DNA of 64,000 nucleotides, from NCBI RefSeq assembly GCF_029840635.1, contig NZ_JAOCCU010000032.1, forward strand, positions 1 through 64,000, read 5' to 3'. Under the pieces are notes generated by a model. That model did not search any database and was not told the DNA's origin. It saw only the letters and a list, made by a program, of their open reading frames with translations. Positions 1 through 64,000 of the stretch are shown here, in pieces (positions within the stretch are counted from its first letter, which is position 1; every line of letters begins with the position of its first letter). The translations under genes were made by a program, and so were the position numbers. The stretch is from Mitsuaria sp. GD03876. GTDB lineage: Bacteria; Pseudomonadota; Gammaproteobacteria; Burkholderiales; Burkholderiaceae_C.

Positions 1-23
1 CAAGTCACAAGGCTGGAAGACCC

Positions 24-788
24 ATGAAATTCGCCACCTGGAACGTCAACTCCCTGGCCGTGCGCCTGCCGCAGCTGCTCGAGTGGCTCGCCGCCAATCC
101 GGTCGACGCGCTCGTGCTGCAGGAGACCAAGCTCACCGACGACAAGTTCCCGACGATGGAGATCGCGGACGCCGGCTACCAGGTCCAGTGGTTCGGCCAG
201 AAGACCTACAACGGCGTGGCGCTGCTGAGCCGCACGCCCGCCCAGGACGTGGTCAAGAACATCACCGGCTACGCCGACGAGCAGGCGCGGCTGATCGCCG
301 GCACGGTCGACGGCGTGCGCGTGATCGGCGCCTACTTCCCCAACGGCCAGGCGCTGGACAGCGACAAGTTCGTCTACAAGATGGCCTGGCTGGACGGCCT
401 GCGCGCCTGGCTCGCCAGCGAGCTGCAGCAGCACGAGCAACTGGTGCTGATGGGCGATTTCAACATCGCGCCCGAGGACCGCGACTGCTACGATCCGGCC
501 GCCTTCGTCGGCCAGACGCACACCTCGCCGCAGGAACGCGCGCACTTCCAGGCGCTGATCGACCTGGGCCTGACCGACGCCTACCGGATGTTCGAGCAGC
601 CGCCCAAGAGCTACAGCTGGTGGGACTACCGGATGCTGGGCTTCCAGAAGAACAAGGGGCTGCGCATCGACCACATCCTCGTCAGCAACGCGCTGAAGCC
701 GAGGGTCACCGCCTGCACGATCGACCGCCAGATGCGCAAGCTGCCCAAGCCCAGCGACCACGCGCCCGTCATCGTCACCCTGGACTGA
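24..788 (+). CDS. xth: Exodeoxyribonuclease III
   Basis: This is a 254-residue endonuclease/exonuclease/phosphatase-fold enzyme of the ExoIII/AP-endonuclease family, which cleaves at abasic sites and trims 3' ends in base-excision repair. Family landmarks are visible: N7 in the opening strand (FATWNVNS), E34 in VLQETKL, the MGDFNIAPEDRD loop, the WWDYR and RIDHILVS segments, and the C-terminal SDHAPV with the catalytic histidine. Length matches the family (about 255-270). The ATG has a purine-rich GGAAG a few bases upstream. The preceding gene lies outside the window. No terminator with a U-tract is seen downstream. Confidence 0.95.
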   Translation: MKFATWNVNSLAVRLPQLLEWLAANPVDALVLQETKLTDDKFPTMEIADAGYQVQWFGQKTYNGVALLSRTPAQDVVKNITGYADEQARLIAGTVDGVRVIGAYFPNGQALDSDKFVYKMAWLDGLRAWLASELQQHEQLVLMGDFNIAPEDRDCYDPAAFVGQTHTSPQERAHFQALIDLGLTDAYRMFEQPPKSYSWWDYRMLGFQKNKGLRIDHILVSNALKPRVTACTIDRQMRKLPKPSDHAPVIVTLD

Positions 789-988
789 CCGCGCGCGCTC
801 GCGCGTCGGGTCCGGGCACCCCACTCCGCCAACCGCGCGACGTCGACGCGACGCGCGCCGGGCGGTGCTCGCGCCGGCACCCCGCCGGGCCGCGACTTCG
901 TTCACGCCGCGGTAGCACCCCTTGATCCAGGCCTCAATGGCTTGATCTTGCGCAACTTGCGCCGCGCGGCCCTCCCCGATGCTTCGTC

Positions 989-1002
989 TTGATCCAGATC
1001 AA
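989..1002. promoter_or_regulatory. FNR/ANR-type binding site
   Basis: The sequence TTGATCCAGATCAA matches the FNR consensus TTGAT-N4-ATCAA at all ten fixed positions. The dyad extends further, to GTCTTGAT/ATCAAGAC arms (986-1005). It ends 26 bases before the ATG of the chemoreceptor gene, so it probably links that gene to oxygen-responsive control. Its closeness to the start codon makes simple class II activation geometry (centre at -41.5) unlikely unless the true start lies further downstream, so repression is also possible. Confidence 0.75.
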
Positions 1003-1028
1003 GACAAACGTACAGGGGAAGGCATCCG

Positions 1029-2447
1029 ATGAGAACGAATCTACCGGTCACGCAACGCGAGTTCCCGTTTCCCGAAGGCCGGGCGCTGGTCTCGACCACC
1101 GACCTGAAGGGCCGCATCCAGCACTGCAACGACGTATTCGTCGCCGTCAGCGGCTTCAGCCGCGAGGAGCTGCTGGGCAAGCCGCACAACCTGATCCGCC
1201 ATCCCGACATGCCGGCCGAGGCGTTCCGCGACCTCTGGGCCACGATCCAGGCCGGCCACCCGTGGTCGGGCCTGGTGAAGAACCGCCGCAAGGATGGCGA
1301 CCATTACTGGGTGATGGCCAACGTGACGCCGCTGCTGCGCGGCGACGCGCCGATCGGCTACCTGTCGGTGCGCAGCCAGCCGACGCGCGCGCAGGTCGCG
1401 GAGGCCGAGGCGCTGCATGCGCGCATGAAGACCGCCGAACGCGACGGCCGCGCCCCCGTCGTGCTGCGGCAGGGCCGCGTGCGCGGCACCTGGTGGCAAC
1501 GCTCGTTGCGGGGACTCGGCGCGGCGCTGCGTCCGGGCGCGCGTCGGGCGGAGTGGCGGGAGGGCCTGCGCGTCGCGGGCCGGCTGTCGGCCGGCGATCT
1601 CAGCCTGCCGCGGGGGAGTCGTGCCGAGCGGCATGGCTTGCTCGACCGCGCCCTGACACAGCTGCGGGTGAACCTGCGCGCGCTGGTGTCGGACACGCAA
1701 CATGAGCTCGGGCAGATGCGCGCGGTGTCCGACGCGATCGCGCATGGCAACCACGACCTGGCGCATCGCACCGAGGCCCAGGCGGCGAGCCTGGAGCAGA
1801 CCGCCGCCAGCATGCGTCAGATCACCGACGAAGTCCGCGGCAACCGCGACGCCGCGCATCGCGCGCGCCAGGTGGCGGTGGAGCTCGGCGAGGCGGCGCG
1901 GCGCAGCGACGGCAACGTGCGCTCGGTCAACGACACGATGCAGGCGATCGCGCAGGCCTCGGCCCGCATCGGCGAGATCACGCAGCTGATCGAGGGCATC
2001 GCGTTCCAGACCAATCTGCTCGCGCTCAACGCGGCGGTCGAGGCGGCGCGCGCCGGCGAGCATGGCCGCGGTTTCGCGGTCGTCGCCGGCGAGGTGCGCG
2101 CGCTGGCGCAGCGCAGCACCGTCGCGGCGCGCGAGATCAAGCAGCTGATCGCCGCCTCCGGCGACAAGGTCGAGGCCGGCACCCGCCAGACCGGCGAGGC
2201 GCGCCGCAGCATGGCCGACACGCTGTCCGCGGTCGAGCGCTTCGGCGGCGTCATCGAGGACATCGAGCGCAGCGCGCAGGCGCAGCTCGACGACATCTCG
2301 CAGGTGACCGACGCGGTCCGTCAGCTGGAGCAGATCACGCAGCAGAACGTCGCGATGGTCGAGGACCTGGCGCGTTCCTCGGACAAGCTGCGCGGCCAGG
2401 CGCAGGAGGTGGCGTCGGCGCTGAACGTGTTCCGGATGGAGGCATGA
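1029..2447 (+). CDS. Aer-like PAS methyl-accepting chemotaxis protein
   Basis: A 472-residue chemoreceptor. Residues about 15-125 form an Aer-type PAS domain, with the characteristic [11 protein letters not shown] and [14 protein letters not shown] segments seen in FAD-binding energy-taxis sensors. The C-terminal half is the cytoplasmic MCP signalling hairpin, with tip sequence [20 protein letters not shown] near residue 320, which docks CheA/CheW. Unlike E. coli Aer, the linker (about 150-200) is rich in Arg/Gly/Ala and shows no clear membrane segment, so the protein may be cytosolic. A GGGGAAGG ribosome site precedes the ATG. A perfect FNR box lies just upstream, which fits a redox or oxygen role. 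The ligand and cofactor are inferred from the family only. Confidence 0.88.
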
Positions 2448-2520
2448 GCGCCCGGATTCCCCAGGGGGGCTGGAGGGCTTGAAGGCCTGAGGTTCTGAGG
2501 CTCTGCGGGCCCGGACGCGT

Positions 2521-2538
2521 CGTCGCCCGCGGGCGACG
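2521..2538. terminator. GC-rich palindrome between convergent genes
   Basis: A perfect 18-base palindrome (CGTCGCCCG/CGGGCGACG) lies between the 3' ends of the chemoreceptor and the MarR gene. No T-run follows on either strand, so it may only stabilise 3' ends or assist bidirectional termination. Confidence 0.35.
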
Positions 2539-2544
2539 CGGCGC

Positions 2545-3051
2545 TCAGGGCGTGTCGCCGTCGAGCTCGTCCGGATCCAGCTCGCCGCGCATCAGCGCCG
2601 CGCATTCGTCCAGCAGCGCATGCAGGCGCTGCACCCGCTCGTCGCCCAGCCGCTCGTTGAGCGACAGCTGCGCGCGCTTCCAGGTCGCCTTCATCTGCTT
2701 GCGGCGGGCGTGGCCCTCCTCCGTCGCCTGCAGCTGCCGGCTGCGCGCGTCGGCGCCGGGCAGCATCTCCACCAGCCCCATCGCCAGCAGCGGCTGCACG
2801 TTGCGCGACAGCGTCGACAGGTCCAGGTCCATGCGCCGGGCGAGTTCGCTCGGCTGGATCGGTCCCAACACGACGACATGCGACAGCAGCGCGTACTGCG
2901 TGGTCTTCAGGCCGGTCTCGGCGAAATGGGCCTCGCAGTGGTTGGACACCAGCCGCGTCACCTGCCGCAACTTGAAGTTGGTGCAGCCCTTGGGCGAGAT
3001 CGGCTCCGCCTGCGCGGTCGCGCACGGCGATTTCGTGGCAGTGGCGTTCAT
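2545..3051 (-). CDS. MarR-family transcriptional regulator
   Basis: A 168-residue winged-helix regulator of the MarR family. The DNA-binding core is visible in GLKTTQYALLSHV, then IQPSELARRMDLDLSTLSRN (recognition helix) and the wing around ADARSRQLQATEEG. The start at MNATATKS is preferred over an in-frame ATG at 3111, which would lie upstream of a convincing -10 (TACAAT, 3095-3100). It is transcribed divergently from a hotdog thioesterase. A perfect palindrome (3101-3117) lies between the predicted -35 and -10 of its own promoter, which suggests autorepression and control of the neighbour. The ligand is unknown. Confidence 0.85.
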   Translation of the reverse strand: MNATATKSPCATAQAEPISPKGCTNFKLRQVTRLVSNHCEAHFAETGLKTTQYALLSHVVVLGPIQPSELARRMDLDLSTLSRNVQPLLAMGLVEMLPGADARSRQLQATEEGHARRKQMKATWKRAQLSLNERLGDERVQRLHALLDECAALMRGELDPDELDGDTP

Positions 3052-3094
3052 GGGGCGCTCGGACAGGTGTCGCGTGGAGGCTTGACAGCGGAAG

Positions 3095-3122
3095 ATTGTA
3101 GCTGCAACCATTGCAGCCGCAA
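3095..3122 (-). promoter_or_regulatory. Promoter of the MarR gene with palindromic operator
   Basis: On the minus strand a TTGCGG (-35, 3117-3122) is followed after 16 bases by TACAAT (-10, 3095-3100). The spacer is almost filled by GCTGCAA-cca-TTGCAGC (3101-3117), a perfect 7-base dyad with a 3-base centre. The size and position fit a MarR-type operator blocking RNA polymerase. That the neighbouring MarR protein binds it is inferred. Confidence 0.6.
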
Positions 3123-3148
3123 GTTTCCATCACCAGACAGGATGCCCC

Positions 3149-3703
3149 ATGAGCGCAGTTCCGACCCCCTCGCACGACGAGGCGCTGGCCCAATGGCTCG
3201 ATGAAGAGAAAACCGCCCGCGCGAAGTTCCGCCCGGATCACGGCGTCGCCACGATGGCGGAGATCGCCGGCCTGAACGGCCTGGAACAGATGCAGGCGAT
3301 GCTCGACGGCAAGCTCCCGCCGCCGCCGATCGCGCAGACCCTGGACTTCACGCTGCTGCGCGTGGCCCGGGGCGAGGTGATCTTCCAGGGCACGCCCAAG
3401 GTCCGGCACTACAACCCGATGGGGACGGTGCACGGCGGGTGGTACGCGACGCTGCTGGACTCCGCGCTGGGCTGCGCCGTTCACACGACGCTGGATGCCG
3501 GGCGGGGGTACACGACGCTGGAACTCAAGATCAACCTGGTGCGGGCGCTCAACGAGCGCGTGCCCGTCGTGCGCGCCATCGGCCGCGTGCGCCACGTCGG
3601 CCGGCAAATGGCCACCGCCGAGGCCGACCTGGTCGGCCACGACGGGAAGTTGTATGCGCATGGGAGCACGACTTGCTTGATCTTCGATCCGCCGAAGCGG
3701 TGA
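3149..3703 (+). CDS. PaaI-family hotdog thioesterase
   Basis: A 184-residue protein whose C-terminal 120 residues are a PaaI/4HBT-type hotdog domain. The signature region MGTVHGGWYATLLDSALGCA carries the HGG loop and the acidic residue on the long helix, and GRGYTTLELKINLVRAL is the typical following strand. Such enzymes hydrolyse acyl-CoA thioesters. The N-terminal 60 residues, rich in charged residues, are an extension shared by a PaaI subfamily. It is divergently transcribed from the MarR gene and probably its target. The substrate cannot be read from the sequence. An alternative is a non-catalytic acyl-binding hotdog protein. Confidence 0.85.
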   Translation: MSAVPTPSHDEALAQWLDEEKTARAKFRPDHGVATMAEIAGLNGLEQMQAMLDGKLPPPPIAQTLDFTLLRVARGEVIFQGTPKVRHYNPMGTVHGGWYATLLDSALGCAVHTTLDAGRGYTTLELKINLVRALNERVPVVRAIGRVRHVGRQMATAEADLVGHDGKLYAHGSTTCLIFDPPKR

Positions 3704-3747
3704 ACACGGCAGCCGGCCTCGCAGGCTCTGAAAGCCCTTTTCATCGT

Positions 3748-3855
3748 TGAGCTCCCACCCCATCCCCGCCTTCCAAGCGGGCGAGGGATCCGCAGGCGGA
3801 TCCCTTCCGGGGGAAGGGCTGAGCTCCCACCCCATCCCCGCCCTCCGAGCGGGCG
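3748..3855. repeat. Intergenic direct repeat and hairpin cluster
   Basis: A 23-base unit beginning TGAGCTCCCACC occurs twice (3748-3770 and 3820-3842), each followed by a similar C/G-rich tail. Between them is a near-closed hairpin, AGGGATCCGC-ag-GCGGATCCCT (3784-3805). The block separates the convergent thioesterase and eda genes, and probably acts as a 3'-end or REP-like element. It has no coding signal. Confidence 0.6.
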
Positions 3856-3925
3856 GGGCAGATGTCACCCCACCCCGGCCCGCCCCCAAGGGGCGGGTGA
3901 GCTTCGGGAGGGGGCGCGTTGCGCG

Positions 3926-4558
3926 TCAGCGCAGCGCGCTGGCTTCCTTGGCCAGTTGGGTGATGCGGGCCCAGTCGCCGGCGTTGACGGCGTCGGCCGG
4001 CGTCAGCCAGGAACCGCCGCAGACCTTGACGTTGGGCAGCTTGAGGAAGTCCGGGGCGGTCTGGACGGTGATGCCGCCCGTCGGGCAGAAGGACACGTCG
4101 GCGAAGGGGCCGGCCAGGGACTTCAGCAGGTTGACGCCACCGACCGCCGTCGCGGGGAACAGCTTCAGGAAGGTGTAGCCGGCGTCCGCGGCCATCATCA
4201 CCTCACTGGCCGTCGACACGCCCGGCAACAGGGGCAGGAACTGCGCCTCGCAGGCGCCCGCCAGCTCATGCGTGAAGCCGGGGCTGACCGCGAAACGGGC
4301 ACCGGCCTTCTTCGCCGCCGTCGCATCGGCCGCCACGCGCAGCGTGCCAGCGCCGACGATGGCCTCCGGCACCTCCTTGGCGATCGCGGCGATCGCCTCC
4401 AGCGCCGCCGGCGTTCTCAGCGTCACTTCCAGCACCTTCACGCCACCAGCCACCAGCGCGCGCGCCAGCGGCACCGCATGCTCCACGCGGTCGATGACGA
4501 TGACCGGAATCACCGGGCCGTGATCGGCCAGGCTCAGGGTGTCCTTGAGGGAAGTCAT
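3926..4558 (-). CDS. eda: 2-keto-3-deoxy-6-phosphogluconate aldolase
   Basis: A 210-residue class I aldolase that splits KDPG into pyruvate and glyceraldehyde-3-phosphate, the last step of the Entner-Doudoroff pathway. Visible active-site elements are E44 in VLEVTLRTP, the GAGTL turn (69-73), SPGF, and the Schiff-base lysine K132 in FLKLFPA. Length is normal. It lies 52 bases downstream of edd on the same strand, so the two form an edd-eda operon. A repeat-rich stretch follows its stop codon. Confidence 0.96.
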   Translation of the reverse strand: MTSLKDTLSLADHGPVIPVIVIDRVEHAVPLARALVAGGVKVLEVTLRTPAALEAIAAIAKEVPEAIVGAGTLRVAADATAAKKAGARFAVSPGFTHELAGACEAQFLPLLPGVSTASEVMMAADAGYTFLKLFPATAVGGVNLLKSLAGPFADVSFCPTGGITVQTAPDFLKLPNVKVCGGSWLTPADAVNAGDWARITQLAKEASALR

Positions 4559-4610
4559 GGGATGGTCCTCCTAGTCGAATCCGAAATCATGCGGCACGCG
4601 CCGCCCAGCC

Positions 4611-6431
4611 TCACAGCCAGGTGACCGCGCCCTCCTCCGCCGAGGTCACGTTGCGCCGCATGCCGGCGAACAGCTCCCGGCCCATGCCCGCGCCGTTGTC
4701 CACCACCGCGTCCGCGGTGATCCGCGCCAGCTCGCGGCGATCCCATTCGGCCGCCGGCACCAACGCGGTCAGCTCGCCGCTGTTGGCGCACACGCGCACC
4801 AGGTCGCCATCGCGCAGCTTTGCCAACGGGCCGCCCGACAGCGCCTCCGGGCTGACATGGATCGCCGCCGGCACCTTGCCCGACGCACCGCTCATGCGGC
4901 CGTCCGTCACCAGCGCCACCTTGAAACCCTTGCCCTGCAGCACCGCCAGCGGCGGCGTCAGCTTGTGCAGCTCCGGCATGCCATTGGCCTGCGGCCCCTG
5001 GAAACGCACCACGACAACCACGTCGCACTCCAGCTCGCCGGCCTTGAACGCCGCCTGCATCGCCTCCTGGCTGTCGAAGATCCGCGCCGGCGCCTCGACC
5101 GTGTGCCGGTCCTCCGGCACCGCCGACACCTTGATCACCGCCCGGCCCAGGTTGCCCGCCAGCAGCTTCAGCCCGCCCGTCGGCGAGAACGGCGCCGCGG
5201 CCGTGCGCACCACCGCCTCGTCGTTGCTGCGGGCCGGCAGGTCGGACCAGGTCACCGACCCGTCCTCCGCGCGGCGCGGCAGCCGGCCGAAGGCGTTCAG
5301 GTCCTGGCCCGACACCGAGGTCAGCACGTCGCCATGCATCAGGCCCGCGCCGATCAGTTCCTTGATCACGAAACCCGGTCCGCCCGCGGACTGGAACTGG
5401 TTCACGTCGGCGCTGCCGTTCGGATACACCCGCGCCAGCAGCGGCACCACCGCCGACAGGTCGGAGAAATCGCCCCAGTCGATCAGGATGCCGGCCGAGC
5501 GCGCCACCGCGATCCAGTGGATCAGGTGGTTCGTCGACCCGCCGGTCGCCAGCAGCGCCGCCATCGCGTTGACGATGCTGCGCTCGTCGACCATGCGGCC
5601 GATCGGCGTGTAGTCGGCCTGCGGAATGATCTTCAGCGCCTGGCGCACCGCCTCGCGGGTCAGCGCCTCGCGCAGGCCGTCGTGCGGATGCACGAACGCC
5701 GCGCCCGGCACATGCAGGCCCATCGCCTCCAGCAGCATCTGGTTGCTGTTGGCCGTGCCGTAGAAGGTGCAGGTGCCGGCGCCGTGATAGGCCTGGGATT
5801 CGGCCTGCAGCAGCTCGTCGCGGCCGACCTTGCCTTGCGCGTAGAGCTCGCGGACCTTGGCCTTGTCGTTGTTGGACAGGCCCGAGCTCATCGGCCCCGC
5901 CGGCACGAACACGCAGGGCAGATGCCCGAAATGCAGCGCGCCGATCAGCAGCCCCGGGACGATCTTGTCGCAGATGCCCAGCAACAGCGCCGCGTCGAAC
6001 ACGTCGTGCGACAGCGCCACCGCCGTGCCCATCGCGATCGTGTCGCGCGAGAACAGGCTGAGCTCCATGCCCGGCGTGCCCTGCGTGACGCCGTCGCACA
6101 TCGCCGGCACGCCGCCGGCGACCTGCGCCGTCGCGCCCAGGCGGTGCACCTCGTCGCGGATGAGGGCCGGGTAACCCTCGTAGGGCTGGTGCGCCGACAG
6201 CATGTCGTTGTAGGCGGTCACGATGCCCAGGTGGGGCGCCTTCTCCGCCACGATGCGCAGCTTGTCGTTGGCCGGCATCGCCGCCACCGCGTGCGCCACA
6301 TTGGCGCAGCCCAGGCGTTGCACGCCGCGCTGGCGACCCGCCATGCGCTCGATCAGGTCCAGGTAACGCTCGCGCGAAGCGGCGCTGCGCGCCTTGATGC
6401 GCGCCGTGACGTCCAGAAGCGTCTTGTTCAT
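4611..6431 (-). CDS. edd: 6-phosphogluconate dehydratase
   Basis: A 606-residue IlvD/Edd-family dehydratase that converts 6-phosphogluconate to KDPG. The iron-sulfur cluster region is recognisable in [18 protein letters not shown] and [15 protein letters not shown], and the C-terminal half carries [12 protein letters not shown], diagnostic of the family. Length fits Edd (about 600) better than IlvD (about 560). It is the first gene of edd-eda. A HexR-like dyad lies 36-50 bases upstream of the start codon, suggesting control by a keto-deoxy-phosphogluconate-responsive repressor. Confidence 0.96.
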
Positions 6432-6466
6432 GCCGACTGCTGATGTAACTCAGCCAGGGTTAGATT

Positions 6467-6481
6467 GGTAACCATATTACA
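6467..6481 (-). promoter_or_regulatory. HexR-like operator upstream of edd
   Basis: Read on the minus strand, TGTAATATGGTTACC fits the HexR pattern TGTAA-N5-TTACA at nine of ten arm positions. HexR is a known regulator of Entner-Doudoroff genes in many proteobacteria, and the site sits just upstream of edd. No hexR gene is in the window, so the assignment rests on sequence and context. The overlapping TGGTNACCA dyad could instead serve a GntR- or LacI-type regulator. Confidence 0.5.
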
Positions 6482-6623
6482 CGCCCGCGAGGACGTCCAC
6501 CTCTCCTTGGCGGGTTTCCCAGGTACAAGCGGGTTACGAAAACGCTCGCCCCAAGCTCGCCCCGAGCTCGCGGCAGACCACGTTCCCGAATCCGTGGAAG
6601 GCAGACGGCGATGGAGGACGGAA

Positions 6624-6739
6624 GGGCATGAGGTTCAGGCGCTTGCCGCCTGTGGGAGAGCCAGGACCGAGCACAGTCCAGTGGACTGTGCGACGCCTGG
6701 CGAGCGCTGGAGGACCGCAGGTCCGACAGCCTCATGTCC
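6624..6739. repeat. Compound inverted-repeat (multi-hairpin) element
   Basis: The 358-base gap between edd and chaC (6432-6789) holds no convincing gene, but contains a nested set of inverted repeats. The outer arms are CATGAGG (6627-6633) and CCTCATG (6730-6736). Inside are CAGGCG-cttgc-CGCCTG (6636-6652), arms GCCAGG/CCTGGC (6660-6665/6696-6701) enclosing the perfect CACAGTCCAGTGGACTGTG (6672-6690), and GGACC-gca-GGTCC (6712-6724). Together they could fold into a multi-armed structure closed by one stem. It may be a REP-like mobile palindrome or a structured RNA. Confidence 0.6.
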
Positions 6740-6789
6740 TTGCGGCCAGCGCACCTACGTTGGCAGGGGGGCGGTCCCCCTATGGCAGC

Positions 6790-7422
6790 ATGACCAAGAT
6801 GATTGACGACCCACTTGCCGAGGCCCGGCTCGAGGACCTCCCCCCGCACAGCCAGCAGCTGCTGGAGATCGCCGAACGCCAATGGGACCGCGAGCAAGGC
6901 CTGATGCTGTTCGCCTACGGATCGCTGATGTGGAACCCGGGCTTCGCCCCGGCACAGACGCTGGTGGCCAAGGTCCAGGGTTACCACCGCGCCCTTCGGC
7001 TGCGCTCGCTGGTCAACCGGGGCAGCGCCGACCAGCCCGGCCTCGTGATGACGCTGCTCTCGGGCGGCAGTTGCCGTGGGCTGCTGTACCGCGTCGCCCC
7101 CGAGGACAGCGCGGCCACGCTGCGCCGCCTGTGGCTGCGCGAGATGGTGGTCGGCACCTACGTGCCGCGCTGGCTGGACTGCCACGTCCCCGACGGTCAC
7201 GGCGCCCGCAAGGCGCTGGCCTTCACGCTGTCGCGCCGCAGCCCGGGCTGGGTGGGCGAGCTCGGCGACGAGCGCCTGCTGCACATCCTGCGCCACGCGC
7301 GCGGCCGTTACGGCACGACGCTGGATTACCTGCAGCGCGCCGTGGTCTGCCTGCGCGAACACGGCATCCACGATCGCGCGCTGGAGCGCCAGCTCGCGCT
7401 GGCCAAGTTGAACGGGCTCTGA
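6790..7422 (+). CDS. ChaC-like gamma-glutamylcyclotransferase
   Basis: A 210-residue protein of the ChaC/GGCT fold, which releases 5-oxoproline from gamma-glutamyl compounds such as glutathione. The YGSLMWNPGF motif of the substrate pocket (about 37-48) is clear, followed by YHRALRLRS and GSCRGLLYRV, both typical of the family. The start at MTKMIDD is chosen because the in-frame extension to 6628 runs through the palindromic repeat element and has no family resemblance. No good Shine-Dalgarno precedes the ATG. It is read away from edd and ends 21 bases before the convergent nucleotidyltransferase gene. Confidence 0.85.
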   Translation: MTKMIDDPLAEARLEDLPPHSQQLLEIAERQWDREQGLMLFAYGSLMWNPGFAPAQTLVAKVQGYHRALRLRSLVNRGSADQPGLVMTLLSGGSCRGLLYRVAPEDSAATLRRLWLREMVVGTYVPRWLDCHVPDGHGARKALAFTLSRRSPGWVGELGDERLLHILRHARGRYGTTLDYLQRAVVCLREHGIHDRALERQLALAKLNGL

Positions 7423-7443
7423 GCCCGCGGGCGGATCGCGAGC

Positions 7444-8088
7444 TCAGCCGGCCGTGCGGATGCCGATGTCGCTCGGACGCGGCATCGACGGATCGATCGC
7501 CAGCCGCTGCAGGTCCTCGACGGTATCCACGTCGATGAGCACGCCGGGGTCGTCGACCTCGACGGCCTGCGCCGGGTAGCGCGCCAGCAGCCGGCGCGCG
7601 CCTTCGTCGCCCTGCAACCCGGTGAGTTCGGAGAAGAGCTCCGCGCTGAAGCCGACCGGATGGCCGCGGCGGCCCCGGTGCTGCGCGTAGGCGATGGGAT
7701 CCTTCTCCAGCGCCTGCGCGACCGCCGCCAGCGTGCTGGCGCGCACCATCGGCATGTCCGCGGGCAGGATGAGCCAACCCGGCGCGTCCCCGGTCGCCGC
7801 GACACCGGCCGCGATCGAGTGCCCCATGCCCAGCGGCGCGGGACGGCCGAGGCGGTCCTGGTCGGGCAGCACCAGCATGTCGCGCGAGGCCACGTGACGT
7901 CGAACCAGCGGCGCCAGCGCGGTCGAGGTCACCACGAGCATCGGCAGGCCGGACGCCAGCGTCTGGCGCAGCGTGAGCGCCAGCACGGTGTCCCCGTTCA
8001 AGACCTGTTCCAGCTTGTGGCCCTCGCCGCGAAAGCGCTGGCCGCGCCCTGCCGCGAGCACGACGACGGCGGGTCGTCGTTGATTCAT
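7444..8088 (-). CDS. MobA-like NTP transferase (MocA/CTP:molybdopterin type)
   Basis: A 214-residue single-domain nucleotidyltransferase. The N-terminal signature [18 protein letters not shown] matches the LAAGxGxRMGxxK loop that binds the nucleotide. DMPMV is the metal-binding aspartate motif, and RRGHPVGFS is typical of MocA-like enzymes that activate molybdopterin. Similar proteins also occur as sugar-phosphate nucleotidyltransferases or as purine-catabolism accessory proteins, and no molybdoenzyme gene is nearby, so the substrate stays open. The start at MNQRRP has GAAGGAAG just upstream. An in-frame upstream extension to 8199 is unlikely. Confidence 0.82.
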
Positions 8089-8241
8089 GCGTACTTCCTT
8101 CTGGTTGGTCCCGATCCTCCCTGGGCCGCCTCTGTCCGGCACGGCTTCGTGTGGGACAGCATGCCTGCCGGCCGGGAGCGATCCCACCCGGAGTTTCACG
8201 AGTGGGAGCTTTACTTAAGGATTCGCCCGATACTCCGAAGG

Positions 8242-8877
8242 ATGGACAAACTCTCCGACCTTCGAAAGAGCTACGAGCGCGACGAGCTCGACGAACACCT
8301 GGCCGCCGGCGAGCCGCTGCGCCAGTTCCGCGACTGGTTCCAGCAGGCGCTGGACGCCAAGGTCCCCGAACCCAACGCGATGACGTTGGCCACCGTCGGC
8401 GCCAACGGCCGGCCGTCGACCCGCATCGTGCTGATCAAGGACATCGAGGAACGCGGGCTGGTCTGGTACACGAACTACGACAGTCGCAAGGGCCAGGAAC
8501 TGGCGGTCCATCCGTTCGCGGCGCTGCAGTTCCACTGGGTCGAGCTGGAGCGTGTCGTGCGCATCGAGGGCGTGGTCGAAAAGGTCGACGGCGCGCAGTC
8601 GGATGCGTACTACGCGTCGCGGCCGCTGGATTCGCGGCTGGGGGCCTGGGCCTCGCCGCAGAGCCAGGTGATCGCGTCGCGCGCGGTGCTGGTCGCCAAC
8701 GCGGCCAAGGCGGCGGCGCAGCATGGGCTGAACCCCAGTCGACCGCCGCATTGGGGCGGCTTCCGGCTCGTGCCCGAGCGCTGGGAGTTCTGGCAGGGTC
8801 GCAAGTCGCGGTTGCATGATCGGCTGGTGTATCGGCGCGACGGCGCGGACTGGGTCCGCGAACGGCTCGCGCCCTGA
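8242..8877 (+). CDS. pdxH: Pyridoxamine 5'-phosphate oxidase
   Basis: A 211-residue FMN-dependent oxidase that makes pyridoxal 5'-phosphate from pyridoxine or pyridoxamine phosphate. It shows the family opening ([12 protein letters not shown]), the FMN-binding stretch [20 protein letters not shown] with [10 protein letters not shown], and the C-terminal PROSITE-type signature [17 protein letters not shown]. The start MDKLSD is preceded by a GAAGG. It is divergent from the MobA-like gene. A REP-like hairpin follows the stop. Confidence 0.96.
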
Positions 8878-8924
8878 GGACAGAGGACCTCGACGACCCT
8901 CATTCCCCGCCCTCTCCCGCGGCC

Positions 8925-8949
8925 CCCTCTCCCGCACGGCGGGAGAGGG
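8925..8949. repeat. REP-like hairpin (CCCTCTCCCGC family)
   Basis: Perfect 11-base arms CCCTCTCCCGC and GCGGGAGAGGG flank a 3-base loop, and are set in a wider context of ACCCTCA and TGAGGGT. It lies between the convergent pdxH and TonB-receptor genes. A second copy with identical arms lies inside the ada-alkA coding sequence (60860-60884). It probably also works as a bidirectional 3'-end stabiliser. Confidence 0.65.
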
Positions 8950-8978
8950 ATGGGGTGAGGGTCGGGTGAGTCCTCCCG

Positions 8979-11144
8979 TCAGAACTTGACCTGCACCCCC
9001 GCGAACAGGCTGCGTCCGGCCAGCGGCGTCAGCGGACGGATCGTCTGCACGCTGCCCGCGCTGTAGGCCAGCTTGTTGGCGAGGTTGTCCAGCTTGACGT
9101 ACCACATCGCGTCGAGGTTCCCGATGTCGAAGTGGCGCGCGATGTTCAGCCGCAGGATCCCGTAGCCGCCGGTCGGCGTGTCGAACGCCGGCACGCGGTC
9201 CTGGCGCATCGCGCCGCGCAGCTCCGCCTGGATCAGCCACGGCCCGCGCTCCGCCTGCAGCGACAGGCTGCCCCGCACCGGCGACAGCCGCGGCAGCGGC
9301 TGGCCGGTGTCACGGTCGGTGCCGCGCACCAGGTCCACCGTGGTGCCCAGCGTCAGCCCCCAGCCCATCAGCGCCGGCAGCGGCTGGCGGCCCTCGAGCT
9401 CGACACCGTGCATCCGCGCCCGCACGCCGCGGTACAGGAACTCCGGCACCGAGGACGTCTCGCCGTCCTCGCCGACCTCGTCGATCGAGCGCCCGCTCGC
9501 ATCCAGCGCGATGTAGTTGGAGAAGCGCGTCTGGTAGACCTGCACGCTCCACTTCGCGTCGCCCTGCTTCCAGTGCAGGCCCAGGTCGATCGCCTTGGCG
9601 CGCTCCAGGCCCAGGTTCACGTCGCCCACCTCGAACGCGCCCGACGCCACGTGCACGCCGTTGGCGAACAGCTCGTAGAACGTCGGCGCGCGCTGGCTGC
9701 TGCTGAGGTTGCTCGACAGGCTGAAGCCGTTGCCCAGCTCATAGGCGCCGCTCAGCGAGAAGCTCTTCGGGCTGAAGCGCCGGGTCACCGGATCGCCGAA
9801 GCGTTCCTCGTCGCCGCCGCGCGAGCCGACGTTGACGCGCTCCGCGCGCGCGCCGGCCTGCAGGCTCCACGGCCCGGACTTGAACTGCTCGATCAGGAAC
9901 AGCGCGTTGTTGCGGGTCTTGGTGGTGGGCACCAGCGCCTCCTCGCCCAGCGCGGAGAAGTCGCTCAGTTCCCACTGCCAACCCAGCACGCCCTGCACCG
10001 ACCCCCAGTCGCCCTGGAAGGCCGCGTGCGTCGCCTCGACGCGGCCGTCCTTGCCGCGCGACGAGAACACGGTGCCGACCTCGCCGCTGCCCTCCACTTC
10101 CTGGTGCTTGTAGCGGCTGCTGGCGAACTGCCAGGTCACGCGCGCCAGGCCCGGCAGCGGATCGCGCCACTCGCCGGCGGTGGCCAGGCGCTGGCGCTGC
10201 ATCTCGATGCGGACATCGGGTTCGACGGTGACGCCGTACTCGTTGTGATAGTCCTCGACCGACACGCCGGCATAGCCCTGCGAGAACAGCAGCGAGCCGC
10301 CCACCGCGCCGCTGCGGCCATGGCTGTCGGAGTTGCGGACATGCGTCGAGCTGCCGTCCTCGCTGGAGAAGCGCGGCACGCGCTGGTCGTCGGCGCGGCG
10401 GTCGGCCGCGTCGACGTGCCAGGCGAAGCCGGTGGTGCCTGCGGTGCCGCCGTCCAGCACGACCGCGCCGCCGCGCTCCTTGGACGCGCCGCCCAGGCGC
10501 AGTTCGGCCGCGCCGCCCAGGCCGGGCTGCGCCGCGCGCGGGATGCGGTTGTCGATCGCGTTGACGACGCCGCCGATCGCGTTGCCGCCGTACTGCAGCG
10601 CCGCGGCGCCGCGCAGGACCTCGACGCGGGTCAGCACCAGCGGGTCGACCGGCAGCGCATGGTCGAAGCTCAGGCTCGACGCGTCGACCGACGCGCCCGA
10701 GTTGCTCAGCATCCGCACGCGATCGCCGTCCAGGCCGCGCATCGTCGGGCGGTTGCTGTTGGGGCCGAAGTAGGTCGACCCCACGCCGGCCAGGCCGTCC
10801 AGCGTCTCGCCGAGGTTGGCGCCGCGCTTGAGCGTCAGCGCGTCGCCGCTGAGCGCCTGCACCGGGGAGGCGAGCTCGCGCTGGCTGAGCGGATTGCCGG
10901 TCACGACGACCGCGTCCAGCTTGTGCTTGTGCGGCCGGGTCGCGCCGCCGGACGCGGTGTCGGCCTGGGCCGCCTCGGCGGAGGCACCGTTGGCGGTGTC
11001 GGCGGCCGCGGTGCTCGCCTGCTGCGCCCAGGCGCTACCGGCGGCCAGGCCCAGCGCGAGCGCCATCAGCGTGGGTTGGAAAGGGACGCGGCCCAGCGGG
11101 GACGGCGCCAGCGAACGGATCGAAGCGGAAATGGTGATGGCCAT
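8979..11144 (-). CDS. TonB-dependent receptor, ZnuD-like
   Basis: A 721-residue outer-membrane receptor. It has a signal peptide ending near SAWAQQ (about residue 41), a TonB-box-like DAVVVTG (about 77), a plug domain, and a beta-barrel ending in the aromatic FAGVQVKF. The plug segment VGSTYFGPNSNRPTMRGLDG and the stretch LRGAAALQYGGNAIGGVVN resemble zinc receptors of the ZnuD type. It is last in a run of six minus-strand genes that includes an ABC exporter and DUF3299. Zinc as ligand is an inference from these similarities; no Zur box was seen upstream. Heme or another metal complex is possible. Confidence 0.87.
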   Translation of the reverse strand: MAITISASIRSLAPSPLGRVPFQPTLMALALGLAAGSAWAQQASTAAADTANGASAEAAQADTASGGATRPHKHKLDAVVVTGNPLSQRELASPVQALSGDALTLKRGANLGETLDGLAGVGSTYFGPNSNRPTMRGLDGDRVRMLSNSGASVDASSLSFDHALPVDPLVLTRVEVLRGAAALQYGGNAIGGVVNAIDNRIPRAAQPGLGGAAELRLGGASKERGGAVVLDGGTAGTTGFAWHVDAADRRADDQRVPRFSSEDGSSTHVRNSDSHGRSGAVGGSLLFSQGYAGVSVEDYHNEYGVTVEPDVRIEMQRQRLATAGEWRDPLPGLARVTWQFASSRYKHQEVEGSGEVGTVFSSRGKDGRVEATHAAFQGDWGSVQGVLGWQWELSDFSALGEEALVPTTKTRNNALFLIEQFKSGPWSLQAGARAERVNVGSRGGDEERFGDPVTRRFSPKSFSLSGAYELGNGFSLSSNLSSSQRAPTFYELFANGVHVASGAFEVGDVNLGLERAKAIDLGLHWKQGDAKWSVQVYQTRFSNYIALDASGRSIDEVGEDGETSSVPEFLYRGVRARMHGVELEGRQPLPALMGWGLTLGTTVDLVRGTDRDTGQPLPRLSPVRGSLSLQAERGPWLIQAELRGAMRQDRVPAFDTPTGGYGILRLNIARHFDIGNLDAMWYVKLDNLANKLAYSAGSVQTIRPLTPLAGRSLFAGVQVKF

Positions 11145-11275
11145 GGAGACACTCTCGAGCGCCGGCGGACCCAGGCCGCGGCGCCATCAATGTTGTGGAA
11201 CTCCCGCGCGCGAATGCATGCGGTCCGCGGCGGCAAGGCCGCGGCGGTCCGGAACGGGAGCGATCGATGGAGGTG

Positions 11276-11677
11276 TCAGGCCCGCGGCGGTCCGCGCGCG
11301 CCCTTGCGCCACCACTGCGCGAGCGTCGCGTCGTGGGGCGTGTCGACGCCGGCCGGCAGCGCCGGCGGCAAGGCGGTCCAGGTCAGCGCCTGGACGATGG
11401 GGCCCAGCGCATGGCTGAGCTGGTCCAGCAGTTGGCAATCGCCGGAGCCGGCGAGGTGCCCGAACTTCAGCGCGCCGCCGTCGTCGGGCGACACGCGCTC
11501 GACCTCGACGGCCTGGCGCGCGGCGGCGACCGCGAGCCGGACCGGCTCGGGCATCGGCCCGCCGTGCAGCGCGCGGTGCACCAGGCCCAGCGCCTGGAAG
11601 CCCAGCAGCGCGACCAGGCACAGCCAGATCCAGCCGCGTTGGCGGCGGGTCGTCGGCGTGAGGGTCGCGTGTCGCAT
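11276..11677 (-). CDS. DUF2946-like small membrane-anchored protein
   Basis: A 133-residue protein with one N-terminal hydrophobic helix (GWIWLCLVALLGFQALGLVH) followed by a periplasmic part with scattered histidines and a Cys, ending in a GARGPPRA tail. Small proteins of this kind (DUF2946/DUF2607-like) are often found beside TonB receptors and metal transport genes. Here it lies between DUF3299 and the ZnuD-like receptor, so a metal-related periplasmic role is plausible. It has no known catalytic motif, and the family assignment is from general appearance. Confidence 0.65.
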   Translation of the reverse strand: MRHATLTPTTRRQRGWIWLCLVALLGFQALGLVHRALHGGPMPEPVRLAVAAARQAVEVERVSPDDGGALKFGHLAGSGDCQLLDQLSHALGPIVQALTWTALPPALPAGVDTPHDATLAQWWRKGARGPPRA

Positions 11678-11702
11678 CGGGATCGGGGCGGGGTCGCGGG
11701 GC

Positions 11703-12266
11703 TCAGCGGCCCGCGGGCACCGCCTGCGTGACGCGGTAGAACATGCCGTACGGGTCGTCGCCGAGCACGGCCATCTGGCCTTCGACGGTGACCACGTCCA
11801 GCGTGTAGCGCACCGGGGACTTGCTGCGCACCTCGACCAGGCCTTCCGGACCGGCGGGCACGCAGAAGGAGCAACTCGTCGGCACCGACGACAACAGGAA
11901 GTGGCTCTGCTTGTCGCCGGGCTCCAGCGGCATCATGAAGCCCTGGACCTTCACCGTGCGCTTGTCCAGCGCCAGCACGCCGGCGGGGAAGCTCGGGATG
12001 ACCTTGCTCCGGTCGGCCTTCACCGTCACCGAGGACAGCAGCTTCCAGCTGACGACGCCTTCGACCTCCTGCAGCGGCTTGAACGGGCTGCGCGGGTCGT
12101 GGTAACCGGGGCCGGATCCCATCGGCATCGCGGCGCCCGAGGCGGCCGCCTGCGCCCGCGCCTCGACGGCGATCGCCAGCGTCGCCGCGCCCGCCATGAC
12201 GATCGTCAGGAGCGACGTCGGCAATCGGCGAAGGCGTGGCGCGGCGTTGGCGGAACGTGCAGGCAT
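11703..12266 (-). CDS. DUF3299 periplasmic protein
   Basis: A 187-residue exported protein with an N-terminal signal segment (LLTIVMAGAATLAIAVEARA). The body has the DUF3299 pattern: VSWKLLSSV, then VKVQGFMMPLEP, then the conserved FLLSSVPTSCSFCVPAGPE with two cysteines three residues apart. Proteins of this family are encoded with MacB-type ABC genes in zinc-responsive operons of pseudomonads, the same arrangement as here. The Cys pair could bind metal or act in redox. Its biochemical function is unknown. Confidence 0.82.
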   Translation of the reverse strand: MPARSANAAPRLRRLPTSLLTIVMAGAATLAIAVEARAQAAASGAAMPMGSGPGYHDPRSPFKPLQEVEGVVSWKLLSSVTVKADRSKVIPSFPAGVLALDKRTVKVQGFMMPLEPGDKQSHFLLSSVPTSCSFCVPAGPEGLVEVRSKSPVRYTLDVVTVEGQMAVLGDDPYGMFYRVTQAVPAGR

Positions 12267-12363
12267 CGGGAGATGGGCATGAACGCGGACTCAGCGCCGC
12301 GTGAAGCCCGCCATTGTGCACCGCCCCGGTGACGGCTCGAACGAACCCCGGGGCGAGCCGCGG

Positions 12364-13562
12364 TCATCGCGGCGTCTGCAGCAGCTCGGTGACGTCGAGC
12401 CGGTAACCGCGCCAGGCCGGCCAGGCGGCGGCCAGCAGCGCCAGGCCGAGCGCCAGGGCCGGCACCAGCGCCTCCCACGGCGAGCACCAGGCGCCGGAGA
12501 TCCGCACCGACTGCTGCGACGCGAGCACGCCGCCGAGCACCGCCGCCAGCGCATGGGCCAGCCCCAGCGCCAGCAGGGTGGCCAGGGCCGCGAGCATCAG
12601 CGCCTCCAGCGCGATCAGCCCGGCGACGCGTGCCGGCGTCGCGCCGAGCATGCGCAGCATCGCGAGATCGCCCTGGCGCTCGCGCACCGCGTGCAGCAGC
12701 GCCACCAGCACCGACAGCGCCGCCGCCAGCAGCAGCACGCCGCCGAAGCCGCGCAGCACCTCGACACCGACGCCCACCATGCTCAGCAGCCGCGCGGTCT
12801 CGAGCGCCGGCACCGACGCCTGCAGCCCGGCCTGCGCGTTGACCCAGCGCGGCAGCATCACCGCGGCAAGCGGGCTGCGATAGCGGACCAGCACCATGCT
12901 GACCTCGAGGGTGCTCTGATCGGCATGGGCATGCAGATGCTCGTCATGCGCCTCCCACACCGAGGCCAGGTCCGTCAGCACCAGCCGGTCCACGACACCC
13001 CCGGTCGGCGCCAGCACGCCGGTGACCTCGTAGGCCTCCTCGTGCTCGTCGCCGCCGGACGCCAGGCCGTGCGTGCCGTGGAAGCGGTCGCCGGGTTTCA
13101 GGCCGGCCTGCCTCGCCACCTCGGCGCCGAGCACCGCCTGCATCGGCGCGCGCCAGCCCTGCCCTTGCGCGATCGACAACCGGTACATGCCGAGGTACTC
13201 GGCCGTCGTGCCGACGATGCGGAAACCCCGGAAGCTGTCGCCGAGCGAGATCGGCACCGCCTGCGCGACCAGCGGTTGCGCGCCTAACTGCGCCACCGTC
13301 GCCAGCGGGATGTTCCCGGTGGATTGATCGAGGTGGAACACGCCGGCCAGCAGGATCTGCATCGGGCTGCCCTTGGCGCCGACGACCAGGTCGATGCCGC
13401 CCAGGTCGCGCTTGAGGCCTTGCTCCAGTTGCTCGCTGACCAGCACGACGAAACCGATCGCCGCCAGCCCCAGGCTCAGCAGCATCAGGTTGAGCGCGGT
13501 CAGCATCGGACGCGCCCAGAGGTAGCGCCACGCGAGGCGCGGCAGGTTCAACGGCGCGCGGC

Positions 13563-13566
<4 letters not shown>
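12364..13566 (-). CDS. FtsX/MacB-type ABC transporter permease
   Basis: A 400-residue permease with the MacB/LolC-like topology. There is one N-terminal membrane helix (MLTALNLMLLSLGLAAIGFVVLV), a large periplasmic domain (about 60-260), and three C-terminal helices containing FGGVLLLAAALSVLVALLHA and the ERQGDLAMLRMLGATP coupling segment. The ATG overlaps the stop of the ATPase gene (ATGA), so the two are translationally coupled. It is likely part of an envelope transport or mechanotransmission complex together with DUF3299, as in zinc-regulated clusters. The substrate is unknown. Confidence 0.9.
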
Positions 13567-14446
<880 letters not shown>

Positions 14447-14447
<1 letters not shown>

Positions 14448-15022
14448 CAGCCGGCCGCCCCGTCCTTCAGCAATTCCTTGAATTTCTTGGCGAACTTGTC
14501 GACCTTGGGCGCGACGACAAAGGCGCAGTAGCCCTGCTCCGGGTGATTGGCGAAGTAGTCCTGGTGATAGGCCTCGGCGGGCCAGTAGTTCTGCTCGGGC
14601 TGGACTTCGGTGACGACCTTGCCGCCGTGGGCGCGCTGCGCCTCGTCGACGACCTGGCGGATCACGCCCAGCTGCTCGGGCCGGCTGTAGTAGATGCCCG
14701 AGCGGTACTGCGTGCCGACATCGGCGCCCTGGCGGTTCAGCGTCGTCGGGTCATGGATGGTGAAGAACACCTGCAGCAGGTCCTCGAGCGAGACGACCGC
14801 GCTGTCGAAGCGCACCCGCACCACTTCCGCATGGCCGGTGTTGCCGGAGCAGACCTGCTCGTAGTTCGGGTTCTCCAACGGCCCGTTGGTGTAGCCCGAC
14901 TCCACGCCCAGCACGCCCTTGACGCGCAGGAACACGGCCTCGGTGCACCAGAAGCAGCCACCGCCCAGGGTGATCAGTTCCTCGCCGGGGCGAAGCGTGA
15001 CGGGGTTCGGGGTGGTGCTCAT
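14447..15022 (-). CDS. msrA: Peptide methionine sulfoxide reductase A
   Basis: A 191-residue MsrA that reduces methionine-S-sulfoxide in proteins. The catalytic motif GCFWC is at residues 22-26, followed by EAVFLRVKGVLGVESGYTNG and, later, GTQYRSGIYY and HQDYF, all family hallmarks. It is the first gene of a minus-strand run. Its stop (TGA) shares one base with the ATG of the ABC ATPase gene, an arrangement that couples oxidative repair to the metal-handling genes. No clear promoter was identified in the 75 bases before it. Confidence 0.96.
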
Positions 15023-15097
15023 GGCGTGTCCTCGTGAAAGCTGTCGGCCGGCTCAGATCGGGCCGGATCATCGCGGATCAAGCCCCGCGCCGGCCGC

Positions 15098-18000
15098 TCA
15101 CTGTGCGCTCAGCGCCAGGTCCACGCGCGGCTGCCAGGGCTTGTCCTTGTCGTCGCCGCGATCGTCGCCGGCCGCGTGCAGCTTCGGCGAGGCCAGGAAC
15201 ATCCGCGCGTTGGCCACGCCGCGCTCGATCAGCGCGTCGCGCACGGCCACCGCGCGCTGCAGCGCCAGCTCGCGCAGTTGCTCGTCGGTCACGGTGTAGC
15301 TGTCCATCAGCAGCGCGCGCATCTGCTCGGCCGGGATGTCCTTGGCCAGGCCGAGGAAGTTGCGCGGCTTGCCCGGCAGCTTGGCGTTGTCGTAGACGGT
15401 CTTGAGCAGGCGCGCGCGCTGCGCGTCGTCGAGCTCGACCGGCGCCGCGCTGGCGTCGGACCCCGCGCCGGACGCTGCCGGGGCCGCCGCCTGCGTGAAC
15501 GCGCTGCGGCGCAGCTCGCGGCGGCGCTCGGCCACCAGCGCCTCCTCCAGCCGGGCGGCCTGCGCCGCGCGGCGCTCCGCCTGCGGATCGACCCAGCCGG
15601 TGATGCTCAGCTGCAGCGACGGCTTGTCGCCCAGCACCTTGGTCAGCGGCTCGAGCTTCTTCGCCGCCTCGGGCGCCAGCGCCGCCGTGCCAGGGCGGAA
15701 TTCCAGCTGGCTCATCTCCGCGCCGCCGCCGCCCGACAGCAGCGAGAACGGCGCCGTCAGCGCCTTGGCCAGCAGGTTGAGGATCAGCTTGACCACCAGC
15801 CCGCCGACGCTGAACTGCGGGTCGTTGAGCGAGCCGCTGACCGGCAGGTTGACGTCGATGACGCCGTCGCGGTCCTTGAGCAGCGCCACCGCCAGCTTGA
15901 CCGGCAGCTTGGTCGCGGTCGGGCTGTCGATGCGGTCGCCGAAGGTCAGCTGGTTGAGCACGATCTTGTTGTCCGCCTGCAGCCGGCCGCCGGGCTCGAT
16001 CTGGTAGTGGACGCGGGTGGAGAGCTTGCCGCGCTCGATCGCGTAGCCGGCGTACTTGCCGGCATACGGCGACAGCGGCGCGAGCTCGATGTCGGTGGCG
16101 CTGGCGGTGATGTCCAGCGCCAGCGGCGCGCCGCTGGGGTTGAGCTGGCCGCTGATGTCCAGCAGGCCGGTGCCCTCGACCTTGCCCTTGAGCTGCAGCG
16201 GCGCCATCGCCGCCGAACCGGCCGCGAACGCGCCCAGCGTGCCGGTGAGCTCGCTGAGGTTGGCGCTGTAGTTGGGCTTGATGAAGCGGTCGTTGAAGTC
16301 GACCTTGCCGCCGTTGAGGCGGGTCTCGGCGATGCTCAGGCGCAGCGGCGGCTCGCCGGCCGCGGACGAGGCCGCCGCCGACGCGGCCGTCGGCGCGGGG
16401 GCCGAGGTCGCCTGCGCCACCGTGGCCGCCACCGGCGCCGAGGCCGCCGGCGTGCCCGCCACCGCGGCCACCGCCTGGCCCTGCTCGGTCTGGTTGAGGT
16501 CGCGCAGGTTCAGCCGGCCCTGCTCGTTGACGATCAGCCGCGCGTAGAACTCGTCCAGCACCGCCTGCTGGATCTTCACGTCGGGCGCGCCGCCCGGCGC
16601 CAGCGCCACGCGCAGGCCGCCCAGCTTCAGGCCCTGCCAGCTGAGCAGGTCCTCGGCCGAGCGGCGCCGGCCCTCCTGCAGCCGCGCCTGGCGCAGCCGC
16701 AGGTCGGCGATCAGCAGCTCGCCGCCGGCGCGCACCGACGGCCCCTTGGGGGTCTCGGCGAACTCGAACCCGCCCCGCATCGAGCCCTCGGCCCGCTGCA
16801 GGTGGATGCCGATCGTCGGATCGAGGTAGGGATCGGCCCAGTGCAGCGGCAGGTGCTCGGCGTTGACCTTGCCCGAGACCTTCAGCGGCGCGAGCGCGAC
16901 CTGCCCGTTCCACTGGAACCGGGGCACGTCGCGCGTGGCGCGGCGCGTCGCATCGGGCCGCCGCAGCGTCGCGCTCAGTTGCGCCGGCAGCGCCTTGCGC
17001 AGCTGTCGGCCGTCCCAGTCGATGCCCGACACCTTCAGCGCCAGTTCCTGAACGCCGATCGGCCGGGCCGGCTCGTCGTCCAGCACATGCGTGGCCAGGT
17101 CCAGCAGCGTGGCTTCGCCGCCCTCGATGGCGACCTCGGCGACCTGGGCCGTCCACGGCGCGCCGGCGCCGGGCGCGGCGGCGACCTCGGCGCGTTCCGG
17201 GGCATCCAGCGTGAGCCGGTCGCCACGCGACTCGGGCGCGCGGCGGCGCGACGCGGCCGCGGCGCCCTGGCCCGCCGGCGTCGCCGAGGCGCTCGTCCAG
17301 GCGTCCCAGCTCCACTTGCCGGCCTTGTCTCTTCCCAGCTGCGCCTTCGGCGCGACCAGCGCCAGCCGGCCGGCGGTCAGCTTGCGGCTGTCCAGCGCGA
17401 GTTCGGCCTGGTCCAGGCTCAGTTGCTTGAGCGACAGCACCGGCTTCTTGCCGTCGGCGAGCTGCAGGCCGTCCAGGCTGAGCGCCTTCAGCGACAGGCG
17501 GAGGTCCTCGCCGTTCGGGCCGGCGCGCACCGCGCCCTGCGTCGCGAAGCTGCCCTGCAGCGACAGCGGCGTCGCGGCCTTCAGGTAGGGCGAGAGGCCG
17601 TCCAGCGCCAGGTCCTTCAGCGCCCACTCGAGCACGACGCCGGCCGCGCCGACCTCGCCCTTGCCGGACAGGCTCGCGGCGGACTTGGCGCCCTCGGGCG
17701 CGACGGTCGCGGCGATCTCGACCGGCGCCGCCTTGGCCGCCAGCGGCCAGCCCAGCCCGCTGCCCTTCACGCTCAGGCCGTCGACGCGCCAGGTGGCCGC
17801 GGGACGCAGCGATTCGTCGGTCCAGCCGATGCGGCCGCCCTCGAGCGCCAGCTGCTGCACGCCGACGCGCCACGGTCCCGCGGGTGCGGCGCCCTTGGCC
17901 GCGCCAGAGGCCGCGCCCGAGGGCGCGGGAGCCGGCTTCGGTGCCGCCTTCGGCGCCGCGGTCGTCGTCGACGCCGTCGCAGCCGCGAAGTCCGGCAGCC

Positions 18001-19054
18001 AGAGACGACCTTGCGCGTCGCGGCCCATCAGCAGCTCGGGTTGCTTCAGCGAGACCGCGCCCAGCAGCAGTTGCCGCTTCAGCGGTTGCACGTTGGCCAG
18101 GTCGATGGTCAGGGCCTGCCAGCGCAACCAGTCCTCCCAGCCGCCTTCGGCCGCCGCGCCGGCGCCGCCGTCCACGCGGCGCTGCAGCGACAGCGCGCGC
18201 ACGGCCGTCCGGCCGCTGAGCTTCACTTCGGGCGCCTGCGTCGGCGGCTGCTTGAAATCGACCGTCAACTGCGCGTCGACCAGGCCCTTGGCCAGGCGCA
18301 TCGGCAGCGCCTTGGGCCAGTAGGCGCGATAGGCCGACAGGTCGAGCGCGTCCAGCTTGACCGTCATGCTCGCGCTGCGGGTGTCGGCGAACGGCCGGGC
18401 CTCGCCCTCGCTCTGGAAGCCGACGCCGTTCAACTGCCCGGACAGGCGGGGCTGCACATGCACCTCGACGTCCGCGTCCAGCGTCGACAGGAAAGGAATG
18501 CCCAGGTGCAGCGCCTTGAGCTCATGGACCATGCCGGCCGCGCGATCGTCGAGGCGGAACTCGCCGTCGGTCAGCTCGATGTTGTAGACCGCGGCCTCGG
18601 CGGGGCCGTCGTCGGCCTTCGGCGGCGTCTGGGGCGCGGCGCTCAGCCGGGCGACGATGTCGTCCAGGTCGGTCTTGCCGTCCGGCAGCAGCGCCACCCG
18701 CACCCGCGGGGAGTCGACCGTCAGCGACGACAGCACCGGCGCCAGGTGCCACAGCGAGCGCGGCGACAAGGCGACCCCGACGCGCTTGATCTCCAGCAGC
18801 GGCGGTGCCGCGGCGGTCGGGCCGGCGATCTTCAGCTCCTCCAGCGACAGCGCGAGCCGCCAGGGCGTGAAGCTCGCGCGCCCCAGGGTCACCGGACGCC
18901 CGAGTTCCTCCGAGGCGATGCGCACGCCGACGCGCTCGATCCACATCGGCAGCGCCACCCACGCCACCAGCAGCAGCGCGACGAGGAACAGCACCAGGCC
19001 CACGAGCGCGCGCAGCACGCGACGAGGCCAGACGGGGAGCGCGGAGAAGAACAC
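15098..19054 (-). CDS. DUF748 / AsmA-like giant envelope protein
   Basis: A 1318-residue protein with a single N-terminal membrane helix (ALVGLVLFLVALLLVAWVAL), then long repetitive beta-rich periplasmic sequence typical of DUF748/AsmA-like proteins. The opening segment ELGRPVTLGRASFTPWRLAL is characteristic. Ala/Pro-rich linkers occur around residues 360-385 and 855-920. The C-terminal 130 residues (LEFRPGTAALAPEAAKKL) resemble an OmpA-like fold, as in other DUF748 proteins. AsmA-like proteins are thought to bridge the envelope or influence lipid transport. The precise role is unknown. It is divergent from the ydcF-like gene. Confidence 0.88.
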   Translation of the reverse strand: MFFSALPVWPRRVLRALVGLVLFLVALLLVAWVALPMWIERVGVRIASEELGRPVTLGRASFTPWRLALSLEELKIAGPTAAAPPLLEIKRVGVALSPRSLWHLAPVLSSLTVDSPRVRVALLPDGKTDLDDIVARLSAAPQTPPKADDGPAEAAVYNIELTDGEFRLDDRAAGMVHELKALHLGIPFLSTLDADVEVHVQPRLSGQLNGVGFQSEGEARPFADTRSASMTVKLDALDLSAYRAYWPKALPMRLAKGLVDAQLTVDFKQPPTQAPEVKLSGRTAVRALSLQRRVDGGAGAAAEGGWEDWLRWQALTIDLANVQPLKRQLLLGAVSLKQPELLMGRDAQGRLWLPDFAAATASTTTAAPKAAPKPAPAPSGAASGAAKGAAPAGPWRVGVQQLALEGGRIGWTDESLRPAATWRVDGLSVKGSGLGWPLAAKAAPVEIAATVAPEGAKSAASLSGKGEVGAAGVVLEWALKDLALDGLSPYLKAATPLSLQGSFATQGAVRAGPNGEDLRLSLKALSLDGLQLADGKKPVLSLKQLSLDQAELALDSRKLTAGRLALVAPKAQLGRDKAGKWSWDAWTSASATPAGQGAAAASRRRAPESRGDRLTLDAPERAEVAAAPGAGAPWTAQVAEVAIEGGEATLLDLATHVLDDEPARPIGVQELALKVSGIDWDGRQLRKALPAQLSATLRRPDATRRATRDVPRFQWNGQVALAPLKVSGKVNAEHLPLHWADPYLDPTIGIHLQRAEGSMRGGFEFAETPKGPSVRAGGELLIADLRLRQARLQEGRRRSAEDLLSWQGLKLGGLRVALAPGGAPDVKIQQAVLDEFYARLIVNEQGRLNLRDLNQTEQGQAVAAVAGTPAASAPVAATVAQATSAPAPTAASAAASSAAGEPPLRLSIAETRLNGGKVDFNDRFIKPNYSANLSELTGTLGAFAAGSAAMAPLQLKGKVEGTGLLDISGQLNPSGAPLALDITASATDIELAPLSPYAGKYAGYAIERGKLSTRVHYQIEPGGRLQADNKIVLNQLTFGDRIDSPTATKLPVKLAVALLKDRDGVIDVNLPVSGSLNDPQFSVGGLVVKLILNLLAKALTAPFSLLSGGGGAEMSQLEFRPGTAALAPEAAKKLEPLTKVLGDKPSLQLSITGWVDPQAERRAAQAARLEEALVAERRRELRRSAFTQAAAPAASGAGSDASAAPVELDDAQRARLLKTVYDNAKLPGKPRNFLGLAKDIPAEQMRALLMDSYTVTDEQLRELALQRAVAVRDALIERGVANARMFLASPKLHAAGDDRGDDKDKPWQPRVDLALSAQ

Positions 19055-19143
19055 AGGGGGAACCGGCGGGCGGTGCCGGACGAGTCGTCAAGGAAGCTGA
19101 TTATGCTGGCGGGCTCAACACCTGACACCCCTCCCGCCTCTCG

Positions 19144-19911
19144 ATGAACGACCTGATACACGCGGTCGCGGCCTTCCTGCTGCCGCCCACCGGCGCCTTC
19201 CCGCTGCTGCTGCTGGCCTGGTGGCTGCGGCATCGCCGGCGCTGGCTGTCGGGCGCGCTGTTCGCGAGCGGGCTGCTCGCGGTCTGGGTCGGCAGCACCG
19301 AGCTCGGCGCGCTGTGGCTGCAGGACCGGCTGCTCGGCCCGCAGCAGGCCGTGACCGTCCAGGCGCTGCGCGACGTCCCGCCGCGGCAGAGCGTGATCGT
19401 GGTGCTCGGGGGCGGCGCCCGCCGGCTGATGCCCGAATACGGCAGCGCGCAGCTCAAGACGGTGTCGATCGAACGGCTGCGCTACGGCATCTGGCTCTCG
19501 CGCCAGACCGACATCCCGCTGATGTTCACCGGCGGCACGCCGCGCGACGCGTCCGACGACACCCTCACCGAAGCGGGCGTGGCCGCGCGGACCGCGCGCG
19601 AGGAATTCGGCTTCACGCTGGCTTGGCAGGAGGACCGCGCCACCGACACCCGCGAGAACGCCCGCTACACCGCCGAGCTGCTGCGGGGCAAGGGCATCCG
19701 GCGCGTCGTGCTGGTCACGCACGACGTCCACATGCGCCGCGCGATGCGCGCCTTCCGCGAGGCGCTGCCGCCGGAGGTGGAGCTGGTCGCCGCGCCGATG
19801 AACCTGGCGCTGCCGGGCATCGAGTGGCGCGACCTGCTGCCGTCGCAGGAAGGCACGGCCCGGGCGCGTTACCTCGGCTACGAATGGCTGGGCTACGTCG
19901 CCGGGCATTGA
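19144..19911 (+). CDS. YdcF/DUF218 family membrane protein
   Basis: A 255-residue protein with two N-terminal hydrophobic segments (AAFLLPPTGAFPLLLLAWWL and a second near residue 40) and a DUF218 domain beginning at QSVIVVLGGGARRLMPEYG. Conserved family elements TGGTPRD and NARYTAELLRGKGIRRVVLV are present. E. coli relatives (YdcF, ElyC/YcbC, SanA) act in envelope maintenance or bind nucleotide-like ligands. The specific function here is unknown. It is divergent from the DUF748 gene, with an AT-richer TTATGCT in the short shared promoter region. A stem-loop follows its stop. Confidence 0.85.
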   Translation: MNDLIHAVAAFLLPPTGAFPLLLLAWWLRHRRRWLSGALFASGLLAVWVGSTELGALWLQDRLLGPQQAVTVQALRDVPPRQSVIVVLGGGARRLMPEYGSAQLKTVSIERLRYGIWLSRQTDIPLMFTGGTPRDASDDTLTEAGVAARTAREEFGFTLAWQEDRATDTRENARYTAELLRGKGIRRVVLVTHDVHMRRAMRAFREALPPEVELVAAPMNLALPGIEWRDLLPSQEGTARARYLGYEWLGYVAGH

Positions 19912-19944
19912 CCGAGCGCCCGAAAACGCCGGCCCCAAATAGAA

Positions 19945-19982
19945 ACCCCTCCCGAGCCGGGCGACCCGGACGCGGGAGGGGT
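19945..19982. terminator. Stem-loop between ydcF-like and ubiD genes
   Basis: The arms ACCCCTCCCG (19945-19954) and CGGGAGGGGT (19973-19982) pair perfectly. The loop itself contains a small CCGGG/CCCGG hairpin. There is no T-tract on the plus strand, but an AAATAGAAA stretch precedes it, giving a T-rich run on the minus strand. It probably serves the convergent 3' ends of both genes. Confidence 0.6.
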
Positions 19983-20135
19983 GGGCGGACCAGCCGCCTT
20001 TGGGGCTCCACGGCCATCTGCCGCGGGGCTCCTGGCGCGCAGAGACTGCGCCAGAGAAAGTGCCGGAAAGGCCAGACAACCTTAGGTCGGCCCTCCGCGC
20101 CCTTCAAGGCGTGATCCCTAGGAACTAGTGATTTC

Positions 20136-21695
20136 CTAGCCCCCGAACAAACGCTGATAGAGATCCGCGGCCCGGGTCTTCTGCTCGGCCGGCATCTCGA
20201 TCACCCGGCCCCACTCGCGGCTGGTCTCGCCCGGCCACTTGTTGGTCGCGTCCATGCCCATCTTTCCGCCCAGCCCGCTGACCGGCGAGGCGAAGTCCAG
20301 GTAGTCGATCGGCGTGCCTTCGACCAGCGTCGTGTCCCGCGCCGGATCCATCCGCGTCGTGATCGCCCAGATCACGTCCTGCCAGTTGCGGATGTCCACG
20401 TCCTCGTCGACGACGACGATGAACTTCGTGTACATGAACTGGCGCAGGTAGCTCCACAGCCCGAACATCAGCCGCTTGGCATGCCCCGGATAGGCCTTCT
20501 TGATCGAGATCACCGCCATCCGGTAGCTGCAGCCCTCGGGCGGCAGGTAGAAGTCGACGATCTCCGGAAACTGCTTCTGCAGGATCGGGACGAACACCTC
20601 GTTCAGCGCCACGCCCAGCACCGCCGGCTCGTCGGGCGGCTTGCCGGTGTAGGTCGAGTGGTAGATCGCGCCGTCGCGCTGGGTGATCCGGCTGACCTCG
20701 AACACGGGGAACCAGTCCTGCTCGTTGTAATAGCCGGTGTGATCGCCGTAGGGGCCTTCCAGCGCATGCAGGTAGCCGCCCTTCTCCTTGAGCGGGATGC
20801 CGTCCTCGCTGTGGCCGGTGAAACCGGGCGCGGCCGGCGGGATGTGGCCTTCGAGCACGATCTCCGACGTCGCCGGCACCTGCAGCATCCGGCCGGCTTC
20901 GCCGACGTTCGTGTCGGCGACCTCGGTCCGCGAGCCGCGCAGCAGGCCGGCGAACTGGTATTCGGACAGCGAATCCGGCACCGGCGTCACCGCGCCGAGC
21001 GTCGTCGCCGGGTCGGCGCCCAGCGCCACCGCGATCGGGAACGGCTGTCCCGGATTCGCGATCGCGAAGTCGCGGAAATCGAGGGCGCCGCCCCGGTGCG
21101 CCAGCCAGCGCATGATCAGCTGCCGCTTGCCGATCAGCTGCTGTCTATAGATACCGAGGTTCTGGCGCAGGCGGGGATTGGGAATCCCTTGCGGGCCGCG
21201 CGTCACCACCAGGCCCCAGGTCAGCAGCGGGCCGATGTCGCCGGGCCAGCAGGTCTGGATCGGCAGCCGCTTGAGGTCGACGTCGTCGCCCTCGACCACT
21301 TGCTGCTGGCAGACCGGGCGCTTCACCAGCGCCGGCTTCATGTCCCAGAGCGCCTTGGCCATCTGCGCCAGCTTGCCCACGTCGCGCAGGCCGCGCGGCG
21401 GCTCGGGCTCCTTCAGCGTCGCCAGCAGCTGGCCGACCTCCCTCAATTGGGTGGTCGACTCGGCCCCCATGCCCAGGGCCACCCGGCGCGGCGTGCCGAA
21501 CAGGTTGGCCAGCACCGGCATGCGGTGGCCGGTCGGCTGCTCGAACAGCAGCGCCGGGCCTTCCGCCCTGAGGACGAGGTCGCTCAGGGCCGTCATCTCG
21601 AGCACCGGCGACACCGGATCCGCGATGCGCCGCAGCTCCCCCATGCCCTCCAAAGCGCCGACAAAGTCACGGAGATCTCGGTACTTCATAACCAT
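20136..21695 (-). CDS. ubiD: UbiD-family 3-octaprenyl-4-hydroxybenzoate decarboxylase
   Basis: A 519-residue UbiD enzyme, a prenylated-FMN-dependent decarboxylase that acts on the polyprenyl-hydroxybenzoate intermediate of ubiquinone synthesis. The N-terminal [22 protein letters not shown] and the conserved [19 protein letters not shown] and [20 protein letters not shown] segments match the ubiquinone-type subfamily, and length is normal for it. A TATAAG -10-like element lies about 20 bases before the start on the minus strand (21714-21719). An alternative start is two codons later (MKYRDL). The ubiX partner is not in the window. Confidence 0.93.
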
Positions 21696-21722
21696 TAGTT
21701 GTTTAGAACAAGCCTTATACGG

Positions 21723-21750
21723 TTGACGGGTTATTTTTGATCCATAGAAT
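21723..21750 (+). promoter_or_regulatory. Sigma-70-type promoter for the transglycosylase gene
   Basis: TTGACG (21723-21728), a 16-base spacer and TAGAAT (21745-21750) form a good promoter, pointing to a start of transcription near 21757. That leaves an untranslated leader of about 240 bases before the ATG at 21997. The 301-base gap 21696-21996 otherwise shows no gene. Confidence 0.55.
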
Positions 21751-21778
21751 CGCGCCCTGCCCTGATCCCAGGGTTATC

Positions 21779-21807
21779 CCGGTCTTCGCTGTGGGAAGCG
21801 AAACCGG
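21779..21807 (+). other. Hairpin in the 5' leader
   Basis: Within the leader of the transglycosylase gene, CCGGT-c-TTCGCT pairs with AGCGAA-ACCGG around a 6-base loop, giving an 11-pair stem with one bulge. No known riboswitch pattern was recognised. It may be a leader regulatory stem or a stabilising structure. Confidence 0.4.
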
Positions 21808-21996
21808 TCCGCTGCCAATGGACGCTGGATCGCCCGTCCGTCGCACCAAGCGCCCGGAGCCCTCTGAGAGCCCTCCGAGCCGACGACGACGCCCGAACCG
21901 GCCCATTATCGCCACGCCCAGCCAGGCGCCCGACGAGAGAACGCACCCGCGTTCCCCGACGGACCCGAGGCGGACGTGGTCGGAGAAAGGAGTCGC

Positions 21997-22848
21997 ATGA
22001 CAGCGCGTTCTGACCTGTTATCCCTGCCCCGCCAGGCGCAAGCCGCCCTGGTGCTTTTCATCAAGGACATCGGCCAAGGCCTGCTGGTCGTCAGCCACAA
22101 CACGCTCGCCCTGGTGGGCTTCGCCGTGGTCGCCATCGGCCTGGTCTTCGCCAGCCAGACCGACCTGCGCCAGCAGCTCGAAGGCCAGGTGCTGGGCTGG
22201 CTCAACGCCCGCCACGAGGCGCGCGTGGAGGCCTCCGGCGACGTGCTCGCGCTGCTGGCCGAGCCCGAGGCGATCACCCGCGCCACCGCGGTCGACCCCA
22301 AGGAGCTGACCCGCCAGCAGGCGCTGGTGGCGAACTACCTGGCGCGCCGCTACCGCGTGGCGCCGGAGCCGGTCAGCCGCCTGGTCAAGGAAGCCTGGGA
22401 CGTCGGCCAGCGCGCCCGCGTCGATCCCACGCTGATCCTGTCGATCATGGCGATCGAGTCCGGCTTCAACCCGTTCGCCCAGAGCGCCGTCGGCGCCCAG
22501 GGCCTGATGCAGGTGATGACGCGCGTGCACGACGACAAGTACGAGGCCTTCGGCGGCAACCTGGCCGCGTTCGACCCGATCACCAACCTGCGCGTCGGCG
22601 TGCAGGTGCTCAAGGAATGCATCCAGCGCGCCGGCAGCCTCGAGGAAGGCCTGCGCCGCTACGTCGGCGCGGCCAACCTGCCCGACGACACCGGCTACGC
22701 CGGCCGCGTGCTGGCCGAGCAGGACCTGCTCAAGGCGGTGGTCCAGGGGCGCAACATCAGCCCGTCGGCGCCGCGCCCGATCCGCGAGCCGGCCTCGGCG
22801 CCGGCCCCGACCGGCGAGCAGGTCGCGATGACCGCCTCGATGCACTGA
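21997..22848 (+). CDS. Lytic transglycosylase (SLT domain) membrane protein
   Basis: A 283-residue protein with a hydrophobic N-terminal segment (TLALVGFAVVAIGLVFASQT, about 35-55) that may anchor it to the inner membrane. The C-terminal SLT-type lysozyme fold holds the catalytic Glu in IMAIESGFNPFAQS, then GAQGLMQVM and the motif ending EGLRRYVGAAN. Such enzymes cleave the MurNAc-GlcNAc bond of peptidoglycan. The start MTARSD is chosen for the strong GGAGAAAGGAG ribosome site. An in-frame ATG at 21976 lacks one. A strong terminator follows, so it is probably monocistronic. Confidence 0.9.
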   Translation: MTARSDLLSLPRQAQAALVLFIKDIGQGLLVVSHNTLALVGFAVVAIGLVFASQTDLRQQLEGQVLGWLNARHEARVEASGDVLALLAEPEAITRATAVDPKELTRQQALVANYLARRYRVAPEPVSRLVKEAWDVGQRARVDPTLILSIMAIESGFNPFAQSAVGAQGLMQVMTRVHDDKYEAFGGNLAAFDPITNLRVGVQVLKECIQRAGSLEEGLRRYVGAANLPDDTGYAGRVLAEQDLLKAVVQGRNISPSAPRPIREPASAPAPTGEQVAMTASMH

Positions 22849-22884
22849 CCGGCGCCAGCCGCTCCCCCCGCGGGAGGCACGCTC

Positions 22885-22910
22885 AACGGGTTCCTCGGGA
22901 ACCCGTTTTT
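22885..22910 (+). terminator. Rho-independent terminator
   Basis: AACGGGTTCC-tcg-GGAACCCGTT is a perfect 10-pair stem with a 3-base loop, followed by TTTTT. It lies 37 bases after the transglycosylase stop codon and insulates that gene from glyA. Confidence 0.92.
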
Positions 22911-22994
22911 CATTCGCGAAGGCTCCTGCCGCCGCCTCCCCGGAACAATGTCACGGCCCGGGCCGTGCCCCGGTCCGGTGCGGCTACACTGCAC

Positions 22995-23132
22995 GCTTCG
23001 CGCAACTGGCGATCAGGGCGCCCTGCACGTGACATCCGGTCGCGGCGCAGGCGTCGCCCGAGGTGGGTCACCACCGGGAAGCGCGAGCGGCCGGAGACGT
23101 TCTCCGGCTGTCCGTGCCGTTCGCCTGGGCCG
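22995..23132 (+). ncRNA. ZTP riboswitch (pfl motif) upstream of glyA
   Basis: The leader of glyA carries the conserved blocks of the pfl/ZTP aptamer in the correct order. These are ACTGGCG (23005-23011), then GTGGG-tc-ACCACCGGGAAGC (23063-23082), then after a variable stem CGCCTGGGC (23122-23130). ZTP riboswitches sense ZTP/ZMP, which build up when 10-formyl-tetrahydrofolate is short, and commonly turn on glyA and purine or folate genes. A strong hairpin (GCGCCGCC/GGCGGCGC, 23181-23201) between aptamer and ATG may be part of the expression platform. TACACT at 22985-22990 is a candidate -10. Confidence 0.85.
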
Positions 23133-23180
23133 CCGTCGTTCCGGCATCCGTCGCCGCCTCGCTCACGCGATCGCGCCGAT

Positions 23181-23201
23181 GCGCCGCCGGCCGGGCGGCG
23201 C
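23181..23201 (+). promoter_or_regulatory. Hairpin in the riboswitch expression platform
   Basis: GCGCCGCC-ggccg-GGCGGCGC is a perfect 8-pair GC stem, ending 22 bases before the glyA ATG. No T-tract follows, so it more likely affects translation initiation than factor-independent termination. No strong Shine-Dalgarno is visible before the ATG. Confidence 0.45.
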
Positions 23202-23223
23202 CAACCCTTGAGCCGACATCATC

Positions 23224-24474
23224 ATGTTTGACCGCACCCAACAGACCCTCGCCCACGTCGACGCCGAAGTCTTCGCCGCCATCCAGCAGGAGACGAAGCG
23301 GCAGGAAGACCACATCGAGCTGATCGCCTCGGAGAACTACACCTCCCCGGCGGTCATGGAAGCGCAGGGCAGCCAGCTGACCAACAAGTACGCCGAGGGC
23401 TATCCCGGCAAGCGCTACTACGGCGGCTGCGAGTACGTCGACATCGTCGAGCAGCTGGCGATCGACCGCCTCAAGCAGCTCTACGGCGCCGAGTACGCCA
23501 ACGTGCAGCCCAACAGCGGCTCGCAGGCCAACCAGGGCGTGTTCTTCGCGCTGCTGCAGCCCGGCGACACCATCATGGGCATGAGCCTGGCCGAGGGCGG
23601 CCACCTGACCCACGGCATGGCGCTGAACATGAGCGGCAAGTGGTTCAACGTGATCTCCTACGGCCTGAACGCCAAGGAAGAGATCGACTACGACGCGATG
23701 GAAGCGCTGGCGCGCGAGAAGAAGCCCAAGCTGATCATCGCGGGCGCCTCGGCCTACTCGCTGCGCATCGACTTCGAGCGCTTCGGCAAGATCGCCAAGG
23801 AGATCGGCGCGTACTTCATGGTCGACATGGCGCACTACGCCGGCCTGATCGCCGCGGGCGCCTACCCCAACCCGCTGCCGCACGCCGACGTGGTGACCTC
23901 CACGACGCACAAGAGCCTGCGCGGCCCGCGCGGCGGCATCATCCTGATGAACGACGAGGCGATCGCCAAGAAGATCAACTCGGCGATCTTCCCCGGCATC
24001 CAGGGCGGCCCGCTGATGCACGTGATCGCCGGCAAGGCGGTGGCGTTCAAGGAGGCGCTGTCGCCCGAGTTCAAGGCCTACCAGCAGCAGGTCGTCGCCA
24101 ACGCCAAGGTGCTGGCCGACACGCTGATCGAGCGCGGCCTGCGCATCGTCTCCGGCGGCACCGAAAGCCATGTGATGCTGGTCGACCTGCGTCCGAAGAA
24201 CCTGACCGGCAAGGAAGCCGAGGCCATCCTGGGCGCCGCCCACATGACCTGCAACAAGAACGGCATCCCGAACGACCCGCAAAAGCCGATGGTCACCAGC
24301 GGCATCCGCCTGGGCACGCCGGCGATGACCACGCGCGGCTTCAAGGAAGAGCAGGTCCGCAAGACCGCGCACCTGATCGCCGACGTGCTGGACCAGCCGC
24401 ACGACGAGGCCAACCTGGCCCGCGTGCGCGAGCAGGTGGCCGAGCTGACGCGTCAGTTCCCGGTCTACCGCTGA
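23224..24474 (+). CDS. glyA: Serine hydroxymethyltransferase
   Basis: A 416-residue PLP enzyme that interconverts serine and glycine while loading tetrahydrofolate with a one-carbon unit. The family landmarks are all present: [40 protein letters not shown], the HLTHG region, and the PLP lysine in [16 protein letters not shown]. Length is normal. A ZTP riboswitch controls its leader. nrdR follows at 16 bases, a pairing common in betaproteobacteria, so the two probably form one transcript ending at the terminator near 24961-24990. Confidence 0.98.
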
Positions 24475-24490
24475 GCGGAGCCCGCGGCGC

Positions 24491-24934
24491 ATGCGTTGCC
24501 CCTTCTGCGGTCACGGCGACACGCAAGTCTCGGAGACCCGCGAGTCCGACGAGGGCGACGTGGTGCGCCGCCGCCGGCGCTGCCAGTCCTGCGACAAGCG
24601 CTTCACGACCTACGAGCGCGCGGAGATCGCGTTGCCGATGGTCGTGAAGAAGGACGGCACGCGCGCCGAATTCGACATGGGCAAGCTGCGCGCGTCGATG
24701 ACGCTGGCGCTGCGCAAGCGGCCGGTCAGCATCGAGCAGATCGACGCCGCGCTGGAGCGCATCCAGGAGAAGCTGCTCAGCAGCGGCGCGCGCGAGATCC
24801 CGTCGACCAAGCTGGGCGAGCACGTGATGCGCGAACTCAAGCGCATCGACAAGGTCGCCTACGTGCGCTTCGCGTCGGTGTACCGCTCCTTCGAGGACGT
24901 CGACGAGTTCCGGCAGTTGATCCGGGACATCTGA
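24491..24934 (+). CDS. nrdR: Transcriptional repressor NrdR
   Basis: A 147-residue regulator of ribonucleotide reductase genes. It has the N-terminal zinc ribbon (MRCPFCGH and [12 protein letters not shown]) and an ATP-cone domain ([20 protein letters not shown]) that senses ATP/dATP. The C-terminal [17 protein letters not shown] is typical. Length is near the usual 150-160. It probably shares the glyA transcript, and is closed by a strong stem-loop terminator. Confidence 0.97.
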
Positions 24935-24960
24935 CCTCTTCCCGAACAGTCCTCCCCCCA

Positions 24961-24990
24961 AAGCCGGCCCCCTTCAGCGGGCCGGCTTTT
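24961..24990 (+). terminator. Rho-independent terminator after nrdR
   Basis: AAGCCGGCCC (24961-24970) pairs with GGGCCGGCTT (24979-24988) around an 8-base loop and runs into TTTT. It closes the glyA-nrdR transcript. Confidence 0.9.
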
Positions 24991-25060
24991 CCCTCCTGAA
25001 GGCGAAGCGCGCGGCTCGCCGTCTCCCTAGAGTTCCTGGCAACTCTTCCGGAGATCCACC

Positions 25061-25729
25061 GTGCCGCCGTTCGCTCCCCTTCCCGCTTCCGCGCCGTCCA
25101 CCGATGCGCCGTCCACCGATGCGCCATCTGCCGACGCGCCATTCGTCGACGCGCCATTCGTCGGCGCGGCCCATGGCCGCCTCGGCTCGAACGCGCGTGG
25201 CTTCAGCCTGATCGAGGCGCTGGTCAGCGTCGCGATCGTCGCGCTGCTGGCCGTGCTGGCGGGGCCCGACCTGCGCGACTGGCTCTGGCGCCAGCGCCTG
25301 TCGAACGCGGCGCAGGCGGTGCTCGGCGACCTGCAGCTCGCGCGCAGCGAGGCGATCCAGGGCGCGCGCAACGTCATCCTGCATTTCGGCGGCGACGAGT
25401 CCGGCGTCAGCGGCAGCGGCCGCTGCTACGTGCTGCACACCGGCCCGGCTGGCGCCTGCGCCTGTCGCGTCGACGCGCCGCCGGTCTGCGACCCCGGCGC
25501 GCAGGCGCTCAAGCAGGCCCGCTGGCAGCGCGGCCGCGGGCAGGCCGAGGTGGTGGCCAACGTGCCGTCGATGCTGTTCAGCGGCCGCCAGGGCACGGTG
25601 TCGGTCAGCGGGACCGTCGAGGTGCGGATGACCGGCATCGGCGCGGTGCGCCACGTGGTCCACATCACCGGGCGTGTCCGCAGCTGCGGCACGGACAGCG
25701 CGATGAACCGCCTGCCGAGGTGCGCATGA
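25061..25729 (+). CDS. FimT/GspH-type minor pilin precursor
   Basis: A 222-residue type IV prepilin-like protein of the FimT/GspH group. The processing site is RG-FSLIEAL at residues 46-47, followed by the hydrophobic helix VSVAIVALLAVLA. The mature part has the GspH-like segment RLSNAAQAVLGDLQLARSEA. The leader is unusually long (47 residues) and holds five imperfect pentapeptides of the type APSTD, encoded by 15-base tandem repeats (25091-25165). The GTG start has GGAG eight bases upstream, and I found no later in-frame start before the processing site. It heads a minor-pilin operon. The next ATG overlaps its stop. Confidence 0.85.
   Translation: MPPFAPLPASAPSTDAPSTDAPSADAPFVDAPFVGAAHGRLGSNARGFSLIEALVSVAIVALLAVLAGPDLRDWLWRQRLSNAAQAVLGDLQLARSEAIQGARNVILHFGGDESGVSGSGRCYVLHTGPAGACACRVDAPPVCDPGAQALKQARWQRGRGQAEVVANVPSMLFSGRQGTVSVSGTVEVRMTGIGAVRHVVHITGRVRSCGTDSAMNRLPRCA
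25091..25165 (+). repeat. Five 15-base tandem repeats in the prepilin leader
   Basis: Units start at 25091, 25106, 25121, 25136 and 25151. The first two (GCGCCGTCCACCGAT) are identical and the other three diverge. Each encodes five residues (A-P-S/F-x-D), so gain or loss of a unit would change leader length without shifting frame. Confidence 0.85.
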
Positions 25730-26142
25730 GCCGCCGCGGTTTCTCGCTGATCGAGGTCCTGGCGGTGCTCGCGATCCTGGCCGTGCTCGCGGCGTTGGTC
25801 TTGCCCGGCTTCCGCGCCCAGATCCTCCAGGGCCGACGCGCCGAGGCGCGCGAGGCCTTGCAGGCCGTCCAACTGGCGCAAGAGCGGTTCCGGTCCAGGA
25901 ACCCGCGCTACGCCGATCGGCTGGAGGCGCTGGAGCATCCGGCGACGACCCGGAGCAGCCTGTATCGATTGCGGATCGTGCAGGCGGATGCGACGACCTA
26001 CACGGTCGAGGCGATCGCCCAAGGCACCCAAGGCGGCGACCGCCCCTGTCGCGTCCTGCGGCTGCGGCTGGAACTGGGCGCCATCCACACCGCCGGCCTG
26101 GACGAGCAGGGTGCCGAACAGGCCGCCTGCTGGCCGCGATGA
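25726..26142 (+). CDS. Type IV pilin-like protein (PilE family)
   Basis: A 138-residue prepilin with a short leader, cleavage at RRG-FSLIEVL and the hydrophobic N-terminal helix AVLAILAVLAALVLPGF. The mature portion contains QAVQLAQERFRSRNPRYAD, the pattern of PilE-type minor pilins, and two cysteines near the C terminus that could form the disulfide loop. The ATG overlaps the upstream stop (ATGA), so it is translationally coupled in the pilin operon. A GTG two codons upstream is an alternative start. Confidence 0.88.
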   Translation: MSRRGFSLIEVLAVLAILAVLAALVLPGFRAQILQGRRAEAREALQAVQLAQERFRSRNPRYADRLEALEHPATTRSSLYRLRIVQADATTYTVEAIAQGTQGGDRPCRVLRLRLELGAIHTAGLDEQGAEQAACWPR

Positions 26143-26155
26143 CGAGGCGCAGGAC

Positions 26156-26887
26156 ATGAGGCATTCCATGAGCCGCGCCATCCCGCGTCCGAGCCGCTCG
26201 CGCGGCTTCACGCTGGTGGAACTGTTGATCGGCTTGGCCATCGGCCTGGCCCTGATGGCCGGCGCCTTCGCGATGGCGGGATGGCAGCTTGGCGAGCATC
26301 ACCGCTTGATGCTCGAGCTGCAGGTCCAGCAGGACCTGCGGGGAACGGCCGAATTGATGCTGCGCGACCTGCGACGCGCGGCGTTCTGGGACCGGGCGCA
26401 GGACGGTGTCTGGGACGTGGACCGGCCGTCGCCGGTATCGAACCCCTTTGCCGACCTGTCGATCGCGGACGCGGGCACGCGCATCGCCTACAGCTTCGCG
26501 CGGGAAGGCGCGGCGGGCGGCGACGCCGCTCGCGAGGGCGCGGGCTTCCGCCTCGTCAACGGCCGCATCGATCAGCTCATCGCCGGTCGACACCAGCCGC
26601 TGATCGATCCCACGGTCCTGCGCGTGCGGGCCTTCGAAGCCAGGGTTTCGGCCACCGCCACCGCCACCGCCACCGCCTCAGGCTCGGGCTCGGGCTCGGG
26701 CTCAGGCTCAGGCTCAGGCTCGGACGATGGTGGGGCTGGCAACCCGTCCCGCTGTGAACCCCGGCTCGACCGCCGGCTCGTCGTGTTGTCCATCGACGCG
26801 GAGGCGGCGCACGACCGTCGCGTCCGCCACCGCCTCGAGCTGCACAGCCGCCTGCGCAACGACACGCTGACGGAGTCCTGCCCATGA
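26156..26887 (+). CDS. PilW-like minor pilin
   Basis: A 243-residue prepilin: leader, RG-FTLVELL processing site, helix IGLAIGLALMAGAFAMAG, then LRGTAELMLRDLRRAAFWD, typical of PilW. Around residues 166-190 is a low-complexity run (alternating Ala-Thr, then Gly-Ser) encoded by 6-base tandem repeats (26651-26721). It interrupts the otherwise globular C-terminal region, which ends with Cys-containing NPSRCEPRLDRR. The start at 26156 has AGGAC upstream. A second ATG at 26168 would give a shorter leader. The stop overlaps the next start. Confidence 0.82.
   Translation: MRHSMSRAIPRPSRSRGFTLVELLIGLAIGLALMAGAFAMAGWQLGEHHRLMLELQVQQDLRGTAELMLRDLRRAAFWDRAQDGVWDVDRPSPVSNPFADLSIADAGTRIAYSFAREGAAGGDAAREGAGFRLVNGRIDQLIAGRHQPLIDPTVLRVRAFEARVSATATATATASGSGSGSGSGSGSGSDDGGAGNPSRCEPRLDRRLVVLSIDAEAAHDRRVRHRLELHSRLRNDTLTESCP
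26651..26721 (+). repeat. Hexanucleotide tandem repeats inside the pilW-like gene
   Basis: About four GCCACC units (26651-26678) are followed by about seven GGCTCG/GGCTCA units (26681-26721). They encode (AT)n and (GS)n. The unit length is a multiple of three, so slippage changes protein length but not frame. Confidence 0.85.
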
Positions 26888-28014
26888 CGCGACGACGCGA
26901 ACGTGGCATCGGCACGCTGGCCACCTGCGCGGTGATGCTGATGGTGTTGGCCTTGGGCGCGGCCTGGGCGGCGCGGCAGATGACGACGGCGCAGCGCGTC
27001 GCCGCCAACGACCATCGCGCGGCCCTGGCCTTCGAGGCCGCCGAATCCGGCCTGGCCTGGGCGGTCGCGATGCTCAACGGCGGCGCCATCGACGCCGCCT
27101 GCCGACCCGCCGTCGTCGGGACGGCCACATCCGCCGCGGCGACGATGGCGACAACCCAGGCGCCCACGAAGCTCGGCGGCTCGACCGCCCTCGACTTCCG
27201 CACCCGGTTCCTGTCGATCGGCACCGATGGCCACTACCGCGCCCCCGCGAGCACCGACGCCCCGCCGCCGCCGACCTGCTGGAACACGGACGCGCTGCGC
27301 TGGACCTGCCGATGCTCGTCCGGCAGCCAAGGGAATGACGACGCGAGTCCAGCGGGCGGGGCGCCGAGGCCGCGATTCAGCGTGCGGTTCATCGATGGCG
27401 GCGCACCGGGCCAGCTCAAGTTGATCGCCTCCGGATGCAGTGACCAGCGCCCCCATTGCGACGACCTGACCGACGGCCCGTCCGGCGTGGCCGAGACGTC
27501 CCAGCACCTGGCCCTCCTGAGCGCCCTGCGGCTGCCGCCCGCGTCGGCCCGGGTCGAGGGCCCGGGCAGCTTCCTCCAGGTATTCGGCTACCCACCGGCG
27601 CACTACCGAAACCAACCCGCGATCGCCCGGCTTCGATGCGACGGCGAGTGCGCCGGCCCGTTGGCGCAAGCGCTCGCGCGCGGGCGGCGCCTCGTCTGGA
27701 TCGACGGCGACGCTCGGCTGTCGCGCTGGCCGGACGAGGCGCTGGACGGCACGCCATGGATCCTCGTGGTCGATGGACTGCTGACGCTGTCCGCCCCCGG
27801 CCATCCCCAAGGGGTGCTGTATGCGCGAGACGGCATCCACTGGCACCCGGCGGCGGGCACGGCAGCCTCGCTGCGTGGCGCGCTCGTCACCGACGGCGTG
27901 ATCGACCGGGCCCGCTCCGTGGAGCTGATCCACGACCGGGCGGTGCTGCACCAGCTTCATCGCCGGATGGGCAGCTTCCTGCCAGTCCCTGGCGGATGGA
28001 CGCCGACACGATGA
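26884..28014 (+). CDS. PilX-like minor pilin-assembly protein
   Basis: A 376-residue membrane-anchored protein. The N-terminal part (RRRERGIGTLATCAVMLMVLALGAAWA) resembles a PilX-type prepilin, with Gly before a hydrophobic helix but without the strict F-x-x-x-E pattern, and is followed by AFEAAESGLAWA, a PilX signature. The rest is Cys-containing and Ala-rich with no catalytic motif. It overlaps its neighbours on both sides by ATGA, showing tight operon structure. It is longer than common PilX proteins (about 170-200). Confidence 0.75.
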   Translation: MTRRRERGIGTLATCAVMLMVLALGAAWAARQMTTAQRVAANDHRAALAFEAAESGLAWAVAMLNGGAIDAACRPAVVGTATSAAATMATTQAPTKLGGSTALDFRTRFLSIGTDGHYRAPASTDAPPPPTCWNTDALRWTCRCSSGSQGNDDASPAGGAPRPRFSVRFIDGGAPGQLKLIASGCSDQRPHCDDLTDGPSGVAETSQHLALLSALRLPPASARVEGPGSFLQVFGYPPAHYRNQPAIARLRCDGECAGPLAQALARGRRLVWIDGDARLSRWPDEALDGTPWILVVDGLLTLSAPGHPQGVLYARDGIHWHPAAGTAASLRGALVTDGVIDRARSVELIHDRAVLHQLHRRMGSFLPVPGGWTPTR

Positions 28015-28571
28015 CCACACCGCTCACCCCTCCCCGACGGCCGGCCAGCCACGGCGGCTTCACGCTGATCGAAGCGCTGATCGCACTGGCGCTGCTGAGC
28101 ATCGGCATCGTCGGCCTGATGACCCTGCAGGTCCGGCTCCGGCTGGCTGCCGACGAGGTCCGCAACCAGGATCAAGGCCTGCGCCTGGCGCGCAACGAAC
28201 TTGAACGCTGGCGTTGGCGGCCCGAGGGCTCGGCGCCCGCCCTGACCTGGGAAGGACCCACCACCGCGTTCCACGTCACCGGCCGCTCGGCCACGCTGGA
28301 CGAGGCGCTCGGCCTCGGTCGCACCGATCGGGACCGCGCCGACCGGGATCGCGCCGGCGGGCGCCCCGGCCCCGGCAGCTCTGGACACAGCAGCGAGCAA
28401 GACGCGGGAATGACCGCCCTGCCCCTTCGCCCCGTCCACCTGCGCGTGCAGTGGATCGACCGCCAGGGACGCCCCCACGCGCTGGCGCTGGACAGCCTGT
28501 TGCCGACCACCGATCCCGCCCTCTCCGCATGGCTGCTCCTGGGCCCGGAGGCCGCCGCTAGACTGCGCGCC
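28011..28571 (+). CDS. PilV-like minor pilin, reading frame continuous with ribD
   Basis: This 187-codon segment begins with a prepilin leader and HGG-FTLIEALIAL cleavage site, a hydrophobic helix (LLSIGIVGLMTLQVRL) and NQDQGLRLARNELERWRW, as in PilV. The ATG overlaps the upstream stop. Unexpectedly there is no stop codon before the ribD start at 28572, so translation would continue in the same frame to 29744, giving a 577-residue PilV-RibD protein. Either this is a real fusion, or pilV has lost its stop and RibD is also made from its own ATG, for which a -10-like TAGACT sits at 28559-28564. A low-complexity RDRADRDRAG stretch lies mid-way. Confidence 0.7.
28559..28564 (+). promoter_or_regulatory. 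Putative -10 element of ribD
   Basis: TAGACT ends seven bases before the ribD ATG (28572), the same distance as the -10-like hexamers before ribBA and ada-alkA. No Shine-Dalgarno is visible, so a leaderless transcript is possible. No clear -35 was found. Confidence 0.35.
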
Positions 28572-29744
28572 ATGCAAGATTCCCGACCGCCCCTGGCCAC
28601 CGGCTCCGCGACCGCTCCGGCCTCGCCGACCTCGCGCGACGACCGCTGGTTGGCTCACGCCGTGCAGCTCGCCGAGCGCGGCATCGGCCTCACTGATCCG
28701 AATCCGCGCGTCGGCTGCGTGATCGTCGACGGGCAGGACCAGGTGCTCGGCCAGGGCCACACGCAACCGGCCGGGCAGGCGCATGCCGAGGTCATGGCCC
28801 TGCGCGATGCCCAGTCGCGCCAGCGGGACGTGCGCGGCGCGACCGTCTACGTGACGCTCGAGCCCTGCGCCCACCATGGCCGCACGCCGCCGTGCTGCGA
28901 CGCGCTGATCGCGGCCGGCGTGGGCCGGGTCGTCGTCGCGCTGGGGGACCCGAACCCGCAGGTCGCCGGGCAAGGCCTGGCGCGGATGCGGGCCGCGGGC
29001 ATCGCGACCGAGGTCCTGCCGGTGGACCATCCGTCCGCCGTCGCGGCCAGCGAGCTCAACATCGGTTTCCTGACCCGGATGCGGCAAGGCCGGCCGTTCG
29101 TGCGGCTGAAGGTCGCGGCCTCGCTGGACGGCCGGACCGCCTTGTCCAACGGCGTGAGCCAATGGATCACCGGCCCCGACGCGCGCCGCGACGGCCATGC
29201 CTGGCGACGCCGGGCCGGCGCGGTGCTGACCGGCATCGGCACCGCCCGCGAGGACGATCCGCGCCTGGACGTGCGCGACGTCGAGACGGTGCTGCAGCCA
29301 CAGCGGGTGCTGATCGACTCGCGATTGGAGCTGTCGCCGACGGCGCGGCTGCTGGACCCGCCCGGCCAGTTGCTGGTCTATCACGCGCTGGCGGAGCCCG
29401 GCGAGCGCGGCGCGGCGCTGGCCGCCCGGGGCGCCGAGCTGGTGTCCGTCGCCGATCCGGCGCGCGGCAAGGTCGACCTCGCCGCGGCCATCCGGGACCT
29501 GGGCCGGCGCCAGGTCAACGAGCTGCACATCGAGGCCGGGTACAAGCTCAACGGCTCGCTACTGCGCACCGGGCTGGTCGACGAACTGCTGCTCTATCTC
29601 GCGCCGATGCTGCTGGGCGACGGCCGCGGCATGGTCGACCTCGGCGGCCTGACGGCCCTGGACCAGGCCTCGCGCTGGCGGCTGGTCGACAGCGCGCCGG
29701 TCGGCGGCGACCTGCGGCTGCGCCTGAGACCGGCCACCGCTTGA
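28572..29744 (+). CDS. ribD: Riboflavin biosynthesis deaminase/reductase
   Basis: A 390-residue bifunctional enzyme that deaminates and then reduces the pyrimidine intermediate of riboflavin synthesis. The deaminase domain shows TDPNPRVGCVIV, HAEVMAL (zinc His and Glu) and EPCAHHGRTPPCCDA (zinc Cys pair). The C-terminal RibD_C reductase begins near GRPFVRLKVAASLDGRTAL and includes GAVLTGIGTAREDDPRLDVR. The first 24 residues are a non-conserved extension. The frame is open upstream into pilV. ribBA follows after 25 bases, giving the ribD-ribBA-ribH-nusB order. Confidence 0.94.
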   Translation: MQDSRPPLATGSATAPASPTSRDDRWLAHAVQLAERGIGLTDPNPRVGCVIVDGQDQVLGQGHTQPAGQAHAEVMALRDAQSRQRDVRGATVYVTLEPCAHHGRTPPCCDALIAAGVGRVVVALGDPNPQVAGQGLARMRAAGIATEVLPVDHPSAVAASELNIGFLTRMRQGRPFVRLKVAASLDGRTALSNGVSQWITGPDARRDGHAWRRRAGAVLTGIGTAREDDPRLDVRDVETVLQPQRVLIDSRLELSPTARLLDPPGQLLVYHALAEPGERGAALAARGAELVSVADPARGKVDLAAAIRDLGRRQVNELHIEAGYKLNGSLLRTGLVDELLLYLAPMLLGDGRGMVDLGGLTALDQASRWRLVDSAPVGGDLRLRLRPATA

Positions 29745-29756
29745 TGCCGCCCCGCC

Positions 29757-29762
29757 TACAAT
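29757..29762 (+). promoter_or_regulatory. Putative -10 element of ribBA
   Basis: TACAAT ends seven bases before the ribBA ATG at 29770, and no ribosome-binding sequence lies between. This predicts transcription starting at or next to the A of the ATG. A matching -35 was not found, and read-through from ribD is also likely. Confidence 0.45.
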
Positions 29763-29769
29763 CGCGCCC

Positions 29770-30876
29770 ATGCCTATTTCACCGATTCCCGAGCTGGTCG
29801 CCGAACTGGCGGCCGGCCGCATGGTCATCCTCGTCGACGAGGAAGACCGCGAGAACGAGGGGGACCTCGTGCTCGCCGCCGATCACGTCACGCCCGAGGC
29901 GATCAACTTCATGGCCAAGTACGGCCGGGGCCTGATCTGCCTGACGCTGACGCGCGAGCGCTGCGAGCAACTGCAGCTGCCGCCGATGGCCACGCGCAAC
30001 GGCACCAAGCACGGCACAGCCTTCACCGTGTCGATCGAGGCCGCCACCGGCGTGACCACCGGCATCTCCGCCGCCGACCGCGCGCGCACGGTGCAGGCCG
30101 CGGTCGCCAAGGGCGCCGTCGCGGCGGACCTGGTGCAGCCGGGCCACATCTTCCCGCTGCAGGCCCAGGACGGCGGCGTGCTGATGCGCGCCGGCCATAC
30201 CGAGGCCGGCTGCGACCTGTCGCGGATGGCCGGGCTGACGCCCGCGGGCGTGATCTGCGAGATCATGAACGACGACGGCACCATGGCCCGCCTACCGGAC
30301 CTGGAGATCTTCGCCAAGGAACACGGCCTGAAGATCGGCACGATCGCCGACCTGATCGAGTACCGCAGCCGCAACGAGTCGATCGTGCAGCGCATCGCGC
30401 AACGTCCGCTGGACACGCGCGAGGGCCGCTTCGAGTGCCACGTCTTCCGCGACCGCTCCAACAACGTCCACATGGCGCTGGCGCTGGGCCAGTGGGACAA
30501 GGACCAGGAAGTGCTGGTGCGGGTGCATGAGCCGTTCTCGGCGATGGACCTGCTGGACGCCGGGCGCTGCGGCCACAGCTGGCCGCTGCCGCAGGCGCTG
30601 GCCGCGATCCAGCAGGAAGGCGCCGGCGTGGCCGTGCTGCTGAACTGCGGCGAGGACGCCGACGCGCTGCTGGCGCGCCTGCAGCCGGCCGGCGCGGAAG
30701 AACCGCGCCAGACCATGGACCTGCGCACCTACGGCGTCGGCGCGCAGATCCTGCGCGAGCTGGGCGTGCACCGGATGAAGCTGCTCGGCAGCCCGCGCCG
30801 CATGCCCAGCATGACCGGCTACGGGCTTGAGGTCACCGGCTTCCAGGCCGCGCAGGCCACCCCCAACGACTGCTGA
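29770..30876 (+). CDS. ribBA: 3,4-dihydroxy-2-butanone 4-phosphate synthase with GTP cyclohydrolase II-like domain
   Basis: A 368-residue protein. Residues 1-205 form an intact RibB domain making the four-carbon precursor of riboflavin ([51 protein letters not shown]). The C-terminal part resembles GTP cyclohydrolase II, but the zinc site is degenerate: where the family has an SEC motif and RCDC, this protein reads HEPF and RCGH, keeping only one of three cysteines (C267). It therefore looks like the RibBX type, with a catalytically inactive second domain, so a separate RibA is expected elsewhere. It sits in the rib-nusB cluster. Confidence 0.93.
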
Positions 30877-30890
30877 AGGCCGAGGACCGC

Positions 30891-31355
30891 ATGCAAGGAT
30901 CTGACAAGGGTCGGTCGACCCCGCTCGATGGACGCGGGCTGCGCGTGGGCATCGTCCAGGCGCGTTTCAACGACACGCTGACCACCGCGCTGGCCACCGC
31001 CTGCCTGGGCGAGCTCAAGCGGCTCGGCGTGCAGGACGGCGACATCCGCCACGTGACCGTGCCCGGCGCGCTGGAAGTGCCGGTGGCGCTGCAGGCGATG
31101 GCCGCGAGCGGTCGCTACGACGCGCTGGTGGCGCTGGGCTGCATCATCCGCGGCGAGACCTACCATTTCGAATTGGTCGCCAACGAGAGCGGCGCCGGCG
31201 TGACGCGCCTGACGCTCGACCACCGTCTGCCGATCGCCAACGCGATCCTGACGGTGGAGAACGAGGAACAGGCCTGGGCGCGGGCCGAGGACAAGGGCCG
31301 CGATGCCGGCACCGTCGCCGTCGAGATGGCACAGCTGCTGAAAGAACTGAAGTGA
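30891..31355 (+). CDS. ribH: 6,7-dimethyl-8-ribityllumazine synthase
   Basis: A 154-residue lumazine synthase, the penultimate riboflavin enzyme, which normally forms pentamers or icosahedra. Conserved segments include [36 protein letters not shown] and the catalytic-region [15 protein letters not shown]. Length is typical. It is 14 bases after ribBA, and its stop overlaps the GTG start of nusB, so the genes are co-translated. Confidence 0.97.
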
Positions 31356-31864
31356 GCAACAAGGACACCTCCCCCACCGCCGGCAAGCCCGCGGCCAAGT
31401 CCGGCGGCAAGCCCGCGGCGAAGAAGGCACCGGCCAAGTCGGCCCGCCGCCGTTCGCGCGAGCATGCGCTGCAAGGCATCTACCAATGGCTGGTGACCGG
31501 TGACGACGTCGGCGTGATCGACGCGCACACCCGCGAGCAGGACGGCTTCGACAAGGCCGACCGCGGTCACTACGACAAGCTCTTCAACGGCGCCATCGAG
31601 GAAGCGGCCGATCTGGACACGGTGCTGGCGCGTCACGCGGACCGCAAGACCACCGAGCTGTCCCCGATCGAGCACGCGATCCTCATGATCGGCGCGTACG
31701 AGCTGAAGAACTGCATCGACATCCCGTACAAGGTCGCGATCAACGAGGCGGTCGAGTTGGCCAAGTCCTTCGGCGGCACCGACGGCCACAAGTACGTCAA
31801 CGGCGTGCTGGACCGCGCCGCGGTCGACCTGCGCCCGGTCGAGGTCAAGGCCTCCCGCGGCTGA
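31352..31864 (+). CDS. nusB: Transcription antitermination factor NusB
   Basis: A 170-residue NusB, an rRNA antitermination factor that acts with NusE/S10. After a Lys/Ala/Pro-rich N-terminal extension of about 30 residues, the core starts [19 protein letters not shown]. The conserved [36 protein letters not shown] region is split here as [13 protein letters not shown] and [13 protein letters not shown]. The GTG start overlaps the ribH stop (GTGA). A very strong stem-loop terminates the operon 25 bases later. Confidence 0.96.
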
Positions 31865-31889
31865 TCCCGCGCCGGCCGATGCCGACAGA

Positions 31890-31925
31890 CAGGGCCCGGG
31901 ACGGCGACGTCCCGGGCCCTGGTCG
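31890..31925 (+). terminator. Strong stem-loop after nusB
   Basis: CAGGGCCCGGGAC (31890-31902) and GTCCCGGGCCCTG (31909-31921) form a perfect 13-pair stem around a 6-base loop. A short T-rich stretch (GTCGTTTCC) follows, so it is probably the operon terminator. Confidence 0.82.
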
Positions 31926-32038
31926 TTTCCGGCTTCATGAAGAGTTCGTTAACCTGCCGGTCCGCGCGCTGGGACACTCCGTCCTCGCGCGCGAACGCGG
32001 GCGCGATGGCCGATGGCGAAAGGGCGGGCTGGGAGGTT

Positions 32039-32740
32039 ATGAAGGTTCTGCTGCTGGAAGACGACCTGGAGCTGGGCAACGGCGTGCGCATCGCGCTGCT
32101 GCAGCAGGGCATGGACGTCGTGTGGGTGCGGCGGCTCTCGGATGCCGCCGGCAGCCTGGACGCGCACACCTTCGACATGGTGCTGCTCGACCTGGGCCTG
32201 CCCGACGGTGACGGCTTCGAGCTGCTGGGGCGGCTGCGCCGCCACCGCCAGAACCTGCCGATCCTGATCCTGAGCGCGCGCGACGAGCTGCAGGACCGGC
32301 TGCGCGGCCTGGACGGCGGCGCCGACGACTACCTGGTCAAGCCCTTCGCGCTGGCCGAGCTGCTGTCGCGGGTGCGCGCACTGGCGCGGCGCAGCTACGG
32401 CTTCGACGAGGGCCAGCTGACGTTGCGCGGCCTGGCGCTGCACGAGGCCACGCGCGCGGTCAGCGTCAACGGGCGCGACATCGAGCTGTCGCGCTGCGAA
32501 TTCGACCTGCTGGCGCTGCTGCTCAAGTGCATGGGCCGCGTGGTCACGCGCCGGGCGCTGGAGCAGCAGGTGCTGCCCGGCGGGCCGACCAACGAAAGCA
32601 ACGCGCTGGACGTCCACATCTCCAACCTGCGCCGCAAGATCGGCAAGGGCTACGTGCGCACGGTGCGCGGCATCGGGTACGTCATCGACCCGAAGTCGCG
32701 CGACGACGCGGGCGACGGCCTGGGCGACGGCGCGCGATGA
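32039..32740 (+). CDS. OmpR-family response regulator
   Basis: A 233-residue regulator with an N-terminal receiver domain (acidic pair in LLEDD, phosphorylated Asp51 in VLLDLGLPDGDG, conserved Lys in DDYLVKPFA) and a C-terminal winged helix (LSRCEFDLLALLLKCMGRVV, NALDVHISNLRRKIG, VRTVRGIGYVI). It resembles the QseB/PmrA/TctD group. The start at MKVLLLEDD has a GGGAGG ribosome site. An extension to 31937 lacks family similarity. The stop overlaps the histidine kinase start, so the two form one signalling operon. The stimulus is unknown. Confidence 0.93.
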   Translation: MKVLLLEDDLELGNGVRIALLQQGMDVVWVRRLSDAAGSLDAHTFDMVLLDLGLPDGDGFELLGRLRRHRQNLPILILSARDELQDRLRGLDGGADDYLVKPFALAELLSRVRALARRSYGFDEGQLTLRGLALHEATRAVSVNGRDIELSRCEFDLLALLLKCMGRVVTRRALEQQVLPGGPTNESNALDVHISNLRRKIGKGYVRTVRGIGYVIDPKSRDDAGDGLGDGAR

Positions 32741-34146
32741 CCGCCTGGCTCCGAGGTCTGTGGCCGCTGCTGGCGAGCCCCTCGCTGGCGCGGCGCCTGG
32801 TGACGGCGCAGATGGGCCTGCTGGTGGCGCTGTGGACGCTGCTCTTCGCGCTGGTGCTGTACGAGGGCCGCAGCCGCAACGAGCTGATCGACGCGCAGCC
32901 GATCGCCGACGCCTTCATCTCCGTCACCCAGAACTTCGGCGACCAGCCGGAGCGGCTGCATGAAAGCCTGGTCGCGATGGACATGGCGGTGCGCGGCGTG
33001 GGCAGCGGCGGCGAGCCCGAGAACGACCTGTCGCCCCGCATCCTGGTCTGGCGCGGGGCGGACCTGGTCTACCGGTCGTCGCCGGAGACGCCGCTGCTGA
33101 CCAACACCAAGCCGGACGTGCTCGAGCGGATCTCGGACGCGGACGGCAAGGAGTGGCTGGTCCGGACCCGCGTGTCGCCGAGCTCCGGCATCCGCGTCGT
33201 GATGATGGTGCCGGGGGTGTTCCAGATGGTGCTGACGGTCTACGACCGCGGCTACTACCTGCTGCCGCTGCTGGTGAGCCTGCCCTTCCTGGTGCTGCCG
33301 GCCTGGCTGTCGGTGCGCATGGCGCTGCGTCCGTGGCGCGAGGTCGGCGACGAGCTCTCCGCGCGCGGCCCCAGCGACCTCGCGCCGCTGCGCTTCCAGG
33401 CCCGCCACCTGGAGTTGCGGCCGCTGGCGCAGGCGATCAACGCACTGCTGCAGCGGGTGCGCGACAGCGCGGAACGCGAGCGCAGCCTGATCGCCGACGC
33501 GGCGCATGAGCTGCGCACGCCGCTGGCGGCGATGCGGGTCAACGTCGAGGCGATGAAGGACGAGGCCACCGATCCGCGCGAGCGCGCGTTGATGGGCAGC
33601 CTGCTGCGCAGCAACGAACGCGCGACGCGGCTGGTCGGCCAGCTGCTGCGGCTGATGCGCAGCGACGCCGAGAAAAGCCAGGACGCGTTCGCGATGCTGG
33701 ACCTCGAGGAGCTGATCCAGGACCGGCTGGCGCTGATGGAGGCGCTGGCGGACGTGCGGGGCGTGGCGCTCGAGCTGATCTCGCAGGGGCCTCAGCCGGT
33801 CTTCGGCGAGCGCGAGAGCCTGGTCTCGATGATCGACAACCTGGTCGACAACGCGATCAAGTACAGCCCGCAGGGCGGCGAGGTCGTCGTGCGGCTGTCC
33901 CGCATGGCGGGCCGCGCGGTGCTGTCCATCGACGACCAGGGCCCCGGCATCGCCCCCGAGCTGCGCGCGCGGGTGTTCGACCGCTTCTTCCGCAGCCCCG
34001 ACCAGACGCAGAGCGGCAGCGGCCTCGGGCTGGCGATCGTCAAGTCGGTGGTGGAGCGCCACCGCGGCCAGGTCCACCTGACGACGCCGGACGCCAACCC
34101 GGGCCTGCGCGTCGTGGTGCACCTGCCGCTGCACGGCGGTTCCTGA
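32737..34146 (+). CDS. Sensor histidine kinase
   Basis: A 469-residue membrane sensor kinase. There are two membrane helices, near residues 25-45 (MGLLVALWTLLFALVLYE) and about 170-190 (YYLLPLLVSLPFLVLPAWLS), with a periplasmic sensor region of about 120 residues between. The DHp H-box is IADAAHELRTPLAAMRVN. The ATPase domain has NLVDNAIKYSP, DDQGPGIAP and GSGLGLAIVKSVVERH. Overall it resembles QseC/TctE-like kinases. The ATG overlaps the response-regulator stop. The ligand cannot be inferred. Confidence 0.93.
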   Translation: MTAWLRGLWPLLASPSLARRLVTAQMGLLVALWTLLFALVLYEGRSRNELIDAQPIADAFISVTQNFGDQPERLHESLVAMDMAVRGVGSGGEPENDLSPRILVWRGADLVYRSSPETPLLTNTKPDVLERISDADGKEWLVRTRVSPSSGIRVVMMVPGVFQMVLTVYDRGYYLLPLLVSLPFLVLPAWLSVRMALRPWREVGDELSARGPSDLAPLRFQARHLELRPLAQAINALLQRVRDSAERERSLIADAAHELRTPLAAMRVNVEAMKDEATDPRERALMGSLLRSNERATRLVGQLLRLMRSDAEKSQDAFAMLDLEELIQDRLALMEALADVRGVALELISQGPQPVFGERESLVSMIDNLVDNAIKYSPQGGEVVVRLSRMAGRAVLSIDDQGPGIAPELRARVFDRFFRSPDQTQSGSGLGLAIVKSVVERHRGQVHLTTPDANPGLRVVVHLPLHGGS

Positions 34147-34191
34147 GTTCGCGCAGAATCCGCGCTCGCCCCACGCTCAGGTCGTCGCCCC

Positions 34192-35211
34192 ATGCCTCGT
34201 CTCAACATCGCCATCACCGGCTTCGGCGGCATCGGCCGCAAGGTCGCCGAGCTGCTCTCGGCCCGGACCGCCCGGTACCAGGAACGCTTCGGGCTCGACG
34301 TCCGGCTCGTCGGTGTCTGCGGCGCCTCCGCCGGGCTCATCGACGAGGCCGGGCTCGGCGCCGCGGCACTCGCCGACCGGGCGGGCTACGTCCCCGGCCT
34401 GACCGGCGACGCCTTCATCGAGCGCGTCCCGGCCGACCTGCTGATCGAGGCCAGCCCGACCGACTTCCGCACCGGCGGCGCGGCGCTGGGCTACATCCGC
34501 GCGGCGTTCCGGCGGCAGATGCAGGTGATCGCGATCTCCAAGGGCGCGCTCGCCTTCGACTTCCCAGGCCTGCAGGCCGAGGCCACGCGGCGCGGCCTGG
34601 CGCTGAAGGTCAGCGGCGCGGCCGGCTCGGCGATGCCGACGATCGACCTGGTGCGCTACAACCTCGCGGGCTGCGAGGTGCGCTCGCTGGCGGCGATCGT
34701 GACCGGCACCACCAACATCATCCTGTCCGAGATGCTGGATCGCGAATGCGACTTCGCCGACGCGTTGGCCGAGGCGCAGCGGCTGGGTATCGCGGAGTCC
34801 GACCCGACGCTGGACACGCACGGCTGGGACACGGCCTGCAAGATCGCGATCCTGTGCAACGCGGCCTTCGGCACCGCGATCGACGTGCAGGCGATGCCGC
34901 GCCAGGGCATCGAGCAGGTGACGCTGGCGGACGTGCGCCGGTGGAAGGCCGATGGCGTGCGGCCGCGGCTGGTCGGGCGGATCGACCGTCCGGACGGTCG
35001 CTACGAGGCCTCGGTCGGCATCGAGCTCTACCGGCCCGAGCATCCGTTCTTCCACGCCCATGGACGCGCGAAGGCCGTCCACGTCGTCACCGACCTGATG
35101 GGCGAGCTGACGCTGACCGGCGGCGGCTCCAGCCCCTACGGCACCGCGGCCGCGGCGCTGAAGGACCTGGAACACATCCTCGTGGCCGCGCACCGGAGGT
35201 CCGAGGCGTGA
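34192..35211 (+). CDS. Homoserine dehydrogenase-like oxidoreductase
   Basis: A 339-residue NAD(P)-dependent enzyme of the homoserine dehydrogenase family. The Rossmann motif is ITGFGGIGRKVAELL, the nucleotide-proximal AISKGALAF matches the usual NKG/SKG loop, and the catalytic segment reads VTGTTNIILSEM, then AESDPTLDTHGWDTACKIAI. It lacks the C-terminal ACT regulatory domain found in the main biosynthetic enzyme of many betaproteobacteria, and no threonine synthase follows. It may be a second, unregulated or substrate-shifted homologue. Its stop overlaps a GTG that begins a truncated acetyltransferase. Confidence 0.85.
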   Translation: MPRLNIAITGFGGIGRKVAELLSARTARYQERFGLDVRLVGVCGASAGLIDEAGLGAAALADRAGYVPGLTGDAFIERVPADLLIEASPTDFRTGGAALGYIRAAFRRQMQVIAISKGALAFDFPGLQAEATRRGLALKVSGAAGSAMPTIDLVRYNLAGCEVRSLAAIVTGTTNIILSEMLDRECDFADALAEAQRLGIAESDPTLDTHGWDTACKIAILCNAAFGTAIDVQAMPRQGIEQVTLADVRRWKADGVRPRLVGRIDRPDGRYEASVGIELYRPEHPFFHAHGRAKAVHVVTDLMGELTLTGGGSSPYGTAAAALKDLEHILVAAHRRSEA

Positions 35212-35384
35212 CGGCCGCCTTCCGCCTGCGCCGGCCCGAATCGACCGACGTCGACGGCGCGATCGCCGTGCATGGCGACCCCGAGACCAACCGCTTCAAG
35301 CCCGGCGAGCCCCTCAGCCTGATCCACGAGATCCGGCGCGAGGCTCACGCGGCGCGGACCAGCTCCTCGACCAGCGCTTCGTAG
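35208..35384 (+). pseudogene. Truncated GNAT acetyltransferase (N-terminal remnant)
   Basis: A GTG overlapping the dehydrogenase stop opens a 58-codon frame. Its first 45 residues (FRLRRPESTDVDGAIAVHGD, then PETNRF) match the beginning of RimJ/RimL-like GNAT acetyltransferases, where a GDPxTNRFNP motif follows a LRP start. The acetyl-CoA-binding core that should follow is absent; similarity stops about where the antisense nmrA-like gene ends (35345). The overlap with the upstream gene shows that a full acetyltransferase was once coupled to it. This is probably the left junction of a rearrangement. Confidence 0.65.
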
Positions 35385-36214
35385 CGCCGCAGCGGCCGGC
35401 CGAGCATCGCCTCCAGGCGCTGCACCGTGCCGTCGACCGGCGTCATGCCGTGGCGCTGGATGCGGCCCATCATCACGCGCATGTCGTAGGCCATCCAGCC
35501 CGGCCCGACCTGGGCCATCTGCGCCTCGAAGGCCGGCAGGTCGTCGCCGCCGTAGGCGATCTCGCGGCCGAGCGCGCGGCCCCAGGTGGCGGCCGCGGAC
35601 TCGCCGGTCATCGCCTGCGGGCCGACGACATCCAGCGTCTCGCGCGGCAGCGGTGCCGGCGCGCCGTCGCGGCGCAGCAGCTCCGCGACAGCCACGTCGG
35701 CGAGGTCGCGGGTGTCGACCATCGCCACGCCCGCCGCGCCGATCGGCATCGGATAGACGCCGTAGCCCTGGATCACGGCCTGGACCTGGCGATCGTTCTG
35801 CATGAAGTAGGCCGGGCGCAGCACGGTCGCGGGAATCTCCAGGCTCTCGATCATCCGTTCCACCGTGTGCTTGCCGGTGAAGTGCGGCACGTCGGTGAAG
35901 CGGTCGGCGTGGATGACGGACAGGTAGACGACGCGTTCGATGCCGGCCTCGCGGGCCAGGCCCAGCGTCTGCAGGCCTTGCGTGACTTCGTCGGGCGTGA
36001 CGGCGTTCAGCAGGAACAGCGTCCGCACGCCCGCCAGCGCGCGGCGCACCGAGGCGGGATCGGACAGGTCGCCGACGACTTCGGCGACGCCGGCCGGCAG
36101 GACCGCCTTGCCGGGCTGGCGCACCAGCGCCTTGACGGAGGCGCCTTGGCGCGCCAGGCCTTGAACGACGAGGGAACCGATCGTGCCGGTGGCACCAGTG
36201 ACGAGGATGCTCAT
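35345..36214 (-). CDS. NmrA-like NAD(P)-binding protein
   Basis: A 289-residue protein of the atypical short-chain dehydrogenase (NmrA/HSCARG/quinone-reductase-2) group. The nucleotide motif GATGTIG is at the N terminus (ILVTGATGTIGSLVV), then ALVRQPGK, and the substrate region ERVVYLSVIHAD and TVLRPAYFMQN. Such proteins are sensors or reductases acting on quinones. The start is supported by AAGGAGA upstream. It and the next minus-strand oxidoreductase are separated by a G-rich repetitive spacer. The physiological substrate is unknown. Confidence 0.87.
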   Translation of the reverse strand: MSILVTGATGTIGSLVVQGLARQGASVKALVRQPGKAVLPAGVAEVVGDLSDPASVRRALAGVRTLFLLNAVTPDEVTQGLQTLGLAREAGIERVVYLSVIHADRFTDVPHFTGKHTVERMIESLEIPATVLRPAYFMQNDRQVQAVIQGYGVYPMPIGAAGVAMVDTRDLADVAVAELLRRDGAPAPLPRETLDVVGPQAMTGESAAATWGRALGREIAYGGDDLPAFEAQMAQVGPGWMAYDMRVMMGRIQRHGMTPVDGTVQRLEAMLGRPLRRYEALVEELVRAA

Positions 36215-36232
36215 GGAAATCTCCTTGGGATG

Positions 36233-36345
36233 AGGGAACGGGGGGAACGAGTGAGGGAACGGGTGGAATGAACGCGGGGATCGCGCGGGCCACGGCGCAC
36301 GGGGCGCACGTGGAGAACGGGTGGGGAACGGGGGAATGGGATCGC
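36233..36345. repeat. G-rich spacer with repeated GGGAACG units
   Basis: Between the oxidoreductase and NmrA-like genes the heptamer GGGAACG or close variants recur several times, including near 36234, 36243, 36254 and 36324. It is irregular and non-coding. It may be slippage-derived. Confidence 0.5.
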
Positions 36346-36361
36346 GCCAGGCGGGCGGCGC

Positions 36362-37294
36362 TCAGGCGGTGAGGTCGACGACCGCCTTGCCGTGAATGGC
36401 GCCGAGGCGATGGCGCTCGATCGCGTCGGGCAGGTCGGCGAAGCGGACGACCTCGTCGACGCGGGCCTGGAGTTCGCCCTGGGCGACCTGGCGGGCGATC
36501 CGCTCGAGCAGGCCGGCATCGGGCTTCATGACGAACCACAGGCCGCGCAGGCCGGCCGGTGTCTTGGCCAGGATCTCGGGCGACGAGGTGCCGACGACGA
36601 CGCCGGTGCGCGACAGCACCTGCCAGGTCCGGTCCTGCGTCTCGCCGCCGACGTAGTCGAGCGCCAGGTCGATGTCGCGGACCATCGACTCGAAACGCTC
36701 ATGGCGGTAGTCGATGACCTGGTCGGCGCCGAGCTCGCGGAGCCAGTCGGCGTCGCGTTCGGAGGCGGTCGCGACGACGACGGCGCCGGCGCGCTTGGCG
36801 AACTGCACGGCGAAGGCGCCCAGCCCGCCGCCCGCGCCATGGACCAGCACGCGTTGGGACGGCCAGACCGGCCCGGCCAGGTGCAGGCTCTGCCAGGCGG
36901 CGAGCGACGCGACCGGCAGCGAGGCGGCGGTCAGGTCGTCCAGGCCGTCCGGCGTCGGCGCGAGCCGGGCCTCGTCGACGGCGACCAGCTCGGCATAGGC
37001 CCCCAGGCCGCCGAGCGCGCCCATCACGCGGTCGCCGACCCGGAAACGGCTGACGCCCTCCCCGACGGCTTCCACCACGCCGGCGAGCTCGAGGCCCAGC
37101 ACCGTCGGCAGCGGGATCGGGAACGCGTCGCGGACCAGGCCTTCGCGCAGCTTCCAGTCCAGTCCGTTGAGGCCGGCGGCGCGCACGTTCACGAGCACCT
37201 GGCCGGGACCGGCGGCGGGCGCCGCGACGGCGGAGACCTGGGTTCCGGCGATGCCGCCGTAGGCATTCAGGGTCAAGGCACGAATGGTGGTCAT
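36362..37294 (-). CDS. NADP-dependent zinc-type alcohol dehydrogenase/quinone oxidoreductase
   Basis: A 310-residue MDR-superfamily enzyme of the QOR-like, zinc-free branch. The N-terminal GroES-like part includes GLNGLDWKLREGL and LPTVLGLELAGVVEAVGEGV. The cofactor domain has VLVHGAGGGLGAFAVQFAKR (AxxGxxG-like), then TASERDADWLRELGADQVIDY. No structural zinc cysteine cluster is visible. Likely reactions are reduction of quinones or enones. It is divergent from a LysR gene, and a short inverted repeat in the shared promoter region fits LysR control. Confidence 0.87.
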   Translation of the reverse strand: MTTIRALTLNAYGGIAGTQVSAVAAPAAGPGQVLVNVRAAGLNGLDWKLREGLVRDAFPIPLPTVLGLELAGVVEAVGEGVSRFRVGDRVMGALGGLGAYAELVAVDEARLAPTPDGLDDLTAASLPVASLAAWQSLHLAGPVWPSQRVLVHGAGGGLGAFAVQFAKRAGAVVVATASERDADWLRELGADQVIDYRHERFESMVRDIDLALDYVGGETQDRTWQVLSRTGVVVGTSSPEILAKTPAGLRGLWFVMKPDAGLLERIARQVAQGELQARVDEVVRFADLPDAIERHRLGAIHGKAVVDLTA

Positions 37295-37372
37295 GGTCGG
37301 TTCCTTCGATCGGATAGGTTGCGATGGGAGAACGATAGGTCGTTGCATCCTATAAACACAGACGCCAAAATC

Positions 37373-37387
37373 GAGACAACTCGTCTC
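37373..37387. promoter_or_regulatory. Inverted repeat in the LysR/oxidoreductase intergenic region
   Basis: GAGAC-aactc-GTCTC is a 5-base dyad with 15 bases in total, matching the size of LysR-type T-N11-A sites. It lies just before the LysR start codon, between the two divergent genes. Binding by the adjacent LysR protein is inferred. A TATAAA-like string at about 37351 may be part of a promoter. Confidence 0.45.
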
Positions 37388-37391
37388 ACGG

Positions 37392-38276
37392 ATGGAACAG
37401 ATGGACCTGAACGCCTTGGCCGACTTCACGCTGGTGGCCACGCATGGCGGCTTCGGCCGGGCGAGCCGCGCCAGCCGGCGCTCGAAGGCGACGCTGTCGC
37501 GCCGCGTCGCGGACCTGGAGGAGCAACTGGGCGTGCGCCTGATCGAGCGGGGCACCAAGGGCCTGGAGCTCACCGAGGCCGGCCAGCGGCTGCTCAACCG
37601 CACCGAAGGCCCGATGAGCGAGGTGGCGGACGCGTTCGCCTCGGCGCTGGAGGAGACCGGCCAGGTGCGCGGGCAGTTGCGTGTCGCCGCGCCGCTGCTG
37701 TTCTCGCAGCTGGCGATGGGGCGCCTGTGCGCGGAGTTCCGCGCGCTGCATCCCGAGGTGCTGGTGGAGGTCGTCGCCGAGGACCGGGTCGTCGACCTGG
37801 TCGAGGAGCGCTTCGACGTGGCGATCCGTCCCAATCCGCGGATGGACACGACGCTGGTCGGACGCCGCTTCGCCAAGGACCGGCTGGTCGTGGTGGCGGC
37901 GCCCTCGATCCCGATGCCCGCGCCGGGCGAGGTCCCGGCGAGCGTGCCGGCGGTCGTGACCTCGCTGACCGGCGGGAGCCACTGGGTCGTCGACGGCGGC
38001 CTGGTCGTCGATCCCGTGCCGGTGCTGCGGCTGTCGTCGCTGCAGATGGTCCGCGACGCGGCGATCGCCGGCGCGGGCGCGGCCTTGCTGCCGCAGTCGA
38101 TCGTCTGGAACCGGCTGACGCGGGGCGAGCTCGTCCAGTGGGGCGCGGTGCCGGGCAAGGAGGTCGAGCTGTGGGTGCTGCACACCTCGCGGCGGCTGGC
38201 CAGCCCGAAGGTCAAGGCCTTCGTCGATTTCCTCTGCGCGCGCTACCCGGACGGGGTGCTGATGCTGCCGGGCTGA
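37392..38276 (+). CDS. LysR-family transcriptional regulator
   Basis: A 294-residue regulator with an N-terminal winged helix (ALADFTLVATHGGFGRASRA, then SKATLSRRVADLEEQLGVRL and the typical RLLNRTEGP) and a C-terminal substrate-binding domain (GQLRVAAPLLFSQLAMGRL). It is divergent from the MDR oxidoreductase, its probable target. A second ATG three codons in (MDLNAL) is an alternative start. Its TGA stop directly abuts the convergent AraC stop (TGATCA), leaving no spacer or terminator between the two genes. Confidence 0.93.
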   Translation: MEQMDLNALADFTLVATHGGFGRASRASRRSKATLSRRVADLEEQLGVRLIERGTKGLELTEAGQRLLNRTEGPMSEVADAFASALEETGQVRGQLRVAAPLLFSQLAMGRLCAEFRALHPEVLVEVVAEDRVVDLVEERFDVAIRPNPRMDTTLVGRRFAKDRLVVVAAPSIPMPAPGEVPASVPAVVTSLTGGSHWVVDGGLVVDPVPVLRLSSLQMVRDAAIAGAGAALLPQSIVWNRLTRGELVQWGAVPGKEVELWVLHTSRRLASPKVKAFVDFLCARYPDGVLMLPG

Positions 38277-39284
38277 TCACCCGCCGCGACCGGCGTCGTC
38301 CTGGCGGCGCGCCGCGTCCGGCGTCAACCCGGTCCACGCCTTGAAGGCGCGATAGAACGAATTCGTCTCGTCGAATCCCAGCAGGAACGAGATCTCCGCG
38401 TGGGACAGCGCGGTCTTCTCGAGGTAATGGCGCGCCAGGTCCAGCCGCGTGTCGTTGAGGATCTTCTGGTAGCTCGTGCCTTCGGCCTCGATGCGCCGTT
38501 GCAGCGTCCGCTTGCTGACAGCGAGCCGCCGGGCGACGTCGTCGATGCCCGGCAGTCCGCTCGGCAGTCCTTCCAGCAGGACGGCGCGCACGCGGCTCGC
38601 CGTGCCCGCCCGCGCCTGCAGGTCGGCCAGGCGCTCGCGCAGCGAAGGCTCGAAGGCGCGCCACATCGCGTCGTTCGAGGTGAGGAAGGGACGGTGCGCG
38701 TCCTCCGCGCTGAAGGCGACGCGATGCGCCGGCCCGCGGCGGATGCGCGCGCCGAGGAAGTCCTCGTAGGGCGCGGCCGGCGACGGCGGCTCCGTCGTCG
38801 TGACCGCGACGGGCCGCACCGGCGCGCGCGTGCCCATGCGGGCCAGCGCCACGCAGAACAGCAGCTCCATCAGCACCATCGAGCGGGGCGGCCGCAGCGG
38901 TTCGTCCAGCCAGGCGAAGGTCAGGCCCACGCCGCCGTCGGTGTCGTCGACCTGCAGCCGGATCGGTCCGATCAAGGGCTTGAAGCGCGCGATCCGTTGC
39001 GCGGCGACCGACAGATCGGGACTGCACAGCGCCGCGAAGAGCACCGGGGAGAACGACTCGCTGCGCACCGCCTCGCACAGGCGCAGCGGCAGTGGCGCGT
39101 CGCCCATCTCGGCCTCGATGCCGGACCAGAGGCGGTAGTAGTCCGCCGCGGGCAGCCGCGCCGACGGCTGCCGCAGCAGGTCGTCCGGCAGGCCGGCGCG
39201 GCGCAGCACGTTCGCGGATGACACGCCGAGATCGCTCAGCAGCGTGCGCCACGTCGTGTCCAGGGCATAGGTCCAGGGCGTCAT
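38277..39284 (-). CDS. AraC-family transcriptional regulator
   Basis: A 335-residue regulator. The first 200 residues match the Arabinose-bd/OruR-type sensing domain (LLSDLGVSSANVLRRAGLPD and the PLRLCEAV region). The C-terminal 100 residues contain the two helix-turn-helix units of AraC (IDDVARRLAVSKRTLQRRIE and the second in HAEISFLLGFDETNSFYRAF with the PDAARR end). The ATG at MTPWTYAL is preferred; a TTG seven codons earlier would extend it. It sits upstream of a broken short-chain dehydrogenase gene on the same strand. Confidence 0.9.
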   Translation of the reverse strand: MTPWTYALDTTWRTLLSDLGVSSANVLRRAGLPDDLLRQPSARLPAADYYRLWSGIEAEMGDAPLPLRLCEAVRSESFSPVLFAALCSPDLSVAAQRIARFKPLIGPIRLQVDDTDGGVGLTFAWLDEPLRPPRSMVLMELLFCVALARMGTRAPVRPVAVTTTEPPSPAAPYEDFLGARIRRGPAHRVAFSAEDAHRPFLTSNDAMWRAFEPSLRERLADLQARAGTASRVRAVLLEGLPSGLPGIDDVARRLAVSKRTLQRRIEAEGTSYQKILNDTRLDLARHYLEKTALSHAEISFLLGFDETNSFYRAFKAWTGLTPDAARRQDDAGRGG

Positions 39285-39320
39285 CGGAGCGCGATCATCC
39301 GGCAATTTCGTCCGACGCCC

Positions 39321-39640
39321 TCATCCGCCGAACCGGGCCTGCATTTCCGCGAAGAAGGCGGTGTGCCCGATCTCGCGGCGACGCGCCAGGATCTGCACCG
39401 CGTCCGATCCGGCCTCGAAGCGCAGCCGATCGGACGGGTCTGTTGACGAGCGCGTCGATGCGGCCGAAGCGGGGCAGGCCGGCCTCGACGGCCTGGCGGA
39501 TCGAGTCGGCGTCCTGCACGTCCAGCCGGGTCACCAGCGCGCGATCGAGGTGGGTCAGCTCGGTCTCGCGCTCGGGCGCGCGCGTGGCCGTGACGAGGCT
39601 CCGGGCGCGGACGGCTGGCGCGCCGATTGCCCTGCTCGTC
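39321..39640 (-). pseudogene. Short-chain dehydrogenase with internal deletion and frame change
   Basis: Two separate fragments of one SDR protein can be read. The upstream part (about 39446-39640) gives ATRAPERETELTH, then VTRLDVQDADSIRQAVEAGL, then PRFGRIDALVN, i.e. the region just before the NNAG motif. The sequence then jumps, in another frame, to a C-terminal part (39321-39446) reading LRFEAGSDAVQIL, then REIGHTAFFAEMQARFGG and a stop. The catalytic Ser-Tyr-Lys core between them is missing, as is the Rossmann start. It cannot encode a working enzyme. Confidence 0.7.
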
Positions 39641-39661
39641 CTCCCCCATCAAGGAGACGAC

Positions 39662-40009
39662 ATGCCGGAGCGCAACAAGGACGTCCTGAAAGCCGCGAAC
39701 GCGGCGATCGAGCGAGGCGATCACGAGGGATTCCTGGCGCACTGCGCCGAGGACATCGTCTGGACGACGGTCGGCCAGGACACGCTGGTCGGCAAGGAGA
39801 CCGTGCGCCAATGGATGAAGACGGCCTATCGGGAACCGCCCTCCTTCACCGTGTCCGACCTGGTGGCGGACGGCGACTTCGTCATCGCGCTGGGCACCAT
39901 CGACATGGCAGGCGACGACGATGAGGCCGTGGTCTACGCCTACTGCGACGTCTGGCGGTTCCGGGACGGCAAGATGGCCGAGTTGAGGGCGTTCGTGATC
40001 CCGGAGTGA
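39662..40009 (+). CDS. NTF2-like (SnoaL-type) protein
   Basis: A 115-residue single-domain protein with the NTF2-like/SnoaL fold. It opens with a long helix (VLKAANAAIERGDHEGFLAH), then CAEDIVWTTVG, the segment LVGKETVRQWMK, and the beta-sheet ending DVWRFRDGKMAELRAFVIPE. Members are small-molecule isomerases, hydrolases or ligand-binding proteins, and no specific activity can be assigned. The start is supported by an AAGGAGA ribosome site. It lies just beyond the broken dehydrogenase. Confidence 0.85.
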   Translation: MPERNKDVLKAANAAIERGDHEGFLAHCAEDIVWTTVGQDTLVGKETVRQWMKTAYREPPSFTVSDLVADGDFVIALGTIDMAGDDDEAVVYAYCDVWRFRDGKMAELRAFVIPE

Positions 40010-40019
40010 GGGGCGCGGA

Positions 40020-41348
40020 TCAGCGGGACGTTCCCGCCGGGGTCGGCCGGACAGCCGGATCGCCGCGTCCCCGGCGCGACCCCAGCCGCTGCGCGTAGAG
40101 CCAGGTGAACTCCGCCCCGACGAGGAAGACCTGGGCCGAGTAGTACACCCACACGAAGATCACCGCGACCGACCCGGCCGCGCCGAAGCCGCCGGCCACG
40201 CCGGTCTTGCCGATGTACAGCCCGATCAACACCCGCCCGATCGTGAACAGCGCCGCGGTCACCGCCGCGCCCACCCACACGTCGGACCAGGCGACCTTCA
40301 CCCGCGGCATGACCTGGTAGACCAGCGCGAAGACGACGGTCGTCATGGCGAAGCCGACCACCGCGTTGATGCCCTGCAGCAGCCATTCCCAGCCGCCGAA
40401 CCAACCGCCCCACCACTTGCCCAGCGCCGAGACCGCCGCGCCGGTGACCAGCGACACCAGCAGCAGGAAGGCCACGCCGACGATCATCCCGAAGCTCAGC
40501 AGCCGCGCCCGCAGCAGCGACCACAGGCCGCTCTCGCGCACCCGCGCCGGGGCGCGCCAGATGCGGTCCAACGCGTCCTGCAGTTCGCCGAAGACGGTCG
40601 TCGCGCCGATCAGCAGCACCGCCACGCCGATCACCGTGCCGATCACGCCGGTGCTGGGCCGGCTCACGTTGCGCAGCACCTCCTGGATGCCCTGCGCCGC
40701 CTCGGGCCCCATCAGCCCGTCGATCTGGCCGAAGAGCTCGCCGCGCACGGCGTCCTCGCCGAAGACCAGCCCCGCCAGCGAGATCACGATCACCAGCAAC
40801 GGCCCCATCGAGAACACCGTGTAGTACGACAGCGCCGCGCCCATGCTGGGCGCGTAGTCGTCGATCCAGGCGGACACCGCGTCCTTGATCAGCGTCCACC
40901 AGGTGCGCGGCGAACGCCGGGACCCGGACGGTGCCGTTGCCGCGGGCGCTGCGGGAGCTGCCGGCGCGGTGGGCGTCGAGGACGACCGAGCGTCGCCGTC
41001 AGTTGCCGAGACGTCGGCGCCTCGGGTCGGCAAGGGCTTCGGAGTGGACGTGGGCATCCCGGACGAGACGGCGGGGGACACCGGACCACGAGCCGCCGCC
41101 GTCTCCCGACGTTCTTCCCGGTCGTTCTTGCGGACGCCCCGCAGGTTGAGCAGGAACAGCCCCAGCTGCAGCACGATGAGCGCGTAGGCCTGCGTGTGCA
41201 GGCCCCACGCCGTCCAGAGCAGGTTGCTGGCGACGAAGACCCAGAACCCCCAGGTCCGCCGGCCGGCGTCCGGGGATGCCACCAGCCAGGCGGCGATCAA
41301 GGTCACGGCCATCGCGGGCCATTGGAGGGCGTCGAGCAAGGCGTCCAT
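40020..41348 (-). CDS. YihY/BrkB family protein fused to a small 3-TM domain
   Basis: A 442-residue integral membrane protein. The C-terminal 290 residues are a YihY/UPF0761 (BrkB-type) domain with six likely helices, starting at TWWTLIKDAVSAWIDDYAPS and including GAALSYYTVFSMGPLL and the end VWVYYSAQVFLVGAEFTWLYA. The first 75 residues form a separate small domain of about three helices (WGFWVFVASNLLWTAWGLHT; ALIVLQLGLFLLNLRGVRKN), which resembles a stand-alone small membrane protein with SemiSWEET-like topology. A disordered Pro/Ala/Thr-rich linker (about 85-145) joins them. YihY's function is uncertain. The N-terminal domain identity is my inference. Confidence 0.82.
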   Translation of the reverse strand: MDALLDALQWPAMAVTLIAAWLVASPDAGRRTWGFWVFVASNLLWTAWGLHTQAYALIVLQLGLFLLNLRGVRKNDREERRETAAARGPVSPAVSSGMPTSTPKPLPTRGADVSATDGDARSSSTPTAPAAPAAPAATAPSGSRRSPRTWWTLIKDAVSAWIDDYAPSMGAALSYYTVFSMGPLLVIVISLAGLVFGEDAVRGELFGQIDGLMGPEAAQGIQEVLRNVSRPSTGVIGTVIGVAVLLIGATTVFGELQDALDRIWRAPARVRESGLWSLLRARLLSFGMIVGVAFLLLVSLVTGAAVSALGKWWGGWFGGWEWLLQGINAVVGFAMTTVVFALVYQVMPRVKVAWSDVWVGAAVTAALFTIGRVLIGLYIGKTGVAGGFGAAGSVAVIFVWVYYSAQVFLVGAEFTWLYAQRLGSRRGRGDPAVRPTPAGTSR

Positions 41349-41430
41349 CGGGTCGTCGGCGAGGTTGTGCCGAGATCACGTGGCAAACCGCTTGCCTCGA
41401 CCTCCTCCTCAGGCATCGCCTCCTCCCCGG

Positions 41431-42054
41431 TCACCGCGCCCGCTCCATCGCCACCTTGAGCCCCAGTCCGATCAACGCCGCTCCGGCGAGCTGCTGGAAG
41501 CGCTGGAGCAGCGCGGGACGGCTCGTCAGCCAGCGCCGGGCGCGTCCGCCGAGGCCGGCGGTGCACAGGTTCACCGCCGTGCCCGAGACGATCGACACCA
41601 GGCCCAGGATCGCCGCCTGCAGGCCGGGATGGCCCTGGGCCGGATCGATGAACTGCGGCATGACCGCCAGGAAGAACAGGGCGATCTTCGGATTGAGCAG
41701 GTTGGACACCGCCCCTTGCGCGAACGGCGAGGACCAGCGGCCGCGCGTCGGCGCCAGGTCCAGCGCGGCCGGACGGCGCAGCATCTGCCAGCCCAGCCAC
41801 GCCAGGTACAGCGCGCCCACCGCCTTGACCAGCAGGAACGCCGTCGGCACCGCCGCCAGGAACGCCGTCAGCCCCAGCGAGGCCGCCGCCACGTGCACCA
41901 GCGCCGCGCAGGCGATCCCCGCGCACACCAACGCCCCGGCGCGCGTGCCGCGCGAGACCGCGTTGGTCAGGATGCACACCACGTCCGGGCCCGGGATGAG
42001 CGCGAAGCTCATGTTGAGCAGCGTGAAAGCCAGCAGCGTGGTCGGTTCGATCAT
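41431..42054 (-). CDS. LysE-family amino-acid exporter
   Basis: A 207-residue LysE/RhtB-type exporter with five to six hydrophobic segments. The signature near the start is FALIPGPDVVCILTNAVSRG. The central region has KAVGALYLAWLGWQMLR, and FAQGAVSNLLNPKIALFFLAVMPQF is the conserved third helix region. The start MIEPTT follows the family pattern, and the longer in-frame extension is not conserved. It is divergent from an aminotransferase gene. The substrate is probably an amino acid or derivative, but cannot be specified. Confidence 0.9.
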   Translation of the reverse strand: MIEPTTLLAFTLLNMSFALIPGPDVVCILTNAVSRGTRAGALVCAGIACAALVHVAAASLGLTAFLAAVPTAFLLVKAVGALYLAWLGWQMLRRPAALDLAPTRGRWSSPFAQGAVSNLLNPKIALFFLAVMPQFIDPAQGHPGLQAAILGLVSIVSGTAVNLCTAGLGGRARRWLTSRPALLQRFQQLAGAALIGLGLKVAMERAR

Positions 42055-42184
42055 GGCGGACGATCCTCGGCAACGGAGCCCTATGATCGCCGGTCGTGCC
42101 CACCCTGGCGAAAGTCGCCGCCGCGGGCGCCACTCCCGACCTCCCGATGACCGCCGCGGGCCCCCGCCCGACCGGCCGCCCGCC

Positions 42185-43387
42185 ATGAGACTGTCCGACC
42201 GCGTCGACCGCATCCAACCGTTCTACGTCATGGAATGCGCCAAGCGCGCCGACGAGATCGCCCGCTCCGCCGTCTGCGATCCGGCCCAGGGCGGCCGGCA
42301 CATGATCTACCTGAACATCGGCGAGCCCGACTTCGGCGCCAGTCCCGCCGTCCGCGACGCCGCCGCCCGCTTCACCGCCGCCGGCCGCATCCCCTACACC
42401 CATGCCAACGGCCTGCGCGCGCTGCGCCAGCGCGTGGCCGACTGGTACCGCAATACCCAGCGCCTGGACATCGACCCGGATCGCATCGTCATCACCGCCG
42501 GCGCCTCCGCCGCGCTGCAGCTCGCCTGCCTGGCCCTGTTCCAGGCCGGCGACGAGGTGCTGATGCCCGATCCCAGCTACCCCTGCAACCGCCACTTCGT
42601 CGCCGCCGTCGACGCCACGCCGGTGCTGATCCCGTCCACCGCCGCCGAGCGCTTCCAGCTCAGCCTCGAGCCGCTGCGCGCCCACTGGACCGAGCGCAGC
42701 CGCGGCGTGCTGCTGGCCTCGCCGAGCAACCCGACCGGCACCTCGATCGCGCCCGACGAGCTCGCCCGGCTGCACGGCTTCGTGCGCGAGCGCGGCGGCC
42801 TCACCATCGTCGACGAGATCTACCAGCCGCTGAGCTACGACGACCGCTACGCGCGCAGCGCGCTGGCGCTCGGCGACGACGTGGTCTCGATCAACAGCTT
42901 CTCCAAGTACTTCGGCATGACCGGCTGGCGCCTGGGCTGGCTGGTGCTGCCGCCCGCCATGGTCGGCGCGGTCGAGAAGCTCGCCCAGAACCTCTACATC
43001 TGCCCGTCCACGATCGCGCAGCAGGCCGCGCTGGCCTGCTTCGAGCCCGAGTCGCTGACCGAGTACGAACGCCGCCGCGAGGAGCTGCGCCGCCGCCGCG
43101 ACCTGGTGGTGCCCGCGCTCGAGGCCATGGGCCTGCCCGTGCCGGTGATGCCCGACGGCGCCTTCTACGCCTGGGCCGATGCCTCCGGCACCGGACTGGG
43201 TAGCTGGGACCTGTGCATGGACCTGATGCAGCACGCGCAGGTCGCGCTGACCCCGGGCCGTGATTTCGGCCCCGCCTACGGCGAACGCTTCCTGCGCCTG
43301 TCCTTCGCCAACAGCATGGACGAGCTGCGCGACGCCCTCGCCCGCATCCGCGTCCGCCTCGACCACCTGAAAGCCCGCGCCGCATGA
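42185..43387 (+). CDS. PLP-dependent class I/II aminotransferase
   Basis: A 400-residue fold-type I aminotransferase of the AspC/AlaT-like group. Landmarks are IYLNIGEPDFG, the ITAGASAALQLACLAL stretch, SPSNPTGTSI, the aspartate in IVDEIYQPL, the PLP lysine in SINSFSKYFGMTGWRLGW, and the substrate arginine in ERFLRLSFANS. Length is normal. A TATGAT at 42082-42087 could be its -10. The stop overlaps the ybgC start (ATGA), tying it to the tol cluster. The amino-donor specificity is unknown. Confidence 0.92.
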   Translation: MRLSDRVDRIQPFYVMECAKRADEIARSAVCDPAQGGRHMIYLNIGEPDFGASPAVRDAAARFTAAGRIPYTHANGLRALRQRVADWYRNTQRLDIDPDRIVITAGASAALQLACLALFQAGDEVLMPDPSYPCNRHFVAAVDATPVLIPSTAAERFQLSLEPLRAHWTERSRGVLLASPSNPTGTSIAPDELARLHGFVRERGGLTIVDEIYQPLSYDDRYARSALALGDDVVSINSFSKYFGMTGWRLGWLVLPPAMVGAVEKLAQNLYICPSTIAQQAALACFEPESLTEYERRREELRRRRDLVVPALEAMGLPVPVMPDGAFYAWADASGTGLGSWDLCMDLMQHAQVALTPGRDFGPAYGERFLRLSFANSMDELRDALARIRVRLDHLKARAA

Positions 43388-43902
43388 CCGCGTCCGCCTC
43401 GTCCTCCGCCGCCGTGCCGGCCCTGCTCGGCGGCCCGCTCGCCGTCGCCGGCGGTCCCGCCGCCCTGCCCGCCTTCCAGCACGAGCTGCGCGTCTACTGG
43501 GAAGACACCGACGCCGGCGGCGTCGTCTTCTACGCCAACTACCTGAAGTTCATGGAACGCGCCCGCACCGAGTGGCTGCGCGGCATCGGCTTCGAACAGG
43601 AGGCGATGCGCCGCGACGAGGGCCTGATGTTCGTCGTCAGCGACACCGCGCTGCGCTACCTGGCGCCCGCGCGGCTGGACGACTGGCTGCGCGTCAGCGT
43701 CGAGCCGTCCGAGATCGGCCGCGCCAGCCTGACCTTCGACCAGCAGGTCTTTCGCGGCGATCAACTGCTGACCCAGGGGCGCATCCGCATCGGCTGCGTC
43801 GACGCGCTCAGCCTCAAGCCCGCGCGCATCCCGGCCCGCATCCTGGCCGCGCTGCAGGGCGGGCCCGCGGACGCCGGCGCGGTCACGCCCTCGCACGGCT
43901 GA
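43384..43902 (+). CDS. ybgC: Tol-Pal-associated acyl-CoA thioesterase YbgC
   Basis: A 172-residue hotdog thioesterase of the YbgC type. The catalytic region is YWEDTDAGGVVFYANYLKFM with the conserved Asp. An Ala/Pro-rich N-terminal extension of about 30 residues precedes it. In E. coli and Helicobacter the enzyme hydrolyses acyl-CoAs and associates with phospholipid metabolism and the Tol-Pal system. Here it stands directly before tolQRA, the conserved order. It is translationally coupled to the upstream aminotransferase gene by ATGA. Confidence 0.94.
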   Translation: MTASASSSAAVPALLGGPLAVAGGPAALPAFQHELRVYWEDTDAGGVVFYANYLKFMERARTEWLRGIGFEQEAMRRDEGLMFVVSDTALRYLAPARLDDWLRVSVEPSEIGRASLTFDQQVFRGDQLLTQGRIRIGCVDALSLKPARIPARILAALQGGPADAGAVTPSHG

Positions 43903-44045
43903 CACGCTTCTTTGCAGTCCCTGGCCCGCCGTTTGCCGTCCCAGCCGCCAGTCTTGTCACAATTCCAGCTTCGCTCCCCGTTCGGCCGCACTTCCCGGCC
44001 GGGCCCCCTCCACCGGCCGTGCCGCGATCACCGACCGTCGACCCC

Positions 44046-44738
44046 ATGAACCAAGACCTCTCCATCGTTTCCCTGATTGCCCACGCCAGCCTCACGGTGC
44101 AGCTGGTCATCGCCGCGCTGCTGCTGGTGTCGCTGGCGAGCTGGAGCGTGATCTTCAGCAAGTTCATCGCGCTGGGCCGCGTGAAGGCCCGCAACGAGGG
44201 CTTCGAGCAGGAGTTCTGGTCCGGCAAGAACCTGAACGACCTCTACAACAGCGTCGCCAACCGCCAGGACGGCGCCCCGCTGGAGCGCATCTTCGCCTCG
44301 GGCATGCGCGAGTTCCTGAAGCTGCGCGAGAAGCGCGTCGTCGATTCCGGCGCGCTGCTGGACGGCGCCCGCCGCGCGATGCGCGCCAGCTTCCAGCGCG
44401 AGCTCGACGCGATGGAATCGCACCTGTCCTTCCTCGCGTCGGTGGGCTCGGTGTCGCCCTACGTCGGCCTGTTCGGCACGATCTGGGGGATCATGCACGC
44501 CTTCGTCGGCCTGTCCAACCTGACGCAGGTGACCCTGGCCACCGTCGCCCCCGGCATCGCCGAGGCGCTGGTCGCCACCGCGATCGGCCTGTTCGCCGCG
44601 ATCCCCGCCGTGCTGGCCTACAACCGCTTCGCGCGCCAGATCGACCGCAACGCGATCACGCTGGAGACCTTCATCGAGGAGTTCTCCAACATCCTGCAGC
44701 GCAACGCCGGCCAGCCCGCGCCCGCCGCCCAGCGCTGA
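44046..44738 (+). CDS. tolQ: Tol-Pal system proton channel subunit TolQ
   Basis: A 230-residue inner-membrane protein of the MotA/TolQ/ExbB family. Helix 1 is TVQLVIAALLLVSLASWSVI. Helices 2 and 3 hold VGSVSPYVGLFGTIWGIMHA and the conserved APGIAEALVATAIGLFAAIPAV. With TolR it converts proton-motive force into outer-membrane stabilisation during division. The start MNQDLS is chosen because the in-frame upstream sequence lies in another gene. It is followed by tolR at 25 bases. Confidence 0.97.
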   Translation: MNQDLSIVSLIAHASLTVQLVIAALLLVSLASWSVIFSKFIALGRVKARNEGFEQEFWSGKNLNDLYNSVANRQDGAPLERIFASGMREFLKLREKRVVDSGALLDGARRAMRASFQRELDAMESHLSFLASVGSVSPYVGLFGTIWGIMHAFVGLSNLTQVTLATVAPGIAEALVATAIGLFAAIPAVLAYNRFARQIDRNAITLETFIEEFSNILQRNAGQPAPAAQR

Positions 44739-44763
44739 GCGCGCGCGACCTCGAAAGACCGAC

Positions 44764-45204
<441 letters not shown>

Positions 45205-45225
45205 GCGCCGGAGCGACATCACGCG

Positions 45226-46155
45226 ATGAGCAACGCCGTGAGCAACGCGATGGGCATGGCCTCCCGCTTCCACCCGGACCGCGACCCGCTGCGGCCGCCG
45301 CCCGCGCCCGGCCTGGGCCGCGGCTTCAGCCTGGCCGTGGCCGCGCACGTGCTGCTGGTGGTGGCGCTGAGCTTCGGCGTGAGCTGGCGCTCGACGCCGG
45401 TGCCGGCGCTGGAGGCGGAACTCTGGTCCGCCGTGCCGCAGGCCGCCGCCCCGAAGGAACAACTGCCGACCACCCCGCAGCCCGAGCCCCCGAAGCCCCA
45501 ACCCGAGCCGCCCCGGCCCCAGCAGCCCACGCCCCAGGAGGTCCAGGCGCAGCGCGATGCCGACATCGCGATCGCCAAGGCCAAGGAGCGCAAGCTCAAG
45601 GAGGAGCAGGAGCAGCGCGAGGCCGACGACAAGCGCAAGCAGGAGCAGCTGCGCAAGAAGGAGGAAGCGGAGCAGAAGGAACGCGACCGCAAGGCCAAGG
45701 AAGAACAGGCGAAGAAGGACGAGGCCAAGGACAAGCTGGACAAGGCCAAGGCCGACAAGGCCCGCAAGGACGCCGAGGCCCGCGCCGAGGCGCAGCGCCA
45801 GGAGAACCTGCGGCGCATCCAGGGCATGGCCGGCGCCAGCGGCGGTCCGACCTCGACGGGCACGGCGCTCAAGAGCTCCGGGCCGTCGGCCAACTACGCG
45901 GGCCGGATCAAGGCCCGGGTGCGGCCGAACATCATCTACAGCGATCCGGGCGGCGCCGCGAATCCGGAAGCCGAGGTCGAGGTCCGCGCCGGTCCGGACG
46001 GCACCATCATCGCCCGCAAGGTCGTCCGCTCCAGCGGCCTTCCCGACTTCGACAACGCGGTGCTGCGCGCGCTGGACAAGACCGAGAAGTTCCCGCCCGA
46101 CACCGACGGCCGGGTGCCCTCGGTGATGATCATCACCTTCCGTCCGCGGGAATGA
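45226..46155 (+). CDS. tolA: Tol-Pal system protein TolA
   Basis: A 309-residue envelope-spanning protein. There is one membrane helix (FSLAVAAHVLLVVALSFGVS), a Pro/Glu-rich segment, a long Lys/Glu/Ala-rich helix (about 105-205), and a C-terminal TolA/TonB-like domain (GRIKARVRPNIIYSDPGG to SVMIITFRPRE) that contacts Pal/TolB. Length is normal. It ends the cluster: a bidirectional terminator lies 80 bases on and the following genes face the other way, so tolB-pal are not adjacent. Confidence 0.96.
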   Translation: MSNAVSNAMGMASRFHPDRDPLRPPPAPGLGRGFSLAVAAHVLLVVALSFGVSWRSTPVPALEAELWSAVPQAAAPKEQLPTTPQPEPPKPQPEPPRPQQPTPQEVQAQRDADIAIAKAKERKLKEEQEQREADDKRKQEQLRKKEEAEQKERDRKAKEEQAKKDEAKDKLDKAKADKARKDAEARAEAQRQENLRRIQGMAGASGGPTSTGTALKSSGPSANYAGRIKARVRPNIIYSDPGGAANPEAEVEVRAGPDGTIIARKVVRSSGLPDFDNAVLRALDKTEKFPPDTDGRVPSVMIITFRPRE

Positions 46156-46235
46156 CGCCCGCGCCCGCGGGCCGCCCGACGGCGGCCTCGCGTGCGACGG
46201 CCATGACAGGTCGGCGATGACCTCGTCACCAATGA

Positions 46236-46268
46236 AAAAGGCCTCGGCGCGATCCGAGGCCTTTTCTT
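46236..46268. terminator. Bidirectional Rho-independent terminator
   Basis: AAAAGGCCTCGG (46236-46247) pairs with CCGAGGCCTTTT (46254-46265) around CGCGAT, with A-rich sequence before and T-rich after. It serves tolA on the plus strand and the DUF2063 gene on the minus strand. Confidence 0.9.
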
Positions 46269-46304
46269 CATCGGCGCCGGCTCATGGGCGCCCGATGCCG
46301 TCGT

Positions 46305-47144
46305 TCATCGGCGCGTGTCCCAGCCGGACACCGCCATCTCCACGGGATCGATGCGCGTCAGCCAGCCGCGCGCCACGGCCGCCGGCAGCCACGCGCTGAA
46401 GTCGAACGCCAGGCTCGCGTCCCGCAACGCGTGCTCCAGGTCCGCGCCGGCGCGCAGCATCTCGCACCAGCGCAGCACCGCCTCGTCGACGGCGGCCAGC
46501 CGCGCATGCCAGCCGTCGCGCCAGACGATCAGCCCCGCGGCCGGGCCGGCGCCGAAGCGCTCGTCCGGCAGCTCGAGCAGCTCGGCCAATGCCGGCGCAT
46601 CGCAGCGATGCAGCGCGACGTGGTCCGCGAGCACCACCCGCACCGCGCCGGCCGGCAGCCGGCCCAGCAGCGCCAGGGAACCGAGGTCCTGCACCGGGTC
46701 GGCGATCCGCTGGACGCGGTGCAGGTCCCACTCGATCCGCGCCAGCGCGGTCCAGGCGTCCGGCAGGGTGCCGGTCGCGTCGGCGGCCAGGCGCTCGGCC
46801 AGGACCTCGCCCCAGGCACCGAGATCGCCCTGCGCCGGTCCCCGTTCGCACCAGCACGCCCAGGCCAGTGCCGCGAAGCTGCCGGCGACCCGCGCCTCCA
46901 TGCGCCCGCGCAGCCGCGGATAAACCGCCGCCAGCGCCTGTTCCGACTGCGCGCGAGCGTCGGCCCGATACGCCGACAGCGCCTGCGGCAACCCGCCAGG
47001 CAGGCCCGGCAGCGCGCGCAGGCCCGACGGCGCCAGCGCCGTCGGGTCGGACGCCTCCGGCGCGAGCACCGCGTCGACCAGCCGCGACTGCTGCGCCAGC
47101 AGCTCGTAGCGCTCGCTCATCTCGTCGAATTCATTGCGCGACAT
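46305..47144 (-). CDS. DUF2063 (HvfC/BufC-like) protein
   Basis: A 279-residue protein with the N-terminal DUF2063 pattern: GGLPQALSAYRADARAQSEQ and ALAAVYPRLRGRM, then ALAWACWCERGPAQGDLGAW. The rest is helical with conserved ALHRCDAPALAELLELPDE. DUF2063 proteins are partners of DUF692/MNIO enzymes, which modify cysteine-rich peptides (bufferins, copper-handling RiPPs), and help recruit the precursor. It overlaps the upstream DUF692 gene by 14 bases, so the pair is co-expressed. No precursor peptide gene is adjacent. Confidence 0.85.
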   Translation of the reverse strand: MSRNEFDEMSERYELLAQQSRLVDAVLAPEASDPTALAPSGLRALPGLPGGLPQALSAYRADARAQSEQALAAVYPRLRGRMEARVAGSFAALAWACWCERGPAQGDLGAWGEVLAERLAADATGTLPDAWTALARIEWDLHRVQRIADPVQDLGSLALLGRLPAGAVRVVLADHVALHRCDAPALAELLELPDERFGAGPAAGLIVWRDGWHARLAAVDEAVLRWCEMLRAGADLEHALRDASLAFDFSAWLPAAVARGWLTRIDPVEMAVSGWDTRR

Positions 47145-48198
47145 GGCGGGCCTCCTTCAGCGCGGCGCGCACGGTGTGGCGCAGGACCCGGCCCGGTGGG
47201 GCGGAGCGGGAATTGGGCCTCGGTGGCGGCGGGGCGATCGCCTCGCGGGCGAAGCCGTCCTGCTCCCGGCGGGCCCGCGCGATGTCCGCCAGCAGCGCCG
47301 TCATCGGCGGCGGCGTGCCGTCGCGCTCGATCAGGGTCGGCCGCGCGCCGATGCGGCCCAGCGCATGGCGATAGATCGCCCAGGTCGATTCGTCGACCGT
47401 CCGGCCCGGCGCCGCGACCGCCCGGCCATCGATCGTGATCCGCCCGGCGACGTGGTATTGCCCGACCGCCGCCGAGTCGATCTCGTCGAGCCAGGCGAGG
47501 CAGTCGCGCACGGCGCCCTCCTCGTCCCGTCCCCGATTGAGGGCGTTCACCTGCAGGTTGGTGAGGTCCAGCAGCAGGCCGCAGCCCGTGCGCGCGACGA
47601 GCGCATTGAAGAACTCGGCTTCGCGCATCGCGTCCTCGTCCCAGGCGACGCAGGTGGCGAGGTTCTCGAGCAGGATCTGCCGGCCCAGCGTCTGCTGGAC
47701 CGTGTCGACCTGCGCCGCCAGCAGCGACAGGCCGCGCTCGCTGAACGGGATCGGCAGCAGCGCATGGGCGTGCATCGGCGCGTGATGCCGTTCGACGCGG
47801 TTGAAGCAGGCGGGTTCGGAGACCAGGCCGGGCTTGACCGCCTCGACCAGGGCCCGGACCGCCTTCAGGTGCTGCCAGTCGATGCCGGCCGCCGAACCCA
47901 GTCCGAGGCTCACGCCCTGCAGGCTCACCGGCAGGCGGCCGGCCACGTCCAGCAGGCGCTGCCGGATCGCGCCGCTGGGGGCGAGGAAGTCCTCGATGCG
48001 CAGCTCGAGGAAGTCGATGCCCGGGGTGGCGGCCGCGATCGCCTCGTGGTCGTCGCGTTGGCGCCAGCCCAGGCCCACCGCCACCGGCCACAGCGCCGCG
48101 CCGAGGCGGCCCGGCCGAGGCGGCGGGACGCCGTCCTCCCGGCGGCATTCCGCCAACGCGGCCGTCAATGCGGCCAGGACGAGGTGACGAGTGGTCAT
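47131..48198 (-). CDS. DUF692 (MNIO/BufB-like) family protein, degenerate active site
   Basis: A 355-residue TIM-barrel protein of the DUF692/multinuclear non-heme iron oxidase family, recognisable by VAVGLGWRQRDD, HAPMHAHALLPIPFSERGLS, LGRQILLENLATCVAW, EAEFFNALVARTGCGLLLDL and YHVAGRI. Several residues that normally hold the iron cluster differ. The expected H-G-V-G-L-S-L reads Q-G-V-S-L-G-L, the S-E-H reads S-E-P, the D-V-N-N reads D-L-T-N, and E-I-H-L-A-G-H reads Q-Y-H-V-A-G-R. So it may be a catalytically altered or inactive paralogue. It is coupled to DUF2063. The N-terminal 40 residues are extra. The comparison uses remembered family motifs. Confidence 0.78.
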   Translation of the reverse strand: MTTRHLVLAALTAALAECRREDGVPPPRPGRLGAALWPVAVGLGWRQRDDHEAIAAATPGIDFLELRIEDFLAPSGAIRQRLLDVAGRLPVSLQGVSLGLGSAAGIDWQHLKAVRALVEAVKPGLVSEPACFNRVERHHAPMHAHALLPIPFSERGLSLLAAQVDTVQQTLGRQILLENLATCVAWDEDAMREAEFFNALVARTGCGLLLDLTNLQVNALNRGRDEEGAVRDCLAWLDEIDSAAVGQYHVAGRITIDGRAVAAPGRTVDESTWAIYRHALGRIGARPTLIERDGTPPPMTALLADIARARREQDGFAREAIAPPPPRPNSRSAPPGRVLRHTVRAALKEARHVAQ

Positions 48199-48363
48199 GA
48201 GCGACTCCGATGTGCGAGGCAACGCCCGCGAAGAGGGAAAAGGACGCGCCCGGCGACCGGTCCATTCGACCGTGCCCGCCGAGCGCAGGCCCCTCAGTTG
48301 GGTCACTCTCCCGTCTTGCGCTGTGGACGGCCCACCCGGTTGACATCGATCAATCGGGTCCCG

Positions 48364-48383
48364 CCGGCGGTGAGAACCGCCGG
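48364..48383. other. Perfect hairpin upstream of the DUF692 gene
   Basis: CCGGCGGT-gaga-ACCGCCGG is an 8-pair stem with a tetraloop in the 252-base gap between the LysE and DUF692 genes (both minus strand). It could terminate the LysE transcript or act as an operator. No small cysteine-rich peptide gene is visible in this gap. Confidence 0.5.
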
Positions 48384-48450
48384 ACGGTTCGCTCCGCAGG
48401 CGCAATGGCGCGGCGTTCAGCCGCGGCTCATGACGCGGCACATACGCGGC

Positions 48451-49113
48451 TCATGGCGCGAGCGATGCCGATTGGGTCCAGGCCTGCCAGCCGGTGTAAA
48501 GCGCCGTCACCCACAGCAGCAGCCCGACGATGCGCAGCAGCAGGCGCTGCCGGCCCAGCGCGGCGGCGTCCGCGCCCTCGAGCCGGCGGCGTCCGCCCGC
48601 GGCCAGCCAGGCCAGCCCGCCGTAGACGCCGATCTGCGTCGACGCGGTCACCAGGCCGATCGCGCCGAGCTGCAGCGCCAGGCCACCGCGCTCCGGGTGC
48701 ACGAACTGCGGCAGCACCGCCAGGCTGAACAGGTAGGCCTTCGGATTGAGCAGGTTGGTCAGCATCGCGCCGAGGAACGCGGACCGCGCCTGCGGCCCGC
48801 CCACGGGTCGCTCGCTGGCGACGGCGCTCGGCTCGACGCGCATCAGGCCCCAGCCGAGCCAGGCCAGGTAGACGGCACCCGCCGCCAACATCGCGGTGAA
48901 GGCGCCGGGCAAGGCCTTGAGCAGCAGCGCCAGGCCCATCGCGCCCATCGCCAGGTGGCACAGCGCGCCGGCGACCACGCCCGCCAGCGCGGCCAGCCCC
49001 GCGCGCAGCCCGCCGGTCAGGCTGTGGCCGACGACGAAGGCCATGTCCATGCCCGGGATCAGCACGATGCCGAGCACGAGGGCGAAGTAGAGGGTGAGTT
49101 CGGCGCTGTTCAT
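48451..49113 (-). CDS. LysE-family exporter
   Basis: A 220-residue LysE/RhtB-type membrane exporter. It opens with YFALVLGIVLIPGMDMAFVV (family PGPD motif altered to PGMD), then VYLAWLGWGLMRVEPSA and AFLGAMLTNLLNPKAYLFSL, with about six hydrophobic segments. It is a distant paralogue of the exporter at 41431-42054. It precedes the DUF692/DUF2063 pair on the same strand, but 250 bases separate them, so co-transcription is uncertain. Confidence 0.88.
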   Translation of the reverse strand: MNSAELTLYFALVLGIVLIPGMDMAFVVGHSLTGGLRAGLAALAGVVAGALCHLAMGAMGLALLLKALPGAFTAMLAAGAVYLAWLGWGLMRVEPSAVASERPVGGPQARSAFLGAMLTNLLNPKAYLFSLAVLPQFVHPERGGLALQLGAIGLVTASTQIGVYGGLAWLAAGGRRRLEGADAAALGRQRLLLRIVGLLLWVTALYTGWQAWTQSASLAP

Positions 49114-49230
49114 GAGGGACTCCGCTGCAAGGATCAGGGATGAGAGGCCGCAGCGTAGGCGCGGGAATTGTCAGATTGCGGCAGTAGCGCTTCGCGTCGC
49201 GGGCCGGCTCGTTGACGTCCGGCGTCATGG

Positions 49231-49252
49231 ATCGAGGTCGAACCACCTCGAT
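49231..49252. promoter_or_regulatory. Inverted repeat between divergent genes
   Basis: ATCGAGG and CCTCGAT (7-base arms, 8-base spacer) lie in the 225-base region between the LysE gene and the first M66 lipoprotein gene. They may form an operator for one of them. No regulator gene is adjacent. Confidence 0.3.
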
Positions 49253-49338
49253 GCGTGATCAGGTGTGCAAGTGCAGGCGATGGTCGCGTGTGGATGTCGA
49301 ACCGAGACTGGTTGTTCTTCCACCGCCAGAGGTCCCCC

Positions 49339-51786
49339 ATGTCCGCATCGACCGATCCGTCGACCGCCCTGCCCTCGTCCCCGCCCCGCCTTCGCGATCG
49401 CGGTCGCACCGCCCCTCGACGCTCGCCGATCGCCCTCTCGCTGCTGTGCGTCGCTGTCCTGGCGGCATGCGGCGGCGGCCAGTCGCCATCCACCGAGCCG
49501 GTCCTCCCCGATCCGGTCATCGAGGCGGGCGGCCTGGCCTCGAACGAGATCGCGAACGCGCTGCCCGAGATCGGCGAGCCGACCGTGGCAGCGCCTCCAC
49601 CCGGCGAGTTCCCGGTCGACCCATCGACGGCAATCCCTCCCGTCACGGAGCCGTCGCCCGCCATGCTGTCTGTCGACTTGCCCGGCAACGAAGGGCAACC
49701 GGTCCAGGCGCCGGCCGCCAACCCCGCGCCAGCGCCCTCGCCGCAAGCCGACGGGCGCATCGCCCCTCTCGCGCTGCCGACCGTCGCCGCGCCGCCGGTC
49801 GCAGCACCCGTCGCAGCACCCGTCGCAGCGCCCGTCGCCGCGCTCGCCATCGCTGTCCCCGGCGCCGCGGCCGGCCCGTCCGCGACACCCGTGCCCCTTT
49901 CCAGGATCGTGCCCGCCACGGCCGCGCCCAAGGCGATCGCCCCGCCGGTCGCGCGTTTCGATGCGCTGGCCCCGCCGGCCGTGCCTCCCTTGACCATCGA
50001 GCGGCTCGAGCTCGCCCAGACGCATCTGCTGCCGGACGGCCAGCGGACCTGGATGTCGTCGTCATCGCCCGCCAAGGTCATCGGCTCGCTGCGCATGGTG
50101 GGCGACCGGGCGGCCCTGGCGCTGGTCCGGCTGTCCGTCGCCGATGCGCCCTCGCCGCTGCTCGAAGGCCTGCTGAATGGCCAGTCCCTCGGCACGGTGG
50201 CGCTGCGTCCGCCGGCTCAACTGCCGCCGACCGAGGCATCGGGTCCCGCCTACGCCACCGACCTCCACAGCGCGATGCTGCCGGCCTCCTGGCTGAAGCC
50301 GGGGCTCTCGCTCCGGGCCCAGGCCACCGGCCATCCGGCCGGCGACGCGCGACCGGTCGACGTCGGCGCGGACATGGCCTTCACGCTGCGCGTCCTGCCG
50401 TTCTATCTGTTCGGCGCCGATGACTCGAACACCGGGCTCCCGCTGTCGAAGGTCGCCGCGCCGCCGGCGGACGCTGTCGCGGAGCTGCTGGCGAAATGGC
50501 CGGTGGCCCGCCTGGAGGCGGTCAACCACCCCGCCGGCGCGGCACGCTGGCCCACGCTCGTGATCCCGCCGCGCGATCGGTCCGGCACCGCGCAGCCCGC
50601 CTACGTCGCGCGCTCGAGCAGCGACTACCGCGACAGCTTCGCGGGCCTGGGGGCGCTGTACGGCGTGCTGTCGGCGCTGCGGACCGCCAACGGCGAGGGC
50701 CCGCTGGCGGTCCAGTACTACGCGCCCCTGCTGGGCTTGAACGCCGCGGGCAAGTACGGCAGTTCGGGCGGCGGGCTCGGCGGGGCCAGCGTCGGCGTCG
50801 GCGACGCGCACTACACCGGCGTCTTCGTCCATGAACAGGGCCATGCCTTCGGCCTGCCGCACGCGGGCGATTCCTTCGATGCCGGCGTGTATCCCTACGC
50901 CTGGGGCAGCCTGGACGGATCGACGTGGGGCTTCGACATGAACCGGCAGGAACTGCTCGCCCCGTTCGTGCCGACGACGGCCGCCTCGTACGCGAAGTGC
51001 AAGACCCACACCTTCGGCGGCAAGGCGCGCAGGCTCGACGCCTCGGGCCGCTGCATCAAGCAGGATCCGATGCAGAGCGGCGCCGGCGACCAGGCGTCCA
51101 GCCATCGCTACGCCACCTTCTCCGACTTCAGCACGGCCGGCATGCAGCGCGACCTGGAAGGCGTCACGACCGTCGACGCCCAGGGCCGCCACGTGCCCGG
51201 TGGCCGCCTCGTGCCGGACGCGGCGTTCGCGACCGGCTACCGGCAGTGGGATTCGATCGACCGGCGCTGGGTGGCGGCGGCGACCGGCACGATCTCCGGC
51301 GGCATCTGGGGCCTGGACCGCGGGCTGCCGCAGCAGCGCGACGTGCCGGTCCACGCGATCGTCCTGACGATCAGCAACGCGGGCACCGAGGGCGCCACGC
51401 AGATCTACCCGCCGCTGAGCTTCGTCGGCAACCTGAGCCGGACGATGGATCCGACCTTGGCCGCGGACCGCGCGAGCATCGTCCCCAACGCGTCGGCGAA
51501 CCCCTGGTACTGCCGCAACGGCGGCTGCGACTTCACGCTGCGCCTGAGCTACGAGGACGGCACGATCCGCCATCGGCTGCTGCAGGGCGGATTCCGGCCC
51601 TATGGCGACGCCCGGGGCGTGCCGTCGGCGGCCACGCAGGATCCGCTCAAGGGCGACAGCTGGCGCCTGTTCGCGCTGAACGTGCCCGGCGACAAGGCGC
51701 TGACGAAGGTCGAGCTGCTCGAGACGCCGATGGCCTGGGAAGGCCTCGCGGTCCAGCCGCGCGTGCTGGCCGAGCGCTCGCTCTGA
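49339..51786 (+). CDS. M66-type (StcE/dictomallein-like) lipoprotein metallopeptidase 1
   Basis: An 815-residue putative secreted lipoprotein. The N terminus has a lipobox (SLLCVAVLAACGGG) preceded by a hydrophilic start. A 180-residue Ala/Pro-rich linker with VAAP repeats follows. Then a domain with [15 protein letters not shown], typical of M66 peptidases, and the zinc motif [11 protein letters not shown] (HExxHxxGxxH) at residue 498. C-terminally it shares [19 protein letters not shown] and FTLRLSYEDG with the second copy. StcE and dictomallein, known M66 members, cleave mucin-type glycoproteins; the target here is unknown. The start follows an AGAGG. Confidence 0.86.
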   Translation: MSASTDPSTALPSSPPRLRDRGRTAPRRSPIALSLLCVAVLAACGGGQSPSTEPVLPDPVIEAGGLASNEIANALPEIGEPTVAAPPPGEFPVDPSTAIPPVTEPSPAMLSVDLPGNEGQPVQAPAANPAPAPSPQADGRIAPLALPTVAAPPVAAPVAAPVAAPVAALAIAVPGAAAGPSATPVPLSRIVPATAAPKAIAPPVARFDALAPPAVPPLTIERLELAQTHLLPDGQRTWMSSSSPAKVIGSLRMVGDRAALALVRLSVADAPSPLLEGLLNGQSLGTVALRPPAQLPPTEASGPAYATDLHSAMLPASWLKPGLSLRAQATGHPAGDARPVDVGADMAFTLRVLPFYLFGADDSNTGLPLSKVAAPPADAVAELLAKWPVARLEAVNHPAGAARWPTLVIPPRDRSGTAQPAYVARSSSDYRDSFAGLGALYGVLSALRTANGEGPLAVQYYAPLLGLNAAGKYGSSGGGLGGASVGVGDAHYTGVFVHEQGHAFGLPHAGDSFDAGVYPYAWGSLDGSTWGFDMNRQELLAPFVPTTAASYAKCKTHTFGGKARRLDASGRCIKQDPMQSGAGDQASSHRYATFSDFSTAGMQRDLEGVTTVDAQGRHVPGGRLVPDAAFATGYRQWDSIDRRWVAAATGTISGGIWGLDRGLPQQRDVPVHAIVLTISNAGTEGATQIYPPLSFVGNLSRTMDPTLAADRASIVPNASANPWYCRNGGCDFTLRLSYEDGTIRHRLLQGGFRPYGDARGVPSAATQDPLKGDSWRLFALNVPGDKALTKVELLETPMAWEGLAVQPRVLAERSL
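50005..50040 (+). repeat. 36-base identity shared by the two M66 genes (copy 1)
   Basis: This stretch, starting CTCGAGCTCGCCC and coding [12 protein letters not shown], is identical over 36 bases to 52856-52891, in genes that otherwise differ at many third positions. It marks common ancestry or recent local gene conversion. Confidence 0.8.
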
Positions 51787-51814
51787 GCGCCGCGGCGATC
51801 GCGGCGCGGCGGCC

Positions 51815-52453
51815 TCAGTCCAGCTGGCCGCCGCCGGCGCGGATCTCCCGCGCCGTGATCGCCAGTTCCACCGCCAGCCGCGTCGCCGCCACCAGCGTGG
51901 GCAGCGGCAGGCTGGGCGCGCCGGGATGGCGGGCGGCCTGCTCCGGCAGGTAGGGGATGTGCATGAAGCCACTGCGCGCACCGGCCTCCCTGAGCCGGTG
52001 CTGCAGGCCGTAGAACAGGTGATTGCAGACGAAGGTGCCGGCCGTCTGCGACACCGAGGCCGGGAACCCCGCCGCCCGCAGGCCCGCCACGATCGCCTTG
52101 ATCGGCAAGGTCGAGAAGTAGGCGGCCGGACCGTCGGGCACGACCGGCTCGTCGACCGGCTGCGCGCCGGCGTTGTCGGGGATCCGGGCATCGTCGACGT
52201 TGATCGCCACGCGCTCCAGCGACAGGTCGCAGCGGCCGCCCGCCTGCCCGATCGCCAGCACCACGGCCGGTGTCACCCGCTGCAGCGCCTCGTCCAGCCG
52301 CGCCAGCGCCTCGCCGAACACGCACGGCAGCTGCACCGCCACCACCCGCATCCCGGCGACGACCTCGCCGTTGAGCGCGCGCGCCAGTTCCCACGACGGA
52401 TTGACGCTTTCGCCCCCGAACGGCTCGAAGCCGGTTACCAGCACGTTGTTCAT
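51815..52453 (-). CDS. pcp: Pyrrolidone-carboxylate peptidase
   Basis: A 212-residue cysteine peptidase (family C15) that removes N-terminal pyroglutamate. Catalytic residues are visible: Glu in the PNP-region [17 protein letters not shown], Cys in [14 protein letters not shown] and His in [10 protein letters not shown]. The opening [19 protein letters not shown] is a family hallmark. Length is normal. It lies on the minus strand exactly between the two plus-strand M66 genes, so the tandem duplicates are separated by an unrelated gene. Confidence 0.95.
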
Positions 52454-52624
52454 GGCGGCGAGTCTAGCGGCGCGGTCCGGACGCCGACGTTCCGTTGCCG
52501 CGGCGCGATGGACACCTGGCGTTACAGCGCTTACCCAAATGCGGCCAGAAACCCGCCTTGGGGCGGCGGCCCCGCCGGCGCGCACCGGAGAGACTTCGCC
52601 CCTTTCGACCTTCCTTCGCTCCCC

Positions 52625-54655
52625 ATGCCCCGGATCCAGCCGCCCGATCGCCCCGCGCCCTCCTCCGACGCCGCTCGCCGCCCGCTCCGGGCGCGGACGC
52701 CGGTCGCGCTGGCGGCCGGCGCCGCCCTCGTCGTGAGCGCGTTGCTGGCCGCTTGCGGGGGCTCCGGCGGTTCGGGGGGCGGCGATGCCAACACGGGCGC
52801 CGATGGATCGACCATCGGCATCGGGCAGCCGTCCGGCGCGCTGAACATCCAGCGCCTCGAGCTCGCCCAGACGCATCTGCTGCCGGACGGCTCGCGGAGC
52901 TGGGCGCCGCCCAGTCCCGCCAAGGCCACCGAGACGCTGCACCTCGTCGGCGACCGCGAGGCGCTGGCGCTGGTCCGGTTGTCGGCCACGAACGCCGACC
53001 GGCCGATGGTCGAGGGCCTGCTCGGCGGCCAGTCGCTCGGCACCGTCGCGCTGACGCCGCCGGCGCAGTTGCCGCCGACCGAGGCCGGCGGCCCGGCCTA
53101 TGCCGGCGACCTCCACAGCGCCGTCCTGCCGGCCGCGTGGCTGCGGCCCGGGCTCTCGCTCCGCGTCAAGGCGGCCAACTACACGGCCGGCGACGCGCGG
53201 CCGGTCGAGGTCGGCGCGGACATGCCGTTCACGCTGCGCGTGCTGCCGTTCTACCTGTTCGGCGCCGACGAATCGAACACCGGCCGGCCGCTGTCCGCCA
53301 CCGCCGCGCCGCCGGCCGACGCGGTCGCCGAGTTGCTGGCGAAATGGCCCGTCGCCCGGCTCGACGCCGTCAATCACCCGGCCCGCGCCGCGTTCTGGCC
53401 GACGCTGGTGATCGGTCCGCGCGGCGACGCGTCGGGCCAGCCGCGGGCCGCCTACGTCGCGCGATCGACGACCGACTACAAGGACGGCTTCGCCGGCCTG
53501 GCCGGCGTGCTCGGCGTGCTGGGGGCGCTGCGCAACGCCAACGGCGAAGGGCCGCTCGCGGTCCAGTACTACGCGCCGCTGCTGGCGCTGGACGCCGCCG
53601 GCAAGTCCCGCGGTCCCGGCGGCGGCCTGGGCGGCGGCAGCGTCGGTGCCGGCGACGACGCGTACACCGGCATCTTCGTCCACGAGCAAGGCCACGCCTT
53701 CGGCCTGCCGCACGCGGGCGAGGCCTACGACGACGGCGCCTACCCTTACGCCTGGGGCAGCCTGAACGGTTCGGCCTGGGGCTGGGACGCGCGCCGCAAG
53801 GAGTTCCTCGCGCCGTTCGTGCCGACGACCGCCTCCAGCTACGCCCGCTGCAAGGCCGACACCTACGGCGGCAAGCCGCGCACCCTGGACGCGACGGGTC
53901 GCTGCGTGAAACAGGACCCGATGCAGAGCGGCGCCGGCGACCAGGCCTCGGGCTATCGCTACGCGACCTTCTCGGACTTCAGCACCGCGGTCATGCAGCG
54001 CGACCTGGAAGGCAAGACCACACTCGACGACAAGGGCAACCACGTCGCGGGCGGCCGGCTGGTGGAGGACGCGGCCTTCGCCAGCGGGTTCAAGCAATGG
54101 GACACGCTCGACAAGCGCTGGGTGCAGGCCTCGACGGCGACCGCCTCGGGCGGCATCTGGGGCCTGGATCGCGGCCTGGCGACGCGGCGCGGCGTGCCGG
54201 TCCACGCGATCGTGCTGACGCTGAGCAACGCCGACCCCGCCAACCCGGCCACGAGCGCCGGCATCACGCAGATCTATCCGGTGCTGAGCTTCACCGGCAA
54301 CCTGCCGCGCGGCATCGATCCGTCGTCGGCCGAGGACCGCGCGAGCATCGTGCCCGACACCTCGACGAACTACTGGTATTGCCGCGCCGGCGGTTGCGAC
54401 TTCACCCTGCGGCTCACCTACGCGGACGGCACCGTGCGCCACCGGCTGCTGCAGGGCGGTTTCCGTCCGTTCAACCAGGCCCGCGGCACCCCCGGCCCGG
54501 ACACGCGCGACCCGCTGCGTGGCGACAGCTTCCGGCTGTTCGCGGTCCAGGTGCCGGGGGATCGCCCGCTGACCCGGGTCGAGCTGCTGGACACGCCGAT
54601 GGCCTGGGAAGGCCTGCCGGCCCAGCCGCGCGTGCTGGCCGCCCGGACGCTCTGA
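52625..54655 (+). CDS. M66-type (StcE/dictomallein-like) lipoprotein metallopeptidase 2
   Basis: A 676-residue paralogue of the protein at 49339-51786. It has an Arg-rich N terminus, then a lipobox ([14 protein letters not shown]) followed directly by the conserved region; the long Ala/Pro linker of copy 1 is absent. The conserved parts are [15 protein letters not shown], the zinc motif [11 protein letters not shown] at residue 353, [12 protein letters not shown]-like [11 protein letters not shown] and [10 protein letters not shown]. Shared length after the linker is about 600 residues, with strong similarity throughout. The gene is probably a duplicate whose N terminus was trimmed or replaced. 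Confidence 0.86.
52856..52891 (+). repeat. 36-base identity shared by the two M66 genes (copy 2)
   Basis: Identical to 50005-50040. It codes for the same [12 protein letters not shown] at the start of the conserved part of the second metallopeptidase. Confidence 0.8.
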
Positions 54656-54770
54656 GCCGTCTTCGCGGCGGGCCTGTCCGGCGGCCGGGGTTGCCGGTGG
54701 CCAGGTCTTGCCCGTCCGCCTGGCAGGCACGCGCCCTGCTTATCCCGGTAGTGGGCACCCTACAAACGGG

Positions 54771-54799
54771 TTACTCTCCCGCCCTGATCTGCCTAGATA
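54771..54799 (+). promoter_or_regulatory. Putative promoter of the GspE-like gene
   Basis: TTACTC (54771-54776), a 17-base spacer and TAGATA (54794-54799) make a modest sigma-70-type promoter, 25 bases before the start codon at 54824. A purine-rich GCGGAGA sits just before the ATG as ribosome site. Confidence 0.4.
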
Positions 54800-54823
54800 A
54801 AGCATTCCCGCGGAGACCGCCAG

Positions 54824-57364
54824 ATGACCGACCCGTCCATGCCGCTGCAATGGCCCCATGCTCAGCCGACTTCCGGAACGGCTGACACGGCGGTACCGCA
54901 GTTCGAATGGCCGACGCCGCCCTTTGCCGCCTATCCCCGCCCCCGGCCGCAACGCGAACCGCAGGCCTGCGAGATCCTCGGCCTGAACGGCAGCCGCACC
55001 GTCGGCAAGGTGATCCTGATGGTCCCGTCCGAGCGCCTGGCGCAGGTCGTGGTCCCGCCGGCGCGCAACGCGATGCCGCTGAAGTTCTCGCAGTTCAAGG
55101 CGCTCAAGCTGCTGCACGCGGTCGAGGTGCCGCCCCGCGACCCGGGCACCGCCGACGACCCGCTGTCGCTGGACCAGCGCCCGCGCAGCGAATTCAAGCT
55201 CGTCTACCAGGGCGGCGAGGAACAGAAGGGCACGACCATCGGCCACCAGGAGACCGACCTGGGCCTGTTCCTGTTCCCGCCGGTCAGCGACACCAGCGAC
55301 TGGGTGCGCTGCATGTTCGTGCCGCGCGAGGTGCTGCTCAGCTTCGAGGTCGGCGAGCGCATCGGCGACCTGCTGGTGCGCCAGGAGGTGGTGACGCAGG
55401 CGCAGGTGGACATCGCCGTCGACGAGCAGCGCGAACTGCGCGACCGCCGCGTCGGCGACATCCTGGTGGCGCAGCACATCGTCAGCGCCGAGCAGCTGAT
55501 GATCGCCATCGAGCAGCAGGCCAAGATGCCGATGGTGCGCATCGGCGAGGCGCTGCTGGCGCTGGAGCTCGTCACGCAGGCCCAGCTGGACGAGGCGCTG
55601 GCGCAGCAGAAGCAGGACCGCTCGGTGCCGCTGGGCGAGCTGCTGGTGCGCAAGGGCATCGTCACGCGCGCGCAGCTGCAGTCGGCGCTGGCTCGCAAGA
55701 TGGGCTATCCGCTGGTGGACGCGGACAACTTCGCGATCGAGCCCGACGCGGTGCGCAAGCTGCCGTTCTCGGTGGCCAAGCGGCTGGAGGTGCTGCCGCT
55801 GGTGCTGCGCGACGGCCGGCTGATCGTCGCGATGGAGGACCCGACCCGGCGCGACTGCATCGACGAGGTCGAGTTCATCACCCAGCTCAAGGTCGTGCCG
55901 GCGCTGGCGCGGCTGGGCTCGCTGGCCTTCGCGATCCCGACCTCCTACGAACGCTTCGGCGGGCAGCCGGTCTCGGCCACCGGCGGCGGGCTGCCGGCGC
56001 TGACGATGGACTTCGAACTCGACAGCTCCGACAAGCTGATCGAGACGCTGGAGCGCGAGGGCCAGGAGCAGGTCGCCCGCGAGGCGGCGCGCGACGAGGA
56101 GAAGGACCGCCAGATCGAGCAGAGCGACAACTCGCTGGTGCGGCTGATCAACACGATGATCATCGACGCGCACAACCAGAACGTGTCGGACATCCACATC
56201 GAGACCTACCCCGGCAAGGAGAAGGTCAAGATCCGCTTCCGCAAGGACGGCGTGCTGCAGCCCCACCTGGAGCTGCCCCACACCTACCGCAGCGCGATGA
56301 TCGCGCGCATCAAGATCATGTGCGACCTCGACATCTCCGAGCGCCGCAAGCCGCAGGACGGCAAGATCAACTTCGCCAAGTTCTCCGAGCGCCACAAGAT
56401 CGAGCTGCGGGTCGCGACGATCCCCACCAACAACGGCCTCGAGGACGTGGTGATGCGGATCCTGGCCTCGGCCAAGCCGATCCCGATGGAGAAGCTGGGC
56501 TTTTCCGAACGCAACCTGCGCGAGCTGAAGGCGGCCTCCGAGCGGCCCTACGGCATGGTGCTGTGCGTGGGCCCGACGGGCTCGGGCAAGACGACGACGC
56601 TGCACTCGGTGCTGGCCAACATCAACACGCCGGAGCGCAAGATCTGGACCGCCGAGGATCCGGTCGAAATCACCCAGGCGGGGCTGCGGCAGGTGCAGGT
56701 CAACCCCAAGATCGACTGGACCTTCGCCAAGGCGCTGCGCGCGTTCCTGCGCGCGGACCCGGACGTCATCATGGTCGGCGAAATCCGCGACGAGGAAACC
56801 GCGGAGATCGCCGTCGAGGCCTCGCTGACCGGCCACCTGGTGCTGTCGACGCTGCACACCAACAGCGCGCCGGAAACCGTCACCCGGCTGCTGGACATGG
56901 GGATGGACCCGTTCAACTTCGCCGACTCGCTGCTGGCGGTGCTGGCGCAACGGCTGGTGCGGCGGATCTGCCCGGCCTGCCGGACCTCGGAGCCGATGCC
57001 GGATGCGACGCTCAACGAGCTGCTCGACGACTACCTGCACGTGTTCTCGGCCGAGAACCGGCCGGCAAGGGATGCGGTGCTGGCGGAGTGGAAAGGCGCG
57101 TATGGGCAGCCGAACCTGCTCCGTTACCACTCGCCTGGGTGCGACAAGTGCGACCACACGGGGTTCAAAGGCCGCGCTGGCTTGCACGAACTGCTGACCG
57201 TGTCGCGGCCGATCCGGCGGTTGATCCAGACCGGCGGACGCGCTGAAGAACTCATGCACCTGGCCATGTCCGAAGGCATGCGCACGCTGCGTCAGGACGG
57301 CATCGCCAAGGTCCTGCAGGGCGTCACGACACTGGGTGAGGTCAGGTCGACGAGTAACCAGTAA
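54824..57364 (+). CDS. GspE/PilB-family secretion ATPase with four MshEN-like motifs
   Basis: An 846-residue type II secretion/type IV pilus ATPase. The N-terminal 170 residues are less typical. Then come four similar motifs starting at residues 179 (RIGDLLVRQ), 209 (RVGDILVAQ), 239 (RIGEALLAL) and 269 (PLGELLVRK), each with the pattern of MshEN c-di-GMP-binding repeats (R-[LIV]-G-x-x-L...Q) and spaced exactly 30 residues apart. The catalytic core has Walker A GPTGSGKTT (about 583), Asp-box and Walker B region VIMVGEIRDEETAEIAVEAS, and a zinc-type CPAC/CDKC pair. No other secretion genes are adjacent. It overlaps waaA by 23 bases, tail to tail. Confidence 0.9.
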   Translation: MTDPSMPLQWPHAQPTSGTADTAVPQFEWPTPPFAAYPRPRPQREPQACEILGLNGSRTVGKVILMVPSERLAQVVVPPARNAMPLKFSQFKALKLLHAVEVPPRDPGTADDPLSLDQRPRSEFKLVYQGGEEQKGTTIGHQETDLGLFLFPPVSDTSDWVRCMFVPREVLLSFEVGERIGDLLVRQEVVTQAQVDIAVDEQRELRDRRVGDILVAQHIVSAEQLMIAIEQQAKMPMVRIGEALLALELVTQAQLDEALAQQKQDRSVPLGELLVRKGIVTRAQLQSALARKMGYPLVDADNFAIEPDAVRKLPFSVAKRLEVLPLVLRDGRLIVAMEDPTRRDCIDEVEFITQLKVVPALARLGSLAFAIPTSYERFGGQPVSATGGGLPALTMDFELDSSDKLIETLEREGQEQVAREAARDEEKDRQIEQSDNSLVRLINTMIIDAHNQNVSDIHIETYPGKEKVKIRFRKDGVLQPHLELPHTYRSAMIARIKIMCDLDISERRKPQDGKINFAKFSERHKIELRVATIPTNNGLEDVVMRILASAKPIPMEKLGFSERNLRELKAASERPYGMVLCVGPTGSGKTTTLHSVLANINTPERKIWTAEDPVEITQAGLRQVQVNPKIDWTFAKALRAFLRADPDVIMVGEIRDEETAEIAVEASLTGHLVLSTLHTNSAPETVTRLLDMGMDPFNFADSLLAVLAQRLVRRICPACRTSEPMPDATLNELLDDYLHVFSAENRPARDAVLAEWKGAYGQPNLLRYHSPGCDKCDHTGFKGRAGLHELLTVSRPIRRLIQTGGRAEELMHLAMSEGMRTLRQDGIAKVLQGVTTLGEVRSTSNQ

Positions 57365-58664
57365 GCGCCAGGATCGGCGCGGCCATCCGCGCCGCCGCGC
57401 CGCGATGCGCGGCCGCGAAGGCCGTCGCCGCGGCCGCCATCGCATCGCGCTCTTGCGGCTTCGTCAGAAGCCGCAGCGCTTCATCCAGCGCTTGCGGCAG
57501 CGTCTCCACGCGGCGCGCCGCGCCCGCCTCCAGCGACAGCTCAGCCGCCTCCGCGAAATTGAAGGTGTGCGGGCCCATGAACAGCGGCACGCCGCAGGCC
57601 GCCGTCTCGATCAGGTTCTGGCCGCCCAGCTTCTCGAAGCTGCCGCCCAGCAGCGCCACGTCAGCGAGGCCGTAGTACAGCGACATCTCGCGCATCGAGT
57701 CACCCAGCCACACATCCGCCACGCCCGCGCTCAACGGCGGCGTCGTGATCTCGCTGGTGCCGAAGGCGCTCCGGCGCACGAGCGTGAGGCCGGCGTCGGT
57801 CACCATCGCGGCGATCTCGTCGAAACGCTGCGGATGGCGCGGCACGATGAGCAGCAGCGGATTCCCCGCTTGCGCCCTCGCCTGCGCCGCGGCCTTCCAG
57901 GCGGTCAGCATCGCGGCCTCCTCGCCCTCGCGGGACACCGCCAGCATCACCACGGGCCGGTTCAGCCCCGCGCGCCAGGCGCGGCCACGCGCCAGTTGCG
58001 CCTCGTCGGGCTGCAAGTCGAATTTCAGGTTGCCGCAGACGCGCACGTCGGGCACGCCCGCTTGCCGCAGGCGCTCGGCATCCGCTTGCGACTGCGCGAG
58101 CGCCAGCCGCAGCGTGCGCGCCGCCGGCGCGAGCAGCGCCTTGAACTTCTCGCCCCGGCGCAGGCTGCGCGCGGACAGCCGCGCGTTGGCCAGCACCATC
58201 GGCACGCCGGCCTTGCGGGCCTGGTGCTGCACGTTGGGCCAGATCTCGGTTTCCATCAGCACGCCGACCGCCGGCCGGGTGCGCTTGAGAAACCGCTTCA
58301 CCGCGCCCGGCGTGTCGAAGGGCAGCCAACGCTGCGTGTCGCCCTCGCGCAGCAGCGCGCGGCCGGCCTCCCGGCCGGTCGCCGTCGTGTGCGTGAGCAG
58401 CAGCCGCATGCCCGGGCGGTCCTGGCGCAGGCGCTCGATCAGCGCCACCGCCGCCCGCGTCTCGCCCAGCGAGACCGCATGCACCCAGACCGATCCCGGC
58501 GCGATCGCGTCGCCGAATCCGAAACGCTCGCCGGGATGCGCCGCGTAGAGCGGCTCCTGGCGTCCGCGGAGGAACACGCGCAGGAGATACGCCGGCGCGG
58601 CGAGCCTCAGCACGGTGCTGAAGACGCCGCGCGCCAGGCGCTCCTTGAACGAGTCGGCGATCAA
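57342..58664 (-). CDS. waaA: 3-deoxy-D-manno-octulosonic acid transferase
   Basis: A 440-residue Kdo transferase that adds Kdo to lipid A at the inner membrane. The N-terminal part has the hydrophobic RLARGVFSTVLRLAAPAYLL stretch and the conserved VWVHAVSLGETRAAVALIE. The sugar-nucleotide domain includes GVLMETEIWPNV, MVLANARLSARS and the C-terminal GGSFEKLGGQNLIE. Length is normal (about 420-430). It follows the phosphomannomutase gene by 10 bases on the same strand, so they form an envelope-sugar operon. Its 3' end overlaps the GspE-like gene. Confidence 0.95.
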   Translation of the reverse strand: MIADSFKERLARGVFSTVLRLAAPAYLLRVFLRGRQEPLYAAHPGERFGFGDAIAPGSVWVHAVSLGETRAAVALIERLRQDRPGMRLLLTHTTATGREAGRALLREGDTQRWLPFDTPGAVKRFLKRTRPAVGVLMETEIWPNVQHQARKAGVPMVLANARLSARSLRRGEKFKALLAPAARTLRLALAQSQADAERLRQAGVPDVRVCGNLKFDLQPDEAQLARGRAWRAGLNRPVVMLAVSREGEEAAMLTAWKAAAQARAQAGNPLLLIVPRHPQRFDEIAAMVTDAGLTLVRRSAFGTSEITTPPLSAGVADVWLGDSMREMSLYYGLADVALLGGSFEKLGGQNLIETAACGVPLFMGPHTFNFAEAAELSLEAGAARRVETLPQALDEALRLLTKPQERDAMAAAATAFAAAHRGAAARMAAPILALTGYSST

Positions 58665-58674
58665 CGCGCGGCGA

Positions 58675-60063
58675 TCAATGGCCGGACGTGAAGGTGATGT
58701 CCGGCTTCACGCGCTTGAGCTGGGCCAGCACTTCCTTCTGGATGCGCTCCAGCGCCTCCTGCGTGTGGCCCTCGAAGCGCAGCACCAGCACCGGCGTCGT
58801 GTTGGACGCGCGCACCAGGCCGAAGCCGTCGTCGTATTCGACGCGCAGGCCGTCGATCGTGATGAGCTCCTTGGCGTTCGGGAACTCGGCGATCTCCTTG
58901 AGCTTGGCCACGACCTCGTGGTGCTCGCCTTCCTTGCAGGGAACGTTGAGCTCCGGCGTGTTGACGCTGTTGGGCAGGTCGTTCAGGACCTTGGACGGGT
59001 CGTCGCTGCGCGACAGGATCTCCAGCATGCGCGCCGCCGTGTACATGGCGTCGTCGAAGCCGTACCAGCGCTCGGCGAAGAAGATGTGGCCCGACAGCTC
59101 GCCGGCCAGCGGCGCGCCCGTCTCCTTGAGCTTGGCCTTGGCCAGCGAATGGCCCGTCATCCACATCAGCGGCTTGCCGCCGTGCTCCTCGATCCACGGC
59201 GCCAGGCGCTGCGTGCACTTGACGTCGAAGATGATCTCCGAGCCCGGCAGCCGCTTCAGGATGTCGGCCGCGATCAGCATGATCTGGCGGTCCGGCATGA
59301 TCATCGTGCCTTCCTTGGTCACGATGCCCAGGCGGTCGCCGTCGCCGTCGAAGGCCAGGCCCAGCTCGGCATCGGTGGCGTGCACGATGCGCTTGAGGTC
59401 CTCGAGGTTCTCGGGACGCGACGGATCGGGATGGTGGTTGGGGAAGTCGCCGTCGACCTTGGAGAAGATGTCCACGACCTCGCAGCCCAGCGCGCGCAGG
59501 ATCGCCGGCGCGGTCGCGCCCGGGATGCCGTTGCCGCTGTCGACCACGACCTTCATCGGGCGCGACAGCTTGGCGTCCTTGACGATGCGGTGGGTGTACT
59601 CGGCCACGATGTCCATCTGCGCGACACGGCCGTTGCCGGTGGCGTAGTCCTCGGCCTCGATGCGGCGCTTCAGGCCCTGGATCTGCTCGCCGTAGACGGC
59701 CGCGCCCTTGAGGACCATCTTGAAGCCGTTGTAGTCCTTCGGGTTGTGGCTGCCGGTGACCTGGATGCCGGAATTGCAGCCATGCTTGCCACGCGTCGCG
59801 GCGACGTAATACAGCATCGGCGTGGTGACGGCGCCGATGTCGACGACGTCCAGGCCGGTCGACTTCAGCCCGCGGATCAGCGCATCCACCAGCGACGGGC
59901 CCGACAGCCGGCCGTCGCGGCCGACGGCGACCGCCTTTTCGCCGGCCTTGACCGCCTCGGTGCCGAAGGCCTTGCCGAGGTGCTCGGCCAGCGCCTCGTC
60001 CAGCGTCGTGCCGACGACGCCGCGGATGTCATAAGCCTTGAAGATGGATGCGTGAACTTGCAT
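58675..60063 (-). CDS. Phosphomannomutase/phosphoglucomutase
   Basis: A 462-residue alpha-D-phosphohexomutase of the AlgC/ManB type. The N-terminal FKAYDIRGVVGTTLDE and the phosphoserine loop TGSHNPKDYNG are clear. The metal loop is AFDGDGDRLGIV, and the C-terminal EYDDGFGLVRASNTTPVL carries the phosphate-binding site. It makes mannose-1-phosphate or glucose-1-phosphate for envelope sugars. The start MQVHAS is preferred, since the further in-frame upstream sequence crosses the promoter, where TACAAT lies on the minus strand at 60108-60113. It heads the operon with waaA. Confidence 0.93.
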   Translation of the reverse strand: MQVHASIFKAYDIRGVVGTTLDEALAEHLGKAFGTEAVKAGEKAVAVGRDGRLSGPSLVDALIRGLKSTGLDVVDIGAVTTPMLYYVAATRGKHGCNSGIQVTGSHNPKDYNGFKMVLKGAAVYGEQIQGLKRRIEAEDYATGNGRVAQMDIVAEYTHRIVKDAKLSRPMKVVVDSGNGIPGATAPAILRALGCEVVDIFSKVDGDFPNHHPDPSRPENLEDLKRIVHATDAELGLAFDGDGDRLGIVTKEGTMIMPDRQIMLIAADILKRLPGSEIIFDVKCTQRLAPWIEEHGGKPLMWMTGHSLAKAKLKETGAPLAGELSGHIFFAERWYGFDDAMYTAARMLEILSRSDDPSKVLNDLPNSVNTPELNVPCKEGEHHEVVAKLKEIAEFPNAKELITIDGLRVEYDDGFGLVRASNTTPVLVLRFEGHTQEALERIQKEVLAQLKRVKPDITFTSGH

Positions 60064-60107
60064 GTGCGTCCTTGCGGAAATGGGTGGGGATCCAAAAACT
60101 GGGGCGG

Positions 60108-60113
60108 ATTGTA
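60108..60113 (-). promoter_or_regulatory. Putative -10 of the phosphomannomutase operon
   Basis: On the minus strand TACAAT lies 44 bases before the start codon at 60063. A clear -35 was not found. Confidence 0.4.
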
Positions 60114-60234
60114 GGCAGCGAAGGCGAGGCGCCCATGTAACCCGGTGCACCGAGGGCAAATGACGGTCCGGGGCCGGCGGACAGGGCCTCAGGGACATGT
60201 CCGAAAACGGCCAGATCCGGCCGGGACGCGCTCC

Positions 60235-60240
60235 TATCAT
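60235..60240 (+). promoter_or_regulatory. Putative -10 of ada-alkA
   Basis: TATCAT ends seven bases before the ATG at 60248, with no ribosome-binding sequence between. This predicts a leaderless transcript, as at ribD and ribBA. Confidence 0.4.
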
Positions 60241-60247
60241 CCAGCCC

Positions 60248-61846
60248 ATGGACTTCCTGCTCGACCCCGACCACTGCTACCCCGCCCTGCTGGCGCGGGA
60301 CGCGCGCTTCGACGGGCAATGGTTCGTCGGCGTGACCTCGACCGGCGTCTATTGCCGCCCGATCTGCCGGGTCCGCACCCCGCGCCGCGAGAACTGCCGC
60401 TTCTTCCCCAGCGCGACGCTGGCGGAGGCCGCGCGCTTCCGCCCTTGCCTGAAGTGCCGCCCCGAACTGGCGCCCGCCGCACGCCCCTGGAGCACGATGG
60501 ACGCCGCCGAGGTGCTGGCGCGCGAGGCCGCGCGCTGGCTCGACGAATGCGCGCCGGAAGACGCTTCGCTGCCGGCGCTGGCCGCGCACCTGGGCGTCAG
60601 CGAGCGCCACGTGCGCCGCGTCTTCACCGCCGTGCACGGCGTCGCGCCGCTGCAGTACCTGCAGACGCGCCGCCTGCTGCTGGCCAAGCAGCTGCTGACC
60701 GACACCCGCCTGTCGATCGCCGAGGTGGCGCTGGCCGCCGGCTTCTCGAGCCTGCGCCGCTTCAACGCCGCCTTCCTGGAACACTACCGCCTGAGCCCCA
60801 CCGCGCTGCGCAAGGGCGGCAGCGACACCGACACCGCCTCGGGCCGCCCCGGCCTGGCGCCCTCTCCCGCACTGCGGGAGAGGGCGGGGGGTGAGGGTGA
60901 GGGCTCCACCGCCGCGCTCCAGACCGCCGAACTCCGCCTGGACCTCCGCCCGCCCTTCCAGGGCACCGCGCTGCTGGCCTTCCTGGCGGCCCGCGCGGTC
61001 CCCGGCGTCGAGCAGGTCGACGTCGAGCGCCTGACGCTCTCCCGCAGCGTGCGCCTCGTCCGTCCCGGCCAGCCGGACCTGCTGGGCTGGCTGAACCTGC
61101 GCCTGAGCCCCGACGGCGCCGAACGCCCGCAGGTCCGCCTCTCGCTGAGCCCCTCCCTCTGGCCGGCGATCGCGCCGCTGATGCCGCGGCTGCGCCGCTG
61201 GCTGGACCTGGACGCCGACCCGCAGGCGATCGCCGCCGCGCTGGGCGAGGACCTCGGCCCCGCCGCCGCCGGGCTGCGCCTGCCGGGCTCGCTGGACCGC
61301 TTCGAGTTGGCGATCCGCGCGGTGCTGGGCCAGCAGGTGACCGTCGCCGCCGCGCGCACCCTCGCCACCCGCCTGATCGCCAAGTTCGGCGAGCCGCTGC
61401 CGGACAGCGCCGGCGCGCCGCCGGGCGTGACGCATGTGTTCCCGACGCCGGCCACGCTGGCCGCCGCGACGGTCGACGACATCGCGCCGATCGGCATGCC
61501 AGGCCGCCGCGCCGAGGCGCTGATCCACCTCGCCCGCCAGTGGCCGACGCTGGCCTTCGCGCAAGGCCGCGGCACCGTCGAGGAAGCGATCGCCGAGCTG
61601 GCCGCCCTGCCCGGCCTGGGCCCCTGGACCGCCCACTACATGCTGATGCGCGGCTGGAGCTGGCCGGACGCCTACCTGCCGGGCGACGTCGTGCTGAAGC
61701 AGTGCCTGGAACAACGCGCCGGCACCCCGCTGCGCCCCCGCGAACTGATCGCCGCCGCGGAGCATTTCGCGCCTTACCGCAGCTACGCCGTGTTGCAACT
61801 GTGGCGCGAAGCCGCGCTCAAACCCCGCAAAGGAACCACGCCATGA
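60248..61846 (+). CDS. Ada-type regulator fused to AlkA-type DNA glycosylase
   Basis: A 532-residue fusion. Residues 1-90 are the Ada zinc domain that accepts a methyl group from phosphotriesters (cysteines in GVYCRPICRV, ENCRFF and FRPCLKCRPE). About 100-195 are an AraC-type HTH (AAHLGVSERHVRRVFTAVHG and AEVALAAGFSSLRRFNAAF). The rest is an AlkA glycosylase with AIRAVLGQQVTVAAARTLA and LPGLGPWTAHYMLMRGW plus the catalytic Asp in PDAYLPGD. Between them (about 205-220) is LAPSPALRERAGGEGEG, translated from a REP-like hairpin (60860-60884). It overlaps ogt by ATGA. Confidence 0.93.
   Translation: MDFLLDPDHCYPALLARDARFDGQWFVGVTSTGVYCRPICRVRTPRRENCRFFPSATLAEAARFRPCLKCRPELAPAARPWSTMDAAEVLAREAARWLDECAPEDASLPALAAHLGVSERHVRRVFTAVHGVAPLQYLQTRRLLLAKQLLTDTRLSIAEVALAAGFSSLRRFNAAFLEHYRLSPTALRKGGSDTDTASGRPGLAPSPALRERAGGEGEGSTAALQTAELRLDLRPPFQGTALLAFLAARAVPGVEQVDVERLTLSRSVRLVRPGQPDLLGWLNLRLSPDGAERPQVRLSLSPSLWPAIAPLMPRLRRWLDLDADPQAIAAALGEDLGPAAAGLRLPGSLDRFELAIRAVLGQQVTVAAARTLATRLIAKFGEPLPDSAGAPPGVTHVFPTPATLAAATVDDIAPIGMPGRRAEALIHLARQWPTLAFAQGRGTVEEAIAELAALPGLGPWTAHYMLMRGWSWPDAYLPGDVVLKQCLEQRAGTPLRPRELIAAAEHFAPYRSYAVLQLWREAALKPRKGTTP
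60860..60884 (+). repeat. REP-like hairpin inside the ada-alkA coding sequence
   Basis: Arms CCCTCTCCCGC and GCGGGAGAGGG around a 3-base loop, identical in both arms to the intergenic copy at 8925-8949. It maps to the linker between the HTH and glycosylase domains and keeps the reading frame open. Confidence 0.75.
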
Positions 61847-62442
61847 AGCCGACCGCCGTCACGCACACCGCCTGGACCGAGACCGACACCCCGCTGGGCC
61901 GCCTGCTGGTCGCCCGCAACGACCGCGGCCTGTCGGGCCTGTGGTTCGAAGGCCAGAAGTACCACCCGGGCACGCTCGCCGCGCCGCGCGACGACGCCGA
62001 TCCGCTGCTGCGCGCCGTCGTGGCGACGCTCGCGGCGTACTTCACCGGCTCGCGCGACGACGCCTCGGCCGGCCCCGCCCCGCTGCCGCCGATGTCCCCG
62101 TCCGGCACCGCGTTCCAACAAGCGGTCTGGCAGGCGCTGCTGGCCATCCCGTCCGGCGAGACCGTGACCTACGGCGAACTCGCCGCCCGCCTGGGCCGCC
62201 CGGACGCGGTGCGCGCCGTCGCCGCGGCGGTGGGCCGCAACCCGGTGTCGGTGCTGATCCCGTGCCACCGCGTGCTGGGCGCCGACGGCAGCCTGACCGG
62301 CTACGCCGGCGGACTGCACCGCAAGGAAGCCCTACTGACAATCGAGGGCAGCCTCCCGGCTACGCTTCGCCCCTCGCCTTCCCCACAGCCTTCCAACAAG
62401 CCGGCCCCGCGCCGCGACAACATGCCAAGGGTGCCCGCGTGA
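61843..62442 (+). CDS. ogt: Methylated-DNA--protein-cysteine methyltransferase
   Basis: A 199-residue O6-alkylguanine-DNA alkyltransferase. The active-site cysteine is in the IPCHRVLG motif, preceded by the helix-turn-helix GETVTYGELAARLGRPDAVR and followed by GSLTGYAGGLHRKEALL. The C-terminal 28 residues after LLTIEGSLPAT are Pro-rich, variable and probably non-functional. The ATG overlaps the ada-alkA stop, and its own stop overlaps the next start, giving a tightly coupled three-gene alkylation-repair operon. Confidence 0.95.
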   Translation: MKPTAVTHTAWTETDTPLGRLLVARNDRGLSGLWFEGQKYHPGTLAAPRDDADPLLRAVVATLAAYFTGSRDDASAGPAPLPPMSPSGTAFQQAVWQALLAIPSGETVTYGELAARLGRPDAVRAVAAAVGRNPVSVLIPCHRVLGADGSLTGYAGGLHRKEALLTIEGSLPATLRPSPSPQPSNKPAPRRDNMPRVPA

Positions 62443-63329
62443 AACGAAGCGATCTGATCGAACTCCTCATCCTGGCCGCCATCTGGGGCGCGTCCTTCCT
62501 GTTCATGCGGCTGGCCGCGCCCGAGTTCGGCGCGGTGGCGACGGCCGCGGTGCGCGTGGCCGGCGCCTCGCTGTTCCTGATCCCGCTGCTGGCCTTCCGC
62601 GAGGGCGTCGGCGACCTCCGCACCCATTGGAAGGGCCTGCTGCTGGTCGGGTTCCTGAACAGCGCCTTCCCGTTCGCGCTGTTCAGCTTCGCCGCGCTGT
62701 CGATCAACGCCGGCCTGTCGAGCATCCTCAACGCCACGACGCCGATGTGGGGCGCGCTGGTCGCCTGGGCCTGGTTCGGGCAACGGCTGGACGGCTCGCG
62801 GCTGCTGGGCCTGGCGCTGGGGTTCGCCGGCGTGGTGCTGCTGGCCTGGGACAAGGCCTCGTTCAAGCCCGGCGGCAGCGGCTTCGCGATCGTCGCGTGC
62901 CTGATCGCCGCGCTCAGCTACGGCATCGCCGCCAGCGCGACCAAGCGCTACCTGACCGGCGCCAGCCCGCTGGCCGTGGCCACCGGCAGCCAGTTCGCCG
63001 CCGCGCTGCTGCTGGCCGCGCCGGCCTGGACGCTGCGTCCCGCGGCGATGCCCAGCGGCCACGCCTGGGGCGCGGTCGCGCTGCTGGCGCTGCTGTGCAC
63101 CGGCATCGCCTACATCCTGTTCTTCCGGCTGATGAAGCGGGTCGGGCCGACCAACACGATCTCGGTGACCTTCCTGATCCCGGTCTTCGGCCTGCTGTGG
63201 GGCTGGGTGTTCCTGGGCGAGACCCTGAACGCCAGCATGGCCCTGGGCTGCCTGGTGGTGCTGGTGGGCACCGCGCTGGCGGTGGGCGTGCTCAGGCTGC
63301 CTTCGTCGACGTCTCGAGCGACGTCCTGA
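62439..63329 (+). CDS. EamA/DMT-family transporter
   Basis: A 296-residue drug/metabolite transporter with ten predicted membrane segments in two EamA repeats (AAIWGASFLFMRLAAPEFGA and LIAALSYGIAASATKRYLTG). It starts at a GTG overlapping the ogt stop (GTGA), so it is translated with the DNA-repair genes. The substrate is unknown; a role in exporting a toxic metabolite is only suggested by its place. Its last 38 bases overlap the convergent tetR gene. Confidence 0.88.
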   Translation: MKRSDLIELLILAAIWGASFLFMRLAAPEFGAVATAAVRVAGASLFLIPLLAFREGVGDLRTHWKGLLLVGFLNSAFPFALFSFAALSINAGLSSILNATTPMWGALVAWAWFGQRLDGSRLLGLALGFAGVVLLAWDKASFKPGGSGFAIVACLIAALSYGIAASATKRYLTGASPLAVATGSQFAAALLLAAPAWTLRPAAMPSGHAWGAVALLALLCTGIAYILFFRLMKRVGPTNTISVTFLIPVFGLLWGWVFLGETLNASMALGCLVVLVGTALAVGVLRLPSSTSRATS

Positions 63330-63894
63330 GGATCCGCTCCGACAGGCCCGGCGCCGCGCCCGCGCAGGCCCGGGCCAGGATCATCCCGCCCACCATCGTC
63401 GACAGCACCCCGATCGCGCGCGCCTCGTCGTCCGCGGTCGGGTCCTCGACCACCGTGCCGTCGGGCCGGTGCATGGCCAGTTCGCGCAGGTAGGCGGCGA
63501 TGCCGCCGCTCATCGCCTCGCGCAGCAGCCCGCCCTCGCGGGCCGCGTCCACGCCCAGGGCCGCCATCGGGCAGCCCGCGCCCGGCGCGTCGCGGTGCGC
63601 CGCGCTGAAGTAGCGCTTCAGGAACGGCTGCAGGTCGCCGCCGTGTTTCTCCAGCTGCGCGCCGAGCCGCGCCAGCGAGCCCTCGAAGGCGACGTCGCAG
63701 GCCTCGGCCGCGAGTTCCTCCTTCGACGCGAAGCGCCCGTAGAACCCGCCATGCGTGAAGCCGGCCTCGCGCGAGATCTCCGCCAGCCCGACCCCCGCCA
63801 CGCCGCGTTCGCGGTACAGCCGGGACGCCGCGTCCACCAGCGCCTTGCGGTTGGCGGCCGATTGCTCTTTGGTGACTTTCATGATGGGCACCAT
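63292..63894 (-). CDS. TetR-family transcriptional regulator
   Basis: A 200-residue regulator with the TetR HTH at the N terminus (RKALVDAASRLYRERGVAGV, then LAEISREAGFTHGGFYGRFA and SKEELAAEA). The C-terminal ligand domain includes GCPMAALGVDAARE. The start at 63894 is uncertain: the TACAAT on the minus strand at 63893-63898 overlaps that ATG, so the ATG at 63882 (MKVTKEQ) may be the real one. Its target may be the gene to the right, mostly outside the window. It overlaps the transporter gene tail to tail. Confidence 0.88.
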   Translation of the reverse strand: MVPIMKVTKEQSAANRKALVDAASRLYRERGVAGVGLAEISREAGFTHGGFYGRFASKEELAAEACDVAFEGSLARLGAQLEKHGGDLQPFLKRYFSAAHRDAPGAGCPMAALGVDAAREGGLLREAMSGGIAAYLRELAMHRPDGTVVEDPTADDEARAIGVLSTMVGGMILARACAGAAPGLSERILRTSLETSTKAA

Positions 63895-64000
63895 TGTAGG
63901 AACGCCGTCCGCGACTTCGGGTGGAGGCGCGATGCCACGATTTTGAGTAGGGGCATCATCAAATCTTCAGCGCGACGCGGGAATCTCGATACGATGCTGG

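Follow-up and report, generated by a model that had tools for sequence, protein, structure and literature searches.

In the 64,000-nucleotide stretch of Mitsuaria sp. GD03876 DNA analyzed here (the window), the minor type IV prepilin gene pilV runs without a stop codon into ribD, and this fused frame is more widespread than one genome, being present in 6 of 16 genus genomes. The fused frame most likely arose when a stop that pilV had borrowed from a promoter-like box of the downstream gene slipped out of frame. The reading that we favor, and regard as likely, is that ribD is expressed from its own leaderless mRNA and that the pilV mRNA would give an exported, tolerated PilV-RibD by-product after the stop slipped from the TAG of the borrowed box.

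The shared frame and its gene products

Translation of positions 28011 to 29744 on the plus strand gave 577 codons without an internal stop and one terminal stop, which confirms the uninterrupted frame of 577 residues described in the sequence-only reading of this DNA. Translation and profile matches together reveal an N-terminal prepilin motif followed by a complete RibD. The frame is open upstream too, and in DNA this rich in G+C its openness by itself therefore proves little. The stop-to-stop frame reaches further upstream, to 766 codons, and a TTG-started ORF of 762 amino acids begins at 27456 in the same frame as pilV-ribD. The pilX stop codon and the pilV ATG overlap as ATGA (28011 to 28014), and a second in-frame ATG is located 5 codons upstream of the pilV ATG. 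The features of the locus are listed in Table 1. The PilW-like protein contains a Ser-Gly repeat after an Ala-Thr repeat (approximately 26650 to 26750), possibly a length-variable tract.

Table 1. Positions of the minor-pilin genes, pilV, ribD, and the leaderless-type boxes in the window
Feature	Position	Strand	Remark
FimT/GspH-like gene	25061-25729	+	upstream minor-pilin row (25061..28014)
ComP/PilE-like gene	25720-26142	+	upstream minor-pilin row
PilW-like gene	26045-26887	+	named by place and prepilin motif only
PilX gene	26884-28014	+	upstream minor-pilin row
pilV, minor type IV prepilin without its own stop codon	28011..28571	+	prepilin motif GFTLIE at 28056-28073
PilV tail, 16 codons after the conserved DPAL up to the ribD ATG	28524..28571	+	48 nt in 6/6 open genomes
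TAGACT, -10-like box of ribD	28559..28564	+	present in 16/16 genus genomes; TAG out of the pilV frame here
7-nt gap from the box to the ribD ATG (leaderless spacing)	28565..28571	+	
ribD, deaminase and reductase domains	28572..29744	+	390 aa from its own ATG at 28572
TACAAT, second leaderless-type box	29757..29762	+	7 nt before the ribBA ATG (29770)

The prepilin motif of the pilV product was matched by the Pfam profile PF07963 (N_methyl) at residues 14 to 36 with 25.9 bits (cut-off, 21.2). The match to the PilV family TIGR02523 reached 36.3 bits, below the cut-off of 52.2, which was exceeded in none of the eight genomes of the clade described below. The name PilV is based only on the prepilin motif and on the place of the gene after FimT-, PilE/ComP-, PilW-, and PilX-like genes. 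In all 16 genus genomes, the prepilin motif is followed by an open frame to the end of pilV. In G015, G014, and G003 (loci L134, L137, and L139), the 50 codons upstream of the motif contain no in-frame ATG, the only start codon sought, and the pilV start in these genomes may be another codon or may lie further upstream. A second PilV-like prepilin is located elsewhere in the window genome, G000 (G000:C67:155211-155486), with 37.3 bits, also below the family cut-off.

The RibD part carries HAEVMAL and TLEPCAHHGRTPPCC and thus contains HAE and PCxxxGRTPPC, which we take to be the RibD zinc motif. It matched TIGR00326 with 337.5 bits (cut-off, 156.35) and the solved RibD structure 2g6v with an E value of 5.1e-90, and its domains are the cytidine-deaminase-type PF00383 (residues 209 to 310 of 577) and the reductase PF01872 (residues 362 to 568). 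Exactly one full-length RibD above the TIGR00326 cut-off was found per genome in 8 of 8 clade genomes, G000 included, which rules out a second full-length RibD that would free the fused copy in these genomes. The riboflavin synthase gene ribE was not found between ribD and ribBA (29745 to 29769). The only ribE match in G000 lies on another contig (G000:C39:7497-8111), and the single ribE match is likewise far from ribD in G005, G008, and G003.

The pilV-ribD junction across the genus

The junction was read in all 16 Roseateles/Mitsuaria genomes of the comparison set, "genus" here being the database genus, outside which some records are also named Roseateles. This comparison of sister species, which the sequence-only reading had named as a check, revealed the same open junction in G000, G005, G006, G011, G002, and G004; pilV was closed in the other 10 genomes. 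In 8 of these 10 (G008, G010, G013, G015, G001, G014, G009, and G003), the pilV stop is the TAG of TAGACT, and in G012 and G007 it occurs earlier than the box. The distance from a conserved [DNS][PR]xL motif to TAGACT is 27 nt in all six of G013, G015, G001, G014, G009, and G003. The six open genomes all have 35 nt, and G008 and G010, which are closed and belong to the same clade as the open genomes, have 36 nt; the distance is 101 nt in G012 and 93 nt in G007. Since 35 nt is not divisible by three, the stop was lost in the open genomes, which supports the earlier suggestion of a lost stop codon as the cause of the shared frame. Once the TAG of TAGACT is missed, a fusion is expected in about one of two such frameshifts because two frames remain and, at the 7-nt spacing, one of them is that of ribD itself, which is necessarily open. 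In G012 (locus L135), pilV ends at the TAG in GGTTAGGACACCCCCATG, 74 nt upstream of the TAGACT box; this stretch resembles a worn copy of the box, and pilV may have acquired this separate stop through a short insertion or duplication.

An identical open junction in six genomes is not readily explained by chance or error. The fused proteins of the other open genomes are only 70 to 79% identical to that of G000, and despite this divergence the six assemblies have the same 35-nt spacing; moreover, no run longer than 3 bases occurs in the 35 nt upstream of the box in the window. An assembly or sequencing error that removed the stop is therefore extremely improbable and was rejected for the group as a whole. 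G005 alone could be such an error, its junction differing from that of G010 by one G in a C5G3/C5G4 run. Outside the genus, the same fusion was found in none of 31 rows with a pilV-like ORF ending at most 200 nt before the ribD match. These rows came from 119 loci read (10 of them genus records), which were the best matches (at most 30 per genome search) and hence the most similar ones; 293 of 299 family genomes were matched, and two pairs of the 31 rows look duplicated.

Phylogenetic analysis based on five gene segments (16 genomes and 4386 columns, with some segments missing in some genomes) grouped the six open genomes with G008 and G010 in one eight-species clade (support, 100/100). G008 fell outside the pair formed by G005 and G010 (support, 97/95). 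Two forks of the tree are weak, one of which is the base of the eight-species clade. At least three changes between the open and closed states are needed on this tree. Two histories fit the data alike, one with an opening and two closings and the other with an opening, a closing, and a re-opening in G005; repeated independent openings from a closed ancestor with 36 nt would take four or five changes by a manual count on the tree. On the simplest reading, the frame was already open in the ancestor of the eight species, and the idea of a fresh "snapshot" of stop loss is accordingly not supported.

The start of ribD

Every one of the 16 genus genomes has TAGACT upstream of the ribD ATG, at a spacing of 7 nt in 13 genomes and of 6 nt in the other 3. 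The Shine-Dalgarno cores GGAG, GAGG, AGGA, and AAGG are absent from the 20 nt upstream of this ATG in 15 of 16 genomes, G000 included, the exception being G013 with AAGG at -17, and a Shine-Dalgarno start of ribD was rejected on these grounds. By eye, GGAGG is present 20 nt upstream of the ribD ATG in G000 and also in G002, a distance that is too far by the usual Shine-Dalgarno spacing. With a box 6 to 7 nt upstream and no Shine-Dalgarno sequence in reach, the ribD start has the layout of a putative leaderless start. No recognizable -35 element was found, the best match being 2/6 in G000 and at most 3/6 in any of the 16 genomes, although not all promoters require a recognizable one, and a TG before the box was found in none of the 16; it is therefore the position and the conservation of the box that point to promoter activity. 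A search of the window for riboswitches and other known RNAs gave no Rfam match at the gathering threshold.

All six open genomes retain the box; its TAG stops nothing there, and the box forces the rare codon AGA into the PilV tail. Among 119 arginine codons of six genes in the window, none is AGA, and the counts for the cores of the six open genomes are 4 of 243 (ribD) and 0 of 86 (pilV). The conservation of the box and its spacing in 16 of 16 genomes, the missing Shine-Dalgarno sequence, and the retention of AGA in every open genome (6 of 6) favor a separate RibD that starts at its own ATG behind TAGACT, which had been offered as the alternative to a fused product and is the better supported of the two.

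The TAG of the box also lies in the -1 frame of pilV in 6 of 6 open genomes, so a ribosome that slipped by -1 shortly before the box would stop there and release a normal PilV. Heptamers of the X XXY YYZ type were seen by eye in G000 (G GGC CCG) and G005 (C CCG GGT), but no in-frame heptamer was seen by eye in the tails of G006, G011, G002, and G004. Such slippage is thus very unlikely, and a programmed frameshift was rejected because the slippery heptamer, as judged by eye, is not conserved.

Of 102 distinct loci outside the genus, 24 have TAGACT-N6/7-ATG at ribD and 4 more have another TANNNT there. The other 74 loci have no TANNNT-N5-8-ATG/GTG at ribD, which indicates that the box is not general. 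At none of the 24 TAGACT loci does a pilV-like ORF end with this TAG: such an ORF ends 8 to 83 nt earlier in 17 loci and 453 nt earlier in 1, and none was found in 6. The box thus exists apart from its role as a pilV stop, and it is probably older than its use as such.

A scan of the window for TANNNT-N6-8-ATG followed by at least 80 open codons retrieved four starts, all with 7 nt: ribD, ribBA (29770), 60248 (+), and 52453 (-). The starts at 52453 (-) and 60248 (+) are TAGACT-N7-ATG and TATCAT-N7-ATG, and from their first residues the ORFs are presumably a pyrrolidone-carboxylate peptidase and an AlkA/Ada protein, respectively. A crude count over 400 kb of G006, made with no gene calls, gave 10 boxes located 6 to 8 nt upstream of ATGs that come early in long frames, versus about 2 expected for these three distances from 27 boxes over 38 other distances; for later ATGs, the equally crude count was 5 versus about 1 expected from 13 boxes over other distances. 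Leaderless mRNAs have been reported in B. cenocepacia (PMC4603805) and in Cupriavidus metallidurans, where they make up 4.67% of primary start sites (PMC7563307); the word ribD does not occur in the main texts of these two reports.

Possible selection on the fused frame

In the six open genomes, the pN/pS ratios were 0.51 for the PilV core, 0.51 for the 16-codon tail, and 0.26 for RibD. In eight closed genomes (G007 and G012, in which pilV ends before the box, were dropped), the PilV core had a ratio of 0.66 and RibD one of 0.30. The frequencies of tail differences among the open genomes at codon positions 1, 2, and 3 were 0.28, 0.28, and 0.55, respectively (11 codons, with the last 15 nt excluded). 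Because differences in the tail are twice as frequent at third positions, translation in this frame appears to continue almost as far as the box, as one would expect of PilV. Only 1 to 5 single substitutions per genome could make a stop in the tail, and since so few can do so, a frame that stays open does not in itself point to selection. These comparisons gave no clear indication that the fusion is selected. Selection for the fusion may lie behind the persistence of the open frame, and mild selection against it may lie behind the two lineages of the clade that are closed.

These values bear on two further explanations. The pilV mRNA might be barely translated, or pilV might be decaying, so that the fusion would hardly ever be made. 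The second PilV-like prepilin elsewhere in G000, the PilV core ratio of 0.51, which is relaxed relative to the 0.26 of RibD, and the three closed genomes with no nearby in-frame ATG before the prepilin motif are consistent with this explanation. However, the PilV core ratio is 0.66 in the closed genomes, so the open group is not more relaxed, and the prepilin motif and the open frame behind it are preserved throughout the genus, which makes silence or decay of pilV unlikely. Alternatively, the fusion could be useful, PilV carrying RibD or its fold to the periplasm or the pilus tip and selection keeping the frame open. Six species are indeed open, with a tail of 48 nt that has no in-frame stop in any of them, and the third-position excess and the equal ratios of core and tail also speak in its favor. 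Against this stand two species of the same clade that are closed at a distance differing by one nucleotide, and a tail constraint that equals that of PilV, so that RibD function is not needed to account for it; openness is weak evidence given the few substitutions that could end it. In addition, the substrates of RibD and NADPH are cytoplasmic, which counts against a useful exported fusion. A useful fusion is, on balance, very doubtful.

Proposed origin of the fusion and its two predicted products

In the mechanism that we propose, the ribD promoter would have TAGACT as its -10 box, ending 6 to 7 nt upstream of the ATG, and the mRNA would begin at or near this ATG. In relatives, pilV stops before the box or, as in most closed members of the genus, at the TAG inside it. 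In the ancestor of the eight species, the spacing between PilV core and box would have changed from 27 to 35 nt, so that the TAG would have fallen out of the pilV frame, and the 7 nt from the box to the ATG would have made the pilV frame that of ribD. Ribosomes on the pilV mRNA, coupled from pilX by the ATGA overlap, would then read through into ribD, and a PilV-RibD of approximately 577 residues is predicted because they would meet no stop before the ribD end. Given the usual topology of prepilins, the fused RibD part would be extracytoplasmic, placed outside the cytoplasm by the prepilin signal. The exported fusion may be tolerated, which a position of PilV at the pilus tip could explain, and the working RibD would be made separately from the leaderless mRNA.

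Because full-length RibD is single-copy, a separate cytoplasmic RibD is expected from this locus, and the leaderless start would be its simplest source. The notion that the fusion is the working form of RibD is not supported, as the only RibD copy would be exported by the prepilin signal; the fusion is, as predicted from sequence, a probable by-product. A stricter form of the two-product scheme, in which every translated PilV is a fusion exported in or near the pilus tip and cytoplasmic RibD comes from the nested leaderless start, one frame thus serving two compartments, seems quite unlikely.

Comparison with known systems and implications

Stop loss between neighboring genes is a general route to gene fusion. 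Here too, two neighbors were joined in one frame by an indel, but ribD has retained a start of its own, and two relatives within the clade have a closed frame. Like other bifunctional RibD proteins (TIGR00326; 2g6v), the one described here has full deaminase and reductase domains and is the one full-length copy in its genome; unlike them, its frame continues upstream through a minor pilin, and its own start has no Shine-Dalgarno sequence. PilV shares with type IV minor pilins of TIGR02523 the prepilin motif and the place after PilX in the minor-pilin row, but it scores below the family cut-off and has no stop before ribD. The TANNNT box 6 to 7 nt before the ATG and the missing Shine-Dalgarno sequence resemble the leaderless genes described for B. 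cenocepacia (PMC4603805) and C. metallidurans (PMC7563307), whereas the ribD box lies inside an upstream coding frame, and its TAG is the stop of the upstream gene in close relatives. As in recA-recX of Mycobacterium tuberculosis (PMC3062782), the downstream gene has a promoter, here a predicted one, inside the upstream gene; the coding regions overlap there, whereas here they form one shared frame without a stop. An earlier description of a PilV-RibD fusion was not found in searches of an open-licence library of papers.

Within one genus, the locus forms a graded series in which pilV has its own stop, uses the TAG of the box as its stop, has this stop out of frame (six species), or is closed (two nested species). 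It shows how a promoter at the end of a coding region can provide a stop, give it up, and perhaps provide it again, and it offers a way to ask directly whether the cell tolerates an exported metabolic enzyme hung on a pilin.
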